Source: Bacteroidota bacterium (GTDB lineage Bacteria > Bacteroidota > Bacteroidia > CAIKAF01). From it: a stretch of DNA of 37,490 nt. Made by a program: the position numbers and the translations under genes. This document shows, piece by piece, positions 1 through 37,490 of the stretch (its first letter is position 1; each line of letters begins with the position of its first letter). The stretch is from NCBI GenBank assembly GCA_016866335.1, contig VGMT01000020.1, forward strand, positions 1 through 37,490, in the 5' to 3' direction. Below the pieces are notes generated by a model that was given only the letters and a program-made list of their open reading frames with translations, was not told the origin of the DNA and made no database searches.

Positions 1-891
1 ACCTCAACCGCCTACATCCCCACCGTAACCTGGAGCCAAACCGGCAATGCCACCGTTTTTCATCGGGTAAGCCTGAACCCCCAATGCAAAGACTCCAGCA
101 GCACCACCGTGAATGTGATCAACTGCCCCAGCGGTTCTCAAACCTTTAATTACACGGGCGCCATGCAAACCTTTACCGTGCCCGCTTGCGTAAATTCGGT
201 CAACATAACCTGCAATGGAGCCGCGGGCGGTGATGGGAATAATCCCGGCAACCAACCTAAAGGTCAAGGGGGCATCGCCTCCGGAACCCTTTCCGTGAGC
301 CCAGGACAAACCTTGTATGTGTATGTGGGTGGCCAGGGACAACGATCAAGCAGCTCGCCTATGCAAGGCGGTTGGAATGGTGGAGGAAACGGATACAATT
401 ATGGAAATACCGGCTGGACTTGTGCTGGCGGTGGCGGAGCCAGCGATGTGCGCTCGGGGGGTACCGCTCTGGCCAACCGCGTTATTGTAGCTGGAGGTGG
501 TGGCGGTGGCGGTGGTTCTGGAAGTTGGCCAAATGGAGCAGGAGGAAATGGAGGCGGCAACAACGGTGCAAATGGGTACGATATCGGTGGGGGTGGTTAC
601 GGTGGCGACAGGCATGGTAAAGGCGGTACGCAAAACGCCGGTGGGGCAGGAGGGAGCGACCTTTCTGGCGGAAGCGCAGGAAGCGCAGGAACCCTAGGGT
701 TTGGAGGAAACGCCTCCACAGGAAGCAACACGCTCGCCTCGGGCGGTGGTGGAGGATATTATGGCGGCGGTGGCGGTTCTTACCACGGAGGCGGCGGTGG
801 CGGTGGTTCTTCTTACCTTGGTGGAGTAACAAACGGATCAACAAGTTCTGGAGGCATTACCGGAAACGGTAGTGTGGTTATCAGTTGGTGA
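1..891 (+). CDS. Glycine-rich surface protein, C-terminal part (5' end outside window)
   Basis: The reading frame is open from base 1, so only the last 296 residues are present. They begin inside a PKD-like beta-sandwich (TVTWSQTGNATVFHRVSL) and pass through a Cys-Pro hinge into a glycine-rich domain. That domain opens with the motif SGSQTFNYTG..QTFTVPACV and closes with a strand ending GSVVISW. This opening followed by many GGGGG runs is the signature of the bacterial glycine-rich domain, which resembles the polyglycine region of animal ALK/LTK receptors; the resemblance is family knowledge, not tested here. The first ~150 bases are nearly identical to the matching part of the next gene, so the two are recent tandem copies or exchange sequence. 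No type IX secretion tail is visible. It is probably a secreted or cell-surface protein of unknown ligand. Confidence 0.85.
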   Translation, partial: TSTAYIPTVTWSQTGNATVFHRVSLNPQCKDSSSTTVNVINCPSGSQTFNYTGAMQTFTVPACVNSVNITCNGAAGGDGNNPGNQPKGQGGIASGTLSVSPGQTLYVYVGGQGQRSSSSPMQGGWNGGGNGYNYGNTGWTCAGGGGASDVRSGGTALANRVIVAGGGGGGGGSGSWPNGAGGNGGGNNGANGYDIGGGGYGGDRHGKGGTQNAGGAGGSDLSGGSAGSAGTLGFGGNASTGSNTLASGGGGGYYGGGGGSYHGGGGGGGSSYLGGVTNGSTSSGGITGNGSVVISW

Positions 892-940
892 TTTTCCCCA
901 ATCCCCCTTTTTAATTTATTGATATTAAAATCAATATGGC

Positions 941-971
941 TTGGGGCTCTAGTTTGTACTCTGTATCTTAG
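941..971 (+). promoter_or_regulatory. Putative Bacteroidota promoter for the second glycine-rich gene
   Basis: TTG at 941-943, a 20-base spacer, then TATCTTAG at 964-971. The second box differs from the TAnnTTTG consensus at one base. It lies 16 bases before the ATG at 988. This placement argues against the longer reading frame that would start at TTG 919. Confidence 0.45.
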
Positions 972-987
972 TTCTCAAAACCGCCCC

Positions 988-2523
988 ATGAAGCTGCGCC
1001 CCACCTTGCTCTTTTTGTTGCTATCTTGTTCCCTGCTTGCCCAACAAGTTGGCATCAACACCCAACAGCCCGATGCCTCGGCTTTGTTTGACATTACCGG
1101 AACCAACGGGGGCTTGTTGATTCCGCGCATGAGCACCACCCAAAGGAACGCCATACAAAATCCGGCAGAAGGCCTTTTGATTCTCAATACCAGCACCTCT
1201 TGCCTTGAAATTCACTATGCCGCCAACGGCTGGCGTTCCATAGCTTGCAATTGCACCACGGCACCTCCCAGCCCGGCATCCATTTCGGGTTATGCCGATG
1301 TTTGCCCTGCGCAAGCCAACATCAGTTATGTGACGGCACCCAGCAGCGGAGCCACCACCTACACCTGGCAGGTGCCCAGCGGCTGGACCATTGTAAGTGG
1401 TCAGGGGAACGATACGGTAGTGGTAACCGCCGGAGCCACCGGAGGCAGCATTTCGGTGCTGGCCTCAAACCCCTGCGGAAATTCAGCTCCCACTTCGCTA
1501 ACCGTTGTGGTGCGTACGCCAAATGCGGGTTACACCAACAGCCCAGCTACTCCTTCGGTGGGCACGAACATTGTATTCACCTCAAATACCGCCAATGCCT
1601 CGGCCTATGCCTGGAATTTTCAGAACGGAACTCCTGGAACATCAACCGCCTACAACCCCACCGTAACCTGGAGCCAAACCGGCAATGCCACCGTTTTTCA
1701 TAGGGTAAGCCTGAACCCCCAATGCAAAGACTCCAGCAGCACCACCGTGAATGTGATCAACTGCCCCAGCGGTTCTCAAACCTTCAATTATACAGGCACC
1801 ATTCAAAGCTTTACAGTTCCCGCCTGCGTTTCGTCGATCAGCATTGATTGCCGAGGGGCACAAGGGGGCGACAACATTGATCTAATCCCACAGCAATTGG
1901 GAGGGAAAGGCGCGCGCATGGTAGGCACCTTCAACGTTTCCGGTGGCACTGTTCTTCAAATCATTGTTGGACAAAAGGGCATTAACGCAACAAGCGGCAA
2001 CTCCGCCAATGGGGGTGGCGGTGGAGGGGGTGGCAGCTTTGTATGGGTCCAAGGCCAAACCAACCAGCCCCTTATTGCTGCAGGAGGGGGTGGGGGCTCT
2101 TGCCTTACAAATAACGGAGTTCCTCATTACTATGGCAAAGATGGCGTTACCACCAACGCCGGCAGCGGTAGCCGAAGCCACGATGCCTTTGGCAATGCTC
2201 CTGGAGGAACGGGCGGACAAGATGGATATGGTGGCTCTGGCGGAGGAAAAGGATGGATTTCCATCGTTCAAAACCCAGCAGGGAAACTAGCTACGAATTA
2301 CGGAGGGAATGGAGGGTATGGCGGTGGCGGTGGCGGTGGCGCAAGCTGCTGCGGCAATCCCATGCACGCCGCTGGTGCCGGAGGAGGCTATTCAGGTGGC
2401 GGCGCTGGCGGGTCAACCTATTATTATGGCGGCGGTGGCGGCGGGTCCTACAACTCCGGCAGCAACACCTCAAGCTCCGGCGGTTTCCAAAGTGGAAATG
2501 GACAGGTTATCATTACCTATTAA
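988..2523 (+). CDS. Glycine-rich surface protein with tail-fibre-like head and PKD domains
   Basis: 511 residues from the ATG at 988. This start is chosen because it gives a clean signal peptide (residues 1-19, ending LLA-QQ); the frame extends upstream only with a TTG at 919. Residues ~22-83 carry the secreted tail-fibre-like head common in Bacteroidota (VGINT, GLLIPRMSTTQRNAI, GLLILNTST). Two PKD/Ig-like sandwiches follow at about 95-175 and 180-255. From residue ~258 (CPSGSQTFNYTG) a glycine-rich domain runs to the end (GQVIITY). The known glycine-rich fold packs polyglycine helices against a beta-sandwich; whether this one does is inference. It is probably exported and surface-associated. 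It is a tandem paralogue of the gene before it and is related to the one at 29257-30831. No T9SS tail is seen. Confidence 0.85.
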   Translation: MKLRPTLLFLLLSCSLLAQQVGINTQQPDASALFDITGTNGGLLIPRMSTTQRNAIQNPAEGLLILNTSTSCLEIHYAANGWRSIACNCTTAPPSPASISGYADVCPAQANISYVTAPSSGATTYTWQVPSGWTIVSGQGNDTVVVTAGATGGSISVLASNPCGNSAPTSLTVVVRTPNAGYTNSPATPSVGTNIVFTSNTANASAYAWNFQNGTPGTSTAYNPTVTWSQTGNATVFHRVSLNPQCKDSSSTTVNVINCPSGSQTFNYTGTIQSFTVPACVSSISIDCRGAQGGDNIDLIPQQLGGKGARMVGTFNVSGGTVLQIIVGQKGINATSGNSANGGGGGGGGSFVWVQGQTNQPLIAAGGGGGSCLTNNGVPHYYGKDGVTTNAGSGSRSHDAFGNAPGGTGGQDGYGGSGGGKGWISIVQNPAGKLATNYGGNGGYGGGGGGGASCCGNPMHAAGAGGGYSGGGAGGSTYYYGGGGGGSYNSGSNTSSSGGFQSGNGQVIITY

Positions 2524-2577
2524 GCGAGTATGGTTTTCAACCCGACAGCCCCTTCCCGTTCACTTCAGAATGCCACT

Positions 2578-3234
2578 TTAACCTAAATCTGTGGGCAGGT
2601 ACACCCGCTCAATCCCTCGAGTAAAATACAGATTTTGATGCCCCGGGGCCTGAAAAGCTTTAATGCGGCGCTTCATTTCATTTTGGTCGTTGAGCACTTT
2701 GCTTACATCGCATTTTTCTAAAAAATCGTTCCGACTTGTTTTACGGGCCGACCAGGTTTCGTTTATGGGAACAAGAGCTTGATTGCCATGTATTTTTTCA
2801 AGCAAAGAAACGATGCAAACCAAGGCCATCTTATTTGCTTTCATTAACAGGGAAATGGGCGAATCGGTGGGTTCAACAGGGAAACGCAGAACCTCGACTA
2901 TGGCTCCGGCATCCACGCGCTCTTCCATGAGGTGAGCCGTAACGCCGTATTCAGCTGCGGCATGGTAAACCGCCCAATGGTGGGGATCTCGGCCCGGGAA
3001 TTCAGGTGGTCCGGCATGTACATTAACCGACAGGGCAGATTTTTGCAGTATAGACTTGGGAACAATTTGGTTGGTGTTGTGGGCCATTAAAATATCGCCT
3101 TCTTGAAAGACCTGCAGCAATTCTTCAATGGCATGCACAAACCGAACATGAATGCCTGCAAACGGAAGCAACAGGGGTGCTATTTCGGCAGACCGGGTGC
3201 TCAGAAACATCAAACGTTTTTCTTGGGTTTTCAA
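2578..3234 (-). CDS. Formyltransferase-family enzyme (methionyl-tRNA/sugar formyltransferase fold)
   Basis: 218 residues. The central block NVHAGPPEFPGRDPHHWAVY followed by GVTAHLMEERVDAGAIV is the active-site region of the formyl-transferase N-terminal family. Catalytic Asn, His and Asp correspond to N71, H73 and D108. Family members move a formyl group from 10-formyltetrahydrofolate to tRNA, GAR or amino-sugars. The protein is shorter than Fmt (~315 residues) and lacks the tRNA-binding C-terminal domain. Its tail (RKTSRNDF...RRIKAF) resembles enzymes that N-formylate surface sugars, so a sugar substrate is more likely than tRNA; this is inference. The start is a TTG at 3234: the alternative ATG at 3210 would cut the first beta-strand (RLMFLST). 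A promoter box lies at 3260-3267. Confidence 0.8.
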   Translation of the reverse strand: MKTQEKRLMFLSTRSAEIAPLLLPFAGIHVRFVHAIEELLQVFQEGDILMAHNTNQIVPKSILQKSALSVNVHAGPPEFPGRDPHHWAVYHAAAEYGVTAHLMEERVDAGAIVEVLRFPVEPTDSPISLLMKANKMALVCIVSLLEKIHGNQALVPINETWSARKTSRNDFLEKCDVSKVLNDQNEMKRRIKAFQAPGHQNLYFTRGIERVYLPTDLG

Positions 3235-3259
3235 AGGCAGAGGGGAAATTTGTAAAACC

Positions 3260-3267
3260 CAAAGATA
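3260..3267 (-). promoter_or_regulatory. -7 promoter box of the formyltransferase gene
   Basis: Reverse strand reads TATCTTTG, an exact match to the Bacteroidota TAnnTTTG box, 25 bases before the TTG start at 3234. No well-spaced TTG -33 box was found. Confidence 0.5.
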
Positions 3268-3469
3268 ATCTCAATTTTCGGCCCTAAAAGTTCCCAAGCA
3301 TAGCCGTTTAACATCTGATGTTTAAATTTACCGTGTAGGCTAGGTGTACCCCGTTTTTAAGAGTGTAAATTATGGGCATTCATGCCCTTTAGCCTGTCCG
3401 TTTGGAAATCGGAAAGGGGCCTAGGCACACTTTGGTTTCATTGAAACAACGTATTCCAAAGTTTTAAAT

Positions 3470-3742
3470 CTAAAAATACTCGGCAGGTATCATTTTTAAT
3501 GCATACCCAAAATCAACACCGCTTAGTTTATTTGTAAATTCGGCTTTTGACCCATTCAAATAGGGCCCATAAAAAAACGGAACCATCTTTTCATACTGCT
3601 GATTCTTGTGAAGTACTTGCAAATAGGTCAGAATATCTGTGTTGTAAAAGCACAATGGATTTTTAAACAAACAATTCTCTTGCGCAAAGCTGGGGCTAAG
3701 GCTCATGAAGAAAAGCAGACCAATTATTCCTATTCTATGCAT
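3470..3742 (-). CDS. Small secreted protein of unknown function
   Basis: 90 residues with an ATG start. Residues 1-20 form a typical signal peptide (hydrophobic core IIGLLFFMSLSP, cleavage after SFA). The mature part is ~70 residues, with two cysteines (ENCLFKNPLC) that could form a disulfide and many Tyr/Phe residues. I do not recognise a family. It stands alone, divergent from the kbl operon across a 615-base gap. No T9SS tail or lipobox is present. The signal peptide makes a real gene likely. It could also be the intact N-terminus of a once longer protein, since it ends shortly after a motif-free segment (IPAEYF). Confidence 0.6.
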   Translation of the reverse strand: MHRIGIIGLLFFMSLSPSFAQENCLFKNPLCFYNTDILTYLQVLHKNQQYEKMVPFFYGPYLNGSKAEFTNKLSGVDFGYALKMIPAEYF

Positions 3743-4022
3743 TTTTTATCTTAATAAACGGTAGTTTGGTGGACTTCAGGTTTAAAAATTAATTTGCCCC
3801 TTGCATTTCGGATTGGGTTAAAATTTCCCTTGGAGGCAAGCCGTACGAATCCCATTCCGGCGGCAGGAGTCAACCCCCTTCAGGCCTTGTATGGGCTGCA
3901 CAATTTAATCAATAAATTTCTTTGACTATTCAAAAATCCCATATTTTCTAGGCTCTAAGGCCGCCCACGCAAAGGCAGCATGATAAACAGCCCTGAGTCC
4001 CGCAGCAGGGATTGAGCCCCCT
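3743..4022. other. Intergenic stretch, nothing recognised
   Basis: No gene-like frame or RNA was seen. It contains two degenerate relatives of the repeat-end motif GCGGCAGGGATTGA: a partial one near 3858 (GGCGGCAGGAGTCAA) and a near-exact one at 4002-4015 (GCAGCAGGGATTGA). This suggests an eroded repeat copy. Confidence 0.4.
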
Positions 4023-4087
4023 AATCCCCAAAAAGAGCCTGTTTTTGGGGATTCAATTCCCCAAATTTATACTATATGTGGGGATTA
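4023..4087. repeat. Paired stem-loops built on a CCCCA/TGGGG motif
   Basis: AATCCCCAAAAA at 4023-4034 and TTTTTGGGGATT at 4042-4053 are exact 12-base reverse complements separated by 7 bases. Directly after comes a second pair, TTCCCCA (about 4056-4062) and TGGGGAT (about 4078-4085), separated by an AT-rich loop. The arms could pair in alternative ways. The function is unknown; it lies in a divergent intergenic region 270 bases before kbl. Confidence 0.65.
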
Positions 4088-4146
4088 TGATTGCAAGGAC
4101 ACTCGAGCCAATTCTAAAAAAACGGTTTAATCAAGGAAAGGCCATT

Positions 4147-4290
4147 GCGGCAGGGATTGAGCTGGCTACCCCGCAAGGGTGCCGAAGCCTGGCCCGCTAG
4201 GTGCGGAGGCGACCTTGGGAGCCCCCGCAAACCAGCTGGGCCAGCCTTTCGGCAACCGCGGAGTAGCCGCGAAAGCCCGTTTGCCGCCCA
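4147..4290 (+). repeat. Dispersed GC-rich hairpin element, copy 1
   Basis: It begins with the type-B end GCGGCAGGGATTGA (4147-4160), has the core GGCGACCTTGGGAGC at 4208-4222, and ends with the type-A end (...GAAAGCCCGTTTGCCGCCC). About 104 bases from GCTACCCCGC to GCGGAGTAGCC are identical to the copy at 36137-36283. The long open frame through it upstream of kbl is not coding. Confidence 0.85.
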
Positions 4291-4330
4291 TACAATCCAA
4301 CATCATAAACCGCCCACAATCAATTATCAT

Positions 4331-4338
4331 TACCTTTG
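4331..4338 (+). promoter_or_regulatory. -7 promoter box of the kbl-yicC-gmk operon
   Basis: TACCTTTG is an exact TAnnTTTG match located 19 bases before the kbl ATG at 4358. It would give a very short leader. No clear -33 TTG is present. Confidence 0.6.
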
Positions 4339-4357
4339 TGCACCAACACCATGGCTG

Positions 4358-5548
4358 ATGTACGGAAAACTTAAACAACACCTGACTCAGGAACTGGCTG
4401 GAATACAAGAAGCCGGCCTTTTTAAACAGGAACGCATTATTCAAAGCCCTCAGGCTGCCGAGATTCAACTGAACAGCGGACAAAAAGTTCTGAACTTTTG
4501 CGCCAACAATTACCTGGGACTGTCTTCGCACCCCAGGGTGCTTGAAGCCGCCCACAATGCCCTTGAATCGCACGGTTTTGGAATGTCTTCCGTGCGCTTT
4601 ATTTGTGGAACCCAAGACATTCACAAAGCCCTAGAAAAGAAAATCGCCGACTTTTTGGGAACCGAAGACACCATTCTGTATGCCGCAGCTTTCGATGCCA
4701 ATGGCGGAGTCTTTGAACCCTTGTTTTCAGAAGAAGATGCCATTATTTCAGATGCTCTGAACCACGCTTCCATTATTGACGGAGTGCGCCTGTGCAAAGC
4801 CAAACGCTACCGCTATGCTCACTCAAACATGGAAGAATTGGAGGCCTGCCTCAAAGAGGCCCAAGCCCAACGCTTCCGCATCGTTGTTACCGATGGCGTG
4901 TTTAGCATGGACGGCGACATTGCCCGACTCAATGAAATCTGCGATTTGGCCGACCAATACGACGCCCTGGTTATGGTGGACGAATGCCACTCGACCGGAT
5001 TTATCGGAAAAACAGGCCGTGGAACCCACGAGCACCACGGTGTTATGGGGCGTGTAGATATTATTACTGGAACCCTCGGAAAGTCATTGGGAGGAGCCAT
5101 GGGAGGTTTTACCACCGGCCCAAAAGAAATCATCGATATGCTTCGGCAGCGCAGCCGCCCCTATTTGTTCTCCAACAGCCTTGCCCCTTCGATTGTGGGA
5201 GGCTCTTTGGCCGTTTTCGACATGCTTTCTGAAACCACAGAACTGCGAGACCGCCTAATGGACAATGCCGCTTACCTGCGCAAAGGACTGCTGCAGGCCG
5301 GCTTCGATATCAAGCCTGGGGAGTCGGCCATTGTTCCGGTGATGCTGTACGACGCTGCCCTAAGTCAAAAATTCGCTCAGGAATTGCTGCTTGAAGGCAT
5401 TTACGCCATTGGATTTTACTACCCGGTTGTGCCCAAGGGCGAAGCCCGAATCCGCGTTCAGCTGAGCGCTGCGCACAGCCAAGAACACCTTGATGCAGCG
5501 TTACAAGCCTTTGTTCGCGTCGGGAAGAAATTAAACGTTATTTCCTAA
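4358..5548 (+). CDS. kbl: Glycine C-acetyltransferase (2-amino-3-ketobutyrate CoA ligase)
   Basis: 396 residues, against 398 in E. coli Kbl. This PLP-dependent alpha-oxoamine synthase condenses glycine with acetyl-CoA to 2-amino-3-ketobutyrate, or runs in reverse in threonine breakdown. Visible marks are [14 protein letters not shown] near residue 50, [12 protein letters not shown], the PLP-ring and phosphate region ([12 protein letters not shown]), and the Schiff-base lysine at about K242 in [12 protein letters not shown]. The ATG at 4358 (MYGKLKQHL) is chosen over the long upstream extension, which runs through a repeat element and past the promoter box at 4331. yicC starts 3 bases after the stop. 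No threonine dehydrogenase gene is adjacent, so the donor pathway is not shown here. Serine palmitoyltransferase and 7-keto-8-aminopelargonate (BioF) synthases are relatives, but length and motifs fit Kbl best. Confidence 0.92.
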
Positions 5549-5551
5549 AGT

Positions 5552-6421
5552 ATGGTCTATTCCATGACCGGTTTTGGCAGCGCCTCTGGGCCGGTGGGAA
5601 ACCGAAAACTTCAGGTCGAAATTCGAAGCCTAAACAGCAAAGGTCTTGATGCTCAATTAAAACTGCCCCAAGAGTTCCGAGAATACGAAGGAGAAATACG
5701 GCAGCTGGCCGCCCGAATTTTAGAGCGAGGCAAGGTGGATTTGTGGCTGCAGTGGGACGACCAATCTCAAACACAGCCTGCCTTTAACGAGGAACGGCTC
5801 ATGATGTACATCAGCCGATTTCAGCGCCTGTCTGCCCGCATTGGCCTGCCCGACTCCGATTGGCTGGGATTGGCCCTGCGCATGCCCGATGTGCTGGCGA
5901 ATGCCCCCACGTCCCTCAGCGATGAAGAATGGACCCAAGCACAGGCTTACATCGAAAAAGCCATGCTGCACACCCAAGAGCACCGCCGTGCCGAGGGCGA
6001 AGCAATGGCCCAAAACCTAAAGCAAAACCTGGACCTGATTCTGGAACGCTTGGAACAGCTGCAGCCCTTGGACACAGGCCGCAAGCAACGCATACGCGAA
6101 CGCTTGCTTAAAGCCTTAGACGAAGCCAAGCTAAACAACGAATCGGGCGAAAACCGCTTAGAACAAGAACTCATTTTTTACCTTGAAAAATGGGACATTA
6201 GCGAAGAAAAGGTGCGCTTAAGCACCCACTGTGCCTATTTTTTAGAAACCATGCACAGCCCCGAAGCCGCAGGCAGAAAACTCAACTTTATTGCCCAGGA
6301 AATGGGCCGAGAAATCAACACCATCGGATCCAAAAGCAACGAAGCAGCCATGCAGCGCTGCGTGGTTGAAATGAAAGACGAACTGGAAAAAATCAAAGAG
6401 CTGGCATTGAACATCTTGTGA
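5552..6421 (+). CDS. yicC: YicC/YloC family endoribonuclease
   Basis: 289 residues. It opens with the family hallmark SMTGFGSASG (residues 4-13), and the C-terminal DUF1732 block has GRKLNFIAQEMGREINTIGSKS (split here as GRKLNFIAQEMGRE and INTIGSKSN). Family members are endoribonucleases linked to RNA turnover and stationary-phase survival; that is family knowledge. The middle is helical and charged (EQLQPLDTGRKQRIRERL). It starts 3 bases after kbl and its TGA overlaps the GTG start of gmk by 4 bases, so the three genes are translationally coupled. The yicC-gmk pairing is widespread in bacteria. Confidence 0.93.
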   Translation: MVYSMTGFGSASGPVGNRKLQVEIRSLNSKGLDAQLKLPQEFREYEGEIRQLAARILERGKVDLWLQWDDQSQTQPAFNEERLMMYISRFQRLSARIGLPDSDWLGLALRMPDVLANAPTSLSDEEWTQAQAYIEKAMLHTQEHRRAEGEAMAQNLKQNLDLILERLEQLQPLDTGRKQRIRERLLKALDEAKLNNESGENRLEQELIFYLEKWDISEEKVRLSTHCAYFLETMHSPEAAGRKLNFIAQEMGREINTIGSKSNEAAMQRCVVEMKDELEKIKELALNIL

Positions 6422-6984
6422 GCGGAAAGGTCATCATATTTGCAGCGCCTTCAGGGGCGGGAAAAACCACCATATCCAGGTATGTACTGCAGCAGTGCCC
6501 TCAGCTGGAGTTCAGCGTTTCCGCGGCAACACGGGCTCCGCGGCAGCACGAGGTAAACGGCAAGGACTACTATTTTATGAGTCCGGAAGAATTTAAGCAA
6601 CGTATTGACAATCAAGATTTTGTTGAGTGGCAAGAGGTGTATCCGGGGCATTTTTACGGGACCTTGCACAGCGAAGTCGAGCGCATTTGGCAGCAAGGCC
6701 ACCACGTAGTGTTCGATGTAGATGTGTTGGGCGCCCTGAATTTAAAGCGCATTTACGGAGACCGCGCCTTGGCGATATTCATCATGCCGCCCAGCATCGA
6801 CGTTCTTGAAAAGCGGCTTCGCAGCCGCAAAACCGACGACGAAAAGGCCATTCATGTGCGGTTGGCAAAGGCCGAAAAAGAAATCTCAACCTACCGAGGC
6901 TTCGACCGCATGCTGGTAAACAGCCGCTTGCCCAAAGCCCAAGCAGACGGGTTAAACATGGTTTTGCGTTTTTTATCTAAATGA
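6418..6984 (+). CDS. gmk: Guanylate kinase
   Basis: 188 residues with a GTG start inside the yicC stop (GTGA overlap). The enzyme phosphorylates GMP to GDP with ATP. The P-loop is APSGAGKTT at residues 10-18. GMP-binding residues lie in TRAPRQHEVNGKDYYFMSPEEF and in the EVYPGHFYGT segment. The lid arginines are in RLRSRKTDDE. All are standard for the family and the length is normal. In many Bacteroidota nadD follows gmk; here a repeat element begins 14 bases after the stop instead and the operon ends. Confidence 0.95.
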   Translation: MSGKVIIFAAPSGAGKTTISRYVLQQCPQLEFSVSAATRAPRQHEVNGKDYYFMSPEEFKQRIDNQDFVEWQEVYPGHFYGTLHSEVERIWQQGHHVVFDVDVLGALNLKRIYGDRALAIFIMPPSIDVLEKRLRSRKTDDEKAIHVRLAKAEKEISTYRGFDRMLVNSRLPKAQADGLNMVLRFLSK

Positions 6985-6997
6985 ATTTAACTTTTTT

Positions 6998-7141
6998 GGG
7001 CGGCGAACGGGCTTTCGCGGCTACTCCGCGTACCGAAACCGGGCCAGCCCGCGCCCGGCAGGAGCTCCTCGCGTCGCTCTGCCGATCAAGGGCCGGATGC
7101 CGTTTCGGTCCTTGCGGGGTAGCCAGCTCAATCCCTGCCGC
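6998..7141 (-). repeat. Dispersed GC-rich hairpin element, copy 2 (diverged)
   Basis: Type-A end GGGCGGCGAACGGGCTTTCG at 6998 preceded by a T-run; type-B end TCAATCCCTGCCGC at 7128-7141. The core is diverged (GCTCCTCGCGTCGC). It lies 14 bases after gmk, where it could form the transcript end. Confidence 0.8.
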
Positions 7142-7310
7142 GGGCCCCAAAAACGACGAAAATCAACCTTCTGTTAAACCCGACTTGGAAGGCGTAACCA
7201 CGAAGAAAACACATGCAAAGACACAAAAATCGCGTCGGAAAGGGTAGCTACGAATGCAAAAATATGCGTGGTTAAATGGGTTGCGCCGGAGTCGTTGCGA
7301 GGGCCTTTAA
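7142..7310. other. Intergenic spacer without recognised features
   Basis: The sequence between the hairpin element and the first REP-like copy holds no convincing gene. The open frames here (CGAAGAAAACACATGC and similar) are short and lack family features. This is part of an 869-base gene-free zone between gmk and sucA. Confidence 0.4.
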
Positions 7311-7423
7311 TTCGTGCATTCCTAACTAAGCTGCCCTGATTATACATCGAGCCGCCCAGCCCTGAAAGGGCGAAATATACTAGCACAGGGTGCAGCCCTG
7401 TGTATTTGTCCGTTCGTGCATCC
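7311..7423 (+). repeat. REP-like double-hairpin unit, copy 1
   Basis: It contains two short palindromes in series, AGCCCTGAAAGGGCG and ACAGGGTGCAGCCCTGTG. They are preceded by TTCGTGCATTCCTA.CTAAGCTG and followed by TTTGTCCGTTCGTGCAT. The unit is repeated directly at 7613-7725 (offset 302 bases) and in partial form at 7715-7770 and 27480-27545. Such paired hairpins resemble REP sequences mobilised by RAYT-type transposases; no transposase is in the window. Confidence 0.75.
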
Positions 7424-7620
7424 GTTCATTCGTGCATTCACCCGTTCGTTCGCGTATTCACCCGTTCGTGCATCCGTTCATTCGTACATTCAACCGTTCG
7501 CGCATCCGTTCATTCGTGCATTCACCCGTTCGTTCGCGTATTCAACCGTTCGTGCATCCGTTCATTCATCCGTTCGTTCGTACATTCATTCCTTCGTTCG
7601 TTCATTCACCCGTTCGTGCA
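7411..7620 (+). repeat. TTCG/TTCA tetranucleotide array with 84-base higher-order period
   Basis: The stretch is almost entirely degenerate repeats of TTCG, TTCA, CCGT and GCAT in a 4-base register. A longer period is visible: CCCGTTCGTTCGCGTATTCA begins at 7441 and again at 7525, exactly 84 (21 x 4) bases apart. All three forward frames stay open because the unit contains no stop, giving meaningless Arg-Ser-Phe-Ile-His peptides. It lies between two REP-like units. Confidence 0.85.
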
Positions 7621-7725
7621 TTCCTAGCTAAGCTGTCCAGATTATGCAGCGAGCCGCCCAGCCCTGAAAGGGCGAAATATACTAGCACAGGGTGCAGCCC
7701 TGTGTATTTGTCCGTTCGTGCATTC
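7613..7725 (+). repeat. REP-like double-hairpin unit, copy 2
   Basis: Near-identical to 7311-7423 and in the same orientation, with a few changes in the first 35 bases and none from GAGCCGCCCAGCCC to GTCCGTTCGTGCAT. It is followed by a third partial unit (TTCGTGCATTCCTGGCTAAC, then ACAGGGTGCAACCCTGTG) reaching about 7770. Confidence 0.75.
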
Positions 7726-7809
7726 CTGGCTAACCTGTCCCTAAAACAGGGTGCAACCCTGTGTATTTCAAATCCCACACGATAAGCGGCCAAGCCGCCA
7801 TAAATTTGT

Positions 7810-7817
7810 TACTTTTG
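7810..7817 (+). promoter_or_regulatory. -7 promoter box of sucAB
   Basis: TACTTTTG matches TAnnTTTG and lies 36 bases before the sucA ATG at 7854. No well-placed -33 TTG was found. Confidence 0.5.
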
Positions 7818-7853
7818 TGCTGAACGCTGAATTTCGCTTAAGGCTATCGTCGC

Positions 7854-10634
7854 ATGGACTCATTTTCCTACCTAAGCAACGCCTCTCCCGAATCGGTTGA
7901 TGCCTTGTATCAAGCCTACCTAAAACATCCTGAAAGCGTGGATGAAAGTTGGAGGGATTTTTTCAAGGGCTTTGAATTTGCTCAACAGCATTTTCCTCAA
8001 ATGCCTTCGGCCACCCAAAACTTTAGCTCTAAAGAGTTTAATGTTATGGCGCTGATTGAAGGCTACAGAACCCGGGGCCACCTGTTTACCAAAACCAATC
8101 CCGTTCGCGAGCGCCGAAGCTACAGCCCGAACCTAGCGCTAGAACAGTTTGGTCTTTCTTCGGGCGACCTTGAAACCGTTTTTCAAGCTGGAGTTCAAAT
8201 TGGAATGGGGCCAGCCAAACTAAAGGACATCGTTGCCTACCTTGACGCGGTTTATTGCCACCACATTGGCATTGAGTTTATGTACATCCGCGATCCGGAA
8301 AAACTGCAATGGCTCAAAGAACAGTTTCACGAAATCAGCCACGAACAAACGTTTAACAACCAAGAAAAACTTGAAATTCTTGAGGCCCTGAACCAAGCCG
8401 TAGGATTCGAAAAATACGTTCACCGAAAGTTTGTTGGGCAAAAACGCTTTTCGCTGGAAGGCGGCGAAAGTTTAATCCCCGCCCTGGCCTCGGCCATTCA
8501 GCGTGGAGCCGAAAGTGGTGTAGAGGTCGTCGTTATGGGCATGGCCCACCGAGGCCGCTTGAACGTGCTGAGAAACGTTTTTCAAAAACCCGCCGCCGAA
8601 ATCTTTGCTGAATTCATGGGCAACGCCTACATAGAAAGCAATTTTGATGGAGACGTAAAATACCACTTGGGCTACGACGGAACCGTTAAAACCGCCTCTG
8701 GGCAGTCCGTTCACCTAAACCTGTTGCCCAATCCTTCGCACCTAGAGGCCGTCGGGCCCGTTGCCGAAGGATTAACCCGGGCCTTTGCCGACCAAGATTT
8801 GGGGGGCGATCTGAAAAAAGCCATGCCCATAGTCATACACGGCGACGCAGCCATTGCTGGGCAAGGTGTTGTGTACGAAATGGTTCAAATGTCCAAACTA
8901 GAGGGATACCGAACCGGAGGAACCCTTCATTTGGTCGTGAACAACCAAGTTGGATTTACCACCAATTACCTTGAAGGTCGATCTTCTACCTATTGCACCG
9001 ATGTGGCAAAGGTGGTACAGGCTCCAGTTTTTCACGTCAATGCCGACAATGCCGAGGCCGTGGTGCGGGTGATGCGCCTGGCCGTTGCCTACAGGCAGCG
9101 CTACAACGAAGACGTCTTTGTGGATTTACTTGGCTACCGAAAACATGGCCACAACGAAGGCGACGAGCCCCGATTTACCCAGCCTCTGCTCTACAAAAAC
9201 ATCGATAAACACCCCGACATTTACCAGTTGTACAAAAAACAACTGCTGGAGTCTGGCGTTTTAGATGCCGCTCAAGCCGAATTGAAAGAAAAGCAGTATG
9301 CGGCGCATTTGGATGAGGAATTGGAGAAAAGCAAGCAGGTTCAAGCCGCTTTTGTTCGGCCTTTCCTCGGTTCCAGATATGCCTCGTTCAAAAAGGCCGG
9401 TATTGCCGATGTAGAAAAAAGCCCCGCCACAGGACTTCCGAAAAAGACTTTGCAAATCTGGCTCAATTCCCTGAATTCCTTGCCCGCCGACAAGGCCTTT
9501 TTGCGGAAAATCTCAAAAATATTCGCCGACCGGCAAGAAATGGTAAAAACCGACCGCTTGGATTGGGCCTTAGGTGAAGCTTTGGCGTATGCCAGTGTGT
9601 TGGCCGAAGGGGGACACGTTCGATTGAGCGGGCAAGATTGCGTTCGTGGAACCTTCTCGCACCGGCACGCCATTGTGCGGGTTGAAGATTCGGAAGAAGA
9701 ATATACGCCTCTAGACCATATTCCAGGAAAAAAAGGCCGCTTCAATGTGTACAACTCCCTGCTTTCGGAATATGCCGTGCTGGGATTTGAATACGGATAC
9801 GCCCTTGGCATTCCCTCGGGCCTTACCCTGTGGGAGGCCCAATTTGGCGACTTTAACAACGGAGCCCAAATTGTTATTGACCAATACATTTCGAGCGGTG
9901 AAGACAAATGGCATAGCCAAAACGGTTTGGTAATGTTGCTTCCGCATGGGTACGAAGGCCAAGGTGCCGAGCACTCCTCGGCCCGGCTTGAGCGCTTCTT
10001 GAATTTGTGCGCCGAATTGAACATGCAGGTGATCAATTGCACCAGTCCGGCCAACTTTTTTCATGCCCTACGCCGTCAATTGCACCGTCCTTTCCGCAAG
10101 CCCCTGGTGGTCATGAGCCCAAAAAGCCTGTTGCGCCACCCAGAATGCGTCAGCTCTATCGACGATTTCGCCGGAAAAACAGCTTTCCAGGAAGTTATTG
10201 ACGACCCTAGTGCTAAAGCCTCGGAGGTAACAACCTTGGTGTTTTGCAGCGGCAAGATCTACTTTGAACTGATTGCACGCAAGAAAGCGGAAAAAGCAAA
10301 CCACATTGCTCTAATACGGATTGAACAGCTGTTCCCCTTCCCTGCCACACAGGTAAACGCAATAATTGACGGGTATTTAAAAGCCGACCGTTTTATTTGG
10401 GTGCAAGAAGAGCCCGAAAACATGGGGGCTTGGAGTTTTATCCTTAGAGCCAACCACAAAAGCCAAAAACGGGTGCTACCACTTGAAGTTATTGCTCAGC
10501 AGGCCTCGGCCAGCCCGGCAACCGGCTCGTCCAAAGAAGCTGCCCGCCGGCAAGCCGACATCATCAATCGGGTATTTGAACGCCCGGCTACATCGAAGAC
10601 CTCATCGCGTACTGCAACCTCAAAATCTGCCTGA
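7854..10634 (+). CDS. sucA: 2-oxoglutarate dehydrogenase E1 component
   Basis: 926 residues, close to the 933 of E. coli SucA. It decarboxylates 2-oxoglutarate with thiamine diphosphate and transfers the succinyl group to E2 in the TCA cycle. The N-terminal ~45 residues ([20 protein letters not shown]) are the E2-binding segment. [12 protein letters not shown] lies near residue 227. The thiamine diphosphate/Mg site is [13 protein letters not shown] at about 329, followed by [10 protein letters not shown]. The transketolase-like Pyr domain contains GTFSHRHA and [16 protein letters not shown]. The C-terminus has [10 protein letters not shown]. The last ~40 residues are a low-complexity Ala/Ser/Thr/Lys tail not usual for the family. 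sucB begins 2 bases after the stop. E3 (lpd) is not in the window. Confidence 0.97.
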
Positions 10635-10636
10635 TT

Positions 10637-11875
10637 ATGATTTTATCCATGAAGGTGCCCAGCCCGGGCGAATCCATATCGGAAGTTCAAATCGCCTCTT
10701 GGCTTAAAGCCGATGGCCAATACGTTCACAAAGACGAAGACTTGGTTGAAGTTGATTCCGACAAAGCAACCTTGGCCATTCCTGCCGAAGCCTCTGGCAT
10801 TTTGCGCATTACCATAGCCGAAGGCGAGGTAGTGAAGGTGGGCGATGAAATATGCACCATCGACACCTCGGCAAAAGCACCCGAGGGCGAAGCCGCCGCT
10901 CCGGCACCTGTTGCCGAGGCAAAAGCGGCTCCGGCGGCAGCACCAAGCCCTGTCAATACACCAACGGCCCCGGCAGCTCAGCCCAAGGCCGATGCCATTC
11001 CCTCGCCGGCGGCAGCAAAAATCATGCGCGAAAACAACATTAGCCCGGCTCAAATTCCTGGAAACGGCAAAGACGGACGCATCACCAAGCAAGATGTGTT
11101 GGCGGCCTTGGCCTCGGGTTTTGCGCCAGTTTCTGCTGCTGGAACGCGCACTACCGAGCGTAAAAAAATGAGCATGCTACGCAAAAAAGTGGCTGAACGC
11201 CTTGTGTCGGTGAAAAACGAAACCGCCATGCTTACCACTTTCAACGAGGTAGATATGACGGCCATTATGGCCATGCGGACTCGGCACAAAGAACAATTCG
11301 GAAAGGTGCACAACATCGGTCTTGGCTTCATGTCTTTTTTCACCAAAGCCGTAACACAGGCCTTGGAAGCGTTCCCCGCCGTGAACGCCATGATTGACGG
11401 AGATGAAATTGTGTACCACCATTACTGCGACGTGGGCATTGCCGTTAGCACCCCAAAAGGGCTAATGGTTCCCGTTATTCGAAATGCCGAGGACCTTTCT
11501 TTGGCCGGCATTGAACAGAGCATAAAAGACTTAGCCATTAAGGCCCGCGACGGAAAACTCAGCATTGAAGACATGAGCGGAGGTACGTTTACCATCACCA
11601 ATGGGGGTGTTTTCGGCTCCCTAATGTCCACTCCCATCATCAATCCTCCGCAGGTTGCCATTTTGGGCATGCACAAAATTCAAGACCGCCCTATGGCCAT
11701 CAACGGAAAGGTCGAAATCCGCCCAATGATGTACTTGGCATTAAGCTACGACCACCGCATTATTGACGGCAAGGAATCGGTGAGTTTCTTGGTGCATGTC
11801 AAAGAATCGTTGGAGAATCCAGAACGTATGCTGTTCGGTGGCAAATCGCCCGAAGAGGTGTTGCTGGGGCTGTAA
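10637..11875 (+). CDS. sucB: Dihydrolipoamide succinyltransferase E2 of 2-oxoglutarate dehydrogenase
   Basis: 412 residues. An N-terminal lipoyl domain (residues 1-80) carries the lipoylated lysine K43 in [14 protein letters not shown]. An Ala/Pro-rich linker follows. The peripheral subunit-binding domain is at about 115-150 ([32 protein letters not shown]), and the catalytic acyltransferase domain runs to the end. The active-site motif [12 protein letters not shown] places the catalytic His at H373 with Asp D377. [13 protein letters not shown] fits the standard SucB start, and the 2-base gap to sucA implies one transcript. It is distinguished from pyruvate dehydrogenase E2 by its single lipoyl domain and its sucA neighbour. 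Confidence 0.96.
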
Positions 11876-11934
11876 TTCGCCTGTAGGCCTGTTCGGCGCT
11901 TATTCCCAGCTGCTGTTTTGCTGATGGCATTGTC

Positions 11935-11965
11935 TTGCTGCACTTGATGCTATCGTTTACCTTTG
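11935..11965 (+). promoter_or_regulatory. Promoter of the DUF4293 gene
   Basis: TTG at 11935-11937, a 20-base spacer, and TACCTTTG at 11958-11965 match the Bacteroidota -33/-7 layout. The ATG follows 17 bases later at 11983. Confidence 0.65.
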
Positions 11966-11982
11966 TGCATTAACCTAGAAAA

Positions 11983-12411
11983 ATGATACAACGCGTTCAA
12001 ACATTGTGGATGCTGGCGGCGCTCATCAGCCAGTTGGTACTGGCTTTTCTGCCCTTTGCTGCCGGCCCCGGCTACAGTTATTCTGCCTGGACTTTGCTTG
12101 GCCAAGGGCATGTGCTTCCTGGCGCAAGCACCCTGCTTACCGCCTTTGGCATGGGGCTGCTGATGCCCCTTATGGCGGTATTTTTGTATAAAAAGCGGAA
12201 AGTGCAGGCCCGGGTTTTGGTGTACGCCCTGGTATCGCAAGGCTTGTTTTCCATTTTTGCTTGGGCCCGAGCCTTGGGCATGGAAGGGCTGAATTTGGCG
12301 GGTTCTGCCGGCCTATTTTGGCCGGTTATCAGCATTGTATGCTTGTCGCTGGCCATTCGTGGAGTTATGAAAGACGAGGCCTTGGTGCGCAGCATGGACC
12401 GCGTACGGTAA
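11983..12411 (+). CDS. DUF4293 family membrane protein
   Basis: 142 residues with four predicted membrane helices: roughly residues 6-26, 46-66, 77-96 and 104-126. It opens with MIQRVQTLWML and ends with KDEALVRSMDRVR; both ends are characteristic of DUF4293, a family found essentially only in Bacteroidota and with no assigned function. Positively charged KKRK after helix 2 suggests that loop is cytoplasmic. It has its own promoter, so it is monocistronic. A hairpin element starts 40 bases after the stop. Confidence 0.88.
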   Translation: MIQRVQTLWMLAALISQLVLAFLPFAAGPGYSYSAWTLLGQGHVLPGASTLLTAFGMGLLMPLMAVFLYKKRKVQARVLVYALVSQGLFSIFAWARALGMEGLNLAGSAGLFWPVISIVCLSLAIRGVMKDEALVRSMDRVR

Positions 12412-12450
12412 ACGCGGGTTGCGACCGTTTTTCGGACTTAGATTTTTTTG

Positions 12451-12595
12451 GGGGCGGCAGCCGGGCTTTCCGGGTTAGTCCTCGGTGCAGGATTGGGGCA
12501 CTGCCTAGCGGCCCGTAGCTCCCAAGGTCGCTCGGCCCGCAAGGCATTGCCAGCCAACCTGCCCGCTGCGGGCTATCCACGTCAATCCCTGCCGC
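12451..12595 (-). repeat. Dispersed GC-rich hairpin element, copy 3
   Basis: The type-A end is GGGCGGCAGCCGGGCTTTCC near 12452, preceded by a T-run. The core appears inverted (GCTCCCAAGGTCGC, 12518-12531) and the type-B end is TCAATCCCTGCCGC (12582-12595). It lies directly downstream of the DUF4293 gene. Confidence 0.8.
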
Positions 12596-12643
12596 AGTAC
12601 CGAAATCCCTTCGTTTGCGAAATCTGCGAGGCTGCCTGGGGCC
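12584..12643 (+). repeat. 60-base direct repeat, first copy
   Basis: It starts AATCCCTGCCGCAGTACCGA and ends GAGGCTGCCTGGGGCC, and is repeated without a mismatch at 12716-12775 (offset 132 bases). Both copies begin with the type-B end of the hairpin element, so a second partial element was inserted or duplicated here. Confidence 0.85.
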
Positions 12644-12715
12644 ATCCTGCCGCCCGGCTTCGTTGGTCGGCCTTAAGAGCGCCGGTTGCCTTGCCCCTTG
12701 GGGACAGCCCGAATT

Positions 12716-12775
12716 AATCCCTGCCGCAGTACCGAAATCCCTTCGTTTGCGAAATCTGCGAGGCTGCCTGGGGCC
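12716..12775 (+). repeat. 60-base direct repeat, second copy
   Basis: Exact copy of 12584-12643. Its right edge, CTGCCTGGGGCC, is the point where the sequence switches abruptly to AT-rich DNA (the cassette remnant). Confidence 0.85.
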
Positions 12776-12973
12776 CAAATTATTGCCAACGTGGGTGGTG
12801 TTTCAGGAGTTGATGAACTTAAAAGCTATGGAGATGTAACAGTTGAATTAACTTCGAAATTTTGGACTATGTTCGTTATATCAATTATTATGTTTATTGT
12901 CGACATATATTTTGCAAGGAAATTGAATAATATTAATTCGTCCCAAGATAATCAGGGAAATGAAACTAAATAA
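12776..12973 (+). pseudogene. 5'-truncated membrane-protein remnant in a gene-cassette position
   Basis: The frame ending at 12973 codes for about 65 residues from VGGVSGVDELKSY through one strong membrane helix (FWTMFVISIIMFIVDIYFA) to a polar tail (NNINSSQDNQGNETK). Its base composition is clearly more AT-rich than the flanks. The 5' side is cut off by the GC-rich direct repeat, and the frame's upstream codons there are repeat-derived. I do not recognise the family. It ends 45 bases before an attC-like hairpin, the usual layout of an integron gene cassette. A short intact gene starting at an internal codon is possible but less likely. Confidence 0.55.
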
Positions 12974-13017
12974 GTTTAATAATATTAGAATTTCAAAAGA
13001 AACTGATCAAGAACAAG

Positions 13018-13143
13018 CCCATAACAGCACCTAAAAGAAATTGGCGGAAATGTGCTCCGTAGAAAGATTTGTGGTAAAAGAATTTTTCTTCTCCGCAAAA
13101 GCATCTCGGTTAAAACCCGCCAACTTCTTTTAGCCGCAAAACG
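13018..13143 (+). repeat. Integron attC-like imperfect hairpin
   Basis: The left arm CCTAAAAGAAATTGGCGG (13030-13047) and right arm CCGCCAACTTCTTTTAG (13117-13133) are near-perfect reverse complements, apart from one mismatch and an extra base. They are flanked by CCATAACAGC on the left and GCCGCAAAACG on the right. The ~125-base length, outer core-like TAAC and ACG ends, and asymmetric AT-rich middle match the long attC sites of chromosomal integrons (VCR-like). The expected GTTRRRY after AAAAC is present only as its first G; the sequence then changes to the next gene. Homology to known attC models is not tested. Confidence 0.55.
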
Positions 13144-13152
13144 GACCCTGTA

Positions 13153-14247
13153 TTGCGGATGCACTACAAAGCACTTACGGCTGCCCAGTGGGAAAAGGTA
13201 TATCCCATTGCTATTTTAGACGAAATTCAAAAAGAGCCCTCTTTGATTGAAAGCATTAAGGCGGTTTACGACCAATTTGAGGACCCCAGGTATTTGCTCT
13301 TGGGCAGCAGTCAAATCATGCTCCTAAAACAAGTAAAGGAAAGCCTTGCCGGGCGGTGCATCGTTGAAGAGTTGTATCCGCTAACCCTAACAGAAATGCA
13401 AACGGATGGCTTTGACGTTCCGGCTCGGCTGTCTGGATTTCAGCAAATGCTAAAGGAATTAAAGCTGCCCAACATGGCCCCTGCTCTGCAAATGGATGCC
13501 CGACACCCCCAGATTTTAGCCGCATTTTCTAATTATTTACAGTTTGGCGGGTACCCTGCGCTAACTTCGGAAGGGCTGAGCGATTCAGAGAAAAGGGAAT
13601 GGCTGCGCAACTACCAACGGACGTATTTGGAAAGAGATGTTCGGGACCTTGCGGAATTCCGGAATTTAGAACCTTTTGTTCGAATTCAAAAAACGGCAGC
13701 CCTTTCAACCGGGCAGCTGATAAATTACTCTTGGCTAGCCAAAGAGGCTGGAGTTCAAATCAATACTGCTCAACGGTTTATTCATTATTTAGAGCTGAGT
13801 TATCAGGCCATATTGTTGCCCTCATGGCATAAAAATGCATTGAAAAGACTCGCTAAGTCGCCCAAGATTCATTTTTTAGATCCTGGGGTACAGCGCAGCA
13901 TTGTCGGAAATCTTGAGGGGAACCTTTCTGGCCATGAATTTGAAAGCGCCTTGATTGCCGAAATGTACAAGCAGGCCAAAAACATGGGTTTTACCGGGGA
14001 TTTTTACCACCTTCGAACCCTAGACGGGCGGGAGTTGGATTTGTTGATTGAAACTCCTGAAGGGTACATGGCCGTCGAAATCAAAAAAAGCAACAGGGTA
14101 AATGCAACGGATGCTCGGCACCTTAAAGGATTGGAGGATTATCTTGACAAGCCTATTTTACAGCGCCTTTTGCTTAGCCAAGATCCAGAGGTAAAGAGCC
14201 TGGGCAATGGAATTATGGCATTGCCGGCCGCTTTGTTTTTATCATAA
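13153..14247 (+). pseudogene. N-terminally truncated ATP-binding protein (AAA_14/DUF4143 type)
   Basis: 364 codons. The frame enters directly at the Walker B region (IAILDEIQKEPSLI, residues ~17-30). It continues through the sensor segment (YLLLGSSQIMLLK) and the family motif FGGYPALTSE and RTYLERDVRDL. The DUF4143 C-terminal nuclease-like domain has GHEFESALIAEM, GRELDLLIETPEGYMAVEIKKS. Full-length relatives carry ~80 more N-terminal residues with a Walker A GxxxxGKT; these are absent. The missing part ends where the attC-like hairpin ends. Available starts (TTG 13153, ATG 13159) lack a promoter. ATP binding is therefore probably lost. The remaining frame is undamaged, so the truncation looks recent. 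D and ExK nuclease-like residues (ELDLLI, VEIKK) are kept. Confidence 0.75.
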
Positions 14248-14312
14248 ATGCTGTTTTGACAGCTGCCAAAAACGTACATGGGTTGGGGAGCCGTTCGCCA
14301 TTTATGCCGCCC

Positions 14313-14456
14313 GCGGCAGGGATTGACGTGGCCAGCCCGCAAAGGGACGAGCGGAAGCCGCTGCCGCTAAAAAAGAGCGACCTTGGGAGCTCCTTTTTTA
14401 GCCACAGCGGCCCGCTTGGAACTGCGGACTGAGCCCGGAAAGCCCGGCTGCCGCCC
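14313..14456 (+). repeat. Dispersed GC-rich hairpin element, copy 4
   Basis: Type-B end GCGGCAGGGATTGA (14313-14326), core GCGACCTTGGGAGC (14377-14390), type-A end GAGCCCGGAAAGCCCGGC...GCCGCCC. It sits between two converging genes and ends 14 bases before the tsaB stop side. On the minus strand it follows a T-run just after tsaB. Confidence 0.8.
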
Positions 14457-14470
14457 AACAAAAAAACGTT

Positions 14471-15115
14471 TTACCCTTTTGGACCCGGCGTAAAAGCCTT
14501 TAAATAATGGGGTTCCAAGTAGGTGGCGTCGGCAAATTTCTGTTGCTCCAAATACTGATTTGCCAGGCGGGCAAAGGCTTGGGCGAAGGGGAGGTCGGGA
14601 AGCACTTTGCTGTACCCGAATTCTTGAACCAGTTTTGGGCTGCCATCGCCCGCGATCCAAGCGCCTTCTAAATCGTCTGAACGTTGAACCACCAAAGCCT
14701 GGTCGGGGCCAAGCCGCTCGGCACGGTGGTTAAACCGGGCGGTGTACACCTCCATGCGGCGCGCGTCCATAACCGGCATAAGCACATCGTGTTCTCCGGC
14801 CTTTTCATTCAAAGTCAGGTGCATAGCCAAGGCCAAAACATCTAAGGTGGGAATGGCCAAAATGGGAACGTTTGCGCCAAAGGCATAGCCTTTGGCCACC
14901 GATGCGGCGATGCGTAAGCCGGTGTAGGAGCCGGGACCCAGGGTGATGCCAACCGCGTCGGCTTTGTTTCCGTTCAAGGATTGCTGTGCCAGCACGGTTA
15001 ACATTGAGGCGTGCTGCATGGGCTCATTCAGTTCGTGCCAGGCTGAAAGCCTGTTGTTTTCGATCAATCCACATCGGCAAACCGATGTGGAGGCGTCCAT
15101 CAACAGAATGCGCAT
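14471..15115 (-). CDS. tsaB: tRNA threonylcarbamoyladenosine biosynthesis protein TsaB
   Basis: 214 residues. TsaB is the inactive ASKHA-fold partner that scaffolds TsaD (and TsaE) for adding threonylcarbamoyl to A37 of ANN-decoding tRNAs. Visible marks are the N-terminal MRILLMDASTSVC strand-loop, the GPGSYTGLRIAASVAKGYAF helix at about residues 61-80, and PVMDARRMEVYTA near 118. The protein is slightly shorter than E. coli TsaB (231). Its ATG shares one base with the stop of the upstream adaptor gene (TAATG), indicating translational coupling with the efflux genes. Confidence 0.93.
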   Translation of the reverse strand: MRILLMDASTSVCRCGLIENNRLSAWHELNEPMQHASMLTVLAQQSLNGNKADAVGITLGPGSYTGLRIAASVAKGYAFGANVPILAIPTLDVLALAMHLTLNEKAGEHDVLMPVMDARRMEVYTARFNHRAERLGPDQALVVQRSDDLEGAWIAGDGSPKLVQEFGYSKVLPDLPFAQAFARLANQYLEQQKFADATYLEPHYLKAFTPGPKG

Positions 15116-16398
15116 TAGGGTTCTACCAGTGTTTCGTACAGCATGGACTTGTCGACCACCTGAATAAGGTCGCCCTCTTTCAGGGTTTTAGAAATCAAGG
15201 AATAAGGACCAGAAACAACTTGTTTGTAGTTACCTAAGCCCGATTTAATTTCGATGTACTGAAGGTCTTGGATGCCGGTTTCGACTTGGAGCATTTTGGC
15301 TTTACCTGAGTCGGCAAAGAAAACATACTCTTTAAAGGAAGCAAGACTTGAGGCGGGTTGGGTGGTGTCGGCGCGGGCAACGACGGCGCCGATGGGAATG
15401 GACTTGACGCGTATGGCCCGCCGGGTTCTGATGTCGACCGAAGCAGACATACCTGGCCGAAAGGGCGACATTTTTGAATTTAGCCCTACGAGCAAATCCT
15501 GATACGAGGCGCGCAGAATTCGGATACGGACTTCAAAATTTGTAACCTGGTCGGTAGAAACGATGGCATTTTGCCCTGCAGGCGAATTGGCAATCGAGGT
15601 AACGACACCTAAGAAGGTTCGGTTTGAGTAGGCATCAACCTCAATGCTGGCCGTGTCGCCCAGTTTCACTTTTACGATATCGTTTTCGTTTACTTCAACC
15701 CGGACTTCCATGTTGCTTAGGTTGGCAATGCGCAGCATCTCGGTTCCGGTCATTTGGGCGGTACCCACCACGCGTTCTCCTTTTTCAACACCAAGGCGTG
15801 AAACGACGCCATCCATGGGCGACAAAAGTCGGGTTCTGTTTAGGCTTTCGTTAGCGGCTTTTAAACTGGCTTGGACGCTGCGCACATTGTAAGCGGCACC
15901 ATCGACGGCTTGTTTGGCGGCTTTAATTTCGTTTTGAGCCACCAAATAGGCCGATTTGCTTTGTTCGTACTCGGCCGAAGAAATGGCCTCTTTTTGGTAC
16001 AGTTTTGTGCTGCGCTGAAAAGCCAGTTCCGCTTGTTCAAACTGAGCTTCGGCTTGAGATTGACGGGCTTTTGCCGAGGCCAGCCCTGATTGAGCCTGAA
16101 GGACCATGGCCTGCATTCGATCGCTTTCAGAAGCGTAAATTTCGGGGTTGATTTCCATCAGAAACTGACCTTCCTTTACGGAATCGCCTTCGGCTATAAA
16201 CAAGTCAACGATTTCACCTGAAACATCTGAGCTTATTTTCACTTCGACCTCGGGCTGGATTTTGCCGGAGGCTGAAATGGTTTCGACGATGTCGCGGACG
16301 GCTACGCTGTCGGTGTACACCATTTCACCATCGGCTCCGCCACATTGAACAAAAAACAGGCTAAGAAATGCGCTAAGGAAAAGAAAGAGCTTTTTCAT
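15115..16398 (-). CDS. Efflux periplasmic adaptor (HlyD/MacA-like membrane fusion protein)
   Basis: 427 residues. The N-terminus is a signal sequence with a cysteine at C19 (LSLFFVQC), suggesting a lipoprotein anchor, though Gln at -1 is not canonical. The lipoyl/barrel-sandwich halves are at about 45-80 (GKIQPEVEVKISSDVSGEI) and 195-225 (LSPMDGVVSRLGVEKGERV). They enclose a long alpha-hairpin rich in Ala, Gln and Glu. A beta-barrel domain follows (VEVNENDIVKVKLGD, GMSASVDIRT). The family bridges inner-membrane pumps to TolC. The gene lies 2 bases after a tolC-like gene. No pump gene is adjacent, so the partner is probably a MacB-type ABC or RND protein coded elsewhere. Confidence 0.92.
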   Translation of the reverse strand: MKKLFLFLSAFLSLFFVQCGGADGEMVYTDSVAVRDIVETISASGKIQPEVEVKISSDVSGEIVDLFIAEGDSVKEGQFLMEINPEIYASESDRMQAMVLQAQSGLASAKARQSQAEAQFEQAELAFQRSTKLYQKEAISSAEYEQSKSAYLVAQNEIKAAKQAVDGAAYNVRSVQASLKAANESLNRTRLLSPMDGVVSRLGVEKGERVVGTAQMTGTEMLRIANLSNMEVRVEVNENDIVKVKLGDTASIEVDAYSNRTFLGVVTSIANSPAGQNAIVSTDQVTNFEVRIRILRASYQDLLVGLNSKMSPFRPGMSASVDIRTRRAIRVKSIPIGAVVARADTTQPASSLASFKEYVFFADSGKAKMLQVETGIQDLQYIEIKSGLGNYKQVVSGPYSLISKTLKEGDLIQVVDKSMLYETLVEP

Positions 16399-16400
16399 GG

Positions 16401-17765
16401 TTATTTGGCAAATCGTTGGCCCTGATAAAATTCAAGAACCAGGTGTTTAAAAAGGGCGTCAAACTGTGCGATGACGAATTCGGCTTCGGCGTTAAAGAGT
16501 TTGGTGGTGGCATCGTTTAGTTCGAAGGCATTGGCGGCTTGGGCTTCAAACCTACTTTGAACATAGCTGAAAGACAGGCGCAGGGCCTCCACGTTTTTTC
16601 GGTTGGCCTCTAGGCTTTTTTCGGCAGCTTGGGCGTCGGCCCAAGACCGGTAAATGGTATTGCGTAGGGTTTGCCGTTCCTGTTCTAGGGAAAGTTCGGC
16701 CCCAATTAAACTCAACCGTGCGCGTTGAACGGCAGTTCGAACACCCAAGCCATTAAATACTGGAATGCTAAGGCTTAGGTTTAGGGTTTGAGAATTGTTT
16801 AAGCGAACTTGATCTAAAAAAGGTATGGGGGGCGATGTTGGGTCAAGGGGGTTTTGTTTTCGAAGGCCAGAATAAACCGTATTGATGCGTGCTCCGGCAG
16901 AAAGGCTCGGGAAATAGGAACCCCTTGTTGCCCAAAGGGATTGGCGGCCCGCGGTAACCCGAGCTTCGGCCGCCTGCAATCCAGGCCGCTGCCCCTGTGC
17001 CGTTTGAAACAATTGGTCTGGGCTTAGATTTGCGGCGGTTTTTGAGGAAACCTGACGAAGCATCTTTAAGGTTTCTGCCGTATCTAAGGTCAAATCGGGG
17101 CCGGGCAGATTTATGGCTTGGCTTAAAGCCAGTTTGGCCAAAACCAAGGCATTGTTCGCCCGAACGGCCTGAATTTCTTGGGTTGAGCGTTGGGCTTCGA
17201 GCAAAAGCCATTCTCCTTTGTTAAGGGCGCCGCTTTCGTACAGCACTTTGGTACGATTGCATTGGGTTTGCATTAGTTGAACCTGTTTTTCGGCAATTTG
17301 TGCCCGCTCTTGAGCAAAAACGGTTTGCAGAAACAAGTCGGCGACGTTTAGGTACATGTCGTCCAATGCCTGTTGAAAATCAAGGTCCGCCGCCTCTTTG
17401 GTGTTTATTGCACTGCGAAGCCCGTAGTACCTTTGCAAACCCCCGAACACAATCAAATTGGTAGATGCTCCTGTGAAAAAGGTGCTGTAATTGTCGTTTT
17501 GAAGGGTAAGGGAGTTTGGGTCAAAGCTCAAACCATAATTCTCAGAAAAGTCGGAACTAATGTTGGCGGTAGGTAGCATTTGTGCCCAGGCTTGGTGAAA
17601 ACCTGCCCGAGCTTCATCGACCCTTAATTTAACCTGCTTAAGGCTGATGTTGTTTTCTTGGGTATGTTCTAGGCAGCGCTGAAGGGTCCAGACTTCTTGT
17701 GATTGGGCATAGCAGGCAGAAGCACTAAAAAGCAACAGGCTGAAGAGCCTCCCGACGTTAATCAT
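16401..17765 (-). CDS. TolC family outer-membrane efflux protein
   Basis: 454 residues with a signal peptide (residues 1-20, cleaved after ACYA). The body shows the two-fold OEP repeat. Each half has long amphipathic helices (CLEHTQENNISLKQVKLRVDEA; the second half starts at about RPGLQAAEARV) and beta-barrel strands, including DPNSLTLQNDNYSTFFTGAS. The protein forms a trimeric channel across the outer membrane and periplasm for type I or tripartite efflux. It is first in the tolC-hlyD-tsaB operon. No exact TAnnTTTG box was found before it. Confidence 0.93.
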   Translation of the reverse strand: MINVGRLFSLLLFSASACYAQSQEVWTLQRCLEHTQENNISLKQVKLRVDEARAGFHQAWAQMLPTANISSDFSENYGLSFDPNSLTLQNDNYSTFFTGASTNLIVFGGLQRYYGLRSAINTKEAADLDFQQALDDMYLNVADLFLQTVFAQERAQIAEKQVQLMQTQCNRTKVLYESGALNKGEWLLLEAQRSTQEIQAVRANNALVLAKLALSQAINLPGPDLTLDTAETLKMLRQVSSKTAANLSPDQLFQTAQGQRPGLQAAEARVTAGRQSLWATRGSYFPSLSAGARINTVYSGLRKQNPLDPTSPPIPFLDQVRLNNSQTLNLSLSIPVFNGLGVRTAVQRARLSLIGAELSLEQERQTLRNTIYRSWADAQAAEKSLEANRKNVEALRLSFSYVQSRFEAQAANAFELNDATTKLFNAEAEFVIAQFDALFKHLVLEFYQGQRFAK

Positions 17766-17835
17766 AATGGTAAAGGTCTATATTCCATTCCAATCTTGTA
17801 AGAAATCATGCGTTAAAAAGTTAAAAGTATGAGCC

Positions 17836-19395
17836 CTATTGCCACGTTGTTTGAACATCGAAGCCGGCCTTTAGTTCAAAAACCTTTGTTGTTCGTTCGG
17901 TTTTCTCTGGGAAAAGTCGTTCTTTCCAATGGCCTGGCGTCCATCGGCCGTCTTTGTTTTTATCTGTAGTTTTTACTAGCCTATAACGGCCTGTGGGCAA
18001 AACCGCGGTGATTTTTCGGCTGCCCATTGTTGGTCTGAATGGGATTCGAATCTCTGGCTTTCCTTCTGGTTCTGCCCAAACCAAGGCTCCGTTCTGCATT
18101 TCCATTTCAGGAAGGTCAATGGTCCATTCCACAAAGTCGCCCGGTTCCAATGTTGCTTCTCCGGCAGGGATGGGCAATGAAAACAGGTCGATCAAGGCTG
18201 CGCTATCCCAAACCAATCGGGCAGATTTGCCTGTTTCAAGGTCCAGATTTAAATACAAAATGCCCTGCTGCAAGCTTGCTTCCACAGGAAGGCTGTCGGT
18301 AGGTGTAAACAAATGAAGTCCCTTGGCATTAAAGGTTGAGAGTGGCCGGTCGTAGCTAAGGGGCCAAGGATTTTGGGCTGGCCCCTGCAGGGTTGGCTTG
18401 CTTAATTTGGGGGGCAGGGGGCGCCCAGAAGGAAAAATTGTGCGCTGTATTATTTGTCCGTCTATTGAAAAAGCCAAATCCAGGCTGTCGGCTTGATTGA
18501 AATTTGGAAGCCACAGCAAAAAGGAATCTGTCGTTCCCTCGGCCTTTTGCAGCAAAAGGCCGGGCAAATCTTCTACGGGGTTTTGGATTGCCATTTTGGC
18601 GGCGGGGCGGCTTAACTTAAAGACCCATTTGCCGGCATACAGTTCCTTGGCCGAAGTTAAGTACAAAGAATCTGGCTCCTCCCTAAACAGCCAAAGCGTG
18701 TCGATGGAGTAAGGGTTGGACGGTTTGTTTTCAAATCCAACCCATTCTGAGGCTGGGCGGTTGTACCGCAAATCGGGCGAGGGTTCTTTTAATCCGAACA
18801 AAAAGAGGGGCTTTGATGGCAAATAACGAAGGCGTGCCCGCCCTGTTGAATCGGCAAGGGCTAAAAAGTCAGGGGCAGGCGGTTGGGAATCTGAATTTAT
18901 GTCTTGATTAAAGGCCAATAAGGCGGCTCCGGGCATCGGAAGGCCTGTTTGTGCGTCTAAGAGGACGCGCTCCATCCAAGCTGAGTCTAAAATGGGGCCG
19001 GTTGAAAAGACCAGCCGAAGTTGGTTTGCTGGATTTCCCTCGGTAATATCGCGGATGGCCTCACCGAAGGCAATTTGATAGGTAGTATTCGGCCTAAGGC
19101 TATCTTGAAGTTGCAGCAGTACGGATTTGCCCCGAACTGAAATTTTTGGAGGGTTTTCTTGAGGTGGGCTCACCTGAACTTCTCGATCGGGATTTTTAAG
19201 GTCCACCCATTCGTCAAAGGTTAGGGTTATGCTGCCAGAATGAACATTAATGGCAAAGGTGTCGGGGGTTGATGCCCGCAAGGTTGGGGGCCGCTTGTCC
19301 ACTGGACCTCCTGTGGGCATTACAGGATTAGCGCAGCCAAGCACCAAGGCAAGGCTTAGGAAAAAAAACAGAATTAAAGGATGCTTCCTGCCCAT
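17836..19395 (-). CDS. Ig-like domain lipoprotein (SbsA-Ig type)
   Basis: 519 residues. The signal sequence ends in a lipobox at LALVLGC with the acylated cysteine followed by ANPVMPTGGPVDKRPP, the typical start of a widespread Bacteroidota lipoprotein family. Residues ~35-130 form the SbsA-type Ig domain (SITLTFDEWVDLKN, LRPNTTYQIAFGEAIRD). The rest is beta-rich, with a possible second domain near the end (TGRYRLVKTTDKNKDGRWTPG), a calcium-loop-like or carboxypeptidase-regulatory-like segment. The role is unknown, and it is probably at the cell envelope. Its start overlaps the upstream msrC-like gene by 22 bases, so it belongs to the nqr transcription unit. Confidence 0.87.
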   Translation of the reverse strand: MGRKHPLILFFFLSLALVLGCANPVMPTGGPVDKRPPTLRASTPDTFAINVHSGSITLTFDEWVDLKNPDREVQVSPPQENPPKISVRGKSVLLQLQDSLRPNTTYQIAFGEAIRDITEGNPANQLRLVFSTGPILDSAWMERVLLDAQTGLPMPGAALLAFNQDINSDSQPPAPDFLALADSTGRARLRYLPSKPLFLFGLKEPSPDLRYNRPASEWVGFENKPSNPYSIDTLWLFREEPDSLYLTSAKELYAGKWVFKLSRPAAKMAIQNPVEDLPGLLLQKAEGTTDSFLLWLPNFNQADSLDLAFSIDGQIIQRTIFPSGRPLPPKLSKPTLQGPAQNPWPLSYDRPLSTFNAKGLHLFTPTDSLPVEASLQQGILYLNLDLETGKSARLVWDSAALIDLFSLPIPAGEATLEPGDFVEWTIDLPEMEMQNGALVWAEPEGKPEIRIPFRPTMGSRKITAVLPTGRYRLVKTTDKNKDGRWTPGHWKERLFPEKTERTTKVFELKAGFDVQTTWQ

Positions 19396-19841
19396 TTTTT
19401 GGCCAATAGATCCAAGAGGTGGCGCAGGTACCTTTCATCCATGTCTCCGTAAAAATTAAAGTCCGTTGAATCCATATCCAAAACGCCGACCAATTGATTA
19501 TTTACGGCAAAAGGTACTACAATTTCAGAATTGCTGGCGGGGCTGCAGGCAATGTGCCCAGGAAAATCATGCACGTTGGGCACCACTATGGTGGTTTGTT
19601 GGCTCCAGGCGGCTCCGCACACTCCTTTTCCGAAGGGTATTCGGGTGCAGGCTACGGGGCCCTGAAAGGGGCCTAAAACAAGTTCCTGACCCTTTACAAA
19701 ATAGAATCCAGTCCACCAGTTTCCAAGGCCTTCGTGCAAAAGAGCCAACAGGTTTGATGCTGCTGGCAGAAAAAAGGGCTCGTCTTTAAATACGCTTTCT
19801 GCCTGTCGAACCAGGTGTTTGTAGGTGGCTTGCCTGTCCAC
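19374..19841 (-). CDS. msrC: Free methionine-R-sulfoxide reductase (GAF domain)
   Basis: 155 residues with a GTG start 9 bases after nqrF. A single GAF domain contains three cysteines at C65, C75 and C99 (VACTRIPF, GKGVCGAAW, HIACSPASNSEIVVP). Their spacing of 10 and 24 residues equals that of the catalytic and resolving cysteines in E. coli and yeast fRMsr. The enzyme reduces free L-methionine-R-sulfoxide. Placement in the nqr operon suggests co-expression with respiration, a source of oxidants; this is inference. A signalling GAF protein is unlikely because the cysteine triad is complete. Confidence 0.9.
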   Translation of the reverse strand: MDRQATYKHLVRQAESVFKDEPFFLPAASNLLALLHEGLGNWWTGFYFVKGQELVLGPFQGPVACTRIPFGKGVCGAAWSQQTTIVVPNVHDFPGHIACSPASNSEIVVPFAVNNQLVGVLDMDSTDFNFYGDMDERYLRHLLDLLAKKWAGSIL

Positions 19842-19850
19842 GCTGTTGAA

Positions 19851-21158
19851 TTAGCCGCCGAAGTCGTCGAAGGCAACATGCTCTGGGGGAACACCCCAGT
19901 CGTCGCACATTTTAATGACCGCTTGGTTCATCATTGGGGGGCCGCAAAAATAGAACTCTATTTCTTCTGGCTCGGGGTGTTTGCTCAAGTAGTTGTCGAT
20001 AAACGATTGGTGAACAAAGCCCAGAAATCCATCGCCGGGTGCATCCAACGATTCCTTAACCTGCCAATTGTCTTCGGGCATGGGCTCGGAAAGAACCACA
20101 TAAAACTTAAAGTTGGGGAATTCTTTCTCGATTTTCCGGAAATGGTCGATGTAGAATAGTTCTCGTTTGGAGCGCCCACCGTACCAATAAGACACTTTGC
20201 GGTTGCTTTTTAGGGTGTGGAACAGGTGGAAAATATGGGCGCGCAGGGGTGCCATACCGGCTCCGCCGCCCACATACACCATTTCTTTCTCGGTGTTCTT
20301 GATAAAGAATTCTCCATAAGGACCCGAAATGGTTACTTTGTCGCCTGGTTTGCGGCTAAACACGTAGCTGGAGCAGATTCCGGGGGGCACATTCATCCAT
20401 CGGTTGTTGGCCCGATCCCAAGGTGGGGTTGCAATCCGAATGTTCAACATAATGATGTTTCCTTCGGCGGGGTGGTTGGCCATAGAATAGGCGCGAAAGA
20501 TGGGCTCTTTGCTGTCTAAGGTCAAATCCCAAAGGTTGAACTTATCCCAATCTTCTTTGAACTTATCTGGACCCGCAGGATCTTCGGAATTTGGAGTAAT
20601 GTCGAAGTCCCTGAAATTGGTTTTGAATGCCGGAACGTCAACCTGAATGTATCCTCCCGCCTGAAAATCGAGGGTTTCTCCTTCGGGCAAGCGCACGATA
20701 AATTCTTTGATAAAGGTGGCAACGTTGTAGTTTGAAACAACTTCACACTCCCATTTTTTGATTCCAAAGATTTCTTCTGGAATTTGAATGTTCATGTCTT
20801 GCTTCACCTTAACCTGGCAGCCTAGGCGCCAGTTTTCTTTGATTTCTTTGCGCGAAAAGTAAGGTGCTTCGGTAGGTAGGATGTCTCCCCCACCTTCCAT
20901 TACCTGACAACGGCACATGGCGCAGGTTCCACCACCACCGCAAGCAGAGGGCAAGAAAATTTTTGCGTTTCCGAGGGTAGATAAAAGTGTGCCTCCTGCA
21001 GAAACCTCAATGGGTTCTTGGCCATTAATGGTTATGCGCACTGGGCCTGATTGAGTCAGCTTAGACTTAGCAAACAAAAGCAGGGCCACCAGCAAAATGA
21101 TGATGGTTAAGAAGACGGCAACGGCCGCAATCAAAAGAGTCGTGGTACTTGGGCTCAT
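19851..21158 (-). CDS. nqrF: Na+-translocating NADH:quinone reductase subunit F
   Basis: 435 residues, slightly longer than the ~408 of Vibrio NqrF. One N-terminal membrane helix (residues 7-30) is followed by a 2Fe-2S ferredoxin domain with ligands C73, C79, C82 and C114 ([17 protein letters not shown]). A ferredoxin-NADP reductase-like domain follows: the FAD site RAYSMANHP and GPYGEFF, NADH site [13 protein letters not shown], and the end motif FYFCGPPMM...DDFGG. It takes electrons from NADH and passes them to the membrane subunits. It is the last nqr subunit, 21 bases after nqrE. Confidence 0.97.
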
Positions 21159-21179
21159 ATGGTTATACTGCTGTCAAGA

Positions 21180-21794
21180 TTAAATTTTAATTCCGCTGAA
21201 GCTAAGGAATGCGATGCCCATTAATCCTGTTAGAATAAAGGCAATTCCAAGGCCACGCAGTGGTGCTGGGATATTAGAATAGCGAAGTTTTTCGCGGATG
21301 GCGGCAATGGCAACAATGGCAAGAGCCCAACCAACGCCGCTACCTACGGCATAAACGGTGGCTTGGCCTAGGCTTGGAAAATCCTTTTCCTGCATAAACA
21401 GAGCGCCACCTAGAATGGAGCAATTCACCGCGATCAGGGGTAAAAAGATTCCCAAAGAGGAATACAAGGCAGGACTAAATTTTTCAACGGCCATTTCTAC
21501 CAGTTGAACCACCGCTGCGATTACCGCAATAAACATAATAAAGGAAAGGAAGCCCAAATCGACTTTGGCCAATTTAGGGCTCATCCAAGCCAAGGCTCCC
21601 GACTTTAGCAGATAATTCTCAAGCAAGTAATTTATGGGAATGGTTACTGCAAGCACGAAGATAACGGCAATTCCAAGTCCAACGGCCGTATTTACTTTCT
21701 TAGATACGGCCAAATACGAACACATGCCTAAGAAGTAGGCAAAAATCATGTTCTCGATAAAAATAGACCGAACGAATATGTTAACTAGTTCCAT
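21180..21794 (-). CDS. nqrE: Na+-translocating NADH:quinone reductase subunit E
   Basis: 204 residues with six membrane helices. It begins MELVNIFVRSIFIENMIFAYFLGMCSYLAVS (quoted in parts: VRSIFIENM, FLGMCSYLAVS) and contains AVNCSILGGALFMQ. The two half-helix cysteines in GMCS and VNCS are the ligands of the membrane Fe centre shared with NqrD. Together with NqrD it forms part of the sodium and electron path. It follows nqrD by 18 bases. Confidence 0.97.
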   Translation of the reverse strand: MELVNIFVRSIFIENMIFAYFLGMCSYLAVSKKVNTAVGLGIAVIFVLAVTIPINYLLENYLLKSGALAWMSPKLAKVDLGFLSFIMFIAVIAAVVQLVEMAVEKFSPALYSSLGIFLPLIAVNCSILGGALFMQEKDFPSLGQATVYAVGSGVGWALAIVAIAAIREKLRYSNIPAPLRGLGIAFILTGLMGIAFLSFSGIKI

Positions 21795-21812
21795 TTCTGT
21801 AATAACTAAAGG

Positions 21813-22481
21813 TTAATTGGCCTCGATTAGTTTTTGGTTTTTGCTGCGTTGAATCCAAATAATGATTCCAACCATAATAAGAGCCATTGGAGGCAGAACG
21901 AACAATCCGTTGTGCTTGTACCCTAAATCAAGGGCCCACTGACCAATAATAGGGAAGCCCAAAATGCTGCCGCTTCCAAGCAGTTCGCGAACCACTGCAA
22001 CGGCAACCAAAATAAGGGAATACCCAAGGCCATTCCCAATGCCGTCTAAAACGGATGGACCGGGCTTGTTTGCCAAGGCAAACGCCTCTAGGCGCCCCAT
22101 AACGATGCAGTTGGTAATGATTAGGCCTACAAATACCGAAAGTTCTTTGCTCACGTCGTAAGCATAGGCTTTAAGGGCTTGGTCGACCACGGTAACCAGG
22201 GCGGCAACCACCACAAGTTGAACAATAATGCGAACTCGACTTGGTATAAAGTTCCGAATAAGCGAGATAACAAAATTACCCATGGCCACCACAAAAATTA
22301 CACCCAAACACATAAATAGTGCGGGCTTAACCTGAACGGTTACCGCTAAGGCCGAGCAAATACCCAGAACCTGCACCGTAATGGGGTTGTCGTCGTTCAG
22401 CGGATCGGTTATTAACTTCCGATCTTTTGTGGTAAATAAGGGTTTGCGCTCCTTTTCAATAGCAATCGATTCGGTACTCAT
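21813..22481 (-). CDS. nqrD: Na+-translocating NADH:quinone reductase subunit D
   Basis: 222 residues with six membrane helices. The motifs LGICSALAVTVQ and LIITNCIVMGRLEAFA carry the two cysteines that coordinate the intramembrane iron centre together with NqrE. The C-terminus is charged (IQRSKNQKLIEAN). The ATG overlaps the nqrC stop by 4 bases (ATGA). Confidence 0.97.
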   Translation of the reverse strand: MSTESIAIEKERKPLFTTKDRKLITDPLNDDNPITVQVLGICSALAVTVQVKPALFMCLGVIFVVAMGNFVISLIRNFIPSRVRIIVQLVVVAALVTVVDQALKAYAYDVSKELSVFVGLIITNCIVMGRLEAFALANKPGPSVLDGIGNGLGYSLILVAVAVVRELLGSGSILGFPIIGQWALDLGYKHNGLFVLPPMALIMVGIIIWIQRSKNQKLIEAN

Positions 22482-23257
22482 GGTTGCTGGTTTGATGCGT
22501 TTGTTTGCAAATTTGCCTGTTGAGTTGCGGGGGCAATGCCCGCTTTTTTAATGTATGCGTCGAAGGCTTTAAGGTATTTTTGCAACATATTGCTTACCCC
22601 ATCTGAGGTAATGGTTCCTCCCGAAATTCCGTTTACGACATGCTTGTATTCTTCAGACGTTTCAGAGGTTTTTCCTTTTTTCTCAACAAGCACCCCGCGA
22701 AATTCATTGTTCTCGTATATTTTCTTTCCCTTGGTCAATGCAAATTGGTCTTGGAAAATAGCCTGCTTGATTTCCGCACCCAACCCTGGAGTTTCTCCTT
22801 TGTGGTCGAAATTGGCATAGAATACAGAGTTTAGATCAGACTCAATGGCTATGTATCCCCAAATTGGGCCCCAAAGACCGGTTCCGCGCATACCCAAAAT
22901 GTAGCGAACGGTTGAGCCGTCTTGGAAGATAAACATGGGATACAGCTGTTCGGCTTCGGGTTTTTTCAGTTCTTTCGACAAATCCAATGTAAATGCATCT
23001 TGTCCTTGAACTTCTTCTCCTGCCGAGTTGTACACCTTTGATTCTTTGATGTATTGAACGAACATCTGGTCGGCTTCTTCGCGGGTTAAGGTTTTACCCA
23101 TTGCGGCCGACAAAATGTTTTGGCGCTTCTCCATTTCGACGCTCTTTTCGTAGGGTTTGTTGGTGATTTCAAACACCACGGTGAGCAAAACGCCCACCAA
23201 TACGACCAGCACCGCCGAAAATATCAGCGTGTAGCTGTTGCTTTCTTTATTAACCAT
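22478..23257 (-). CDS. nqrC: Na+-translocating NADH:quinone reductase subunit C
   Basis: 259 residues: one N-terminal membrane helix (residues 9-32) and a periplasmic FMN-binding domain. The flavinylation motif is NGISGGTITSDGVS; covalent FMN should attach to T215. The usual motif reads SGAT and here it is SGGT, a conservative change. LWGPIWGYIAIE and DHKGETPGLGAEI are family signatures. Flavinylation would need an ApbE enzyme, which is not in the window. It overlaps nqrB by 8 bases. Confidence 0.97.
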   Translation of the reverse strand: MVNKESNSYTLIFSAVLVVLVGVLLTVVFEITNKPYEKSVEMEKRQNILSAAMGKTLTREEADQMFVQYIKESKVYNSAGEEVQGQDAFTLDLSKELKKPEAEQLYPMFIFQDGSTVRYILGMRGTGLWGPIWGYIAIESDLNSVFYANFDHKGETPGLGAEIKQAIFQDQFALTKGKKIYENNEFRGVLVEKKGKTSETSEEYKHVVNGISGGTITSDGVSNMLQKYLKAFDAYIKKAGIAPATQQANLQTNASNQQP

Positions 23258-24455
23258 GGGTTGCTACTTTAACTCGTTTCAAACGGCGGTTGATGTTTCC
23301 TTGAACCACATAGTGGTCAATCAACGGAGCCATAACGTTCATAAATAAAATGGCCAGCATCATGCCTTCTGGGTATGCGGGGTTCAGCACCCGAATAATT
23401 ACGGCCAACACTCCAATTAAAAAGCCATAAATGTATTTTCCAGTAGGTGTTTGCGAGGCGGTTACGGGGTCGGTGGCCATGAAAACGGCACCAAAGGCGA
23501 AGCCTCCAAAAATCAAATGGTAATAAGGAGGAATAGCCAAATATCCATTGTCTGGAAAAGCTCCGCTAAATCCATTCAATAAATAACCCATGGCTAAGCC
23601 GCCCAAGGCGACCGAGGCCATAATTCTCCAACTTCCAATTCCGGTAAAAATTAAAATGGCGGCTCCGATTAAAATAGCCAATGTGCTGGTTTCGCCCACA
23701 GAACCGGGAATTAAACCGATAAATCCAGCCCACAAGAAGTCGGCTTGCGAGGCAAACGACTGCCCGCCCATGGCTGCAACTTCTCCGCCCGATTTGGCAA
23801 ACTGCGCCAGAGCCGTTTCGCCGGTATATCCGTTTACCACTTGTTCCCCAACACCCGAAATCCAAACCTTATCGCCCGAAATGTCGGCAGGGTAGGCAAA
23901 GAACAAAAAGGCCCGGGCGGTTAGTGCCACATTCAAAATGTTCATGCCGGTTCCTCCGAACACCTCTTTGCCAATAACAACGGCAAAAATAACGGCTAGG
24001 GTTAGCATCCACAACGGTAAATCTGGAGGGCAAACCAAAGGGATCAACATTCCTGAAACCAAGTATCCCTCGTTGATCTGGTGTCCTTTAATAATGCAGA
24101 AAACGAATTCAACGCCCAAACCTACTCCATAGGATACAATTACCAAAGGAAGCACCTTCCACATTCCATACATAAAAATGTCCATAAAGGCGGCTTGCTC
24201 GCCAATGGCCAAGAAATGTTGGTAACCTACGTTGTACATTCCCAGCAGCAAAGCAGGAACCATGGCCAAAATAACCATAGACATGGTACGTTTTAGGTCA
24301 ATCCCATCGCGGATGTGAGCACCCTTGTGGGTGGGGTGTCCGGGGGTGAACAAAAACGTAGCAAAACCGTCAAACAGCGGCCAATACTTCCTCCATTTTC
24401 CGCCTTCGGCAAAATGGGGTTCTACATTCTCAACTAAACGTTTTAGTGGTTTCAT
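23250..24455 (-). CDS. nqrB: Na+-translocating NADH:quinone reductase subunit B
   Basis: 401 residues with about ten membrane helices. The FMN attachment site is T256 in PGSVGETSTLA. The helix-loop GYLVSGMLIPLVCPPDLPLW and EVFGGTGMNILNVALTARAFLFF (in parts: GGTGMNILNVAL, ARAFLFFAYP) are family-typical; a riboflavin and the main Na+ path are assigned to this subunit in Vibrio. It starts 27 bases after nqrA. Confidence 0.97.
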   Translation of the reverse strand: MKPLKRLVENVEPHFAEGGKWRKYWPLFDGFATFLFTPGHPTHKGAHIRDGIDLKRTMSMVILAMVPALLLGMYNVGYQHFLAIGEQAAFMDIFMYGMWKVLPLVIVSYGVGLGVEFVFCIIKGHQINEGYLVSGMLIPLVCPPDLPLWMLTLAVIFAVVIGKEVFGGTGMNILNVALTARAFLFFAYPADISGDKVWISGVGEQVVNGYTGETALAQFAKSGGEVAAMGGQSFASQADFLWAGFIGLIPGSVGETSTLAILIGAAILIFTGIGSWRIMASVALGGLAMGYLLNGFSGAFPDNGYLAIPPYYHLIFGGFAFGAVFMATDPVTASQTPTGKYIYGFLIGVLAVIIRVLNPAYPEGMMLAILFMNVMAPLIDHYVVQGNINRRLKRVKVATHG

Positions 24456-24482
24456 AGTACCAATTCCGTATATCTATCGTTA

Positions 24483-25871
24483 TTAGTGATGAACAGGTTC
24501 TTTGCGGCTATCAACCAATTCGCCGTACAGCAAATCGTGGGCGGAACGCACCATAGATTGCGATTCGATTTTAGATGTGCACACAAACTCGCACAAGGCA
24601 AAATCTTCGGGCGAAACCTCATAAATACCCAGGTTTTCTTGTTGCTCAATGTCGTCATTGTGGATGGCTTTGAGCAACTGAACGGGGTAAATATCCATTG
24701 GGAAAACCTTTTCGTATTCGCCAGTAACCACAAAAGCCCGGTGTTCTCCGTGCATGTTGGTGGTTAGGGCGTACTTTTTGCCTGGGGTAATCCAGCTGAA
24801 GAAGGTACGCGACAGGCTAAACTTATCAAATCCCGGAGCCGCCCAGCCAAAAAACTCTCTGTGCTTTCCTTCGGGAATAACGGTTACTTGGTGGTGGTAA
24901 AAGCCGAGGTATCCGTCTTGGCCCACCTCGTCGCCGGTCAGCACGTTTCCAGAAATAATCCGGTTGCCAAATTCTGTCTCGGCCAATTTTTGGTCTTTTA
25001 ATAAGGAGGCCATGCTGCTGCCTTGAATGGTTTCAAGGTACATGGGTTTGTTGACGCTTGAGCCGGTCAAGGCAATTCGGCGGCTTCCGTCAAAACGAGC
25101 TTCCAAAATTAAAGTGCCGATGCGGGCAACGTCCTCTGCATGAACGTACCAAGCGAATTCGCCTTTGTTTAGAGGCGAAATGTGGTGCAATTGAACACTA
25201 ACGCTTCCGGCGGGGTGCGCACCACTAAAGGCCACGTTTTCGGTGCCCGAAAAAGCGTTGGCCCAGCCAGCAGAATTTGCTTTGGTATGAGTGGTTAAGA
25301 ACACTTTGGCTCCCGAAACCTTAGCCAAAACTTCTAGGCCCTTTTTAAAGGCTTCCTCTTTGCCTTTCAACAAGAACTCAACCGAAGGAGCCAAGGGGGC
25401 CGAATCGAATCCGCTCACTACAACCGCTTTGGGCTTAATGTCGGGAAAGGCAACCGCATCAAAAGGTTTGGTACGGATAAAAGCCCATGCCCCGTGGTCG
25501 CATAGGTAATGGGTAAGTGTATCGGCATCGGCGTTTTGAGCGTCAATGCGGGGAAATTCCAAGGACCTAACCGATTTGTCTGCCAAAATTTTGATGCCAA
25601 GAAGCACCCTTTTGGGGCCGCGCACCACTTCAACCACTTCGCCACTTACGGGCGAAACCACCTTGAAGTCGGGATTGTTTTTGTCGAAGAAAAGGGGGCT
25701 TCCCGCCAACACTTCATCTCCGGCCTGAACCAAGGTTTTGGGTTTAATTCCTACAAAGTCTGTAGGTTTAATCATCACCGTATCGGACACCGATGCGGGT
25801 TCTATACTCAGAGCTGCTTCGCCCACTAGTCGAATGTCAAGCCCCTTTTTAAGGTGAATGGTTTTTGCCAT
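24483..25871 (-). CDS. nqrA: Na+-translocating NADH:quinone reductase subunit A
   Basis: 462 residues, a cytoplasmic or peripheral subunit involved in quinone binding. It opens with IHLKKGLDIRLVGEA and contains VSPVSGEVVEVVRGPKRVLL and the late block VTVIPEGKHREFFGWAAPG, typical of NqrA. It is the first gene of the operon, with a TAAATTTG promoter box 28 bases before the ATG. The six subunits in canonical A-F order show a complete sodium-pumping complex, common in marine and gut Bacteroidota. Confidence 0.97.
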   Translation of the reverse strand: MAKTIHLKKGLDIRLVGEAALSIEPASVSDTVMIKPTDFVGIKPKTLVQAGDEVLAGSPLFFDKNNPDFKVVSPVSGEVVEVVRGPKRVLLGIKILADKSVRSLEFPRIDAQNADADTLTHYLCDHGAWAFIRTKPFDAVAFPDIKPKAVVVSGFDSAPLAPSVEFLLKGKEEAFKKGLEVLAKVSGAKVFLTTHTKANSAGWANAFSGTENVAFSGAHPAGSVSVQLHHISPLNKGEFAWYVHAEDVARIGTLILEARFDGSRRIALTGSSVNKPMYLETIQGSSMASLLKDQKLAETEFGNRIISGNVLTGDEVGQDGYLGFYHHQVTVIPEGKHREFFGWAAPGFDKFSLSRTFFSWITPGKKYALTTNMHGEHRAFVVTGEYEKVFPMDIYPVQLLKAIHNDDIEQQENLGIYEVSPEDFALCEFVCTSKIESQSMVRSAHDLLYGELVDSRKEPVHH

Positions 25872-25899
25872 GCCTTTGTGTTGTAACTTAAGTTGGGTG

Positions 25900-25907
25900 C
25901 AAATTTA
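25900..25907 (-). promoter_or_regulatory. -7 promoter box of the nqr operon
   Basis: Reverse strand TAAATTTG matches TAnnTTTG and lies 28 bases before the nqrA ATG. No -33 TTG at the usual 19-21-base spacing was seen. Confidence 0.55.
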
Positions 25908-26053
25908 GAAATATCTCAACATGAATTTGTTTCTACAGTGGGTTTTAAGCATTTTATTTTTTACCTGCTGATGAACCCATGTTTTCAATAGAAACGTCCT
26001 ATGGTAGCAAAGGGTTTAGAGGCTGGTTTTTTTAGATTGGGTTCAGGATTTTT

Positions 26054-26187
26054 GGGGGCCGCGCCCCTGACCGATACGGAAAGCCCACAGGGGGGCGGGG
26101 CGGCCGGAGCGAGGGGGCGACCTTGGGAGCCACCGCAGCCCGATGCCGCCACCCCCACGGCACCCGAGGACTTGCAGTGAGGGCAGG
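26054..26187 (+). repeat. Dispersed GC-rich hairpin element, copy 5 (degenerate)
   Basis: The core GGCGACCTTGGGAGC is intact at 26116-26130. The ends are diverged (GGGGGCCGCGCCCC on the left, no type-B motif). It lies in the 397-base divergent gap between nqrA and the small lipoprotein gene; apart from the promoters nothing else is recognised in that gap. Confidence 0.65.
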
Positions 26188-26224
26188 AAAAGGCGCAAAA
26201 AATAAAAAAACTTTGACTAAGCCC

Positions 26225-26255
26225 TTGCGAGTCAGCAATTCTCTTCCGTACTTTG
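26225..26255 (+). promoter_or_regulatory. Putative promoter of the small lipoprotein gene
   Basis: TTG at 26225-26227, a 21-base spacer, and TACTTTG at 26249-26255, one base shorter than the TAnnTTTG consensus. The ATG is at 26269. Confidence 0.4.
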
Positions 26256-26268
26256 CAAAAAAACAACT

Positions 26269-26658
26269 ATGAAACTCGCTTTTTCAACCCTGCTTTTAGC
26301 CCTTGCCTTTTTGTTCAGTTCCTGCGAAAAATCCCCTACCGACTTTTTGGTGGAAAAGCCCTGGGAAGTGCAATCTCTAACCGCCATGGGCACCGATATT
26401 CTGCCTTTTATTTCGCAAGGCCAACCGGTGTCGTTGATTATGGACCGGGAAGGAAATTTTGACCTAGACCTTGTCGTAACTCAAATTACGGGCACTTGGT
26501 CCTTGTCGGCCGACGAAAAACAGCTGATTGTGGAAGGTCAGGGGCAAACCACCACTTGGGATATTCAGACTCTGAAAGAAGGCGAACTGCGCATGAGCAC
26601 AACCCTTGATTTAGGAGGACTGCCCCAAAATGCTCAGCTGTACGCAACTCAGCCTTAA
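26269..26658 (+). CDS. Small lipoprotein, lipocalin-like
   Basis: 129 residues. The signal peptide ends in a lipobox (FLFSSC) with Cys at about C19. The mature part is ~110 residues with alternating strands (SLIMDREGNFDLDLV, GTWSLSADEKQLIVEG, GELRMSTTLDL). The pattern of glycine-tryptophan followed by a query of the type 'remaining weight versus log term' is that of lipocalin-like DUF domains in Bacteroidota. The function is unknown, and it is probably anchored in the outer membrane. It lies 97 bases upstream of the SlyD-like gene, which has its own promoter. Confidence 0.75.
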   Translation: MKLAFSTLLLALAFLFSSCEKSPTDFLVEKPWEVQSLTAMGTDILPFISQGQPVSLIMDREGNFDLDLVVTQITGTWSLSADEKQLIVEGQGQTTTWDIQTLKEGELRMSTTLDLGGLPQNAQLYATQP

Positions 26659-26733
26659 GCAATTATCCCACATCGTTGCCAATACCTGTTCCCCAACCCT
26701 TGGGCTAGATGTTTATTGCCCGTTGGAAAAGTA

Positions 26734-26741
26734 TACCTTTG
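26734..26741 (+). promoter_or_regulatory. -7 promoter box of the SlyD-like gene
   Basis: TACCTTTG matches TAnnTTTG exactly, 14 bases before the ATG at 26756. It shows that the longer frame from 26630 is not the real start. Confidence 0.6.
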
Positions 26742-26755
26742 AACAAAACCAAACC

Positions 26756-27259
26756 ATGAATATTGAAAAAGACGCGGTGGTGGGCATAACCTACACCTTG
26801 AAAGAAGCAAACAGCGGGGAGCTTGTTGAAACGGTTACCCAGGCGCAACCCTTTTACTTTTTATTTGGATTCGGGAATTTACTTGACGAGTTCGAAAGGC
26901 ATTTGGATGGAAAGTCGGCCGGCGAAGCCTTTGATTTTCAGCTGAGCCCAGAACAGTCATATGGGCCTGTTGACACCGAGGCGGTGGTCGATTTGCCGGT
27001 TTCGGCATTTATGATTCAGGGGCGTTTTGCCGAAGAATATGTGAAAGAAGGCGAAATCATTCAAAAGCAGGACCCCGAAGGGAATGCAATGCCGGGAAGG
27101 GTCGTGAAGCGCGGACTGGAAACGGTTACCATTGATTTCAATCACCCTATGGCGGGCAAGCACCTTCCTTTTGCCGGCACGGTGGTTGAGGTGCGCGCAG
27201 CCACGGAAGAGGAGCTGGACCATGGGCACGTGCATGGGCCGGGCGGGCATCATCATTGA
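26756..27259 (+). CDS. FKBP-type peptidyl-prolyl isomerase, SlyD-like
   Basis: 167 residues from the ATG at 26756. The FKBP half-domains flank an inserted-flap domain, the SlyD layout. Residues 1-65 include VGITYTLKEANSGELVE, PFYFLFGFGNLLDEFERHLDG; the insert covers about 66-120; and the closing strand is DFNHPMAGKHLPFAGTVVEVR. The C-terminus is histidine-rich (DHGHVHGPGGHHH) and may bind nickel or other metals as in SlyD. It acts as a cytoplasmic folding catalyst and chaperone. The start is set by the promoter box directly upstream. Confidence 0.9.
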   Translation: MNIEKDAVVGITYTLKEANSGELVETVTQAQPFYFLFGFGNLLDEFERHLDGKSAGEAFDFQLSPEQSYGPVDTEAVVDLPVSAFMIQGRFAEEYVKEGEIIQKQDPEGNAMPGRVVKRGLETVTIDFNHPMAGKHLPFAGTVVEVRAATEEELDHGHVHGPGGHHH

Positions 27260-27287
27260 TTGGGAGAGGTTTTAGATTGTTGAATTT

Positions 27288-27430
27288 GGGCGGCAAGCGG
27301 GCTTTCCGCACTACTCCGCAGGCCCCGAAAGGCTGGCCCAGCTGGTTTGCGGGGGCTCCTAACGTCGCCTCCGCACCTAGCGGGCCAGGCTTCGGCTCCT
27401 GTGCGGGGTAGTTGCGTCAATCCCTGCCGC
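27288..27430 (-). repeat. Dispersed GC-rich hairpin element, copy 6
   Basis: Type-A end GGGCGGCAAGCGGGCTTTCC at 27288, type-B end TCAATCCCTGCCGC at 27417-27430. The centre is a diverged reverse complement of the 4147 copy (core GGCTCCTAACGTCGCC). It starts 28 bases after the SlyD-like gene. Confidence 0.8.
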
Positions 27431-27479
27431 CACCCGTGGCCGTTTATCTTTCCGCAACATCCGGAAGGTTGAACGTTTG

Positions 27480-27570
27480 CCGGCGACGGGCCGACCAGCC
27501 CTGAAGGGGCGAAATACCCCAGCACAGGGTGTAGCCCTGTGTATTCAATCAATCATTCGTTCGTTCACTC
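27480..27570 (+). repeat. REP-like double-hairpin unit with short TTCN array, copy 3
   Basis: CAGCCCTGAAGGGGCGAAATA and ACAGGGTGTAGCCCTGTG repeat the two palindromes of the units near 7311 and 7613. They are again followed by TTCA/TTCG repeats (ATTCAATCAATCATTCGTTC). So palindrome pair and tetranucleotide run travel together. The rest of the 441-base gap holds only the hairpin element and a stem-loop. Confidence 0.7.
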
Positions 27571-27659
27571 GTGCCTACCCCGGCGCAAAAAATTTAACCC
27601 GGAACATTCCTGGCTACCCTTTCAGACGCATTTTTTGAAGAGCGTAATTTCACCAGGAA

Positions 27660-27679
27660 GATGCCCTCTCTGGGGCATC
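27660..27679 (-). terminator. Putative terminator stem-loop after the CotH gene
   Basis: GATGCCC and GGGCATC form a perfect 7-bp stem with a 6-base loop, 22 bases beyond the CotH stop on the minus strand. The following TTCC is not a good U-run, so it may instead be a 3'-end stabilising structure. Confidence 0.4.
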
Positions 27680-27700
27680 CGGCAAACATTTTCTTTATCC

Positions 27701-29215
27701 CTATTCCCTAGGCATCAGAACAAGTCGTTCCGGTTTGCTTCCTGCCCAATTCAAAAAATATATCCCCGGCGGAACAGCCTTTAAATTCAATTCCGGCTGC
27801 AAAATAGCACCGGAATACCACGCTCTTCCTTGCAGGTCGGTAATGCACAAAATTTTTCCCATGAGCTGCTCCGAAAAATGCAGCATGCCAAAACATGGAT
27901 TGGGGCCCCAGCCCAAGGCACTTGGTTCTGTAAAACCCAATCCTTGAAGTTGCGACATGGCCGATGAGTACCTTGAGCCAATGTATGGCTTTACTGCCCA
28001 AATGTCGCTGTTTGTACTAAAGTTCTGGCTCCAGCGCTGCTCGTCGCCCAAATATCCACTAGAACCATTGTAATTCGGGTCTTGAGCAATGAAGGGCTGA
28101 AGTCGGTTGCGCAGGCTATCTAGGCGGGGAAATAGATGGGTTGAATTAAAAACGCTGCCCAGAAACTGTTCAACATAGCCTTCGAAGTCGGCACGAAACT
28201 CCGGAATAGCAAGCAGTTTGTTGGTTAAAGGCGCCTCGGCATTGTTGCTGCCCCAGTCGTGGATGTCCCGATCGTCCGCATCTGGACACACATTCCAGTG
28301 GATACCAAAGGTGTTGTCCATGTCGTAAGGGAAGTATTCCCAACGGTTAAACTGGGGAACGTAATACAGGTAGAAGTTGTTTTTGTTGTAGTAGTAATTG
28401 TCCCAATGTCCTATTAGAATTTCCATTGCCAGCGATTTCAAATACCCTTGCACATTGAACCGGCTTTCGATTCCTGATTTAAACTGTTGGGCAGATGTTT
28501 GATTGATGAATTGGATTAAATCAACCAAACCAGAATAATCGTCTTGGGCCAGCAGCGTTTTTAATTCGTAAGCCCTTTCATTTAAGGGCGATGGGTTTAC
28601 GATGTCTTTGTAGGTTTGTTCTTGACTGCCTTCCCAGGCCAGGTCGGCGGGCCAGGTGCATTTGAATAAGGGGCCTACCGGATTGCTTCCAAACCGTGTC
28701 TTCACAAAAAGTTCGTCGGCATATTCAGCAAGAATGCGCAAGCCTTGGTATTGCCCATTGATGTACACCGCTGCGGGATTGCACCTAGGAACATGCACCC
28801 CTGCTTTATCCATTAAATAGGCGGCTGTAATTTCCCTTGCCATGGATGGGTCGTTTCGGGATCCGTTCAGGGCTATATTCCGTATTCCTTGAAGGGTTTG
28901 GCCAGGCTGCCAATGGTTAAAATCCAAGCGATAACTAAGTTTTCCGGCCGGGGCGTTGCGCGAGGTATTTCCCCTAAGACGAATGGCGACCTGGGGCAGG
29001 GTATCGGCTTGGTCGTAAACAACAGTACACATGAATTCCCTGTTGGTCCAGCGTTCGGCCGAACTCCAAAGCAAACTAAGCGAATCGGGAGCAATTTGAA
29101 TGTCAACCCTATGAACCTGTTCGTCAAACAGGGTTCCCGTTAAGGGGTAAATAGCCTGTTGGGCCACCGAAAGCAGGGGGCTCGTCAGGGCCAAGAAAAG
29201 GAAGCGCAAGCACAT
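27701..29215 (-). CDS. CotH kinase family protein with T9SS sorting tail
   Basis: 504 residues from the ATG at 29215. The longer TTG frame is rejected because it overlaps the promoter box. A signal peptide (residues 1-19, LLSVAQQ) is followed by the CotH domain at about 40-400. Visible elements are VAIRLRGNTSR, KLSYRLDF, NIALNGSRNDPS, VYINGQYQGLRIL, and the presumed metal/ATP site HWDNYYYNKNNFYLY with YFPYDMDNTFG. The last ~75 residues read as a type A type IX secretion tail: GPNP start, ITDLQGR, and GIYFLNWAGSKPERLVL. CotH proteins are secretory-pathway-like protein kinases or surface proteins; the substrate here is unknown. It is secreted or attached to the cell surface. Confidence 0.9.
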   Translation of the reverse strand: MCLRFLFLALTSPLLSVAQQAIYPLTGTLFDEQVHRVDIQIAPDSLSLLWSSAERWTNREFMCTVVYDQADTLPQVAIRLRGNTSRNAPAGKLSYRLDFNHWQPGQTLQGIRNIALNGSRNDPSMAREITAAYLMDKAGVHVPRCNPAAVYINGQYQGLRILAEYADELFVKTRFGSNPVGPLFKCTWPADLAWEGSQEQTYKDIVNPSPLNERAYELKTLLAQDDYSGLVDLIQFINQTSAQQFKSGIESRFNVQGYLKSLAMEILIGHWDNYYYNKNNFYLYYVPQFNRWEYFPYDMDNTFGIHWNVCPDADDRDIHDWGSNNAEAPLTNKLLAIPEFRADFEGYVEQFLGSVFNSTHLFPRLDSLRNRLQPFIAQDPNYNGSSGYLGDEQRWSQNFSTNSDIWAVKPYIGSRYSSAMSQLQGLGFTEPSALGWGPNPCFGMLHFSEQLMGKILCITDLQGRAWYSGAILQPELNLKAVPPGIYFLNWAGSKPERLVLMPRE

Positions 29216-29220
29216 AGTGT

Positions 29221-29253
29221 CAAATGTACACAATTCGTGCTTGCTTTTTCAAA
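29221..29253 (-). promoter_or_regulatory. Promoter of the CotH gene
   Basis: On the reverse strand TTTG (29253-29250), a 21-base spacer, and TACATTTG (29228-29221). The ATG at 29215 follows after 5 bases, giving an almost leaderless transcript. Confidence 0.65.
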
Positions 29254-29256
29254 GCA

Positions 29257-30831
29257 TTACCAAGAAACAATGACCTGTCCGTGTCCCGACTGAAACCCAG
29301 AGCTGTTGTTTTGGTTGGTTCCGGTGTTGTAAGACCCGCCACCGCCGCCGGCTCCGTTGCAATTGGTACCACCGCCGCCGCCGCCCGAATATCCGCCGCC
29401 GCCGCCACCGCCGTGGTTGCCGTTTTGGCAGCCATAAATAAAGGTGTCGCCGCCACCACCGCCGCCGAATCCGCCGGTTGAATTTCCTCCCACTCCGCCG
29501 CTGACAATGGCTTGCCCGCCGTTCACTCTTGGGGCCGAACCGCCGCTGCTTAGGTATCCTGCTCCGCCCCCGGCATTTCCCCAGGCTCCGCTGCACAGCG
29601 AACCGCTGCAGGTGCCGATGGCTCCGCCGTTGCCGTTGCTGCCCGCGGCTCCGCCGCCGGTAAACATGCCCGCCTGTGCGGTATTCGAGGTGGTTCCGTG
29701 GCTTTGAGCATTATTAGAATACGCATTGTTGTGCCCTGTTCCGCCGCCACCGCCAGCTGCAATGAGCAAACCGGTTCCGCGTTTCACAACGAAGCTGCCT
29801 CCACCGCCGCCGTTTCCTACCGAGTTGGGTGCCGACAGGCCTTGCTGCCCAACCAAAATGTCTAAGGTGTCCCCGCCCGAAACCGAAAAAGTGCCAATCA
29901 TGCGGGCTCCTTTTCCGCCGCCGCCGCCGCCTTCGGCTCCACGGGCTTGCAAAGTAACCGATGTGGTGCAGGCGCCCACCACAAACATTTGCCAGTTTCC
30001 GTTGGGCCCTGTGGACGTTGCATTGAAGGTTTGAGTGCCCGATTGATAAACGCAATTGATCACCGTTACCTGAACCGTGTCGGTGGCCGAACACCCGTTC
30101 AGGGTTCGGGTTAGAATAACGTTGTAGGTTCCTGCTTGGCTCCAGGTAACCGATGGGGTGGCCGAGGTGCTGGTGGCGGGGTTGCCTGAGGCAAAGCTCC
30201 ACTGATAGGTTCCGCCGGTTTGCTGGCTGCTGAAGTTGGCTGGAGAATTCAGGTAAATGGCATTGGGAACCACAATGCTCGGGTTCACAAATACACTATT
30301 CACCGTAAAAGAAGTTGGGGCTGAACTGCCACAACCATTGTTTGCCGACACCGTAATAGTCTTGTTTCCTGTACTTGTGTCGGAATTGGCCGTCATCAAC
30401 AGGCTATCTTGTCCTGAGGAAATTTGCCAGCCTTGGGGAACAGACCAAGTGTAATCAACCGCACCCAAAACAGAAGCTATGCTAAACTGAAGGGCCGTAT
30501 CGCCTGGACAAATGTTGGCCGGTCCAGAAATGGTTGATGGAGCTGGAGGCGGGTTTGTGCAATCGCAACGAACATTGTTCCAACCTCCCGGAAAATACAC
30601 CTGCACACAATGCACAGTGCTGTTGTAAATTTGAAGACCTACCGCAGGACTTGCAATGGCATTGCGTTGGGTTGTGGTTAAGCGGGGCATAAGCAGGCCC
30701 CGGTCGTTAAAATTTACCTCCAAACCCGCACTTGAATGGGGGGTGGTGGTTTGATTTGATATTACCACTCCTTGACCAAATAGGAATATTGGAAACAAGG
30801 AAAGGGTTAAAAGCCAAGGGAATGGGTTCAT
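29257..30831 (-). CDS. Glycine-rich surface protein, third paralogue
   Basis: 524 residues from the ATG at 30831, which gives a proper signal peptide (MNPFPWLLTLSLFPIFLFG-Q). The ATG at 30861 would add ten charged residues and overlap a promoter-like TACCTTCG (30849-30842). The tail-fibre-like head is present (GLLMPRLTTTQRNAIASPAV, GLQIYNSTV), then two PKD-like domains (DYTWSVPQGWQISSG; TYQWSFASGNPATSTS, PSVTWSQAGTYNVIL). A glycine-rich domain starts near residue 275 (GTQTFNATSTGPN) and ends GQVIVSW. It has the same architecture as the proteins at 1-2523 but is clearly diverged in sequence. It is probably exported; no T9SS tail is visible. Confidence 0.85.
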   Translation of the reverse strand: MNPFPWLLTLSLFPIFLFGQGVVISNQTTTPHSSAGLEVNFNDRGLLMPRLTTTQRNAIASPAVGLQIYNSTVHCVQVYFPGGWNNVRCDCTNPPPAPSTISGPANICPGDTALQFSIASVLGAVDYTWSVPQGWQISSGQDSLLMTANSDTSTGNKTITVSANNGCGSSAPTSFTVNSVFVNPSIVVPNAIYLNSPANFSSQQTGGTYQWSFASGNPATSTSATPSVTWSQAGTYNVILTRTLNGCSATDTVQVTVINCVYQSGTQTFNATSTGPNGNWQMFVVGACTTSVTLQARGAEGGGGGGKGARMIGTFSVSGGDTLDILVGQQGLSAPNSVGNGGGGGSFVVKRGTGLLIAAGGGGGTGHNNAYSNNAQSHGTTSNTAQAGMFTGGGAAGSNGNGGAIGTCSGSLCSGAWGNAGGGAGYLSSGGSAPRVNGGQAIVSGGVGGNSTGGFGGGGGGDTFIYGCQNGNHGGGGGGGYSGGGGGGTNCNGAGGGGGSYNTGTNQNNSSGFQSGHGQVIVSW

Positions 30832-30866
30832 TTTTTTATTTCGAAGGTAGGAAGTTTTCATTAGGG

Positions 30867-32723
30867 TTATTTCGCTAAAGCCTTAATAACACGTTCGGGT
30901 TGAATGACCACGTCTTTCATAAACAAAATATAGGGAAAACTGCTGTGCCGCTTATTTGCTTTAAAATAGTCCCGAATTTGCTTTAGGGATAAAGCCGATA
31001 TGAGAGATAAATTTAGCTCCATTTCTGAGTTGGTGTCATTGATGAAATCGTCACTGAAATCAGGGGCAATTAATAATGTTTTTATGATACTATAGCCATT
31101 TGTCATAGCTACCTTTTTATATGAAATCAATTGCCTGGAAACAGCCGAGAACTTGTTGTAGCCCTGATCCTTTGATGTTTTACATTCCACAAGAATCAGG
31201 TTCTTTTCCCCCAAATTGATGAGAATGTCAATTTTGTCTTTTGCCGTATTTAAGGTTTTCCTTAACTCCTCATCAACATTAAAACCAAGTTCTTGAAACA
31301 ACTGCTTTGTTAGCGCTTCAAAAATCAAACCCAATTCCGCTTCTTTTATCTTTAATCCCCTTTCCTTAATAGAATGCAAATCTCGATTTGCAATATCCAC
31401 ATACCCCTCTAAAAACAAATTCTGAGTGTCGGTATAAAACTCTAAAATATTATCTAAGAGACTCCCTCTGCTTTTTGCCCCAACCGAATTTATAAAACTC
31501 TGAAGGCTAGATTGATTAAGAATATCTAATACGTCCCTTGGCTTAATATTATAATTAATCAAGCCCTCTCCTGAAAGCTGAAAATCGTCCTCCAATTGAA
31601 ATTCTTTTAAAAAAATCAGCCGAAATCCAGCAACGCTTGAATCTAAATCGTTTATTAACCTGTTGTAACCATCTAAAGAAATGCCTATGCGCTCATCATT
31701 ATTTAGGTCCTCAAAAAATTCTATAATGCTGTTAATTTTATCTTCAAGCGTACTTCCTTTTAATGGAGCCGCTATTTTTAGGCTATTACCCCAAAAATCA
31801 TTTAACCATTTCTTTTTTTCGGTAACAGAAAGGGGTTCTTTATGAATGTCGTCAATCAAGACCTTTTTGAAATTTAGGCCCCCATTAATAATAGACCTTA
31901 TTTTGTCATCAAGTCCCTGTTTAACATCTAAATTATGCTTTCTACAAATTAGGTTAATTTGGGGCTCTTTAAGCGATCGTAATACCCTTCTAAAATGTTT
32001 GTCAGAAAGGTCCTTGTTTCTAATTTTTCTTAAAATTTCGACTATTTCGTCAGGAACATAAATAATGTTGGTTTTTTTCGAAAAGAATATTACACCGATG
32101 TTTTTTAAGTCATTAATTATCAAATCTATATCCTGCTTAACAATTGGAATCACCAAGTAGTTTATTTTTTTTACTTCTTCTTGAGACAATTCCAAACTTT
32201 CCCTTAAGGCATTTAAAATAGATTGTTCGTCCTGACTAATTTTCTTGTCCCTGTTGTTTGCAAAGTCGTTGTTATAAGAAACTTTAAGGCAATTAAGGTA
32301 GATATTATAGTCTCTTTTTCTCTGATTTTCAATTTCTGATTTTTCCGCTTCTATTTGCTCTTTAAGAGTCTTTACCTCCTTCTGAATATGTTTGATTTCG
32401 CTTTCGTAAAGTTTAGAGAACCAAACATTCTTCATTATTGAATTACCATCCCGAATTAAAATATCAATTAAAATATCAATTTGCGATTCTGTATTATTGA
32501 ATTCTTTAATTATATGATTTTTAAAGGCTTCCTTTACCAAGTTAAAAACTAGGGATACTTCACGATTGTCTGCATCCTTTAAACCATTTGAGGATTTTCC
32601 TGAGAGTACATTTTCGATTTCCTTTCCACTCAAGCCCGTCGAAGAAATGAGAGAATCCAAGATTTTGATGAAGGCATTTTTTTCAAATGAATTTAATTGC
32701 TCAAGTACCCTTTCTAATTTCAT
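30867..32723 (-). CDS. Coiled-coil protein with PD-(D/E)XK nuclease-like C-terminus
   Basis: 618 residues from the ATG at 32723. A TATTTTTG promoter box at 32752-32745 precedes it, so the longer frame to 32900 is rejected. The N-terminal half is helical, with a coiled coil around SEIKHIQKEVKTLKEQIEAEKSEI. The middle has a possible SAP-like segment (EPQINLICRKHNLDVKQGLD). The C-terminal ~150 residues look like a restriction-endonuclease fold: a helix with FEALTKQLFQELGF, then D499 in KIDILI and E513/K515 in LILVECKTS, the D-x13-ExK pattern. The gene is markedly AT-rich compared with its neighbours, suggesting transfer. The role is unknown; defence or DNA repair is plausible. No methyltransferase or partner gene is adjacent. 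Confidence 0.75.
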   Translation of the reverse strand: MKLERVLEQLNSFEKNAFIKILDSLISSTGLSGKEIENVLSGKSSNGLKDADNREVSLVFNLVKEAFKNHIIKEFNNTESQIDILIDILIRDGNSIMKNVWFSKLYESEIKHIQKEVKTLKEQIEAEKSEIENQRKRDYNIYLNCLKVSYNNDFANNRDKKISQDEQSILNALRESLELSQEEVKKINYLVIPIVKQDIDLIINDLKNIGVIFFSKKTNIIYVPDEIVEILRKIRNKDLSDKHFRRVLRSLKEPQINLICRKHNLDVKQGLDDKIRSIINGGLNFKKVLIDDIHKEPLSVTEKKKWLNDFWGNSLKIAAPLKGSTLEDKINSIIEFFEDLNNDERIGISLDGYNRLINDLDSSVAGFRLIFLKEFQLEDDFQLSGEGLINYNIKPRDVLDILNQSSLQSFINSVGAKSRGSLLDNILEFYTDTQNLFLEGYVDIANRDLHSIKERGLKIKEAELGLIFEALTKQLFQELGFNVDEELRKTLNTAKDKIDILINLGEKNLILVECKTSKDQGYNKFSAVSRQLISYKKVAMTNGYSIIKTLLIAPDFSDDFINDTNSEMELNLSLISALSLKQIRDYFKANKRHSSFPYILFMKDVVIQPERVIKALAK

Positions 32724-32744
32724 AAAAAATGTATAATGTTTAGC

Positions 32745-32752
32745 CAAAAATA
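32745..32752 (-). promoter_or_regulatory. -7 promoter box of the nuclease-like gene
   Basis: Reverse strand TATTTTTG matches TAnnTTTG, 21 bases before the ATG at 32723. Confidence 0.55.
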
Positions 32753-32870
32753 GGGTTTTTTGTCCGTTTAAATAAATTCGATTGGCCCCTTCTGGGTGTT
32801 GTTTCAAACGATAAACTCCCCCTCTAAATTCGTACCTTGTACCCGAATACAAATCAAACGTTGCCTGATT

Positions 32871-33512
32871 ATGATGAACCGACGTCGATTTCTTCGCCAA
32901 ACTGCCGTATTGGGCGCTGCGGCAAGCCTTGCCCCGGGAATGCTTTCAGCAGAAGCCCTGCGCGATCCTAAAAAAAAGAGCGACGCACACCTATGGGTGG
33001 TGTTTTCGGGAGGAATTGCCTTGCATGTTCCAGATTTAGATGGCTGGAACGTGCATGAACAGTGCCCCGTTCCATCTCTTGGGCCGGTTGAGTTCTTTCA
33101 AGCCCTAAATTACTCAGGCTTTGACCCCCAAAAACACCGGGATCTTGCCAACCACGCCTTAACCCAAAACGGATTTGACTTCTCGATAGGAGCCCTTTTT
33201 AGCAACAAAAGCGGTGGACTGGCCGAAGACCTGGCCTTAATTCAACAGGTTCCAACATGGATTGAAAAACACAAGCAGCTGGCGCTGATTTTGGCAGGCA
33301 CCGAGGCGGCCCATTCTAGCCTGAAACGCTACCGCTTAAATCTGGAATCGGTAGGAAAAGCCTTAAGCCAAGCCTTTCAGGTTTGTGGCGCCCGACCCAG
33401 CATTACCCTTATTTCGCCCTTAGGCCGAAACCGAACGCCCAATTCCATGGGCGGTTTTGACCACCATCACCCCGATTGCCTGCGCGAGGGCTGGCTGGCT
33501 CGCTTTTCTTAA
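32871..33512 (+). CDS. Tat-exported minimal DUF1501-like protein
   Basis: 213 residues starting MMNRRRFLRQTAVLGAA; the second ATG at 32874 is equally possible. The twin-arginine motif RRRFLRQ and a following hydrophobic Ala-rich stretch mark a Tat signal. The mature part opens with HLWVVFSGGIALHVPD and ends with LGRNRTPNSMGG and FDHHHPDCL. These resemble the first strand and last metal-ligand loop of DUF1501 proteins (alkaline phosphatase-like fold, GRTP...GRDHHP). Typical members have ~400 residues, so this is a very short form; catalytic competence is doubtful. The assignment rests on these motifs only. It is transcribed divergently from the nuclease-like gene. Confidence 0.6.
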   Translation: MMNRRRFLRQTAVLGAAASLAPGMLSAEALRDPKKKSDAHLWVVFSGGIALHVPDLDGWNVHEQCPVPSLGPVEFFQALNYSGFDPQKHRDLANHALTQNGFDFSIGALFSNKSGGLAEDLALIQQVPTWIEKHKQLALILAGTEAAHSSLKRYRLNLESVGKALSQAFQVCGARPSITLISPLGRNRTPNSMGGFDHHHPDCLREGWLARFS

Positions 33513-33516
33513 TGCC

Positions 33517-34668
33517 TTATTTGGCCCCGGCCGCGCTGCCCTTGTAGCCAAGTTCTGTCGATGCCGATTCTATAAAACCCCAACCCAATTTTGGCAAGGT
33601 CGCCTCGGTTGCCATTAGAATGACAACGTCGTGGGCGGCCAACTGCTCCTGCAAACGGAGTTGTTTAACGGTAGTCGGGCTTTTAAAATGCTCGGGATAT
33701 ACTTCGTGGTTGTAAAACCAAAAGTGCCCAGGATTAAAACTCCGCGATATTCCAAAATTAAACAGCCCCCAATAAAAGCTGTCGCTAATCACCATTACCG
33801 CCGGCCGCTGCTTGCCTTTTTCCAATTCAAATTTTAAAACCGGATAGGCCATCGGAAACGATTTCATGTCCCATAAAAGGTTCATTCCGCCCGCTATGTC
33901 GTAGTCGCTCCCCCGGGGCTGATCCCATTCTACCCGATCCCAAGATATGCGGGGCAACCTCCAGCCGCATTCCTGTTCAATGCGGCGAATCAAGGAGTCG
34001 CCCGCCAATGCCATTCCATACTCACTCCAATGAATGCCGTACTGGGGGTAAAGCGGGTACGCCGATCTTGCCTTTTGTTCCAAAAAATAGGTGTGGAAAT
34101 CAAGAACGGGTATGCCTTGCCGTTGCGCTTCGTGCAGGTAAATTTGGTGGTTTGTGGTTCCGCGCTGCCGCACACGATCTTGGGGAATGTACTCGGAATA
34201 ATACGAACCCTTGCCCGCAGCAAACACCAAGAGCAAGAGCTTGCCTTGGCGTTGCAAGGTTTCGCTGATAAATTCGAGGCGGTCCATGCGCCGGCGAATG
34301 CTGTCCCTTCCAATGAAATCTGAGCCATAGTAGGCCTTTATGTAGTTTTCTTCGAACAGGTACCGCTGTTTTCCTACAACCACCCCTTTGGCTCCGGCTT
34401 TGTTAAATAGGCTGTAGTTGATTTGGTTGTTGGTTCGTATCCACAGCGGCCGAAACCCTACATGGTGGTTTAACCATGCTTCGGATTCAAGTTGAAATTC
34501 CGCATCCCACCATACTTTTAATCCCAACACAGGGATGCCGGGCTCTTCAATTGCCCCTTGAAGTGGTTTTATTCCTATGGGAGCAAACAAACCCTGAAAG
34601 GCTGGCAGCGCCAACAAAAGCAGCCAAAGTCCCCAAACCCATTTCCCTATGTTGCCCTGCTGCTTCAA
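33517..34668 (-). CDS. SGNH-hydrolase-like acetyltransferase partner (AlgJ/AlgX type)
   Basis: 383 residues. The start is a TTG overlapping the MBOAT stop by 4 bases (TTGA). One N-terminal membrane helix (WVWGLWLLLLALPAFQGLF) makes it an anchored periplasmic protein. The block WLNHHVGFRPLWIRTNNQINY and VVVGKQRYLFEE is typical of AlgJ/AlgX-like proteins. The nucleophile is S297 in VISDSFYWG, and the catalytic His is H213 in YGIHWSEYG. In AlgX/AlgJ an Asp precedes that His by two residues (DTHW); here it is Gly, so the catalytic Asp may lie elsewhere. With the upstream MBOAT protein it likely O-acetylates a cell-surface polysaccharide. It ends 4 bases from the convergent Tat gene. Confidence 0.82.
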   Translation of the reverse strand: MKQQGNIGKWVWGLWLLLLALPAFQGLFAPIGIKPLQGAIEEPGIPVLGLKVWWDAEFQLESEAWLNHHVGFRPLWIRTNNQINYSLFNKAGAKGVVVGKQRYLFEENYIKAYYGSDFIGRDSIRRRMDRLEFISETLQRQGKLLLLVFAAGKGSYYSEYIPQDRVRQRGTTNHQIYLHEAQRQGIPVLDFHTYFLEQKARSAYPLYPQYGIHWSEYGMALAGDSLIRRIEQECGWRLPRISWDRVEWDQPRGSDYDIAGGMNLLWDMKSFPMAYPVLKFELEKGKQRPAVMVISDSFYWGLFNFGISRSFNPGHFWFYNHEVYPEHFKSPTTVKQLRLQEQLAAHDVVILMATEATLPKLGWGFIESASTELGYKGSAAGAK

Positions 34669-36086
34669 AACCGAAAATAAATAAAAGGATTAAAAGAAAA
34701 TCCGGCGATGCCCGACAGGCACAGCCACCACAATACCAAAGAAATGGACGAAAGCAACACATGGCGCCGACCGCTGTGTTCTGCAAAATATACCGCATTT
34801 TGCAGGGCCTGCCCTTTGGGCAACAAAACCCAAAAGGCGAAAATCAAGGCCGGCAAAATCCGGGCCCACACTTCTGCTCCTGCTGCAACAGTCTGACCCC
34901 TTTCAAAAGCAAACAGCCTACCCATGAATTCAAGTGCTTGATTCAGGTTTTCAATACGGAAAAAAGCCCAGCCCAGCATCACCAAGCAAAAGGTAATTAG
35001 GCGCGGAAGCCAAGGGCCCATTTTTTGGTAAATTCGGAGTAAAAAACTGCGTTCAAGCACCAAAAAAAAGCCGTGGTAGGCTCCCCAAACCACAAACGAC
35101 CAGGACGCTCCATGCCAAATGCCCGAAGCCAAGAATACCAACCACAAATTCAGGTAGGTTCTCCAGCCCGGTCCTCGGTTTCCGCCCAAGGGAATGTACA
35201 GGTATTCGCGCATCCATGCACCCAAGGTCATGTGCCAGCGGCGCCAAAATTCGGTGATGCTGCCCGACACATAGGGGTTGTTGAAGTTTTCGGGCAAACG
35301 AAATCCCATGGTCTGGGCCAGCCCCAAGGCCATGTCTGAATAGCCGGAAAAGTCAAAGTAAATTTGCAGGGTGTAGGCCAAAAGTCCCAGCCAGGCCGAG
35401 GCGCTGCCCAGCCCCTGAACTTCGGTAGCAAAAACTTGGTCGGCAAAGGCCCCCACATGGTTGGCAATAAGCACCTTTTTGGCCAGGCCCAAGGCAAAAC
35501 GGTACAAACCTTGAAGCCGGTTGTCGGCGGTTTCGTGCTTCTGCCGGTCTTCTATTTGCCCGGCCAAATCGTGGTAGCGAACAATGGGGCCTGCTATCAG
35601 CTTCGGGAACAGAATAATATAAAGCTGATAATCCCAAAATTTGCGCAAAGGCCGGTGCACCTTTCGGTACACATCTACCACGTAGGTTATGGTTTCAAAG
35701 GTGTAAAACGAAATGCCAATGGGCAAAACAAGTTTGGTCCAGTGAACGCCCTGCATGCCGCCCAGGGCAAGCACTCCATTTAGGTTTTCAATAAAAAAGT
35801 TGGAGTATTTAAAGTAGAACAGCAGGCCCAAATTCACCAACAGCGATAGGGCCAGCAGGGACTTTCGCTTCCAGGCTACTGCCATGGAATCCATAAGGCG
35901 AACCAGATGAAAATCAAGCAGGGTTGTACCCAGAATAACAAAAATAAATCGGGGGGCTCCCCAGCTGTAAAAGACAATGCTGAACAGCAAAATCACCACA
36001 TTTTTTGCTTTGCGGGGCGCCCTGGTATAGCAAAGCAAAAAAAGAGGCAGAAAGTAGAGCAGAAAAACAATGCTGCTAAAAACCAT
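34665..36086 (-). CDS. MBOAT family O-acyltransferase (AlgI-like)
   Basis: 473 residues from the ATG at 36086 (MVFSSIVFLLYFLPLF). The longer frame from 36377 runs through a repeat element and is rejected. About ten membrane helices are present. The family block FPKLIAGPIVRYHDL and ENFNNPYVSGSITEFWRRWHMTLGAWMREYLYIPLGG (in parts: SITEFWRRWHMTL, EYLYIPLGGNRG) are seen, with the catalytic His at H325 in SGIWHGASW. It moves an acetyl group across the inner membrane for surface-polymer modification, together with the SGNH protein downstream. A weak promoter-like TTTCTTTG lies at 36098-36091. Confidence 0.92.
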   Translation of the reverse strand: MVFSSIVFLLYFLPLFLLCYTRAPRKAKNVVILLFSIVFYSWGAPRFIFVILGTTLLDFHLVRLMDSMAVAWKRKSLLALSLLVNLGLLFYFKYSNFFIENLNGVLALGGMQGVHWTKLVLPIGISFYTFETITYVVDVYRKVHRPLRKFWDYQLYIILFPKLIAGPIVRYHDLAGQIEDRQKHETADNRLQGLYRFALGLAKKVLIANHVGAFADQVFATEVQGLGSASAWLGLLAYTLQIYFDFSGYSDMALGLAQTMGFRLPENFNNPYVSGSITEFWRRWHMTLGAWMREYLYIPLGGNRGPGWRTYLNLWLVFLASGIWHGASWSFVVWGAYHGFFLVLERSFLLRIYQKMGPWLPRLITFCLVMLGWAFFRIENLNQALEFMGRLFAFERGQTVAAGAEVWARILPALIFAFWVLLPKGQALQNAVYFAEHSGRRHVLLSSISLVLWWLCLSGIAGFSFNPFIYFRF

Positions 36087-36136
36087 AGGGCAAAGAAACG
36101 GAGAATTGCTCGGTTTTAAAGTTGGAGGATTGTGGG

Positions 36137-36283
36137 GGGCGGCAGCCGGGCTTTCCGGGCTACCCCGCAAGGGTGCCGAAGCCTGGCCCGCTAGGTGCGG
36201 AGGCGACCTTGGGAGCCCCCGCAAACCAGCTGGGCCAGCCTTTCGGCAACCGCGGAGTAGCCCGGAAAGCCCGGCTGCCGCCC
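36137..36283. repeat. Dispersed GC-rich hairpin element, copy 7 (near-complete palindrome)
   Basis: GGGCGGCAGCCGGGCTTTCC at the left edge and its reverse complement GGAAAGCCCGGCTGCCGCCC at the right edge give type-A ends on both sides. The core is at 36202-36216. About 104 internal bases are identical to the 4147 copy, 32 kb away. It lies 21 bases beyond the stop of the barrel protein gene and upstream of the MBOAT gene. Confidence 0.9.
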
Positions 36284-36303
36284 AAAAACTCAAGAAAATT
36301 CGG

Positions 36304-37490
36304 TTAAAACGCCATTCCGAACTGCGCCCCCAACGAAATGGGAATTCCGGAACTGCCCTGCAAGGTGTTGCTTGCATTTAAACGGGCCGAAAATGTGGGC
36401 CCCGCATAAAAAGATAGCCCCGAAGGGCGGGTGTGAACCATGGAAAGCGACAGCGACCCAGACAGGGTAAAAGGATTCAATCCCTGTATTTCGCCCACCT
36501 CAGCCTGAGCTTGGTCGGAATGGGCTGTGGCCCGGTTGTACATCAAAAGCCCCGGAAAAACAAAGGCCTCGGCCTGCCATGACCAAGCATTGGGCTTAAG
36601 CCCCCCGTTCTTTTGGGGCCTAAAGCTAAGCCCCAAAGCCAAGGAAATCTCTGAGCGCTGTACATCTATTCTCTGCATGGGCGAGCCCAACAGCGTGTCG
36701 GCATTCAAAACCTGTGCCTCTGATTCGGGAGCAAAATAGTCGATGTTCATGGTCAATCCAGAAACAGGGCCCAGGGGCGAGATGATGTTGCTGTGCACCG
36801 GACCGCTGGCGATGGAATTCAAAGGAGCATAGTGCAAGGCCCCCCGTGAAAACGTGAGTTGCTGCCAATTTAGGTTTATTCCGGCATTTAAACTCCAGTG
36901 CTGGCCCATGGGGCAGCGCAGTCCCAGCTGAATCCAGGTTGTCTGGGCACTGGGGTCGGCAGCCGTGGCTTTTCCTAAGGCAACCTGCTGTGGCAAACTG
37001 TGCGAGGTTGATTGAAGGCCCCAGTTTATTCCGGCACGAACATCTAGGCCCACTCGGCTCGACCTGCCTGCGCGGGTCGTACTAGGCTGTTCAAAATGGG
37101 AATAAATCCCCTCGGCCTGCCGTTGAATTTGAATCGGTTTGGGTCGCTCTTCAACCCATTCTATGAGCCCAATTTGTTCGGCCGAACCTCGATTTTCCGA
37201 AAGCCCAATCGCTGTTTTGGTGTTGAAGTTGGGTTCTTGACCTGGAAAACCCGGCTTGCCTATGTTGGTTTGGGTGGAGTGCTCCGCCAAGGCCGGGGCA
37301 TTGGGCCCCAATTTGGCCCTTGGTCCTTGAATTTTTGGGCCTTCGGGAATAAAGTCAAGCACCTGGGAAGATGGACTGGGCAGATGGGGGGCATCGGGTA
37401 CGGATAACCCCGACAGCATGGCCAAAATCAAAACGGAGGCAAAGGCAAAAATCCGTGTCGGCCAGGCCCATTTTGCCTGCGTTGGGGCGG
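36304..37490 (-). CDS. Membrane-anchored beta-barrel-like protein (N-terminus outside window)
   Basis: The frame stays open to the window edge (at least 395 residues), so the TTG at 37431 is not the real start. The visible N-terminal part is APTQAKWAWPTRIFAFASV followed by LILAMLSGLSV, a single membrane helix after a cytoplasmic segment. A Pro/Ser/Gln-rich linker follows. The C-terminal ~250 residues alternate like a beta-barrel (SRVGLDVRAGINWGLQS, WIQLGLRCPMGQHWSLNAG, SGLSFYAGPTFSARL) and end with GMAF, aromatic as in outer-membrane proteins. Bacteroidota often place such an inner-membrane helix plus barrel-like domain protein beside an ECF sigma factor; that neighbour would lie beyond the window. 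Confidence 0.6.
   Translation of the reverse strand, partial: APTQAKWAWPTRIFAFASVLILAMLSGLSVPDAPHLPSPSSQVLDFIPEGPKIQGPRAKLGPNAPALAEHSTQTNIGKPGFPGQEPNFNTKTAIGLSENRGSAEQIGLIEWVEERPKPIQIQRQAEGIYSHFEQPSTTRAGRSSRVGLDVRAGINWGLQSTSHSLPQQVALGKATAADPSAQTTWIQLGLRCPMGQHWSLNAGINLNWQQLTFSRGALHYAPLNSIASGPVHSNIISPLGPVSGLTMNIDYFAPESEAQVLNADTLLGSPMQRIDVQRSEISLALGLSFRPQKNGGLKPNAWSWQAEAFVFPGLLMYNRATAHSDQAQAEVGEIQGLNPFTLSGSLSLSMVHTRPSGLSFYAGPTFSARLNASNTLQGSSGIPISLGAQFGMAF

Follow-up and report, generated by a model that had tools for sequence, protein, structure and literature searches.

Integrons of the sedentary chromosomal type and of classes 1-3 are built from a tyrosine recombinase, an attI site and arrays of mostly promoterless-looking, single-ORF cassettes. 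Their attC sites have an R''/L''/L'/R' layout with the crossover after the G of GTTR, are complementary to the start of their own cassette, and fold better as the bottom strand. The elements of Bacteroidia described here are alike in all of these respects. In contrast to the integrase IntI of those integrons, however, the Bacteroidia recombinase has no IntI-specific insert, scores below the cut-off of the family model TIGR02249, possesses an additional domain at its N-terminus and falls into a clade of its own, and its attC sites, mostly of one length class, are not common to those genomes of the phylum that have a canonical IntI. In Treponema the integrase gene lies upstream of attI in the direction of the cassettes, aimed at the array, and its product has the IntI-specific domain that the Bacteroidia enzyme lacks. 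The Bacteroidia recombinase gene is likewise upstream of attI and faces the array. Treponema integrons are the subject of PMC3607928.

A survey with IntegronFinder 2 credits Bacteroidetes proper with just one complete integron, that of Salinibacter (PMC9024848), and we found no account of a Bacteroidia integron system in a literature search outside which most subscription papers lay. The system is organised as an integron, its enzyme lacks what defines an IntI, and we have not found this variant described. An enzyme devoid of the IntI recognition domain may be the reason why surveys have found almost no Bacteroidia integrons. The starting point was a 37,490-nt stretch of a Bacteroidota draft genome (contig VGMT01000020.1 of assembly GCA_016866335.1), referred to throughout as the window.

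A cassette remnant and its attC site

The features of the window locus are as follows:

12692-12775, no strand: copy of a GC-rich repeat, 87% identical to a first copy at 12560-12643
12776-12973, plus strand: 3′ end of a cassette ORF (from the ORF list), 65 codons and stop, with one predicted membrane-spanning stretch, start lost
13017-13143, plus strand: attC site (covariance model R1 and fold), crossover expected after G 13143
13019-13025, plus strand: R''-type core CCATAAC (alignment to the model)
13031-13047, plus strand: 5′ stem arm, L'' side (inverted repeat)
13117-13133, plus strand: 3′ stem arm, L' side (inverted repeat)
13134-13143, plus strand: CCGCAAAACG, R'-side end as far as the crossover G (compared with the sites of loci L050 and L072)
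13144-14247, plus strand: 5′-truncated AAA_14/DUF4143 ATPase gene (the Pfam AAA_14 match begins at position 64 of the 129 in the profile; same-genus homologue)

The original prediction read this locus as an AT-rich 3′ gene fragment followed by an imperfect hairpin with paired arms and core-like ends, in the ORF-then-attC layout of a cassette. All three elements are borne out. The ORF ends at 12973, and GC content at 12776-13016 is 28.6% against 49.7% for the window. The hairpin lies, to the base, where it had been placed: its two arms are 94% complementary and 69 nt apart, ATAAC is found at 13021-13025 and AAAACG ends at 13143, and the whole site has the ends GCCCATAAC and GCCGCAAAACG. The 251 nt from 12950 to 13200 fold at -36.4 kcal/mol compared with a shuffled mean of -22.7 (z -4.35), a value equalled by none of 200 shuffles. 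Covariance model R1, built from 36 attC-like sites of other Bacteroidota with the window site and its nearest kin left out, picks out 13017-13144 with a score of 59.3 bits; the E value is 2.3e-11 for a search of 96 kb and 5.9e-10 genome-wide, which demonstrates the identity of the site as an attC. Compared pairwise, it is closest to the attC sites found at L061 and L072 (69% identical).

The window site has an R''-type core and an L''/L' stem. The first letter of its R'' core 7-mer is C, not the R of the RYYYAAC-like consensus, and it has no R' core GTTRRRY: the crossover G is followed by GACCC, which is host sequence, and the TTR of a complete site is absent. GTTR is present at the crossover in Bacteroidia-type sites outside the window. 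Because the letters after the G belong to the next cassette in an array, the window site is the right end of a cassette that has no neighbour. Its two strands fold almost equally well (-23.3 top, -23.6 bottom). No relatives of the ORF remnant were found among the collected loci.

Strong hairpins are frequent in intergenic DNA, and GC-rich interspersed repeats with inverted copies lie nearby, so the possibility has to be weighed that the likeness to attC is accidental and the hairpin an ordinary chromosomal structure, such as a terminator, a REP-like repeat or an RNA element. We regard this as next to impossible in view of the genome-wide E value of 5.9e-10 from an independently trained model, and of core letters, a spacing of 121 nt and an AT-rich ORF immediately upstream that are all like those of true cassettes. 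In addition, a search of Rfam with the hairpin returned no fitting family, and the stretch is single copy in its 2.45 Mb draft genome. The model score together with the linkage of such sites to recombinase genes rules out, in practice, a chance hairpin, a terminator or a REP. Positions 13017-13143 and 12776-13143 are, we are confident, an attC site and the 3′ remnant of its cassette, of a Bacteroidia type of integron with its own recombinase, attI and same-direction cassettes, stranded in the chromosome.

Recombinase, attI and cassettes in Bacteroidia

The absence of an integrase from the window had been pointed out, and a search of the contig to which the window belongs likewise yielded no integrase-like gene. 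A profile search of the genome with the integron integrase model led to another contig, C29, where one gene matches in two pieces with a gap between them:

C29:1706-2848, minus strand: recombinase gene, 380 residues (integron integrase model search)

The order on the minus strand of C29 is recombinase, attI (89 nt after the recombinase gene, ...CGCCTATAAATGAG^TTATAGCC), a 472-codon ORF, attC (GGCTATAACAGCGTGTAAGC...GCCTACACGCCAACCG^TTACCAGCC; 46.7 bits with R1) and contig end. The cassette start GTTATAGCC is complementary to the start GGCTATAAC of its own attC, as is required if the cassette was once circular. The checks set for the original prediction, an attC score, further copies of the hairpin and an integrase IntI, come out in its favour with one correction. 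R1, a model made for such sites, scores the hairpin strongly, an integron-type recombinase with attI and cassette is present on C29, and related attC sites lie there and, by the genome-wide R1 search, on contigs C51, C55 and C31; the recombinase, however, is not a canonical IntI, of which the genome has none above cut-off. Since the enzyme lacks the IntI-specific domain and falls under the TIGR02249 cut-off, a strict search for IntI would find nothing.

Three stranded cassettes, each followed by attC, were seen in this genome (L120 on C51, L121 on C31 and L119 on C55); their genes, named by eye, are a nucleotidyltransferase/HEPN-like pair, a CobW-like GTPase with a Fur-like gene, and a HipA-like gene. 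With isolated attC sites on C55 and C31 as well, a stranded cassette is no rarity in this genome. On a further contig, C37 (L016:1-680), two different Bacteroidia-type recombinase genes are represented in tandem by their 3′ ends, each with its own attI-like site; the second fragment begins directly behind the first attI (G^TTAAGGGC), and the arrangement may be a product of integron recombination.

Relatives of the recombinase are encoded in 550 candidate stretches of GTDB genomes, and the best 80 (L020-L099), almost all from Bacteroidota, were kept with their flanks. A count of the motif YATAACNGY gave a mere two-fold excess downstream of the recombinases, and a stem search was used instead. 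Downstream of the recombinases it recovered 75 attC-like sites in sense orientation and 1 in antisense, with none in 682 kb upstream or in shuffles. From TAAC to the crossover G most of these sites measure 121-125 nt, compared with 121 in the window. Compensatory change is seen in 14 of 14 modelled pairs (training set); stem cells are paired in 87.9% versus 52.1% when shuffled, and covariation is 0.816 versus 0.199. The bottom strand folds better in 65 of the 75 sites (P 2e-11). An attI site is conserved in 20 loci, ~100 nt past the recombinase stop codon, and ends roughly in TATAxAxxAG^TTR. Genome G057, closed as a single contig, has 21 attC matches behind its recombinase, spread across ~37 kb and all on one strand.

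The cassettes obey the rule expected of circular cassettes, in that the start complements its own attC. Among cassettes shorter than 2 kb from three genomes (G057, G496 and G379), own start and own attC agree at 5 of 5 positions in 20 of 23, and the next start in 0 of 23 (P 6e-5). The attC sites for this comparison were taken from the covariance model, whose matches give a clear result; the stem search misses many G057 cassettes, and the own-start result obtained with it there is misleading. Such an integron consists of the recombinase gene, attI ~100 nt downstream, and cassettes with every attC in the direction of the recombinase gene. In the proposed mechanism, which is that of known integrons, a circular cassette would present its attC as a folded bottom strand, and recombination with attI would take place behind the G of GTTR.

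Across 247 sampled genomes of the class (recombinase at E <= 1e-50, attC at E <= 1e-4), the recombinase is present in 126, attC in 178 and canonical IntI in 1. Sites were found in 118/126 recombinase-bearing genomes versus 60/121 of the others (P 1.4e-15); the latter may be CALIN-like or reflect draft gaps. Half of the sampled class thus has the recombinase and ~70% has attC, against hardly any integrons reported by the main survey tool, and if this is true a cassette reservoir has been overlooked in a group that is among the commonest bacteria in soil and water. In a sample of 296 genomes from the whole phylum, 84 have a canonical IntI above the NCBI cut-off, and all but one of these 84 lie outside the class; in this sample the two recombinase types split the phylum between them. 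In 18 canonical-IntI genomes the Bacteroidia model gave nine attC matches, in five genomes, and because such matches are few the Bacteroidia attC type goes with the Bacteroidia recombinase. No related recombinase was found in phage records at E 1e-40.

The recombinase and its N-terminal domain

The catalytic residues of tyrosine recombinases (R, H-x-x-R, H and Y) are invariant in 37 sequences of the Bacteroidia enzyme, as R237, H327, R330, H353 and Y362. The insert around patch III, which is used to separate IntI from other tyrosine recombinases (PMC9668308, PMC2426708), is missing from all members inspected in an alignment with IntI1 and other IntIs. TIGR02249 scores are 194-208 bits, under the curated cut-off of 265 bits. 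The nearest NCBI family is NF040815, whose NCBI name already reads 'tyrosine recombinase/integron integrase'. In a tree of 38 rows, a small sample with long branches, the recombinase forms one clade (99/95) that is sister to IntI and not inside it, apart from Xer (96/90). XerA, XerC and XerD have the same catalytic core and fold and also lack the insert; they differ in that the Bacteroidia recombinase is linked to attI/attC arrays and has the C-terminal motif RSPFDDL in common with IntI, to which it is sister. Its gene adjoins attI and cassettes on C29, in 20 loci and in the closed genome G057. The core of an AlphaFold model (mean pLDDT 86) resembles Xer (4a8e, Z 24) and VchIntIA (2a3v, Z 20).

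This recombinase presumably catalyses the recombination of attC with attI. The attC sites could nevertheless be genuine and the arrays moved by another enzyme, such as XerCD or an unlinked recombinase, the adjacent gene being incidental. In favour of this are the half of recombinase-negative genomes that still have attC, the missing insert, which is reported to be necessary for IntI activity, and the Xer-like model that is the nearest NCBI family. We consider it improbable, because in many genera attC begins directly after the recombinase and a conserved attI, always on the same strand, attC and recombinase co-occur strongly, canonical IntI is found in just one of the 247 class genomes, and the tree places the recombinase clade next to IntI as its sister, away from Xer.

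The extra N-terminal domain (85 residues) is modelled by AlphaFold as five strands and two helices with a conserved W...W. Its top PDB profile match is the HARP domain of SMARCAL1 (4o66, E 0.006), and Pfam HARP is detected in 3 of 30 members. HARP domains likewise consist of five strands and two helices and have been counted among junction-specific DNA-binding domains (PMC4666394). The likeness in strands, helices and W...W extends to the HARP domain of T4 UvsW and to the damage-recognition domain of XPB; unlike these, the Bacteroidia domain is fused to a tyrosine recombinase, and the structural match is weak, with a best Z of 5.3 (XPB), a Foldseek E of 0.30 for 4o66 and no significant fold match in a PDB search.

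From the profile match to HARP, a weak one, we tentatively suggest that the HARP-like domain could read the folded attC instead of the IntI insert. A wider reading, which we put forward with rather more doubt than conviction, is that the Bacteroidia integron recombinase never had or has replaced the IntI-specific domain, a HARP/XPB-like domain recognising the folded attC; that its position as sister to IntI would make this an ancestral or parallel integron; and that its arrays would form a large, uncounted reservoir from which cassettes, blaVEB for one, would have passed to class 1 integrons. Whether attC recombination needs the extra IntI domain can now be tested directly.

The ATPase junction and plasmid-borne pieces

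The cassette remnant starts directly behind the GC-rich repeat that ends at 12775, and its 5′ part was probably lost there. On its right, the truncated ATPase gene is joined to the attC G no more than one base from the crossover; one G is common to both sides, which leaves an ambiguity of one base. The same-genus homologue reads ...AGCATAGAG|GACCCCGTTATG where the window has ...GCAAAACG|GACCCTGTATTG, and the 5′ half of the gene with its Walker A motif was not found elsewhere in the draft genome. The cassette would probably have entered the host ATPase gene by insertion at a secondary site, or else a rearrangement would have brought the two together, and the 5′ part of the cassette and the 5′ half of the ATPase gene would later have been lost at the repeat.

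Secondary-site insertion, with the left part later lost at the repeat, is the best fit. The join at 13143 may instead have arisen when a subsequent deletion or rearrangement happened to end there, or be a chimera of the assembly, a serious contender to which we give a little less than an even chance. The missing left half of the ATPase gene, the left border at a repeat, a target of G|GA rather than G^TT or GWT, the one-base ambiguity left by the shared G and, for a chimera, the draft state of the genome all speak for it. It is opposed by a join within one base of the crossover, in a gene that apart from this keeps collinearity with its homologue at that point, and by the other isolated attC sites on C55 and C31.

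GC-rich repeats around 'AATCCCTGCCGC' are found at 12443-12775 and 14313-14465, and also at 7130, 23167 and 33333; inverted copies flank the ATPase fragment on both sides, and the repeat occurs in many intergenic places in the genome.

Pieces of Bacteroidia-type integrons are also carried by plasmids. Two loci bear on the resistance gene blaVEB:

L110:4133-4855 (Klebsiella michiganensis IncC plasmid NZ_CP084417): truncated Bacteroidia-type recombinase and attI directly before blaVEB-3
L134:2500-3579: second locus of the blaVEB observation

On IncC plasmids of Klebsiella and Aeromonas, a 5′-truncated Bacteroidia-type recombinase is followed by ...TAGGGAG^TTAGCGG and blaVEB-3. A class 1 integron carries blaVEB-1 after attI1 (...AAACAAAG^TTAGCGG), the same as the blaVEB-3 context from the crossover onward. 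That blaVEB stands at both types of attI with the same crossover supports the attI assignment. The attC of blaVEB-1 matches the Bacteroidia model (30.8 bits, E 1.5e-5), and none of the remaining class 1 cassettes on these two stretches gives a match. This suggests that blaVEB passed through a Bacteroidia-type integron, and a plausible source for this resistance cassette is thereby gained.

A plasmid of Chryseobacterium sp. SNU WT5, a trout isolate, bears a Bacteroidia-type integron (L109:7770-16810) with several attC matches, the best at 104 bits; it includes a group II intron gene and two long attC-like repeat copies that accompany a cassette for a Crp/Fnr regulator. Finally, on the Salmonella Agona IncC plasmid CP082616 (L111:5019-5483), a fragment of a Bacteroidia-type recombinase, 69% identical over 160 residues, adjoins mph(G)-mef(C).
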